The notes under the pieces were generated by a model that was not told the origin of the DNA, searched no databases, and saw only the letters and a list, made by a program, of their open reading frames with translations. From a virus, in IMG/VR virus record IMGVR_UViG_3300034066_000321, positions 1 to 27,073 of that record: a stretch of 27,073 bases of DNA, one strand, 5' to 3'. Positions 1 to 27,073 of this stretch are shown piece by piece (position 1 is the first letter of the stretch; the number at the start of each line of letters is the position of its first letter). Both the position numbers and the translations under genes were made by a program.

Positions 1-435
1 AATGCATTCAAGAATGCCTATGTATGCATTGGTAACCATGATGCACGGGTACAAAAGAAAGCAGTAAAGAATGGCATTCCTGAGATTTATCTCAAGTCTT
101 ATTCTGATGTGTATCATACTCCCCATTGGAATTGGGATCATAGCTTTGAGTTTAATGGTGTTTATTATGTACATGGCGATGGTTGGGGCGGTCAGTATCC
201 TTCTTTCAATGCTGCCAAGGCAAGACTACAATCAGTAGTATGTGGACATCACCATTCCCTCGCTGCCATTAACTGGATTAAAGGCCCGAATACCATGTAT
301 TTTGGTATGAATGTTGGCTGCGGCGTTGATCAAAAACACCCAGCCCTTGCATACTCAAGACCACACCTTAAGAAAGCCATCCTTAGTTGTGGAATCGTAA
401 TTGATGGCAATCAACCTTACTTGGAGATCATGTAA
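1..435 (+). CDS. calcineurin-like metallophosphoesterase, 5' truncated
   Basis: The reading frame is open from base 1 to the TAA at 433-435, so the N-terminus lies outside the window and 144 residues are visible. Two hallmark motifs of the calcineurin-like phosphoesterase fold can be read: GNHD at visible residues 11-14 (metal and phosphate binding) and GHHH at about 82-85, matching the family's GHxH. A further HGD at about 58-60 is another possible metal ligand. The family uses a di-metal centre to hydrolyse phosphomono- or phosphodiesters, and phage members sit in DNA-metabolism clusters, which fits the ssDNA-binding and resolvase genes just downstream. The substrate cannot be told from sequence. 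A GTG at 109 begins an apparent shorter ORF, but that start would drop the GNHD motif, so the gene must begin upstream. Confidence 0.85.
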   Translation, partial: NAFKNAYVCIGNHDARVQKKAVKNGIPEIYLKSYSDVYHTPHWNWDHSFEFNGVYYVHGDGWGGQYPSFNAAKARLQSVVCGHHHSLAAINWIKGPNTMYFGMNVGCGVDQKHPALAYSRPHLKKAILSCGIVIDGNQPYLEIM

Positions 436-614
436 TGAGTGAGAATCAAGAGAACAAACAGGTATCAGCAGTTCCCACGGATGCTGTTGTTGCCTATCTT
501 AGTGACCTATACCGTCAGCTAGATGCAATTAGTTTTAATATCCGTACCAACATCACAAACATTCTACCCAAGGTAGATGGAGAGGCAACAGATGCCAGCA
601 ACGACCAAAGCTAA
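435..614 (+). CDS. small hypothetical protein, 59 aa
   Basis: The ATG shares its A with the stop codon of the phosphoesterase (TAATG), an arrangement typical of translational coupling. The product is 59 residues, polar and acidic at both ends, with a more hydrophobic centre (AVVAYLSDLYRQL) that could be a short amphipathic helix. The 3' end overlaps the start of the ssDNA-binding gene by 23 nt, or more if that gene starts at 577. I do not recognise a family. It is supported by the coupling and by filling the gap between two certain genes, not by any motif. Confidence 0.6.
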   Translation: MSENQENKQVSAVPTDAVVAYLSDLYRQLDAISFNIRTNITNILPKVDGEATDASNDQS

Positions 615-1068
615 ATATGCAAAGCCATTCGTAACAGGTAACGTGATCGTCAAGTGGTCACACCTTATGTCCCCAGACGACAAGTTCGGTAATCCAAACC
701 ATTCCGTAACTGTTGAGCTTACACCTGAGTTGCAGAAGCAACTTCAATCGTCTGTCAAAGAACTCGGTGGCAAGAAGATCAACGGCCTTAAGGACGCTGA
801 TGGAGTCAAGACCATCAAGTTCAAGAATGTCCTCAAGGCTAAGGAAGGCATCAAGACGTTCCCAGTCCTAGGCCCCGACACCAAGCCTTCGGATACCATT
901 CCATTTGGTTCCGATGTAGTCAGGGTCAAGGTCACGCCCGCTCTCATCAGCCGTGACAATTCGGTTTCATTCTACATGGAGTCGATTCAGTTGATTGAGC
1001 GGAACTACGTTGGACAGAACTCAGACTTCAAGCCAGTAGATGGCGGCGACTCTGAAGTTCCATTCTAA
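592..1068 (+). CDS. phage single-stranded DNA-binding protein (gp2.5-like role)
   Basis: The product is 158 aa. It most likely coats single-stranded DNA at the replication fork and recruits polymerase and helicase, as T7 gp2.5 does. It has a basic N-terminus (MPATTKAKYAKP), a strand-rich body, and a short acidic C-terminus ending in phenylalanine (DGGDSEVPF). An acidic tail with a terminal aromatic is the feature by which gp2.5-type proteins contact partners. It resembles the phage ssDNA-binding group often labelled DUF2815, though I cannot search to confirm. An ATG at 577 is in frame, but GGAGAGG at 579-585 lies 6 nt before the ATG at 592, so I chose 592. The resolvase gene follows 11 nt downstream, consistent with a replication-recombination operon. 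Confidence 0.8.
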   Translation: MPATTKAKYAKPFVTGNVIVKWSHLMSPDDKFGNPNHSVTVELTPELQKQLQSSVKELGGKKINGLKDADGVKTIKFKNVLKAKEGIKTFPVLGPDTKPSDTIPFGSDVVRVKVTPALISRDNSVSFYMESIQLIERNYVGQNSDFKPVDGGDSEVPF

Positions 1069-1079
1069 GTAGGTGACTC

Positions 1080-1481
1080 ATGCGGAGTTATAGGTTCCCA
1101 ATAAATCCCGTTGCTGCATCACGCCCCCGCGTCAGCAAGTTCGGTGCATATTTTACTGGGCCTTATAAGAGGTTCCGCTCGGCGGCTGCTATTGTAATCA
1201 ATAGAATCCTCGGGCGGAACTTCACTCCAATGAGTGGAAAACTTGCAGTCGATATCAAATGTTATGTAACAAGACCTAAATCAACCAAGCTAGAATATCC
1301 AAGAGCCGATGTAGACAACTACAGCAAGGCCATTCTAGATTCGTTGAATGGTAAGTTGTGGGATGATGACTCACAGATCATTGCTCTGTTCATTTCAAAG
1401 CAATGGGCTAACCCCGACGAAGAAGGATACTTTGTCGTGGAAATAGAGGAAGTCAAAGTTGAACATCGAAAAGTATCGTGA
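1080..1481 (+). CDS. rusA: RusA-family Holliday junction resolvase / endodeoxyribonuclease
   Basis: The product is 133 aa, close to the usual 115-140 aa of RusA proteins, which are homodimeric, metal-dependent nucleases that cut four-way DNA junctions. The signature block is clear: PRADVDN at residues 74-80 gives the paired catalytic aspartates D77 and D79, followed by the helix SKAILDSLN and an acidic cluster D95-D97 that supplies the third carboxylate. In T7-like phages a debranching endonuclease (gp3) occupies this position between the ssDNA-binding protein and the primase, and RusA is a non-homologous replacement for that job. The 3' end overlaps the deaminase-like gene by 23 nt. Confidence 0.88.
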   Translation: MRSYRFPINPVAASRPRVSKFGAYFTGPYKRFRSAAAIVINRILGRNFTPMSGKLAVDIKCYVTRPKSTKLEYPRADVDNYSKAILDSLNGKLWDDDSQIIALFISKQWANPDEEGYFVVEIEEVKVEHRKVS

Positions 1482-1833
1482 AATAGCGAGAGAAGAATTC
1501 TTTAATATCAATCAATATAGATCACACAACCATGTATCAATTATCTTACAAGATAATCGTATACTTGGTATTGGAATCAACAGGAGAAAGACCCATCCTC
1601 TAGCTGCCAAGTACGGCTACAGGAGCTGCGAACTCCACAGCGAACTCGATGCGCTACTGAAGGTTCCAAAGAACTATAGAGATAATGATCTTACCTTGCT
1701 TAACTTCAGGTTTGGTCCAAAGGGAGATATGAAATTAGCCAAGCCTTGTAAACTATGCTTGCCGTGGTGTATGGAAACGTTTGTTGAAATATACTACTCA
1801 GTCCCTCATGGACTCGTTCAATTGGATTATTAA
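1459..1833 (+). CDS. zinc-dependent deaminase-fold protein (cytidine/dCMP deaminase-like)
   Basis: The product is 124 aa. Two motifs fit the cytidine deaminase superfamily: HSE at residues 60-62 (HxE: zinc ligand plus proton-shuttling glutamate) and PCKLC at 96-100 (PCxxC: two cysteine zinc ligands). A third cysteine, C104, is close by. The family deaminates cytosine or adenine in nucleotides, RNA or DNA. In a phage the commonest role is dCMP to dUMP for dTTP supply, but the substrate loops are not the standard dCMP deaminase type and I cannot assign a substrate. The start is TTG at 1459 behind GAGGA (1446-1450). The gene begins inside the end of the resolvase gene, so the two are probably co-translated. 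Confidence 0.65.
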   Translation: MNIEKYREIAREEFFNINQYRSHNHVSIILQDNRILGIGINRRKTHPLAAKYGYRSCELHSELDALLKVPKNYRDNDLTLLNFRFGPKGDMKLAKPCKLCLPWCMETFVEIYYSVPHGLVQLDY

Positions 1834-1838
1834 GGTCA

Positions 1839-1930
1839 AGCTATTGGCTGGCGCCAACTGTGCCTAACATGTTCGCAGACATGTAAATAAAATGGTGGCA
1901 TGGTGGGGGTTCGATTCCCCCAGATAGCTA
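1839..1930 (+). tRNA. tRNA-like element, isotype unresolved
   Basis: The 3' half looks like a tRNA: T-stem GGGGG/CCCCC (1905-1909 / 1917-1921) with the canonical loop TTCGATT, and an acceptor pairing AGCTATT (1839-1845) with GATAGCT (1923-1929). The middle does not fold in the standard way. Options are a hairpin TTGGC-TGGC-GCCAA near the 5' end, a 5-bp stem CTGTG/CGCAG with an 11-nt loop, or a 6-bp palindromic stem ACATGT/ACATGT around TCGCAG. None gives a clean 7-nt anticodon loop. At 92 nt it is long, as for class II tRNAs. It may be an unusual functional tRNA or a decaying one. Confidence 0.45.
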
Positions 1931-1935
1931 TACAT

Positions 1936-2013
1936 GGTAGGGTGCCTGATAGATTTGGTAAAAGGTGGTCACTTATAATGGCCCTCATGTGGGTTCGACT
2001 CCCACCCCTACTA
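1936..2013 (+). tRNA. tRNA-Ile(TAT)
   Basis: The acceptor GGTAGGG pairs with CCCTACT (first pair G-T). The D-stem is CCT/AGG with a long loop containing GG, the anticodon stem is GGTCA/TGGCC around loop CTTATAA (anticodon TAT at 1974-1976), the variable loop is 5 nt, and the T-stem GTGGG/CCCAC surrounds TTCGACT. The discriminator is A and no CCA is encoded. It would read AUA. The 15-nt D-loop is longer than usual. Confidence 0.75.
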
Positions 2014-2020
2014 CTATAAT

Positions 2021-2046
2021 GGGCAGTGCGTTACTGCCCTGTTTTT
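2021..2046 (+). terminator. rho-independent terminator after the first tRNA pair
   Basis: A perfect 7-bp stem GGGCAGT (2021-2027) / ACTGCCC (2033-2039) with a 5-nt loop is followed by TG and a run of five T. It closes the transcript carrying the tRNA genes 8 nt after the tRNA-Ile end. The next gene's Shine-Dalgarno begins only 6 nt after the T-run, so some read-through or a nearby promoter is implied. Confidence 0.8.
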
Positions 2047-2062
2047 GTCGCAAGGAGCAACA

Positions 2063-2272
2063 ATGAAGCGAATGTCTGTTGAGATTGTTGTGCGTCGGGA
2101 TATTGAAGAAACATATTCAATCAGGATTCCTGATGACGCAGAACCTAGGGATGTATTTGAATCAATTGAAAGTAATCCAAATTCACTGTGGCTTGACTAC
2201 AATCCAGAGTTGATTGATTCATACGATCTTGAAGAAGTCGTAGTCGATGTAACCCGATTTGAGGCAGAGTAA
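2063..2272 (+). CDS. small acidic hypothetical protein, 69 aa
   Basis: The start is the ATG at 2063, 5 nt after AAGGAG (2052-2057); an in-frame TTG at 2045 falls in the terminator T-run and is less likely. The product is acidic, with an alternating hydrophobic pattern at the N-terminus (SVEIVVRRD) and again near the C-terminus (EEVVVDVTRF), suggesting a small beta-sheet fold around one helix. I do not recognise a family. It is the first gene after the terminator and is followed by two more small unknown genes. Confidence 0.65.
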   Translation: MKRMSVEIVVRRDIEETYSIRIPDDAEPRDVFESIESNPNSLWLDYNPELIDSYDLEEVVVDVTRFEAE

Positions 2273-2284
2273 TGGAAGCTAGTT

Positions 2285-2590
2285 ATGGATCTAGAGGATG
2301 ACACACACATGAACACACACATTGGAACAACTACCGTGCAAGAAGTAATCAACGTACCTATTATGGTTTCACCTGAAATTTACAATCAGATTGCTGAGAT
2401 GGTAATCAAGAAGTTGGAAGCTAACCCTGGCTACAGTAATCTTATTGATGCCAAGATTGATTCGTGGATGAGTCGTAACTTTGATCTCAGTGATTATAAC
2501 ACTGATGGAATTAAGGATGACATTCTTGATGCGGTTCGATACGATCTTCGTAACAGCATCCGCGCTGAAGTCGAGATCTTTGTAGACTAA
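2285..2590 (+). CDS. hypothetical protein, up to 101 aa
   Basis: No recognised family. The body is mostly predicted helix, with a segment of regularly spaced hydrophobics (PEIYNQIAEMVIKKLE) and an acidic second half (DLSDYNTDGIKDDILDA). Two starts compete: ATG 2285, 6 nt after GGAAG, and ATG 2309, preceded by GAGGATG at a longer distance. A short ACACACAC tract flanks the second ATG. The gene lies between two small unknown genes and ends 9 nt before the next ATG. Confidence 0.6.
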   Translation: MDLEDDTHMNTHIGTTTVQEVINVPIMVSPEIYNQIAEMVIKKLEANPGYSNLIDAKIDSWMSRNFDLSDYNTDGIKDDILDAVRYDLRNSIRAEVEIFVD

Positions 2591-2599
2591 GGAGCAACA

Positions 2600-3070
2600 A
2601 TGAAGAAGACAATTATGAACAAGTGGGTTAAGGCTCTTCGCTCTGGCAAGTACAAGCAGGGTCGTGAGAAGCTTTGTACTGTAAATGGCACAACAGGCAA
2701 CGAGTCCTATTGTTGCCTCGGTGTCCTTACCGATCTTTATCTACAGGATCGTAAGCGACAGAAGAAGGGTCCTAATATCAAGTTCTTCCATATCTATACA
2801 AAGGAAGACATGGACCACGATTGTAACTTTTCTAAGTGGGAGATTGATGGAGAAGATGGTTGTCTTCCTCCTGAAGTAGCAGAGTGGGCTGGATTCAATA
2901 CGGCTACTGATGACTATAAGACTGGTTGCTTTAATAACGGTAAGACCGAGATTGATCTTGCCATGCTTAACGATGGTGGCCTTGATCCCATGGATGTAAA
3001 CAAGACTACTAAGCCTAAGTCATTCAAGCAGATTGCTGCCGTAATCGAAAAGAACTACGAGCACATCTAA
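2600..3070 (+). CDS. conserved phage hypothetical protein, 156 aa
   Basis: The start ATG follows AAGGAG by 5 nt. The N-terminus reads as a tryptophan-containing helix (NKWVKALRSGKYKQG) followed by a cysteine pair in SYCCLGVL, then LPPEVAEWAGF and a C-terminal helix. I recall many phage proteins with the same order, WVxALRSGxYxQG followed by YCCLGVL, but no function is known to me. Cysteines and histidines are scattered without a clear zinc pattern. It is the last gene before the second tRNA group. Confidence 0.75.
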   Translation: MKKTIMNKWVKALRSGKYKQGREKLCTVNGTTGNESYCCLGVLTDLYLQDRKRQKKGPNIKFFHIYTKEDMDHDCNFSKWEIDGEDGCLPPEVAEWAGFNTATDDYKTGCFNNGKTEIDLAMLNDGGLDPMDVNKTTKPKSFKQIAAVIEKNYEHI

Positions 3071-3076
3071 CAGGTT

Positions 3077-3164
3077 GGGGTGCAGCCATGTAGGAAATGG
3101 CAGAGGTGACAAGCCTTGTCCTAGCATAGAAGCTAGACAACTCAGTGCAAATCTGAGCATCCCG
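3077..3164 (+). tRNA. tRNA-like element with long variable arm, isotype unresolved
   Basis: GGGGTGC (3077-3083) pairs with GCATCCC (3157-3163). The D-arm is GCCA/TGGC (3085-3088 / 3098-3101) with a GG-containing loop. There is a class II-like variable stem CTAGC/GCTAG (3121-3125 / 3132-3136), and a T-stem CTCAG/CTGAG. The T-loop is TGCAAAT instead of TTCRANN, and G3157 is claimed by both the acceptor and the T-stem. The anticodon stem is weak (GAGG/CCTT) and its 7-nt loop TGACAAG lacks T at position 33. Leu, Ser or Tyr type is suggested by the arm only. It may be a degenerate gene. Confidence 0.4.
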
Positions 3165-3168
3165 CTTT

Positions 3169-3242
3169 GTTTCCATAGCTCAACTGGATAGAGCAACAGC
3201 CTTCTAAGCTGTAGGTTGCTGGTTCGATTCCAGCTGGAAACG
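3169..3242 (+). tRNA. tRNA-Arg(TCT)
   Basis: Full cloverleaf: acceptor GTTTCCA/TGGAAAC, D-stem GCTC/GAGC with loop AACTGGATA, anticodon stem ACAGC/GCTGT around CTTCTAA (anticodon TCT), variable loop AGGTT, T-stem GCTGG/CCAGC around TTCGATT, discriminator G. It reads AGA and AGG. CCA is not encoded. Confidence 0.95.
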
Positions 3243-3259
3243 TTAAAGGAGGATTATAA

Positions 3260-3463
3260 ATGGATTATCACGATATCGAAGATCTTGAAATTAAACTAGA
3301 AATTCTTGAGGAACGTATTTACAATGCCTCTATGCTCTTGGCTGATTGGGATGGTTACTATAATTCCAAAACTAAACAAGGCAATACAGAAGAACTTGCT
3401 AAGTTAATTGAAGAGGCATACATAGTACTTCAAGGAAGGAGTTGGCGTGATCAAGAAAATTAA
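3260..3463 (+). CDS. small acidic helical protein, 67 aa
   Basis: The ATG at 3260 follows a strong AAAGGAGG 18 nt after the tRNA-Arg. The product is very acidic and probably all helix: DIEDLEIKLEILEERIY has heptad-like hydrophobic spacing that could form a short coiled coil, followed by a second helix EELAKLIEEAYIVLQ. I recognise no family. The end overlaps the next gene by 17 nt, with that gene's Shine-Dalgarno inside this coding sequence, which suggests coupled translation. Confidence 0.7.
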   Translation: MDYHDIEDLEIKLEILEERIYNASMLLADWDGYYNSKTKQGNTEELAKLIEEAYIVLQGRSWRDQEN

Positions 3464-3698
3464 CAATCGTTATGGTGAACCAAGGTACATCACCAATCAT
3501 GGTGGTGGTTGGTTTACAATTGAAGGTAAGTCAAAGTTCTATCGTGGTGGTGGACATCCAGACCTAGAGTATCTAGACTTTGAGGGTGGTCCATTTCTAC
3601 AGGTAGATTCTGAATCTGAATGGGGTATTATCCGTGAACTGATCTCGGAACCCACTGAGTCAGGTTATTTCAAAGTACGTTTTAGAACAGGAGATTAA
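3447..3698 (+). CDS. small glycine-rich beta protein, 83 aa
   Basis: The start is GTG at 3447, 5 nt after AAGGAG (3436-3441), inside the end of the previous gene. The product is rich in Gly, Tyr and Phe with alternating strand patterns (GGGWFTIEGKSKFYRGGG, then GYFKVRFRTGD), so a small beta barrel or sheet is likely. No motif assigns a function. It ends 2 nt before the next ATG, within an operon of small genes. Confidence 0.65.
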   Translation: MIKKINNRYGEPRYITNHGGGWFTIEGKSKFYRGGGHPDLEYLDFEGGPFLQVDSESEWGIIRELISEPTESGYFKVRFRTGD

Positions 3699-3700
3699 GT

Positions 3701-4111
3701 ATGGAACTTTTTAATTTAGTTATTTCAGTTGGTAGTTTCCTAGGTGTTTGTGCATTCCTTGCTATGGCTTGGAACCATAGTAAGTTAATTAAAGAGATGC
3801 AAAATGAAATCAATAACAACATGGATGCATGTAACACTAAACTACGTCAATCAGAAAATAATTGTGACCGCTTAGCTGCATGGCGTAATGAACTAATGAA
3901 GAAGAAGTACGATGATCTTTGCGATTCACAAAGCAAGCTAGATCGTCGTGTATGCGATCTGACTAGTACTATGTGGAACATTGATGGTAAGATGCAAACT
4001 CTAGATCCATATATCAAGCGCATTCATCTCAAGCATTTGATCAAGACTAGTGGTTCAATCAACAAGGATGCTATCAAGCAACTAAAGGAAATTGAGAATG
4101 AACTCAAGTGA
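3701..4111 (+). CDS. membrane-anchored coiled-coil protein, 136 aa
   Basis: One N-terminal hydrophobic segment (about residues 4-23, with SVGSFLGVCAFLAMAW as its core) is followed by a long charged helical region with repeated hydrophobic spacing, so a single-pass membrane protein with a coiled-coil domain is likely. Cysteines at about 43, 54, 72 and 84 lie in the coil region. This layout is shared by inner-membrane spanins but also by many unrelated phage membrane proteins, and no outer-membrane lipoprotein partner is visible nearby. Function is left open. It overlaps the next gene by 14 nt. Confidence 0.65.
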   Translation: MELFNLVISVGSFLGVCAFLAMAWNHSKLIKEMQNEINNNMDACNTKLRQSENNCDRLAAWRNELMKKKYDDLCDSQSKLDRRVCDLTSTMWNIDGKMQTLDPYIKRIHLKHLIKTSGSINKDAIKQLKEIENELK

Positions 4112-4316
4112 ACTCATTACCCTGCTACAAAATGCACTTGACACTACGCCCCGTAGTGATTACCACTCTGGCTTTACCGCCAAAGAAATTCACCGTAAGT
4201 GTCTTGTACACATTCAACTCCTGGATCAAGAGAACACCACGCTAAGGGAGATGCTTGAGAACTGCAAAGATACCAAGACATACTATCTAGGCTGGGGCAA
4301 GGGAAAGGACGAGTAG
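4098..4316 (+). CDS. small hypothetical protein, 72 aa
   Basis: ATG 4098 is preceded by AAAGGAA at suitable spacing; the TTG at 4092 is in frame but less well placed. The N-terminal half has the look of helix SELITLLQNALDTTP, a pattern seen in small phage proteins that carry an early helix and a conserved histidine stretch (HRKCLVHIQLLDQE). The end is GWGKGKDE. No function can be assigned. It sits between the membrane-anchored coiled-coil gene and a possible zinc-ribbon gene. Confidence 0.65.
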   Translation: MNSSELITLLQNALDTTPRSDYHSGFTAKEIHRKCLVHIQLLDQENTTLREMLENCKDTKTYYLGWGKGKDE

Positions 4317-4318
4317 TC

Positions 4319-4453
4319 ATGGATATGGCTGAAAAGGATCAAATACTTTATGATCAAGGCTATAGGTTATGTAAGTTGTGTAATTGTTGGGACTATCCTG
4401 TCAACCATCACAACGATTGTCGCATCTGTGCAACAGCGCAATATGGCGACTGA
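4319..4453 (+). CDS. possible zinc-ribbon mini-protein, 44 aa
   Basis: This short reading frame begins 2 nt after the previous stop. Residues 18-37 contain two CxxC pairs, CKLC (18-21) and CRIC (34-37), separated by 12 residues that include C23, H30 and H31. That is a compact zinc-ribbon-like knuckle. A weak AAAGGAC lies upstream. It overlaps, in another frame, the membrane peptide gene at 4350-4496, so one of the two may be spurious, or both may be real. A binding role (nucleic acid or protein) is possible; no family was recognised. Confidence 0.45.
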   Translation: MDMAEKDQILYDQGYRLCKLCNCWDYPVNHHNDCRICATAQYGD

Positions 4454-4496
4454 AGCAAATTACTGGAACAACTATTTCAAGACTCACCACAAGTGA
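4350..4496 (+). CDS. possible small membrane protein, 48 aa
   Basis: Residues about 4-26 form one uninterrupted hydrophobic helix (core YVSCVIVGTILSTITTIVA) followed by a polar tail ending FKTHHK, which is a plausible single-pass membrane peptide with a cytoplasmic C-terminus. It shares 104 nt with the zinc-ribbon frame at 4319-4453. No good Shine-Dalgarno sits directly before its ATG, so translation would depend on coupling. An internal ATG at 4443 would give only 17 residues. Holin-like or other membrane roles are conceivable but not shown. Confidence 0.4.
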   Translation: MIKAIGYVSCVIVGTILSTITTIVASVQQRNMATEANYWNNYFKTHHK

Positions 4497-4503
4497 GTCC
4501 CTT

Positions 4504-4585
4504 GGCTTCGTGGCGGAATAGGCATACGCAGCGGACTTAAAATCCGTAGCCGCAAGGCGTGGGGGTTCAAGTCCCCCCGAAGCTA
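4504..4585 (+). tRNA. tRNA-Leu(TAA)
   Basis: Acceptor GGCTTCG/CGAAGCT (first pair G-T), D-stem GCG/CGC with loop GAATAGGCATA, anticodon stem GCGGA/TCCGT around CTTAAAA (anticodon TAA), a class II variable arm GCCGC-AAG-GCGT, T-stem GGGGG/CCCCC around TTCAAGT, discriminator A. It reads UUA and UUG. CCA is not encoded. One base separates it from the next tRNA. Confidence 0.95.
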
Positions 4586-4586
4586 T

Positions 4587-4657
4587 TCGGGTGTGGTGTA
4601 ATGGTAGCACCAGAGATTTTGGTCCTCTTTGTCTTGGTTCGAATCCAAGCACCCGAG
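4587..4657 (+). tRNA. tRNA-Gln(TTG)
   Basis: Acceptor TCGGGTG/CACCCGA, D-stem GTG/CAC with loop TAATGGTAG, anticodon loop TTTTGGT (anticodon TTG), T-stem CTTGG/CCAAG around TTCGAAT, discriminator G. The anticodon stem AGAGA/CCTCT has an A-C mismatch next to the loop. It reads CAA and CAG. Confidence 0.9.
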
Positions 4658-4660
4658 TAC

Positions 4661-4733
4661 GCCCCTATAGCTCAGCTGGTAGAGCAACCGACTTTTAATC
4701 GGTTGGTCGCAGGTTCGATCCCTGCTGGGGGCA
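4661..4733 (+). tRNA. tRNA-Lys(TTT)
   Basis: Full cloverleaf: acceptor GCCCCTA/TGGGGGC, D-stem GCTC/GAGC with loop AGCTGGTA, anticodon stem ACCGA/TCGGT around CTTTTAA (anticodon TTT), variable loop TGGTC, T-stem GCAGG/CCTGC around TTCGATC, discriminator A. It reads AAA and AAG, and lysine is very common in the mini-proteins of this phage. Confidence 0.95.
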
Positions 4734-4773
4734 TTGTTTAAATCCTGCATTGAAACTCTAATATAGGAAGAAT

Positions 4774-6492
4774 ATGGAAACAGAATCCAAAGTAGTAAGT
4801 CGTAAGCGTTGCCCTAAGTGTGCAGCGCAAGGCAATGACACGTCAGGAAACAACCTAGCCGTCTATGATGACGGACATAGCTACTGCTATGCTTGTGAAT
4901 TTTATGTAAGAGGTAACAAACCAATGGAAACAATCGTAGAGGAAACACCCGTATATGCCACAGAAAAGTTTCGTAGTGGTGAGATCCAGGCTCTACCACA
5001 CCGACGAATTAACGAGAAGACTGCTAGACAGTATGGATATGCAACCACTGCCAACGGAGCAGAGGTTGAGAACTTCTACAGTGCGGATGGTACACTACAG
5101 GCTCAACATATTCGATACGAAGGCAAGAAGTTCGCATGGATTGGAGACACGTCCAACCTACAGTTCTATGGTCAAAACCTGTTTCCTAGTGGTGGCAAGA
5201 GGATTCTCATTACCGAGGGAGCCATTGACTGTCTCACTATGGCCCAACTCTTTGAAAACAAATACCCAGTTGTCTCCATCCCCAACGGAGTCAACTCAGC
5301 TGTACGATGTGTAAAGGATAATTATGATTATCTTTCCTCGTTTGAAACCATCGTACTCTGCTTCGACATGGACGATCCAGGGCAGAAGGCAGCACGGGAT
5401 GTGGCTGAAATTCTGCCTCCTGGGAAAGTCAAGATCATGTCTCTCCCACGCAAGGATCCCAATGAGATGCTTGTACATGCCGAGGCTGCACAACTCCTGC
5501 AAGCCTACTGGAATGCCAAGACGTACTCACCCGATAGTATCCTTCATGTCAGTCAAGTGGTATCTGAGAATGAGAATTCATCCGTTCAGGTATACGAGTA
5601 TCCGTGGGACTCACTAACTACATTCATGATCGGTCAGGACTCTGGCCGTCTTAACCTGTGGACTAGTGCCACTGGTCACGGTAAGTCCACTATCATCAGA
5701 GAACTAATCTCAGACCACCTTAATCATGGTCGCGCCGTAGGTGCTGTCTTCCTAGAAGAATCACCTGAGCAAACTGTAGATGATTTGATCTCATCAAAGA
5801 TTGGTAAGCCAGTCCGTAAAATCATGTCTCAGCGTCAGCTTAATGAACTGCGAAAGGCTAATAACAAGTCTATCGTTGACATGGTAGAGGACAATCTAAC
5901 CGAGGAGGAGTATGCTGAAGCAAAGACCTATATTAGTTCTAAGCCTCTTTATCTTTATGATCATATCGGTAATGCTAATATTAACAATATCATTAATCGC
6001 CTTGAGTACATGGCTGTTGGTCTGGATTGCAAAGTCATATTCCTTGACCACATCACTCTGCTTGGTAATATGCTATTGTCTAGTGGTTCTGATTTCGGTA
6101 ATGATGAGAGACTTGTTCTTGACTCGGTAATGAAAAAGCTTCGTGAGCTAGTCGAGCGCACTGGTGTTACACTCCATGTCATTGCTCATATCAAGAAGAC
6201 TGACAAGAACGTAGACGAAGGTGATCGAATCAACCTCAATGATCTTCGTGGCTCAGGTTCTCTTGCTCAGATTGCAGATAATGTCTTTGCACTTGAGCGC
6301 AATGCCCAGCACCCAGACCCAGCAACTGCCAACACAACCAATGTACGAGTCCTCAAGAATCGTAAGGGTGGTCGTAGAGGTATTGCTACGGCTCTGTTCT
6401 ACAACGACCAGACATCCAAGCTTATGGATATCCCATTCGTAATTACTCCCGAAGGAGAGGTGCTTTATAGATACGATCAGATTAGCGTTTGA
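4774..6492 (+). CDS. DNA primase-helicase (T7 gp4-like)
   Basis: The product is 572 aa, close to T7 gp4 (566 aa), which makes RNA primers and unwinds DNA as a ring at the replication fork. Domains in order: a zinc-binding domain with C13, C16, C38 and C41; a TOPRIM primase fold with E148 in ITEGAID and D198-M-D200-D201 as metal ligands; then a RecA-like DnaB-family helicase with Walker A ATGHGKST (K304) and a Walker B strand ending VIFLDHI. The C-terminal region carries DLRGSGSLAQIADNV, typical of this helicase group. The start ATG follows AGGAAG, 40 nt after the tRNA-Lys. The end overlaps the DNA polymerase reading frame, and the stop context GTT-TGA-C is unusual (see the polymerase entry). 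Confidence 0.95.
   Translation: METESKVVSRKRCPKCAAQGNDTSGNNLAVYDDGHSYCYACEFYVRGNKPMETIVEETPVYATEKFRSGEIQALPHRRINEKTARQYGYATTANGAEVENFYSADGTLQAQHIRYEGKKFAWIGDTSNLQFYGQNLFPSGGKRILITEGAIDCLTMAQLFENKYPVVSIPNGVNSAVRCVKDNYDYLSSFETIVLCFDMDDPGQKAARDVAEILPPGKVKIMSLPRKDPNEMLVHAEAAQLLQAYWNAKTYSPDSILHVSQVVSENENSSVQVYEYPWDSLTTFMIGQDSGRLNLWTSATGHGKSTIIRELISDHLNHGRAVGAVFLEESPEQTVDDLISSKIGKPVRKIMSQRQLNELRKANNKSIVDMVEDNLTEEEYAEAKTYISSKPLYLYDHIGNANINNIINRLEYMAVGLDCKVIFLDHITLLGNMLLSSGSDFGNDERLVLDSVMKKLRELVERTGVTLHVIAHIKKTDKNVDEGDRINLNDLRGSGSLAQIADNVFALERNAQHPDPATANTTNVRVLKNRKGGRRGIATALFYNDQTSKLMDIPFVITPEGEVLYRYDQISV
6452..6460 (+). promoter_or_regulatory. Shine-Dalgarno for the DNA polymerase, inside the helicase gene
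   Basis: AAGGAGAGG lies 6 nt before the ATA at 6467 and matches the AAGGAGAG leader seen before several other genes in this window (for example at 12753, 21820 and 23734). No ATG, GTG or TTG in the polymerase frame lies at usable distance, so this site decides the proposed start. Confidence 0.6.
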
Positions 6493-8191
6493 CATTGAAG
6501 CCAATGGTCTTAATGAAGTGGTTGCTGGCAAGAAGGATACCTACTTGCAAGAGGCTACAAAGATTTGGTGTATGTCAATCTACAACATTGACACAAAGGA
6601 ACTCTTGCTGTTTGAGCAGGACAACCTAAGCGATGGTATCCAGATGCTGCGTGATGCAGACTTGATCATCGGTCATAACATCTATGCTTTTGACATTCCG
6701 TTGATCGAAAGACTACATGGTTCCTTGAATAAGAAACCAGAACAAGTCATGGATACTTTGATCCTGTCTCGTCTTGTGTATGGTGACAATCCACCAACAA
6801 CAGATCAATCACATTCACTGATGGCTTGGGGTCAGCACCTAGGTCACAGTAAGATTGATTATCAGGGTGGTTGGGATAACTATACGGCAGAGATGGGCAA
6901 GTATTGTCTACAGGATTCCGTTGTAACTGCAAAGATATGGGAACACTTTGAGAAGCAAGACTATATGAATCAATACAGTCGTGCTGTCAGAATGGAACAT
7001 GTCGTTGCAGATATGATCAAGCGTCAGGTTGAGGCTGGCTTTAGCTTTGACCTAGACAAAGCCGAAGCACTAGAGATGGAGTTGCTGATTGAGAAATCAC
7101 AAATCGAAGATGAGATGCGAAGAATCTTTCCAGACAAGATCATTGTTAGACATTCTGAGAAAACAGGAAAGCGACTCAAAGATAAAGTCGAAGTCTTCAA
7201 TCCAGGTTCTAGACAACAAATCGCAGAACGTCTTACAGAAAAGTATGGCTGGGAACCAACTACCACCGACAAGGGAAACCCCAAGGTGGACCATGAAGTT
7301 CTATCTAACCTAGACTATCCAGAGGCCAAGACCCTATGCAAGTATTTCGATCTCATTAAACTAATGAGTCAGGTATCTGATTGGGTAGGTCGTGCCAAGG
7401 TAAGCCGTGACAAACGAATCCATTCATACATCAATACTCTTGGTGCCGTGACTGGTCGCATGTCAAGCAAGGAACCTAACATCCAGCAAGTACACTCTGA
7501 TCCCAGAGCAAGAGCATTGTTTGTTCCTAGGTCTGGTTGGGTATTGGTTGGCTCCGATCTCAAGGGTCTAGAGCTAAGAATGCTTGCACATTATCTGTAT
7601 CCATTCGACAACGGAACCTATGCCAAGGAAGTTTGTGAAGGTGATATCCACACTCACAACCAGAAGGCTATGGAACTAGACTCTAGGAACACAGCCAAGA
7701 CTGGTATCTACTGCTTCCTATATGGTGGTGGTGATGAAAAGTTTGCAAAGACAATTGGTGCTTCTGTCTACAAGGCAAAGCAAACCAAAAACAAACTACT
7801 AAGCAACATCCCTGGACTCAAAAAGTTGATTGAGAATTGTCGATTCGATACCTTAGACAAAGGCTATGTCAAGCCATTCAACTGGCGGCCTGTCTATGTC
7901 CGTAAGGAACATGCTGCTCTGAATACCCTACTACAATCCTCTGGTGCTCACATTGCCAAGGCTTGGGCTTGTGTTGCAGATCAAAGACTACGGATGGAGA
8001 TTGGTCAAGATAAGTTTAACTGGGTTGCCTCGGTGCATGACGAACTACAAGTAGAATGTCATCCTGATGTAGCTAACAAAGTCGGTAAGATCCTCTGCGA
8101 ATCTGCAACTACTGCTGGTGAATTACTACGCAGCAACTGCAAGATCGAAGCAGAATTTAAAGTAGGTAACAACTGGTCGGAGACACACTAA
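6467..8191 (+). CDS. family A DNA polymerase with 3'-5' exonuclease domain (T7 gp5-like)
   Basis: The product is 574 aa from the proposed start; it copies the phage genome. Exonuclease motifs: DIE at D9 and E11 (within FDIEANGL), NIYAFD for motif II, and YCLQD for motif III. Polymerase motifs: motif A with D364 (SDLKGLELR), motif B with K411 and Y415 (KTGIYCFLYGG), and motif C HDE at 524-526. The first canonical start in frame, GTG 6518, would remove motif I, and the frame has a stop at 6440-6442, so translation must enter between 6443 and 6488. ATA 6467 behind AAGGAGAGG is my preferred start. A +1 shift at the helicase stop GTT-TGA-C would instead give a fused 1138-aa protein. The identity is certain; the start is not. 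It ends with a TAATG overlap to the HNH gene. Confidence 0.9.
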   Translation: MDTIRLAFDIEANGLNEVVAGKKDTYLQEATKIWCMSIYNIDTKELLLFEQDNLSDGIQMLRDADLIIGHNIYAFDIPLIERLHGSLNKKPEQVMDTLILSRLVYGDNPPTTDQSHSLMAWGQHLGHSKIDYQGGWDNYTAEMGKYCLQDSVVTAKIWEHFEKQDYMNQYSRAVRMEHVVADMIKRQVEAGFSFDLDKAEALEMELLIEKSQIEDEMRRIFPDKIIVRHSEKTGKRLKDKVEVFNPGSRQQIAERLTEKYGWEPTTTDKGNPKVDHEVLSNLDYPEAKTLCKYFDLIKLMSQVSDWVGRAKVSRDKRIHSYINTLGAVTGRMSSKEPNIQQVHSDPRARALFVPRSGWVLVGSDLKGLELRMLAHYLYPFDNGTYAKEVCEGDIHTHNQKAMELDSRNTAKTGIYCFLYGGGDEKFAKTIGASVYKAKQTKNKLLSNIPGLKKLIENCRFDTLDKGYVKPFNWRPVYVRKEHAALNTLLQSSGAHIAKAWACVADQRLRMEIGQDKFNWVASVHDELQVECHPDVANKVGKILCESATTAGELLRSNCKIEAEFKVGNNWSETH

Positions 8192-8412
8192 TGCCAAGAA
8201 ATTATGACGACGAATACAAGAAGTTTCAATCATCTGAAAAATCCAAGAAGGACCGAGCCCATCGGAACAAGGTACGCCGCAAGGCTACTAGGGATGGTAA
8301 GGTTCGCAAGGGAGATGGCAAGGACATTGACCATGTAGATGGCAATCCTAGAAACAACTCCCCTAAGAACCTACGGGTTGTTAGCAAGTCTAAGAATCGA
8401 GCCAAGAAGTGA
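8191..8412 (+). CDS. small HNH-type protein, 73 aa
   Basis: The stop of the polymerase and this ATG share one base. The N-terminal half is highly basic. The C-terminal half carries an HNH-like core, DIDHVDGNPRNN followed by SPKNLRVVSKSKN, matching the usual order of His, Asn and a final Asn/His in small phage HNH proteins. Such proteins can nick DNA, but many short phage members of this shape have no shown activity and some lack the first histidine; here it is present. It follows the polymerase, where T7-like phages often place small nucleases. Confidence 0.75.
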   Translation: MPRNYDDEYKKFQSSEKSKKDRAHRNKVRRKATRDGKVRKGDGKDIDHVDGNPRNNSPKNLRVVSKSKNRAKK

Positions 8413-8564
8413 CTGATCCAGTTTCATTTATGCGCCAAGTAAACGAGTTTATAGCTTCTAATCCAAATCATCCTGTGGTTGTAGAATACAATCGTGGTGA
8501 AGTAGGACTAGGTTATATCATCCGTCACTGGCAGGAGATTCATAATGAGAATTATTCAGATTAG
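8409..8564 (+). CDS. small hypothetical protein, about 51 aa
   Basis: An open frame fills the gap between the HNH protein and the kinase. It starts at GTG 8409, overlapping the HNH stop by 4 nt, or at ATG 8430, and ends 20 nt inside the kinase gene. It has a helix FMRQVNEFIASNP, a strand VVVEY, then LGYIIRHWQEIH. The Shine-Dalgarno is weak at either start. No family recognised. Support comes from gap-filling and overlaps. Confidence 0.5.
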   Translation: MTDPVSFMRQVNEFIASNPNHPVVVEYNRGEVGLGYIIRHWQEIHNENYSD

Positions 8565-9204
8565 TGGTAAGGGTCGGGTGGGTAAAACCACCCTTGCCCA
8601 TTTAATTGCCAAGCATGCATTTGATCTTGGCTATATCCCTGTCATGCTACCATTTGCAGATGGTATCAAAAAGCTAGCAACAGCACAAGGCATTACCAAG
8701 GAAGGTGACTCTTCTGCCTACCGTGATTTCTGTCAGAATATCGGTGCCAGCAAGCGAGCAGAGGATCCTGATTACTGGGTAACTAAAGCTTACGAAACAA
8801 TCCAGGAATACATGATCAAAGAAATTGACAACAAGATTGCCAAGAAATCCAACTACGAGTATGTCATTATTCAAGATGATGTACGTTACATGAACGAACT
8901 TGCGTTTGGTCGTGAACTCGTAGCTACTCAGATCTTCCTATCTCAAGGTACTCGTAAACTTAACGAGCACAATGCCGAGTGGCGTAGCCACGAAAGCGAA
9001 GCAATGTCAAATCAAATTGAAAAGGACATGTTGATTCCAGCTAAGCAAGAAGATGCAGAGGAAGCCTTTGACATCATCATCAATAACGATGGTGATCTAG
9101 AAGAACTAGAACATATTGTAAAGCAAGCCCTGAAGTATTGGCTTGATCTTGGTTATCTGGAACTGGAGGAATATAATGAAGATGCCGACAACAGCAATCC
9201 TTGA
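8545..9204 (+). CDS. deoxynucleoside monophosphate kinase-like protein
   Basis: The product is 219 aa with a P-loop near the N-terminus, GKGRVGKTT (residues 8-16), and a DDVRY segment in the middle (IIQDDVRYMNE) that resembles the DVRFxNE strand of phage dNMP kinases such as T4 gene 1. These enzymes phosphorylate dNMPs, including those released from host DNA, to dNDPs for DNA synthesis. This fits the exonuclease and ribonucleotide reductase genes that follow. AGGAG lies a few bases before the ATG. The C-terminal 29 nt overlap the exonuclease gene, whose Shine-Dalgarno GGAGGA lies within this coding sequence. Confidence 0.75.
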   Translation: MRIIQISGKGRVGKTTLAHLIAKHAFDLGYIPVMLPFADGIKKLATAQGITKEGDSSAYRDFCQNIGASKRAEDPDYWVTKAYETIQEYMIKEIDNKIAKKSNYEYVIIQDDVRYMNELAFGRELVATQIFLSQGTRKLNEHNAEWRSHESEAMSNQIEKDMLIPAKQEDAEEAFDIIINNDGDLEELEHIVKQALKYWLDLGYLELEEYNEDADNSNP

Positions 9205-9988
9205 TGGAGACATCATTGCTTATCGGGCTGCCTTCTGGGCAGATGCCGAAGGTATTGAAGAACTTCCTGGTCGTATCAATCAAGACATCAAGAACTGGAC
9301 GCCACATGGTGTAGATACCGTCTACATTGCCATGTCCTGTCCTCGTAATAAGAACTTTAGGAGAATGTTTTGGCCAGCGTACAAGAAGCACAGAGAGGAT
9401 TTCAAGTCACCAGAGTCAATGCCTGTTGCACTAGAGACTATCTACGATGTAGAAAGTACAACAGTCAGGTGTGTCAACAACCTAGAGGCAGACGATCTTA
9501 TTGGAATGCTGGTGTCGTCAGGTCAGGCTGTTGGTATAACTGTAGACAAGGATCTCAGACAGATTCCTGGGTGGCATTGGAATCCCGACAAGGAATCAGA
9601 ACCAGTCCTGGTATCTGGAGAAGAGGCCGATAAGTATTTCTACCAGCAATGGATGACTGGAGATACTACTGATAATATCTGGGGTCTTTGGAAGGTAGGT
9701 CCTGCCAAGGCTAAGAAGTTCCTAGATAACAATCCCAAGGAAGAATGGGATCAAAAAATTATAGATATGTACCAAGAGGAAGACTGGTCAAAACGACCAG
9801 AAGAGAAAAGACCTGTTGATATGTATCGTAAAGACTTTGCCCTAGCCCAAGCTAGGTGCGTTCGTATCCTTCGTCATGGTGACTATGACAAGGAAAGTAA
9901 TACAATCAACCTGTGGTGTCCAAATAACCACGGAGTTAGAAACATTTTGGACTTAGACAAGGGAGTAATAAATGAGCAAAGTATTTGA
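9176..9988 (+). CDS. 5'-3' exonuclease (T7 gp6 / FEN-like)
   Basis: The product is 270 aa. Acidic metal-ligand motifs of the flap endonuclease family appear in order: DGD near the N-terminus (ILDGDIIAYRAAF), EADDLIG in the middle, VDKDLRQIPG, and TGDTTDNIWGL followed by a helix-hairpin-helix-like GPAKAKKFL. In T7 the gp6 enzyme removes primers and degrades host DNA to feed nucleotide pools. I chose ATG 9176, 5 nt after GGAGGA (9165-9170); the reading frame extends to 9143, but that start has no ribosome site and would add residues before the conserved core. It overlaps the kinase by 29 nt and the reductase by 17 nt. Confidence 0.85.
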   Translation: MKMPTTAILDGDIIAYRAAFWADAEGIEELPGRINQDIKNWTPHGVDTVYIAMSCPRNKNFRRMFWPAYKKHREDFKSPESMPVALETIYDVESTTVRCVNNLEADDLIGMLVSSGQAVGITVDKDLRQIPGWHWNPDKESEPVLVSGEEADKYFYQQWMTGDTTDNIWGLWKVGPAKAKKFLDNNPKEEWDQKIIDMYQEEDWSKRPEEKRPVDMYRKDFALAQARCVRILRHGDYDKESNTINLWCPNNHGVRNILDLDKGVINEQSI

Positions 9989-11888
9989 AGATTTCGTAGC
10001 AGTGGATAAGTATTGTCGCTGGCTACCAGATCAGAATCGTAGAGAGACTTGGGAAGAAGCCGTGGATCGTTACTTTGATTATCTAATCAAACGGTTGGAT
10101 ATCACATCCAAGGTTCCCCTAGAAGAAATGAAGGAGATTGGTGCTGCCCGTGAGATGATGAAGAATCGTCAACTTTTCGGGTCAATGCGAGCACTAATGA
10201 CTGCTGGTCCTGCACTAGACAAGGATGATGTAGCTGCCTATAACTGTTGTTATGTAGCCGTCCAGTCCACTCAGGACCTATCCAATATCCTGTATACCCT
10301 AGCTTGTGGTACTGGTGTTGGATTCTCGGTAGAAAAGAAGAATGTTCAACAACTACCTACGGTTCATGACACAATCGTAAAGACAGATCGGTCTATTGTT
10401 GTAGAAGATTCTCGGGAAGGGTGGGCAAATGCCTATCGACAGTTCGTTGATAACCTATACAATGGTCATCATTTGACTGTAGATACCAGCCAGATCCGCC
10501 CCTCAGGAGCCAGACTAAAGACCTTTGGTGGTCGAGCCTCTGGTCCTGAACCATTTATCAGACTAATCAAGTTCACGGCAAATGTATTCTACGAGGCTCG
10601 GGGCCGCAAACTCAAGCCAATTGAAGTACACGATCTTGTTTGTCAGATTGCCGACTCAATCATCTCGGGTGGTGTACGCCGCTCGGCTCTGATTAGTCTG
10701 TCGGACTTGTCTGATTACGAGATGGCACATGCTAAGAGTGGCCCCTGGTGGGAAAAGGAAGGTCATAGAGCCCTAGCTAATAACTCAGCTGTCTATGAAT
10801 CCAAGCCAGACATGGGTTCTTTCATGCACGAATGGTCATCGTTGTACAATTCCCGCTCAGGCGAACGTGGCATCTGCAACAGAGAGGCTATGCGTATGAT
10901 TGCCAAGCGTGCTGGACGAGAAACAGAGTTTGAGTTTGGAACCAATCCATGCTCTGAGATTATCCTCAGGCCAAATCAATTCTGCAATCTATCAACCATT
11001 GCTGTACGTCCTGATGATCAGGCACCACAGCTTATTGATAAGATTCGTCTTGCAACAATCCTTGGTACTTTACAAAGTGCGTTGACTAACTTTACCTACT
11101 TTGCATCAAACAATAATCCTTCTTTTAAGAACAACTGTGAAGAAGAACGTTTGCTTGGTGTATCAATGACTGGTATCTTCGATAACAATCTAACGAATGG
11201 TGGCAATGGTCCAGAAGAACTACAGAAACTACTTGGTGCTCTTAAATTCGTTGCTCGTAAGGTCAATGAAAAATGGGCTGGATATCTTGGTATCAATCCA
11301 TCCAAGTCTATTACCTGTATTAAACCAGAAGGTACCACTTCCTGTGTAGCAGGAACTGCATCTGGTTTACATCCACGCTATAGCAAGTTCTATATCCGTC
11401 GAATTAGAATGGATAAGAACTCACCTATGGCCAAGTTCATGATTGATTCTGGTGTACCAAGCGAGCCCTGTGTAATGAAGCCTGATCATACCCTGATCTT
11501 CTCATTCCCAATCAAGGCTGACTTTGGTATTACCGAAGAGCAGATCAATGCAATTGGACATCTCAATCTGTGGCTAGCATACCAAGCATGGTACTGCGAT
11601 CACAAGCCAAGCATTACTGTAAACTATACTGACAACGACTTTATGCATATTGGTGGTTGGTTATGGAAGCACTGGGACATGGTGTCTGGCATTTCTTTCT
11701 TGCCGAAGGATAACCATGTATATCAGCAAGCACCATTCGAAGCAATCACCGAAGAGCAGTACAATAAGCTGAACGATGCTATGCCGACTAACGTTAATTT
11801 TAATCTCCTGTCCAACTACGAGACAGAAGATGGTACTACTAATGCCCGTGCGCTAGCATGTACAGCCAATGGCTGCGAAATTACATAA
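9972..11888 (+). CDS. nrdJ: class II (adenosylcobalamin-dependent) ribonucleotide reductase, monomeric type
   Basis: The product is 638 aa, shorter than the 739-aa Lactobacillus leichmannii enzyme. It reduces ribonucleotides to deoxyribonucleotides with a B12-generated radical. NPCSEI gives N325, the thiyl-radical cysteine C327 and E329. C92/C93 (NCCYV) and C338 (CNLS) supply the redox pair. The C-terminus ends in a C-x4-C pair, C630 and C635, spaced as in the leichmannii enzyme for re-reduction of the active site. ACGTGVGF and SGGVRRSALISL are further family blocks. No separate small subunit gene is present, as expected for this class. The phage encodes no cobalamin synthesis here, so it relies on the host supply. 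GGGAG precedes the ATG. Confidence 0.92.
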   Translation: MSKVFEDFVAVDKYCRWLPDQNRRETWEEAVDRYFDYLIKRLDITSKVPLEEMKEIGAAREMMKNRQLFGSMRALMTAGPALDKDDVAAYNCCYVAVQSTQDLSNILYTLACGTGVGFSVEKKNVQQLPTVHDTIVKTDRSIVVEDSREGWANAYRQFVDNLYNGHHLTVDTSQIRPSGARLKTFGGRASGPEPFIRLIKFTANVFYEARGRKLKPIEVHDLVCQIADSIISGGVRRSALISLSDLSDYEMAHAKSGPWWEKEGHRALANNSAVYESKPDMGSFMHEWSSLYNSRSGERGICNREAMRMIAKRAGRETEFEFGTNPCSEIILRPNQFCNLSTIAVRPDDQAPQLIDKIRLATILGTLQSALTNFTYFASNNNPSFKNNCEEERLLGVSMTGIFDNNLTNGGNGPEELQKLLGALKFVARKVNEKWAGYLGINPSKSITCIKPEGTTSCVAGTASGLHPRYSKFYIRRIRMDKNSPMAKFMIDSGVPSEPCVMKPDHTLIFSFPIKADFGITEEQINAIGHLNLWLAYQAWYCDHKPSITVNYTDNDFMHIGGWLWKHWDMVSGISFLPKDNHVYQQAPFEAITEEQYNKLNDAMPTNVNFNLLSNYETEDGTTNARALACTANGCEIT

Positions 11889-11898
11889 GGAGTTTTCA

Positions 11899-12126
11899 AT
11901 GTCAACGATGTATATTGAATCCGAATATGACATGGATCAGGCGCTAGCCGAAACTATGAAACTAGTTAGGCTGAAGAACTGTACATTGAATGTCGGTTTT
12001 AATAACATGGCGATGGTTGGAATCTTTTTAGATAATCTAAAAGAGCAATTAATAGAAAACAAAATAGAACCAGGTGAGAAAGATTTCCACCTTAACATCA
12101 TGGTAAAATCAAATGAACAAGCTTGA
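11899..12126 (+). CDS. small hypothetical protein, 75 aa
   Basis: TAAGGAG sits 6 nt before the ATG at 11899; the reading frame also extends upstream to 11869, inside the reductase gene, but lacks a ribosome site there. The product is acidic and rich in methionine, with a central strand-like NCTLNVGFNNMAMVGIFL and a helix LKEQLIENKI. No family recognised. It follows the reductase and overlaps the next small gene by 14 nt. Confidence 0.6.
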   Translation: MSTMYIESEYDMDQALAETMKLVRLKNCTLNVGFNNMAMVGIFLDNLKEQLIENKIEPGEKDFHLNIMVKSNEQA

Positions 12127-12316
12127 CTTATTACTACGAAAGTGGAAGGCGGGGTCCGTAAAGGACCCTGACCTTTCCCTTTGTTTAGCGTATATCCACA
12201 AAGTAGAAATGGATAAAATGAATGAAAGAGAACCTGTACATTCGGAAGGAACTGATCCAGTATCTGGAGAAGACCATAACCCTAAGCCCAAACGACTTAA
12301 AGCTAAAGGACTATGA
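12113..12316 (+). CDS. small hypothetical protein, 67 aa
   Basis: It begins inside the end of the previous gene (ATG 12113). The N-terminal half could be helical (NKLDLLLRKWKAG, then LSLCLAYIHKVEMDK), while the C-terminal half is charged and disordered-looking. The C-terminal part overlaps the 57-aa frame at 12222-12395 for 95 nt. No family or function recognised. Confidence 0.5.
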   Translation: MNKLDLLLRKWKAGSVKDPDLSLCLAYIHKVEMDKMNEREPVHSEGTDPVSGEDHNPKPKRLKAKGL

Positions 12317-12395
12317 GCGTGGCTTTAAGGCTGGTCAATTGGAAGTTCTGGCAAAACTAAAATCATTATTAGATCAGCAAGAAAAGGGAGGCTAA
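12222..12395 (+). CDS. small helical protein, 57 aa
   Basis: This frame overlaps the end of the 67-aa gene and stops 1 nt before the next ATG. It is rich in leucine and charged residues, and the segment YERGFKAGQLEVLAKLKSLLDQQ looks like the small helical proteins that many phages carry just before the portal gene. No clear Shine-Dalgarno precedes its ATG, so translation may be coupled to the overlapping gene. It would otherwise leave 80 nt unexplained. Confidence 0.55.
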   Translation: MKENLYIRKELIQYLEKTITLSPNDLKLKDYERGFKAGQLEVLAKLKSLLDQQEKGG

Positions 12396-12743
12396 ATGAA
12401 AAAGGGAAGTGGAGCTCCACAAGTTAATGTCCAACAGGAAATGGAAAGACAAGAACAAATGATGCAAAGGCAAATGGCTTTGCAACAACAATATCAAAGA
12501 GAAGCTGAAGATCGTATGCGCGTAGAGCGTGAACGAGAGCGTGTTGCTGAACTCACTAGACGCAGAGAAGCCGCTACCGAAAAGGCAAATGAACTGCAAA
12601 GAGAAGAGCAACAAGAAGCCGCGGTCTTCCAAGAAATGCAAGGCCAATCCACAAAAGAAGTCAGTGAATTCGGTGGTGGATTCAATCTTGCCATGCCTAC
12701 AATTGAAAGACCTGGTTACGAAGGTTTAGATAGACCACTATAA
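12396..12743 (+). CDS. Gln/Glu-rich coiled-coil protein, 115 aa
   Basis: GGGAGG lies just before the ATG. Residues about 12-75 are an almost uninterrupted charged helix with many Gln, Glu, Arg and Met (for example MERQEQMMQRQMALQQQ), so a coiled coil is very likely. The C-terminus (GGGFNLAMPTIERPGYEG) is short and proline/glycine-containing. It stands directly upstream of the portal gene, so a virion or assembly role is plausible, but no homologous function is known to me. Confidence 0.65.
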   Translation: MKKGSGAPQVNVQQEMERQEQMMQRQMALQQQYQREAEDRMRVERERERVAELTRRREAATEKANELQREEQQEAAVFQEMQGQSTKEVSEFGGGFNLAMPTIERPGYEGLDRPL

Positions 12744-12752
12744 GGAGAGACA

Positions 12753-14357
12753 ATGAACGCTGAAAAGACCATTAAAGATCGCTGGTGGACACTCAATGCA
12801 AAGAGAGAGTCCAAACTGAACAAGGCTAGGGCCTGTTCAGCACTAACCGTACCTACGTTACTGCCATACCAAAGCCTGACTGGAGAGGATAATCTGTTTC
12901 AGACTTACTCTTCTGTTCAATCCCGAGGCGTTACATCCCTAGCCAGCAAGATCCTTAGTGTTCTTATTCCCCTAAACGATACTCCATTCTTTACATTTGG
13001 TCTTAAGAATGGTCGAGAACCAACTCCAGAGATTGCAGAGTATCTAAGCAAGTTGTCTTTCCAGGTCTATAGAAAATTAATTTCAAACAATCTTCGTGAG
13101 ATTTCCTATCTTGCAATGCAACATCTCATTGTCGTGGGAGATGTGCTGATCGTAATGGAGAATGATTATTCTTTCCGAGTAATTCGTTTAGATCAGTTTG
13201 TAGTACGACGTGATGTAAACGGCTCTGTAAAGGAATTCATCTATCTTGAATTCATTTCCCCTAGCAATGAGGAGCCAGCCAGTGCCTATGACTTCCTTTC
13301 GGGCGAGGAAAAACAAACAGGTTTTAAGACAGTATATATCCGAGTCTTCCAGAATGAAGACCAACTCTGGGAAGTCCACAAAGAACTTGAAGGAGAAATC
13401 ATCGACAAGGGTTTCTACAGTGTTCTTCCTTATGTGCTTCTTCGTTGGGCTAGTGTTGCTGGCGAAGACTATGGTAGAGGTCACGTCGAGGATATTTATT
13501 CAGATATTCGTACCCTAGAATCCTATAGCCGTGCCATGATTCAAGGTATGGCAGCGGGTTCTACATTCTTCATGGGTGTAGATCCAGCTGGCATTACCGA
13601 GATTGACGATCTCTCAGGCGCACAGAATGGTCAATGGGTAGGTGCTAGAAAGCAGGATGTGTTTGTTATTACCCCAGGTGAGACAATCAATCCACAACTA
13701 CAGGCTTGTGCCTCAGCCGTAGACGCAATGCGTAAAGAGGTAGGCCAAGGCTTCTTATTGCAAACAGCAGCCATGCCTACAGGAGATCGTGTCACAGCCA
13801 CAGCCGTAAGAGCCGTAGGTAACGAACTAGAAACAATCCTAGGTGGTACCTTCTCTGCTATTGCTAGAGACTTTATGGTTCCAATTATCCGTAGAACAAT
13901 CTACTTAATGATTGAAAACAATGAGATTGATCAACGCATGGCAGATCAGTTTGACGAGGACAATGGCATCCTTAATATCGAAATCCTTACGGGTCTTCAA
14001 TCCCTTAGCCGTGAATCAGACATCACCAAGTTGCTCCAGATGGGTGAGATGGTTCGCAATCTTCCACCAGAAGCTGCTTCTTCCTTCAAGTGGGAGTCTT
14101 ATGCTAGAGCCCTGATCACGGCTATGGGTTTTGATGCCAACAACTGGGTCCGTAGTGCAGAAGAACTACGCAAGGAAAAGATGGAAATGGCCAAGGCTCA
14201 ACAACAAATGGAAATGCAGAAGATGTTTGCTGGTGCTGCTGCTCAGGCTATGGGCGGTGCTGCTCAACAAGACCTAATGAATACTGGTGGTGTAAACATT
14301 CCACCAGAACTCAGTCAGCAAGCAATGCAGATGCTAGGAGGACAACCCAATGGCTAA
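12753..14357 (+). CDS. head-tail connector (portal) protein, T7 gp8-like
   Basis: The product is 534 aa, like T7 gp8 (536 aa), which forms the dodecameric ring at the capsid vertex through which DNA is packaged. The N-terminal region has the usual order of an early helix rich in charged residues, then LPYQSLTGEDNLFQ and SRGVTSLASKILSVLIPLNDTPFF, which is how podoviral connectors begin. The body carries DYGRGHVEDIYSDIRTLESYS and GDRVTATAVRAVGNE, and the C-terminal tail is Gln/Met-rich (KAQQQMEMQKMF). TAAGGAGAGACA precedes the ATG. Its 3' end overlaps the next small gene by 8 nt. In T7 the scaffold follows directly; here about 9 kb of other genes intervene. Confidence 0.9.
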   Translation: MNAEKTIKDRWWTLNAKRESKLNKARACSALTVPTLLPYQSLTGEDNLFQTYSSVQSRGVTSLASKILSVLIPLNDTPFFTFGLKNGREPTPEIAEYLSKLSFQVYRKLISNNLREISYLAMQHLIVVGDVLIVMENDYSFRVIRLDQFVVRRDVNGSVKEFIYLEFISPSNEEPASAYDFLSGEEKQTGFKTVYIRVFQNEDQLWEVHKELEGEIIDKGFYSVLPYVLLRWASVAGEDYGRGHVEDIYSDIRTLESYSRAMIQGMAAGSTFFMGVDPAGITEIDDLSGAQNGQWVGARKQDVFVITPGETINPQLQACASAVDAMRKEVGQGFLLQTAAMPTGDRVTATAVRAVGNELETILGGTFSAIARDFMVPIIRRTIYLMIENNEIDQRMADQFDEDNGILNIEILTGLQSLSRESDITKLLQMGEMVRNLPPEAASSFKWESYARALITAMGFDANNWVRSAEELRKEKMEMAKAQQQMEMQKMFAGAAAQAMGGAAQQDLMNTGGVNIPPELSQQAMQMLGGQPNG

Positions 14358-14649
14358 AAGACCTGATAAGAAATCAATGCCCTGCAATAAACCAAGAGCC
14401 TCTACTTCAGCTGGCAAGAAGAAGATGGTTAAGGCGTGTGCCAATGGACAAGAAAAGATTATCCACTTTGGAGCAAAAGGTTATGGTCACAACTATAGTT
14501 CGGAAGCTCGTAAGTCTTTCAAAGCACGGCATAATTGCGACTCTGCGGATAATAAACTAAGTGCTAAATACTGGGCCTGTAAGAATCTTTGGGCGGGGCC
14601 TGGTGGTTCAAAGGCGTCCTGTCCCAAGGGTAGAAAGTGTAAGGGATGA
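14350..14649 (+). CDS. small basic Cys-containing phage protein, 99 aa
   Basis: AGGAGG (14336-14341) precedes the ATG. The product is strongly basic with six cysteines and an aromatic core in the middle (KIIHFGAKGYGHNY, then KSFKARHNCDSADNKLSA followed by KYWACKNLW). I recall similar 'RKSFRARHxC..ARYWxCKxW' small proteins in marine and freshwater phages, usually near structural genes, without known function. Zinc binding or nucleic-acid binding is possible. Its last 4 nt overlap the next gene (ATGA). Confidence 0.7.
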   Translation: MAKRPDKKSMPCNKPRASTSAGKKKMVKACANGQEKIIHFGAKGYGHNYSSEARKSFKARHNCDSADNKLSAKYWACKNLWAGPGGSKASCPKGRKCKG

Positions 14650-15248
14650 CTGATAAGAAACAATCAGCAGTCGCAAGACGACTTGCTGATACAAAGGTAG
14701 CCCCACTTTATCGAGCCCAAGAAACACAACTTGAAGAATTAAAAACTCAAGTTAATAAACACGAAAGTACATTAATATCTTTAAATAGTTATTCTGTTGC
14801 ATTAGATCAATCTATTAGCAAAGATAAAGATAATATTACAGATTTAATTACTAGAACCGATAAGTTAGAAATATATACTACACTAGAACAAGGCACGTTA
14901 GCTGGTAGATGGTCATCATCTGGCACTGGTTATCAACAACCCGTGTCAATTGGGTACGGCCTAAAGCTAAGTAATGGTGGTGTACTAAGTGCTGCAACAA
15001 ACCAAGTGGCAGATGCTACGTTGTCAATTACAGCTGGCAACGGCTTGCTTGGTGGTGGCGACCTAACACAAAACAGAACAATATCTGTAAACTTTGCTGC
15101 AAACGGTGAAGTTAGTTCTTCAAAGGCAGTAAGGGCAGACGACTCTAGATTAACTGGGTCAACCACCAGTACTGGATTATTTGATATTGATGGGGGAGAT
15201 TCAGGAACCTATACTGGTAATCCTATATTAGATGGGGGAGGTGCTTAA
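14646..15248 (+). CDS. tail fibre-like structural protein, 200 aa
   Basis: N-terminal residues to about 80 are charged and helical with heptad spacing (a coiled-coil stalk). The C-terminal half is Gly/Ser/Thr-rich beta material: ITAGNGLLGGGDLTQNRTI and AVRADDSRLTG are motifs common in phage fibre repeats. The gene ends DGGGA and shares one base with the next start (TAATG). The early part is markedly AT-rich compared with the replication genes. The role is probably a trimeric fibre or fibre-base component, judged by motifs only. Confidence 0.7.
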   Translation: MTDKKQSAVARRLADTKVAPLYRAQETQLEELKTQVNKHESTLISLNSYSVALDQSISKDKDNITDLITRTDKLEIYTTLEQGTLAGRWSSSGTGYQQPVSIGYGLKLSNGGVLSAATNQVADATLSITAGNGLLGGGDLTQNRTISVNFAANGEVSSSKAVRADDSRLTGSTTSTGLFDIDGGDSGTYTGNPILDGGGA

Positions 15249-15550
15249 TGCCCTATACAATTAGAGTTCGTAGAGATACTGCAAGTAACTGGACTACAGC
15301 AAATCCTATACTGGCTCTTGGAGAAATTGGATATGATGTAACAAATGATAAATTAAAAGTGGGTAATGGTATTGCAACATGGAGTGGCTTAACTTATCTG
15401 GATGCAGATCCATCAACACACTTTCATTCGTTAGCAGACCTATCGGATTTTCAAGTAACAAATCCTGTAACTGGTCAAGTTTTTAGATATTCTGGAACCA
15501 AGTGGGTGAACGATGCACCCGAGAACCTTACCGATGGTGGTAACTTTTAA
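15248..15550 (+). CDS. short fibre/adaptor protein with RR-GEIGYD N-terminal module, 100 aa
   Basis: The N-terminus (YTIRVRRDTASNW, then LALGEIGYD and LKVGNGIATW) is the short module found at the start of many phage tail fibres, like that of the Bordetella phage major tropism determinant, where it attaches a fibre to the virion. Here it is followed by only about 55 residues (HFHSLADLSDFQV, then GQVFRYSGTKWVN). It may be a collar adaptor or a split fibre. It is coupled upstream by TAATG and followed by AAAGGAGAGA before the long fibre. Confidence 0.7.
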   Translation: MPYTIRVRRDTASNWTTANPILALGEIGYDVTNDKLKVGNGIATWSGLTYLDADPSTHFHSLADLSDFQVTNPVTGQVFRYSGTKWVNDAPENLTDGGNF

Positions 15551-15562
15551 AGGAGAGAAATA

Positions 15563-17536
15563 ATGGCAAATACACTTAGAATCAAACGAAGAGCTTCTGG
15601 TAATGCTGGAGCACCTACATCACTGGAGAACGCAGAGTTAGCATTTAACGAAGTAGATATGATCCTTTACTATGGTAAAGGCACAGGTGGTGCTGGCGGA
15701 ACCGCAACAACCATTGAGGCTATTGGCGGTACTGGTGCATTTGTTGGTCTTTCTGGTACACAGACAATTACTGGTAACAAAACATTCAGTGGTACTGTTG
15801 CATTAGGTTCTAGTGCTACTGCTACTACTCAAGCAACCTCTGATAACTCAACAGCCGTTGCTACTACAGCCTTCGTAAAGGCTCTGAATTTAGGTGCTGG
15901 TACGGTAACAAGTGTTGGTCTATCTCTCCCCAACATTTTTACAATTAGCAACAGTCCAGTTACAACCACTGGTACTCTGACAGCAACCCTTGCTTCTCAA
16001 ACTGCTAATAATGTTTTTGCCGCACCAAACGGTAGTGCTGGCACACCAACATTTAGAGCCTTGGTAGCCGCTGATATTCCTACTCTTGCTGCAAACAAGA
16101 TCTCTGACTTTGATACTCAAGTAAGAACAAATCGTTTAGATCAAATGGCACAGCCAACAGCTGATGTTCCATTCAATAGTCGTAAGATTACTGGTCTTGC
16201 TGATCCTACACAGAATCAAGATGCTGCAACCAAGGCATATGTAGATACCGTATCACAAGGCATCCATACCCACACTTCAGCTAGACTTGCTACCGCAGCA
16301 GCTTTACCAACATCAACCTATTCCAATGGTAGCAGTGGTATTAATGCAACTATTACTGGTACATCTAATGGTGCTCTTTCTGTAGATGGTGTTGCCGTAG
16401 CAGTTGATGATCGAATTCTGGTTAAGAATCAAGCCAATGCATTTGAAAACGGTATGTATGTTGTTACTGCTACTGGTGGAGCCAGTGCAGTATTCGTACT
16501 AACCCGTGCTACCGACATGAATCAAGATACTGAATTTCCTGGTTCATTTGAATTCGTAGAAGAAGGTACAGTTAATGCTGACAACGGTTATGTAGTTACT
16601 ACAAACCTTCCAATTACTATCGGTACTACAGCTATTACTTGGACTCAGTTCTCTGGTGCTGGTCAGATTACAGCTGGTAATGGTCTAGTTAAGTCAGGTA
16701 ATACAATTGATGTAGCTACGGCTAATGTCAATAGAATTGTTGTCAATGCCGATAGTATTGACCTAGCAACTACAGGTGTTTCAGCGGCTGTTTACAAGTC
16801 AGTAAGCGTTGATATATATGGTCGTGTAACTGCTGGTACTAATCCAACTACACTTAGCGGATATGGTATTACTGATGCGTTGTCTACTAGTTCTACATCT
16901 ACGCAAAACATATATGGTAGACCTTTTATTTATGATGAAGGTTTATCCTCAATTGGTCAATACTTACAAATCATTAACGGTAGTGACTTAACTGCTGCTA
17001 GAATCTTAACACTTGATGTTAATGATGCTAATAGAACTATTACTCTCAGTGGTAACTTAACTGTTAGCTCGGCTGCCACCATCAGTGGTACCAACACAGG
17101 CGACCAGACAATTACCTTAACAGGAGATGTGACTGGTTCTGGTACTGGATCGTTTACAACCACCCTAGCCAACTCAGGCGTAACCGCTGGTACCTATAAG
17201 TCCGTCACAGTCAATGCCAAGGGTCTAGTAACAGCAGGAACTAATCCAACAACCCTAGCTGGATATGGCATTGTAGACGCCCAAGCTCTTGATGCTACCT
17301 TAACTGCCTTAGCTGGCGTAAGTACTTCAGCTAATACCCTTATCTATGCTACAGCTTCTGATACCTTTACTACTACTAGCTTTACTGCATTTGGTCGTAG
17401 CTTAGTAGATGATGCAGATGCTTCGGCTGGTAGAACCACCTTAGGTCTTGGTACAATGGCAACTCAAAATGCCAACAGTGTTGCGATTACTGGTGGTACA
17501 ATTGACGGTATTACTTTTGATGGAGGTTCATTCTAA
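15563..17536 (+). CDS. long tail fibre protein, 657 aa
   Basis: AAAGGAGAGAAATA precedes the ATG. The N-terminus ([12 protein letters not shown], then [20 protein letters not shown]) is a version of the attachment module in the gene before. The body is Gly/Ser/Thr-rich with repeats: a block ending [17 protein letters not shown] occurs at about residues 410-438 and again at 544-572, and [17 protein letters not shown] occurs between them. [17 protein letters not shown] and [16 protein letters not shown] are other fibre motifs. It most likely forms a trimeric beta-structured fibre for host recognition. One stretch near 17060-17290 is richer in C-ending codons than its surroundings. The gene ends in a TAATG overlap. 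Confidence 0.85.
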
Positions 17537-17916
17537 TGGCAGTAACATTGCTTCATAAACGCAGTGGAACTAATGGAGCGGTACCAACTACTGGTAACTT
17601 AAGTTTAGGCGAAATTGCAATTAATACCAGAAATGCTAAACTATTTATTAGAGATTTTGCAAGTAATATTATTCACTTTTGTCCTCTTAATGATGGAGAC
17701 AAAGGTGACATTACTGTTAGCAATAGTGGTCAGACATTTACAATTGATTCAGGCGTTGTAACCGTAGCTAAGTTATCGGCTACAGGTACAGCAAATAATA
17801 CAACATTTTTAAGAGGCGATGGAGCATGGGCTACCCCTAGCGGTGGTGGCGGATCTCTAGATGAAGAAACAACATCGTTATTGTCTCTTACAAGACTTTC
17901 ATTAGGGATTATTTAA
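17536..17916 (+). CDS. short fibre-associated protein, 126 aa
   Basis: A third gene in a row begins with the same kind of module: [12 protein letters not shown], then [19 protein letters not shown]. The C-terminal part carries [19 protein letters not shown], a hinge seen in many fibres just before a receptor-binding tip. At 126 aa it is too short for a full fibre and may act with the neighbouring genes as an adaptor. It shares one base with the upstream fibre stop. Confidence 0.7.
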
Positions 17917-17917
17917 T

Positions 17918-18331
17918 ATGGCAACATCAGCACAATTTACAGCACAGCCAATTATAGATGTAAATCAAATTTCTACAGCAAATACAAATAGAAACGGAAG
18001 CGGAACAATGGTTACAGTCGCTGCTGGTCCAGCAACGGCAGCAGCAAATGGAGTTGGTAAACGAATTAACCGTGTTGTAATACACGCTAGAGATTCAAAT
18101 GTTGCAAACCTAATTCGTTTCTTTATTTCTGTAGATAATGGTACCACTAACAATCTAATTTTAGAAAAATATTTAGTAGCTAATACCGCAAATGCTGGTA
18201 ATCCTGCTACAAGAATTGAAGTTCCAGAACTTAGTGGATTGATTTTACCAGGTGGAAATACAGTTCTTCTTCGTGCTGCAACACACAACGCAGAATCTTA
18301 TGTTATTATGGTGGAGTCAGGTTTACTATGA
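17918..18331 (+). CDS. probable virion surface protein, 137 aa
   Basis: The product is Ala/Thr/Asn-rich with predicted beta strands (KRINRVVIHARD, then LIRFFISVDNG) and few charges, like phage decoration or fibre-tip proteins. No specific family was recognised. It stands between a fibre-module gene and the glycine-rich adhesin, whose start overlaps its stop by 4 nt (ATGA), so it is probably part of the same appendage operon. Confidence 0.6.
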   Translation: MATSAQFTAQPIIDVNQISTANTNRNGSGTMVTVAAGPATAAANGVGKRINRVVIHARDSNVANLIRFFISVDNGTTNNLILEKYLVANTANAGNPATRIEVPELSGLILPGGNTVLLRAATHNAESYVIMVESGLL

Positions 18332-19308
18332 ATCCTGGATTTAATGGATTTCCTATACAGACATCTGATATTATAAGTGTTGCAGAGTTTGATTATACTG
18401 GTAATTATATTGTCCCAAAAAACACAAAAGCCCTTAGTATTTATTTAGTTGGGGCTGGTGGTGGTGCTGGTGGTGGAAGAAACTCTGCTTTAGGTACTGC
18501 TGCTTTTGGTGCAGGAGGAGGCGGTGGAGGAGTAGTAATACAAGGTTATTATCCACTAGTTCAACTTGGTTTACAAGAAAACGATGGTTTGTTAGTAGTT
18601 ATTGGAAGAGGTGGTTCTGGCGGGACTGGTAGTTCAACTACTAATACTAACGGAACTATTGGTTCCCCAGGAGGTGCTAGTAGAATATTTAAAATTAGTA
18701 ATTCATTTAACCATATAACCTCAAGTTCACAGGGTGTTTTATTTCAAGTTGGTGGTGGTTCTCAATCAAGTGGAGCTACAAATACTGGTGGTTTTGGTGC
18801 TGGTAACAACTCTAATCTTATAAACGGTATTCAAATAAGTCCTAACTTTTCTCCAAATGGAATTAGTGTTACAACAGCATCTACAAACATTCCAAGTTTT
18901 TTAAATTTTGCACTAAATGGTTTAGGTGGTGGTGGTATTAATACATCAGGAGTAGCTTGTCATAGTTTTAAAGTTAGAACACTTTCTAACGCATTTGGTA
19001 TTCTTCAGTCAAACCCACTTTTAAACCATAGCTTTGTGGATTTTGGTTTTGTACCTGAACACACAAATGGTTTAGACGCTCGACAGATTATTTCAGGATC
19101 TCCAGGAACTACAATGTGGGGTGGTAAATATGGTTATGGTTGGTTTGGTGGAGGAGGCGGTGGAGGATCAACTGCCAATGCTGGTAATGGTGGAGATGGC
19201 TGGCGTGGTTCTGGCGGCGGTGGCGGTGGTGGATGTTTAGCTGGTTTTAAAGCTGGAGATGGTGGAAAAGGAGGAAATGGGTATTGTTTAATAATCGCCC
19301 ATGCTTAA
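18328..19308 (+). CDS. glycine-rich adhesin / receptor-binding protein, 326 aa
   Basis: The N-terminus has a beta sandwich lead-in (AEFDYTGNYIVPKNTKAL) then a glycine run LVGAGGGAGGG. A second, larger block near the C-terminus alternates GGGGGGG with short hydrophobic or polar inserts. That is the layout of the glycine-rich adhesin domain seen in some phage receptor-binding proteins, such as the gp38 tip of T-even phages, where polyglycine helices hold receptor loops. The middle third (about residues 100-260) is non-repetitive and would be the specificity region. The DNA is rich in T. It overlaps the next gene by 8 nt. Confidence 0.75.
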   Translation: MNPGFNGFPIQTSDIISVAEFDYTGNYIVPKNTKALSIYLVGAGGGAGGGRNSALGTAAFGAGGGGGGVVIQGYYPLVQLGLQENDGLLVVIGRGGSGGTGSSTTNTNGTIGSPGGASRIFKISNSFNHITSSSQGVLFQVGGGSQSSGATNTGGFGAGNNSNLINGIQISPNFSPNGISVTTASTNIPSFLNFALNGLGGGGINTSGVACHSFKVRTLSNAFGILQSNPLLNHSFVDFGFVPEHTNGLDARQIISGSPGTTMWGGKYGYGWFGGGGGGGSTANAGNGGDGWRGSGGGGGGGCLAGFKAGDGGKGGNGYCLIIAHA

Positions 19309-19711
19309 TATGAATTACGGAATAATTGAAAACAACATTCTTCAAACAATTGTAGTTGCTAATACACCTACTATCTTTCCATTTCCTGTTGTAGAAATAT
19401 TTGATAATGAAGATGCACAAATAGGTCAGGTATTTAATCCCGAAGGTAATCCAAGATTTACTGGAACACCATATAAACCACCACAATCTTGGACTGCATA
19501 CCAATTCTTGCTTAGGTTTACAACCGAAGAACGTGCAGCATTCCGTGCTGCTGCTTTGACAGATCCAAATGTTGCTGATTTCCAGCAACTAGCTCAGGCT
19601 GCCCAAGAAGTAATTAGCAATGACCCTATGACTGTGGCTGGTATGAACTATTTAGTTAGTGTCAATCTGCTAACAGAACAACGTAAAAACGAAATACTAG
19701 GATTAACATGA
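19301..19711 (+). CDS. fibre-associated protein with RFTxEER C-terminal domain, 136 aa
   Basis: It begins at ATG 19301 within the end of the adhesin gene (a second ATG at 19310 is also possible). The N-terminal half is beta-like (YGIIENNILQTIVVANTP). The C-terminal half is helical and starts SWTAYQFLLRFTTEERAAF, then DFQQLAQAAQEV and MNYLVSVNLLTEQRKNEIL. I recall this C-terminal pattern in many phages beside fibre or tail genes. Position directly after an adhesin suggests a fibre assembly or partner protein, by analogy with gp38-type partners; this is inference. Confidence 0.6.
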   Translation: MLNMNYGIIENNILQTIVVANTPTIFPFPVVEIFDNEDAQIGQVFNPEGNPRFTGTPYKPPQSWTAYQFLLRFTTEERAAFRAAALTDPNVADFQQLAQAAQEVISNDPMTVAGMNYLVSVNLLTEQRKNEILGLT

Positions 19712-20352
19712 TTGATATTATACTTAGTTGCATTACTCCTGTTGTAATTGGTCAAACCGTAGACGTTCAGGTATTGGTTCAGGCTAACAATCAAACTAGA
19801 ATCACATCATGTGATCTTGTGTTTGGGTGGGATACCACTAAACTAGAGTTTGTTGGTATTGATAATTCTAATATCCTAGAACCATTAGCATCTTTTTTAC
19901 CCCAAGGTAACTGGGACTTCTATGGAATCAATGAAACTATTCCACCAGCAGACGGCAATGGTCTGTATTACTGGCTAGCCCCCTTGACTGGAATTCCTGT
20001 GTACATTACTCAACAACCAAGTCTTTTGACTACTTTACGGTTTAAAGTATTGCCAAACTATACTCCAACTTCTGTAGATATTTTACCTGAGTTTACTGTA
20101 TTTCATACGGCAGAAACCGTAATTTATGGTTCAGATGTACCTGGAATAAATGTTACTGGTACACTTACCAATGCTCCAGTCAATCCAGTTATGGGTGATT
20201 TTGATTATAATGGTTTGGTTGGTTCCCAAGACATGGCTATGCTATTAGTCAACTGGGGATCTATTACACTTGGACCTAACCCATACGATTTAGATAAAGA
20301 TGGTCAAGTAGGATCTGGTGATCTATCTTTACTATTAGCAAGTTGGGGTTAA
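19708..20352 (+). CDS. cohesin-like domain plus dockerin-like calcium-binding repeat, 214 aa
   Basis: The N-terminal part (about residues 1-150) fits a cohesin-type beta sandwich: VVIGQTVDVQVLVQANN, a DLVFGWDTTKLEFVGID strand pair, and LLTTLRFKVLP near its end. The C-terminal part carries two 12-residue calcium loops of dockerin type, D164-F-D166-Y-N168-G to D175 and D194-L-D196-K-D198-G to D205, each followed by a hydrophobic helix (MAMLLVNWG, LSLLLASWG). In cellulosomes a cohesin on one protein binds a dockerin on another through calcium. Having both on one phage protein next to fibre genes would allow chain-like or docking assembly, but this is inference; binding partners are unknown. The start overlaps the gene before by 4 nt. 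Confidence 0.75.
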   Translation: MIDIILSCITPVVIGQTVDVQVLVQANNQTRITSCDLVFGWDTTKLEFVGIDNSNILEPLASFLPQGNWDFYGINETIPPADGNGLYYWLAPLTGIPVYITQQPSLLTTLRFKVLPNYTPTSVDILPEFTVFHTAETVIYGSDVPGINVTGTLTNAPVNPVMGDFDYNGLVGSQDMAMLLVNWGSITLGPNPYDLDKDGQVGSGDLSLLLASWG

Positions 20353-20353
20353 T

Positions 20354-20527
20354 ATGACAAACAAGAAAAATTGGATTAAAGATGCAATCAAAAGACCAGG
20401 TGCTTTGACTAAGAAAGCCAAGGCAGCTGGTAAATCCATATCCTCATATTGCAAGGGTGGCAAGTTAACTACCCAGACCAAGCGTCAATGCAATCTAGCA
20501 AAGACCCTCAAGGGTTTCAACAAATAA
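20354..20527 (+). CDS. Lys-rich mini-protein, 57 aa
   Basis: It starts 1 nt after the cohesin/dockerin stop. The product is basic with an early helix (NWIKDAIKRPGALTKKAKAA) and ends TKRQCNLAKTLKGFNK. That last segment resembles the ANLAKTLRGF ending of a small conserved protein found near structural genes in many tailed phages. Two cysteines. Function unknown; DNA or virion association is plausible from its charge. Confidence 0.7.
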   Translation: MTNKKNWIKDAIKRPGALTKKAKAAGKSISSYCKGGKLTTQTKRQCNLAKTLKGFNK

Positions 20528-20544
20528 CCTAGGAGTTAGAATCT

Positions 20545-20703
20545 ATGCCTAAGGATGCATGTTACAATAAAGTTATGAGGGCATATGGTGGTAAGCATAG
20601 TGCTTACGCCTCAGGTGCTATGGTCAAATGCCGTAAGGTAGGGGCCAACAACTGGGGTAACAAGACCAAGAAAGGAGGCAAGTCAAATGCCAAAAGTAGG
20701 TAA
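20545..20703 (+). CDS. Lys/Cys mini-protein, 52 aa
   Basis: TAGGAGTTAGAATCT precedes the ATG. The core reads DACYNKVMRAYGGKHSAYASG then MVKCRKVGANNWGNKTKK. I recall the same order, CYxKVK, SAYASGAxxKCRKxG, in small proteins from marine and freshwater phages, again without known role. Two cysteines in matching positions. The last 17 nt overlap the next mini-gene. Confidence 0.75.
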   Translation: MPKDACYNKVMRAYGGKHSAYASGAMVKCRKVGANNWGNKTKKGGKSNAKSR

Positions 20704-20800
20704 GAAATCATTCCCTTACACAGCCAAGGGCAAGGCCGATGCAAAGGTCGCTGCTAAGAAGACTGGTAAGAAGATGTCCATGAAGAAGGGCATGAAGTAA
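20687..20800 (+). CDS. Lys-rich mini-protein, 37 aa
   Basis: AAAGGAGGCA lies upstream of the ATG. The whole product is basic and short: MPKVGKKSFPYTAKGK followed by a Lys/Ala/Met tail. The start PKVGKKxFPYT is one I recognise from small phage proteins in similar clusters. It overlaps the previous gene by 17 nt and shares one base with the next (TAATG). Confidence 0.7.
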   Translation: MPKVGKKSFPYTAKGKADAKVAAKKTGKKMSMKKGMK

Positions 20801-21039
20801 TGGCAGACTTTTCCTTAGAAAAAAAGGAAGGTCTGCATGGTTGGTTCAAGCGGAACAATGGTAAGGGCTGGGTTAACTGTAAGACGGGCGGGCCATGTGG
20901 TCGTAAGTCTGCCAAGTCTGGAGGCTCTTATCCCGCTTGTAGACCAACCAAGGCGCAATGCACAAGCAAAGGTGTCAAAGCAAAGAAAAGTTCCAAACCA
21001 GTATCTTGGGAATCCAAGAAGAAAGGTACAAAGAAATGA
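20800..21039 (+). CDS. small basic Cys-rich protein (DUF5872-like), 79 aa
   Basis: The sequence has GLHGWFKRNNGKGWVNCK, then GGPCGRKS, YPACRPTKAQC and SSKPVSW. I recall this order of tryptophans and cysteines as that of the DUF5872 group, found in several phages and algal viruses and of unknown function. Four cysteines in two CxnC-like pairs could hold zinc. The gene shares one base with the previous stop and overlaps the next mini-gene by 4 nt. Confidence 0.75.
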   Translation: MADFSLEKKEGLHGWFKRNNGKGWVNCKTGGPCGRKSAKSGGSYPACRPTKAQCTSKGVKAKKSSKPVSWESKKKGTKK

Positions 21040-21101
21040 AAAAGAAATCGTCTTCTAAAAAGAAATCCAAGATGTCCTGCGGATGTGGAGGTAAGAAATG
21101 A
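21036..21101 (+). CDS. Lys/Ser/Cys micro-protein, 21 aa
   Basis: A 21-residue frame linked to its neighbours by ATGA overlaps on both sides. It consists of a lysine-serine block followed by SCGCGG and two lysines. The overlaps and a polypurine stretch just ahead suggest it is translated, but such a short product could be chance in an A-rich tract. If real, it would be the smallest of the basic proteins in this cluster. Confidence 0.5.
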   Translation: MKKKSSSKKKSKMSCGCGGKK

Positions 21102-21415
21102 GTATTGATCACAAGCTGTACTACCAAATTATTAGTGTAGTTACGTTAAGTACAACAGCCCATGCAACCTTACCAGCAGATGCAACTCATTTTATTTTTG
21201 AAGGAAATGATAAAAAAGATACCCATATAAATGTTGGCTTTAATGGAACATACAACCCCACAACTACTTCATGGACTGGTCGTTTGGAAGTTGGAGTAGC
21301 TCCTGGACAAATCTATCCACTACAGGGTACTGGCTATGTACCAAAAATATCCGCAACAGGTTCAACTGGTGTTCATGCTAATAAAATAGCTTGCTTTAAA
21401 GTAGTTGCTATCTAA
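21098..21415 (+). CDS. probable virion beta protein, 105 aa
   Basis: It starts inside the stop of the micro-protein (ATGA). The product is mostly beta strands with Thr and Gly (LYYQIISVVTLSTTAHATL, then HFIFEGNDKKDTHINVGF) and an ending KIACFKVVAI. No family recognised. Composition and position, between mini-proteins and the hydrolase, suggest a fibre-tip or decoration protein. Confidence 0.6.
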   Translation: MSIDHKLYYQIISVVTLSTTAHATLPADATHFIFEGNDKKDTHINVGFNGTYNPTTTSWTGRLEVGVAPGQIYPLQGTGYVPKISATGSTGVHANKIACFKVVAI

Positions 21416-21426
21416 GGAACTAATCT

Positions 21427-21807
21427 ATGCCAGCCATAACTAAAGAACAAACACTTGCAATTCTTCGTGGTAACAGACTTTATAATTCCCTTAGTTTTCC
21501 ATACACCTTTATTCCAAGTTTCACTAAATGGTCTGGTATAGCTTACAGCGATTTATTTAATCCAAATGGAATTGATTTAAGCCTTGCTACCAGCGGAACG
21601 TATCCTTTTGTACCAGGTACTGGTAATCCGACTCAACAAACATTCACGGGAATTGTTAATTCATCAGCAACAATCATTGATGATCTCACATCAACACCCG
21701 TATTAATTATTTATAATGGTGGAACAATAAATACCAGCTCTAATTTAGAAAGAGTTGAGTATGATTATCACAAAACTGGTGCAAAGCTAAGAAGCAAATT
21801 AAAATAA
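21427..21807 (+). CDS. hypothetical structural-region protein, 126 aa
   Basis: AAGGAACTAATCT precedes the ATG. The product begins with a helix (KEQTLAILRGNRLYNSL), continues with a Pro/Gly/Thr-rich middle and ends in a basic tail HKTGAKLRSKLK. I recognise no family. It is followed after 12 nt by the hydrolase gene with a strong Shine-Dalgarno, and shares the T-rich composition of this block. Confidence 0.6.
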   Translation: MPAITKEQTLAILRGNRLYNSLSFPYTFIPSFTKWSGIAYSDLFNPNGIDLSLATSGTYPFVPGTGNPTQQTFTGIVNSSATIIDDLTSTPVLIIYNGGTINTSSNLERVEYDYHKTGAKLRSKLK

Positions 21808-21819
21808 AGGAGAGAATAA

Positions 21820-23412
21820 ATGTCCTATTCAATTGAAAATTGCGTTAAAGGATCCGTGTTAGCGGGTAAATTTATAGATAACTTAAAGTACGGAGATTCC
21901 CTAGAAATCATGGTTGTTGGAGATTCTAACTGCCACTATGGAGAACCCGCAACACAAGGTAACCTTGACTTTGGAGCTAGAGTATTCGGGTTAGCTGATG
22001 CTATTAGCAAAGTTCTAATTGATCAGGGTTATAATCTTTATGCTACTCCTTTATATCCCGTAGGTATTGGATCAAATGTGTTTAAGTCTGGGTTAGGATC
22101 TAGTGTTGGAACTGGTGACAATAGAGCAACTGCTGCTTCGGTTGGTACTGGTACTATTAGATTAAACAGAGATGTTAATACTTTAGCTGGTTATTTAGGT
22201 TCATCCTATAACTTTACCAATGCTGCTTTTAGTGCTTTACCAGATGACTTTACATTCTTTTATAATGAAATGTCTAAAGATAGACTAGCTACTAGTATTG
22301 GTACATTAAAGCAGGGATTCTATTCACACGATCCAAGTGCCGTAGCCCAACCAGCTTCTACTAATTGGTTTATGATGACTGCATCTAATACTTCAGCTCA
22401 AACTGGTAGAGTTGATAAACTAATGTTAGATGGTGATCCTTGGCTTTCGGCTTCTAAACTTGATAACAATACTTTGTATTTTAGACTTACACACTCAAGT
22501 ACTCCAAACGGTGGGTCAATTAATCTTGCACTTACCAGAAATATTGGCGGTGGATTAACTAACGCTGGTGCAGCAAACCTTACATTTGCAGCTAAAAATA
22601 CTGGAGAAACTGGAGCTAGGTTTAAAGATTCCGAACTGGCTATTAATACACTATCTGTTTCTGGAACACCTGTTACTTCAAGTAATATTGTAAAGTCAGA
22701 TGGTATTAATATTTTCTTTAATGGCGGTGTAAACGGTTCTTTAACTGCTCCAATTGGTTTATTCTTTATGTCTGTATATGAAAAGAAACCAGGCTTTAGC
22801 GTAAATCTTTTACAATGTGAAGGACAAGCTTTACCAGAAGATCACTTTAATAAGTTTAAAGATATCATTGATAATGGAAACTATATCAAACAATTCTTTA
22901 AAGCAGCAATTAGACGCCAAAATGCAGCTAATCCAAAAGCAAGTGGTAAAGTTCTTATTGTATTCCAAGCTGGTACCAATACAAACGTTAATCAAGGTAT
23001 CTATAATGCTTCTACAAACAGCACTAATGCTACCAAACGTGTAAAAGATTCCTTTGAAAATTCAATAATTATGCTAAAGAAAGAATGGGTTAATTGTGGT
23101 TTTGCTCCTTCGGATTTAGCTTTTGTTGTTGTAGGTGGACCTATAACATCAAATACATTTAGTGATGATATCTCTAGACTTTTGTTTGATGGCTCAGGTG
23201 ATAACACCATTACAGCAGTAGATCATACTAAGTCACTGCCACGTTCTGATTATGTAACTGGTCAGTATTGGGATGGCGGTGGTGCAACAGGAGCTGGTTC
23301 AAGTACACCAGCTACTCACCTAGCAGAACCAGGTTATATTGAATGGGCTAGATCAATTATATTAAATATTTTAAACTATTCACGAAGAACCTTTAAGCAA
23401 AAGCGAGGTTAA
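21820..23412 (+). CDS. SGNH/GDSL-hydrolase-like tail protein, 530 aa
   Basis: TAAAGGAGAGAATAA precedes the ATG. The N-terminus carries GDSN at residues 34-37, the block I motif with the catalytic serine (S36). GTN at 385-387 is a candidate for block III (asparagine N387 in the oxyanion hole), and H500 in ATHLAEPGYIEW is in the right place for the catalytic histidine of block V. The usual Asp three residues before that His is absent, which is seen in some active members. About 200 residues between blocks are Gly/Ser/Asn-rich and fibre-like. Such tail-associated esterases remove acetyl groups from surface polysaccharide; that role here is inferred from the neighbouring fibre genes. Confidence 0.65.
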   Translation: MSYSIENCVKGSVLAGKFIDNLKYGDSLEIMVVGDSNCHYGEPATQGNLDFGARVFGLADAISKVLIDQGYNLYATPLYPVGIGSNVFKSGLGSSVGTGDNRATAASVGTGTIRLNRDVNTLAGYLGSSYNFTNAAFSALPDDFTFFYNEMSKDRLATSIGTLKQGFYSHDPSAVAQPASTNWFMMTASNTSAQTGRVDKLMLDGDPWLSASKLDNNTLYFRLTHSSTPNGGSINLALTRNIGGGLTNAGAANLTFAAKNTGETGARFKDSELAINTLSVSGTPVTSSNIVKSDGINIFFNGGVNGSLTAPIGLFFMSVYEKKPGFSVNLLQCEGQALPEDHFNKFKDIIDNGNYIKQFFKAAIRRQNAANPKASGKVLIVFQAGTNTNVNQGIYNASTNSTNATKRVKDSFENSIIMLKKEWVNCGFAPSDLAFVVVGGPITSNTFSDDISRLLFDGSGDNTITAVDHTKSLPRSDYVTGQYWDGGGATGAGSSTPATHLAEPGYIEWARSIILNILNYSRRTFKQKRG

Positions 23413-23413
23413 T

Positions 23414-23593
23414 ATGTCACGAATGCCAATGATGGGTATGGGCATGGGTATGCCAACTGGTTATGGTCCTGGTATGATGGAATCACAAATGGGTCTAGGT
23501 ACTCAGATGCCAATGCCAGAAGAAAAACCAATGCCAAAGAAAAAGAAAGCCGCTAAGAAGAAGGCTTCAGGAAAGAAGATGAAGAAGAAATGA
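23414..23593 (+). CDS. Met/Gly/Pro-rich protein with Lys tail, 59 aa
   Basis: The start is 1 nt after the hydrolase stop. Residues 1-38 are unusually methionine-rich (SRMPMMGMGMGMPTGYGPGMM), and the last 20 are mostly lysine and alanine. No fold is expected for such a sequence alone. It overlaps the next mini-gene by 4 nt and, together with it, precedes the scaffold gene. A role in DNA or scaffold binding by the basic tail is only a guess. Confidence 0.6.
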   Translation: MSRMPMMGMGMGMPTGYGPGMMESQMGLGTQMPMPEEKPMPKKKKAAKKKASGKKMKKK

Positions 23594-23706
23594 AGATGGG
23601 CAAACCCTGCAAGACAGACATGGAATATGTAAAGACTCGTACTGGTCCTAGACCAGATTCTAAAAAACCAATTAATCCTAAGAAACCTAAGACTCGTTCC
23701 AAGTAA
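23590..23706 (+). CDS. basic mini-protein, 38 aa
   Basis: The ATG overlaps the previous stop (ATGA). The product KMGKPCKTDMEYVKTRTGP is followed by a Pro/Lys-rich tail. One cysteine. No family recognised. It ends 27 nt before the scaffold gene and completes the run of small basic genes in this block. Confidence 0.5.
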   Translation: MKMGKPCKTDMEYVKTRTGPRPDSKKPINPKKPKTRSK

Positions 23707-23733
23707 CGAACAATCTAAAGGAGAGATATTTAA

Positions 23734-24663
23734 ATGCCAGAAATTAACAACGCTGAACAATCTCAGCCTGTCGAGACTCAGCCACAACTAGCCACACCAG
23801 TTCAAACTGAAGATCCACAAACAGTCCATGAGCGTGCAATGTTCATGAAGTACGTTCAGGACCAGGGACAAAAGATCCCAAGTAACTTCAAATCAGCTGA
23901 TGATTGGTTCAATAGCTTAGTAGAAGCCCGTAAGGGATTCACTCAGGCAAGACAGGAAATCGCTTCCTTAAAGAAGCAATACAATCAAAACGGCGTGACC
24001 AATCCTAATTATCAGGACTCACAGCCAGTTGCTCAGGCCAAGCCTGAGCCAGTCGAGGATCTATCAGGTATCCCTGAAGACCTCAAGATTACACCACCAC
24101 CTATTCCCCAGCCTGGATCTACGGCTCGGGTTAGCTCAGAAGATTGGCTTCGTTGGGGCAAGGAAATTGACTCAACGGGTGCCGTAAGTGACGCTACCCG
24201 CAAGGAAATCCAAGCAAAGATGGGTGCTGATGAGGTAATCATTGAGCAGATGATTAAGGGCCGCAAGGCTTTAGCTAAGCAATCTTGGGACGATGCTGCG
24301 TCGGTTGTCGGAGGCAATGACAATCTTAAGCGCATGTTTAAATGGGCCCAGGATAATCTAACAGCTGAAGAGGTTGCAGCAACTAATCGTGCTCTCCAGA
24401 CTAATGCCTATAAGAATGTCCTCCTAGGACTCAAGGCACGCTTTGAGCAACAAAACCCACCAAAGGCCCCTTCACAAGAACCTAAGCCAATGGATAATCG
24501 GGTCAACCCCTCACAGGTTCCACAATCCGTACAGGTGTTTAAAAACCAAGCTGAACAACAAGCTGCTTTACGAGATCCAAGATTTCGTTTAGATGCGAAA
24601 TATCGCCAAGCAGTAGAAGCAATGGTTGTTAATACATCTCGTTACGGTTACAGAAATCGTTAA
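23734..24663 (+). CDS. capsid assembly scaffolding protein, T7 gp9-like
   Basis: TAAAGGAGAGATATTTAA precedes the ATG. The product is 309 aa, the T7 gp9 size (307 aa), strongly polar, Gln/Pro/Glu-rich and mostly helical, as scaffolds are. Early acidic, disordered-looking text (NNAEQSQPVETQPQLATP) is followed by helix-rich segments (DWFNSLVEARKGFTQARQEI), a central Pro-rich linker, and a C-terminal basic stretch ending RYGYRNR, which would contact the capsid protein. It precedes the major capsid gene, as in T7. Identity rests on position and composition, since scaffolds are poorly conserved. Confidence 0.8.
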   Translation: MPEINNAEQSQPVETQPQLATPVQTEDPQTVHERAMFMKYVQDQGQKIPSNFKSADDWFNSLVEARKGFTQARQEIASLKKQYNQNGVTNPNYQDSQPVAQAKPEPVEDLSGIPEDLKITPPPIPQPGSTARVSSEDWLRWGKEIDSTGAVSDATRKEIQAKMGADEVIIEQMIKGRKALAKQSWDDAASVVGGNDNLKRMFKWAQDNLTAEEVAATNRALQTNAYKNVLLGLKARFEQQNPPKAPSQEPKPMDNRVNPSQVPQSVQVFKNQAEQQAALRDPRFRLDAKYRQAVEAMVVNTSRYGYRNR

Positions 24664-24677
24664 CTCCGTATAATCCT

Positions 24678-24705
24678 GTAAGAAAATTTTATTTATATTT
24701 CTTAC
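24678..24705 (+). repeat. inverted repeat hairpin in the capsid leader
   Basis: GTAAGAAA (24678-24685) pairs with TTTCTTAC (24698-24705) around a 12-nt AT-rich loop, 14 nt after the scaffold stop. No T-run follows, so it is not a normal terminator. It could be a processing or stability element of the capsid transcript. Confidence 0.5.
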
Positions 24706-24726
24706 TAGGACACGGAACAATTAAGG

Positions 24727-24782
24727 GTTTCTCCTTTGTTTAATTTTTAATAATAATAGAGAGTTTCTATATAAGGAGAAAC
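24727..24782 (+). promoter_or_regulatory. 10-bp inverted repeat covering the capsid Shine-Dalgarno
   Basis: GTTTCTCCTT (24727-24736) is the exact reverse complement of AAGGAGAAAC (24773-24782), which contains the capsid gene's Shine-Dalgarno. In RNA the two could pair and hide the ribosome site across a 36-nt AT-rich loop (TAATAATAATAG inside). The rest of 24664-24786 is AT-rich with no gene, and TATATA at 24769-24774 could serve as a promoter -10 but has no clear -35. Confidence 0.55.
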
Positions 24783-24786
24783 AAAT

Positions 24787-26193
24787 ATGGCATGGCTTCC
24801 AACTCAACTCGGTGCAAACACCAATCCAATTTATCCAGTCGGTACTAATACAAATCTCTGGCCCGATGGTGGTTCAGCAGCTTCACCAACTTCAATTCCA
24901 GCTGTTGCTAGTCAATCTGGTAGTGTATCAAATGATCCAAATTACTGGCTTCCTATTTGGTCGGGCGAAGTAATCAACGCTTATGACCAATACAATATGT
25001 TTGAGCCAATGGTTACTACTGAAACTATTGAATCAGGTACAACTAAGAGATTCCCAATTACTGGTACCGTTGGCCATCTTGGCGTATGGAATGCTGGTCA
25101 AGAACTCATTGGTAACTCTGGTACAGAGAATCCAGGTTGGTTTGACATTTCACTAGATCAACGCCCAATGGCTGCGTTCTTTGAACTTGACGACATCCAC
25201 CTTATGCTTACCCAATGGGACTACAGAGCTGAACTAGCTCGTCAAGCTGGTCTTAAGCTTAGCTACATTCGTGATAAGCAAATTGCTTGCATGATTGCTC
25301 AGGGTGCATTTACTGTTAATCGTGCTCCATTTACTTCTGATTATTCTGGTATGAATGCCAGTGGTAACGTTGTTCTTGCTCCAAACGCAACTTTCAATGC
25401 TCTTGGTTTCCGTGGTGCTACCGCAACTCAACGTACAGATGCAGCTCTACTTCTTCTAGATTATCTAGAGCGTTACATGGTTCGTCTTTCTGAAATTGAT
25501 GCAACCCTTGGTGAAGTATACTGCGCTGTTACCCCACAGGCTTTCCACGACATTCGTGCTCTTGGTATTGCCCGTCAAGCTGGTGATCTTGCTGGTGGTG
25601 CTGGCCGTCCATACTTCGGCGGTGTAGCCGAAGCTGGTGGTCTTGGTGTTGCACTCAATACACCAAAGTTTGCTATTCAAGATACTCTTGAGTACATGGG
25701 TGTAACCATTGTCAAGAGCAATCACCTTGCTGAACTTGATCACGTTACTGTTAAGTCTGGCGTAGCTACTGATATTACTGGTAACGTTAGCTCATTTGCT
25801 AACATTAATAGATCAGGTCTTTCAACAGCTACCGCTACTGTTGGTCAACTTGTTGCTGGTAACTCTACTGGTGCTGTAGTAGACCTGGGTGATGCTAAGT
25901 ATGACTTTAACTGGCACGGTTGGGGTTCTGGCGGCACTAACCCAGCTGCTGCTGCTGTTAATGATGGTCGTAATGTTGGTGACGTTGTTCAAAACAACGT
26001 TCTTAATCCAGTTAAGGCTCTTATCTGGCAACGTTCTGCTATCTGTTCACTACGTTTACAGGGCATGAAGGTTGAATCAGTTAAGGATGTCCGTCGTGGT
26101 ACTTACTTCACTGTAAGCTCCATCATGGCTGGTGCTGGTATTCTTCGCCCAGAACTCTGCGGCGCAATCCAAGGCACCTACACTGTTGCCTAA
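24787..26193 (+). CDS. major capsid protein, T7 gp10-like position
   Basis: The product is 468 aa, longer than T7 gp10A (345 aa). It has AAGGAG at 24773-24778 and follows the scaffold. Blocks compatible with a HK97-fold capsid: AWLPTQLGANTN at the start, GEVINAYDQYNMFEPMV, RFPITGTVGHLGVWNAGQEL, an AELARQAGLKLSYIRDKQI spine helix, and IWQRSAICSLRLQGMKVESVKDVRRGTYF near the end. Codons are regular and the leader has the two hairpins described. A strong terminator follows 33 nt downstream, consistent with a highly transcribed gene. Extra length lies in a Gly/Thr/Asn-rich segment at about residues 320-400, possibly a surface insertion. The placement is secure; the fold is inferred. Confidence 0.88.
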   Translation: MAWLPTQLGANTNPIYPVGTNTNLWPDGGSAASPTSIPAVASQSGSVSNDPNYWLPIWSGEVINAYDQYNMFEPMVTTETIESGTTKRFPITGTVGHLGVWNAGQELIGNSGTENPGWFDISLDQRPMAAFFELDDIHLMLTQWDYRAELARQAGLKLSYIRDKQIACMIAQGAFTVNRAPFTSDYSGMNASGNVVLAPNATFNALGFRGATATQRTDAALLLLDYLERYMVRLSEIDATLGEVYCAVTPQAFHDIRALGIARQAGDLAGGAGRPYFGGVAEAGGLGVALNTPKFAIQDTLEYMGVTIVKSNHLAELDHVTVKSGVATDITGNVSSFANINRSGLSTATATVGQLVAGNSTGAVVDLGDAKYDFNWHGWGSGGTNPAAAAVNDGRNVGDVVQNNVLNPVKALIWQRSAICSLRLQGMKVESVKDVRRGTYFTVSSIMAGAGILRPELCGAIQGTYTVA

Positions 26194-26226
26194 TCTTAGC
26201 GTTAGCTAATCACATTTTGGTATTTG

Positions 26227-26263
26227 TACCTAGGGGGTCGAAAGATCCCCTAGGTATTTTTTT
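26227..26263 (+). terminator. strong rho-independent terminator after the capsid gene
   Basis: Stem of 13 pairs (26227-26239 / 26244-26256, one G-T) around a GAAA tetraloop, followed by seven T. It lies 33 nt after the capsid stop and 13 nt before the next ATG, so the tail genes depend on read-through or a separate start. Confidence 0.95.
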
Positions 26264-26276
26264 CGCAAGGAGAGTT

Positions 26277-26444
26277 ATGAAACCATTTAATCCAATTTCA
26301 AATTCAAATTCTAAAGGTCTTGGCGATACGGTAGCTAAAGTTGCTAACAAACTTGGTTTCAAAAAAACAGAAGGTTGTGGTTGCCAGAAACGCCAAGAAT
26401 TTCTTAACAAGCTGGTTCCCTACGGGAAGAAAGGAACTAAGTAA
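26277..26444 (+). CDS. small conserved phage protein with CGC-KRQ motif, 55 aa
   Basis: ATG 26277 follows AAGGAG (26267-26272). An in-frame GTG-like extension to 26217 would start before the terminator and is rejected. The product has GLGDTVAKVANKLGFKK then GCGCQKRQEFLNKLVPYG. I recall this order, a CGCxKRQ(E) motif followed by LNxLxPY, in small proteins of several phage groups; function unknown. The stop overlaps the tail tube start by one base. Confidence 0.7.
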   Translation: MKPFNPISNSNSKGLGDTVAKVANKLGFKKTEGCGCQKRQEFLNKLVPYGKKGTK

Positions 26445-27073
26445 TGGGACTATACAGTTATACTGATGCTATTAATCATATGCTGTTGTCCTCGGGAGAG
26501 CACTTGATTTCTGATTTAACAACTGATGCTGGAGTAGATACCAGTGTTGCTCAGTTCATTTTAAATCAAACAATCAAGGCAATGGTAATGAGAGGTATTG
26601 CAAACAACAGATACATTACAACCATCACTCCAGATGTCAATGGTAAGATAATCTTACCGTCTAATGCTTGTTATGCTCAGGTCGTAGAACCCCTATTTGA
26701 TCCTACGACGGGGGAGGTGATCCAAACTACATTAAAGTCCACAAATAGCGGACCTGTGCTTTTCAATATAACAAAGCAGACAGATGTGTTTGACAAGAAG
26801 TTGGATATTGAAGTTATCGTTACACTAGGTAACGCTGCTTCTTATTATGGTTGGGATGATATTGACTCGGCTTTGCAACGAGGTATCATGGAATCGGCAG
26901 CAAGGGAGTATCAGATTATCACTCAAGGTGATATGGATATTGACAAAAGACTTGCTGTACGAGAACAATATCATATAGCCCGTGGACGCGCAGCGGACAT
27001 ATTCAAGAAAAATAGATCAATACTACTGGGAGATAACGGCACAAGAGCAGCCGTAGACCGCAGAGGTATCCTA
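26444..27073 (+). CDS. tail tube protein A (T7 gp11-like), 3' truncated
   Basis: The frame is open to the window end; 210 residues are visible against 196 for T7 gp11. The N-terminus matches the family pattern of an INxxLxSxGE helix (DAINHMLLSSGEHLISDL), a mid region RYITTITPDVNGKIILP and the late segment ESAAREYQIITQGDMDI. The protein forms the first ring under the connector in podoviral tails. Its position after the capsid gene is the same as in T7. The start shares one base with the previous stop. The stop codon lies beyond the window. Confidence 0.85.
   Translation, partial: MGLYSYTDAINHMLLSSGEHLISDLTTDAGVDTSVAQFILNQTIKAMVMRGIANNRYITTITPDVNGKIILPSNACYAQVVEPLFDPTTGEVIQTTLKSTNSGPVLFNITKQTDVFDKKLDIEVIVTLGNAASYYGWDDIDSALQRGIMESAAREYQIITQGDMDIDKRLAVREQYHIARGRAADIFKKNRSILLGDNGTRAAVDRRGIL

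Follow-up and report, generated by a model that had tools for sequence, protein, structure and literature searches.

Why does a phage carry a cohesin and a dockerin together, on one small protein next to its tail fibre genes? Few protein locks are as strong as the cohesin-dockerin pair, which is familiar from the building of cellulosomes. The gene that raises the question lies in a 27,073-base IMG/VR record, itself a fragment (IMGVR_UViG_3300034066_000321), which was analysed over its whole length and is called the window here. The window belongs to a podovirus-like phage and encodes a portal/head-tail adaptor and scaffold-like and major head proteins, together with a class II ribonucleotide reductase, a primase-helicase and a PolA-type polymerase. 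The original prediction placed the gene inside the fibre operon, and this was borne out: the genes between 15563 and 19711 either match tail-fibre PHROGs or look like fibre genes. The cohesin-dockerin gene starts within an ATGA at 19708-19711, where its start codon overlaps the stop codon of the preceding 136-aa gene. In the related contig L002 the counterpart of the 136-aa gene is found at 7594-8004. Two further observations were made in the window. A tRNA-Arg-like sequence at 3166-3242 is 85-91% identical to the tRNA-Arg of unrelated enterobacterial and other phages, and a 530-aa protein in the structural region (21820-23412) has a 'GDSN' motif that hints at an SGNH-type hydrolase, with relatives in L023 and L025 and no Pfam match.

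The 214-aa protein was compared with profiles of both modules. It scored 25.6 bits against the Pfam Cohesin family (PF00963), over the curated cut-off of 24.1, and the L002 copy scored 26.7 bits. Against Dockerin_1 (PF00404) it reached 15.1 bits, below the cut-off of 22.9, whereas its homologues scored 23-41 bits and 17 of 27 related viral records were over the cut-off. The profile search thus agreed with the prediction for the cohesin and, for the dockerin, in the homologues but not in the window copy itself. PHROGs held no family for the protein, and NCBIfam gave no match for it (P0001), its homologues reaching dockerin_GC only below threshold. The calcium ligands of the two F-hand loops are exactly those that had been predicted (D164, D166, N168 and D175 in the first loop; D194, D196, D198 and D205 in the second), and the two repeats are near-symmetric, with a serine at loop position 10 in both. 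When the whole window was translated in all six frames, a strict pattern of F-hand plus helix appeared in two places, both within 19708-20352, and it was absent from 200 shuffled windows; a chance F-hand or an artefact of the cut-off is ruled out by the shuffles together with the homologues. Beyond this gene, no further dockerin or cohesin was detected in the window, which is a fragment of a genome.

From 25 aligned sequences of window and locus proteins, AlphaFold2 modelled the 214-aa protein with a pLDDT of 92.3 and a pTM of 0.85. In the model, residues 2-158 form a beta-sandwich, after which come two helices (173-181 and 203-211), each placed after an F-hand loop, in keeping with the pair of dockerin-type loops with hydrophobic helices that had been read from the sequence. 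A Foldseek search against the PDB also upheld the claim of a cohesin-like sandwich, the best 50 matches listed all being cohesins or cohesin-dockerin complexes (best E value 2.1e-8; 3ul4_A, TM 0.78 by target). In a phmmer alignment to the 1OHZ cohesin (E value 0.004), S34-C35-D36 fell on N37-C38-D39 (ITSCD in the query, IANCD in the chain), the last of which we take to be a dockerin-contact residue in the solved complex. In the family alignment the Asp at D36 is kept in every dockerin-bearing viral member, and another residue takes its place in the second domain of the double cohesins that lack a dockerin. By profile and fold the protein is a true cohesin, and its tail is dockerin-like by structure and homologues, not by its own Pfam score. 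The features are listed in Table 1.

Table 1. Features of the cohesin-dockerin locus and of genes near the cohesin gene in related contigs; positions refer to the window unless a contig is named
Feature	Position	Strand	Remarks
657-aa tail fibre / virion structural protein	15563..17536	+	PHROG tail fibre and head decoration families
Fibre N-terminal-type protein	17536..17916	+	PHROG tail fibre families
Glycine-rich fibre-tip-like protein	18328..19308	+	Pfam PF21722 over cut-off
136-aa fibre-operon gene	19301..19711	+	phrog_25252; C-terminal half conserved among relatives
Cohesin-dockerin gene	19708..20352	+	ATG start, 214 aa, no signal peptide
Cohesin module, residues 1-158	19708..20181	+	begins at first beta-strand; PF00963, AlphaFold2 strands 2-158, PDB fold matches
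D36 codon	19813..19815	+	aligned with cohesin D39 of 1OHZ; kept in dockerin-bearing viral rows
F-hand loop 1, residues 164-175, DFDYNGLVGSQD	20197..20232	+	followed by helix 173-181
F-hand loop 2, residues 194-205, DLDKDGQVGSGD	20287..20322	+	followed by helix 203-211
~220-aa exported protein	L027:7220-7885; L031:6953-7621; L030:3202-3870; L032:6971-7642		no Pfam or NCBIfam match over cut-off
Outer-membrane-barrel-like proteins	L008:3050-3838; L022:5193-5960; L035:6879-7628; L005:14833-15609		
~395-aa gene	L008:5138-6328; L012:6380-7564; L022:10258-11448; L095:7306-8493		

The fold is shared with type I cohesins (PF00963; CipA Coh2 of Clostridium thermocellum, 1OHZ and 1ANU) at Foldseek E values of about 1e-6 to 2e-8, as are the motif G-x-T-V / C-D-x-V-F-x-(W/Y)-D and the equivalent of D39. 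Unlike these cohesins, the phage module is a single copy without a scaffoldin, has Ser34 in place of N37, and is 10-20% identical to them in the structure matches. The tail resembles type I dockerins (PF00404) in its two F-hand loops, with D or N at positions 1, 3, 5 and 12 and a hydrophobic helix after each, and differs from them in its score below the cut-off, its planctomycete-like ending LLxxWG and the lack of an attached enzyme. A cellulosomal scaffoldin has several cohesins, a CBM and partner enzymes encoded in the same genome, whereas the window fragment holds one cohesin. The two modules were originally said to lie normally on different proteins, and this part of the prediction fails. 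Cellulosomal scaffoldins have both on one protein. So do proteins of ANME archaea (PMC9012536) and of Planctomycetes, including the closest cellular homologues of the phage protein, L036 and L038. For freshwater Planctomycetes a cohesin/dockerin 'planctosome' has been proposed, with an adaptor that has both modules, along with a signal peptide and an HYR domain (PMC6461901). The window copy is like this adaptor and L036/L038 in joining cohesin and dockerin, but it lacks the adaptor's signal peptide and HYR, and it lies in a fibre operon whereas the cellular Planctomycete copies are exported with a signal peptide. Our search of the open-licence literature found no phage-encoded cohesin or cohesin-dockerin protein and only two loose mentions of phage dockerins, namely VvAW1 gene 40, a blastp note with no modules shown (PMC3558961), and HSE2 Gp02, which rests on a carbohydrate-binding domain, PDB 2WZ8 (PMC5967307). 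Both were annotated by similarity to dockerin proteins, with neither a dockerin nor a cohesin demonstrated. Neither module is new in itself, and cells are known to join the two on one protein; for a phage that encodes them we found no earlier description in that literature.

The protein proved to be no singleton, being a member of an accessory family. Relatives were found in about 50 IMG/VR viral contigs, both podovirus-like and T4-like (our own count, taking repeats of one contig once and excluding L059 and L060, which had weak matches without a clear ORF). The carriers are unrelated phage types; the T4-like ones were recognised by UvsX, primase and baseplate wedge families, and a T4 portal is present in G020 and G026. 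Three layouts occur: cohesin plus dockerin, two cohesins plus dockerin (L098 and L099), and two cohesins in which no dockerin was detected (L005, L006, L022-L024 and others). A double cohesin without dockerin was modelled by AlphaFold2 with a pLDDT of 78.6, and its best PDB match was a type II cohesin dyad; the model also matches integrins, as tandem beta-sandwiches may be expected to. A tblastn search of 50,697 INPHARED phage records gave no relative, and a plasmid search gave a single weak match, to the dockerin part only.

Within the phage group of the window, the cohesin gene was present in 7 of the 27 contigs that extend at least 6.5 kb after the portal, some of these contigs being near-identical, and in L097 and L114, which have shorter flanks, it likewise follows the fibre gene. 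The same slot is filled in L098 and L099 by the two-cohesin plus dockerin protein and in L134 (14664-16529) by an exported protein of 621 aa whose repeats suggest a beta-helix and whose tail is dockerin-like (E value 3.7e-6 with the family profile, no Pfam match), while in most other contigs of the group nothing recognisable was found there. The slot after the fibre genes is an accessory slot. In T4-like phages the cohesin gene often lies outside any fibre cluster. Beside the cohesin-dockerin gene in T4-like contigs is an exported protein of about 220 aa that ends in 'APTPGAIALLGMAGLMGRRRR', similar to a sorting tail of the PEP-CTERM type, and exported outer-membrane-barrel-like proteins (C-terminal F; weak Opacity or MetA-pathway matches) are encoded near the cohesin gene in such contigs. 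The 102-kb T4-like phage contig L032 also encodes a subtilase (12729-14177, minus strand; Peptidase_S8, 142 bits) that carries a dockerin-like pair at its C-terminus. A conserved gene of about 395 aa adjoining the cohesin gene has a G-rich motif, 'GAGGGSGSGSS', that hints at a tubulin/FtsZ-like GTPase.

Most family copies have a Sec signal peptide (called by eye and with a simple script, not SignalP), that of L023 being a plain one, MKLLITLLVLFCNTLAYTQ. The window copy, L002, L067, L070, L077, L097 and L007 lack it and start at the first strand; in the first six it is missing exactly at the domain boundary, with the modules kept. Copies without a signal peptide made up 7 of 12 in late or structural contexts against 1 of 22 in others (Fisher p 0.001, in a test that ignores kinship and with contexts assigned by our own reading). 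A clean rule that copies lacking the signal peptide are late genes is broken by copies that have one in the fibre-operon slot (L023, L098, L135, L136 and L139), and L007 lacks one yet lies in a replication region. The association is thus a tendency and not a rule, and the trait requires at least three changes on the tree. Because relatives in the same slot have signal peptides, which is at odds with virion assembly in the cytoplasm, position alone is weak evidence for a virion role, and since such copies also occur in late clusters, a virion location for the window protein is only a working hypothesis. The proposal that the protein is a part of the fibre consequently fits some members and not others, the family being mostly signal peptide-bearing and often outside a fibre cluster in the T4-like phages.

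Between the window and L002, the cohesin-dockerin gene has a dN of 0.014 and a dS of 0.30 (dN/dS about 0.05), while the dS of the other structural and fibre genes of this pair is 0.68-1.42. The gene is under purifying selection in this pair, and the low dN together with a dS below that of the neighbours suggests a conserved function plus recent exchange of the gene among phages.

The nearest cellular homologues were found in Planctomycete MAGs, in agreement with the link to that phylum drawn originally, and in two unclassified lake MAGs. The closest, L036 and L038, have the cohesin-dockerin layout with a signal peptide; L036 has 255 aa and is about 37-39% identical to the phage protein. Viral and cellular copies are at most about 40% identical and form largely separate groups. 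In a tree of the cohesin part they lie, as drawn, on opposite sides of one branch with 88/90 support; a second tree, which included further phage rows, separated them less cleanly. Among the matches listed, three of these MAGs have 55, 80 and 25 Dockerin_1 matches and 5, 2 and 0 cohesin (PF00963) matches, dockerins thus being plentiful in such cells and cohesins few. The family profile gave 108-151 matches in the Planctomycete MAGs with the closest homologues, mostly dockerin tails, the number scored being limited to 150. Judging from the modules, that is, from these homologues, the dockerin-rich MAGs and the proposed planctosome, the host of the window phage is probably a planctomycete. The portal of the window phage had no match in 298 genomes of the class of the Phycisphaerales MAG, a result that is uninformative on the host either way.

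The explanation that we consider best, at somewhat less than an even chance, is that the protein is a Planctomycete extracellular cohesin-dockerin adaptor adapted by phages, which would link the virion or the lysate to dockerin-tailed host surface proteins. Because it is translated with the fibres and without a Sec signal, the window copy would stay in the cytoplasm until assembly or lysis. It may then leave the cell as part of the virion or in its company. Outside, its cohesin would grip, in a calcium-dependent manner, a dockerin-tailed surface protein of the next planctomycete cell; its own dockerin could serve as a second attachment point, with either the virion or a host cohesin as its partner. 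Overall, this would bring about attachment to the surface network of the host or a disturbance of it, and relatives with a signal peptide would act in the same way from inside the infected cell, by export. We infer both the virion location and the binding partner of the window protein. As the cohesin is what the members have in common, one branch having two of them and no detected dockerin, their shared partner is probably a dockerin of the host, and with probable hosts so rich in dockerins the simplest shared function would be the binding of dockerin-tailed extracellular proteins of the host. We know of no means of predicting the specificity of cohesin-dockerin binding from sequence. That virion-borne copies (those without a signal peptide) and exported copies alike capture such proteins, as a calcium-dependent lock for adsorption or superinfection control, is a possibility that we put forward with greater reserve; if true, it would be the first cohesin-dockerin system to be described from a virus. 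Among the three roles originally offered, one at the host surface, by mimicry, is the best supported.

It is possible, if rather unlikely, that the family instead modifies the surface of the infected cell, exported copies coating or reorganising the host cohesin-dockerin layer (for superinfection exclusion, or for control of aggregation or surface peptidases), and that the window copy acts after lysis or as a decoy saturating dockerins around lysed cells, with no part in the virion. The clear signal peptide of most members, its presence even in copies within fibre operons, and the frequent position of the T4-like gene near those of exported proteins with PEP-CTERM-like tails or outer-membrane-barrel-like features are all consistent with this. 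Against it stand the six copies that lack the signal peptide exactly at the domain boundary and keep their modules, and the purifying selection on the window/L002 pair, which lacks one. We consider it improbable that the protein assembles with itself, as had also been proposed, each cohesin holding the dockerin of a neighbouring copy so that the copies form chains or are fixed to a fibre. The presence of both modules on one protein, in a window with no other dockerin or cohesin detected, would suit such self-assembly, as would the near-symmetric repeats with their shared serine, but chaining is weakened by the sister branch of two cohesins without a detected dockerin, and cellulosomal proteins with both modules usually bind third parties. 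More improbable still is a degenerate scaffold, in which an Ig-like sandwich with an EF-hand tail would be a generic fibre-associated adhesin without cohesin-dockerin recognition. Ig-like domains are frequent in phage virions and the window dockerin is below the Pfam cut-off; however, every one of the best PDB matches listed was a cohesin or a cohesin complex, and all aligned dockerin-bearing viral members keep both the cohesin Asp equivalent to D36 and the calcium-binding residues of the loops (positions 1, 3, 5 and 12). A host gene captured recently and without function for the phage, to which the accessory distribution and the low dS might point, is very hard to credit and is largely refuted by the purifying selection and by the breadth of the family, whose viral copies stand largely apart from the cellular ones, at no more than about 40% identity, in unrelated phage types.

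Our preferred reading, a phage-adapted adaptor that binds dockerin-tailed host proteins, suggests a route of phage attachment or surface interference that runs through a host assembly system and not through sugars or porins. A system by which hosts assemble their surfaces appears to have been taken over by phages, and a phage family that keeps cohesins both with and without signal peptides offers a direct handle on the role of these modules at planctomycete surfaces.
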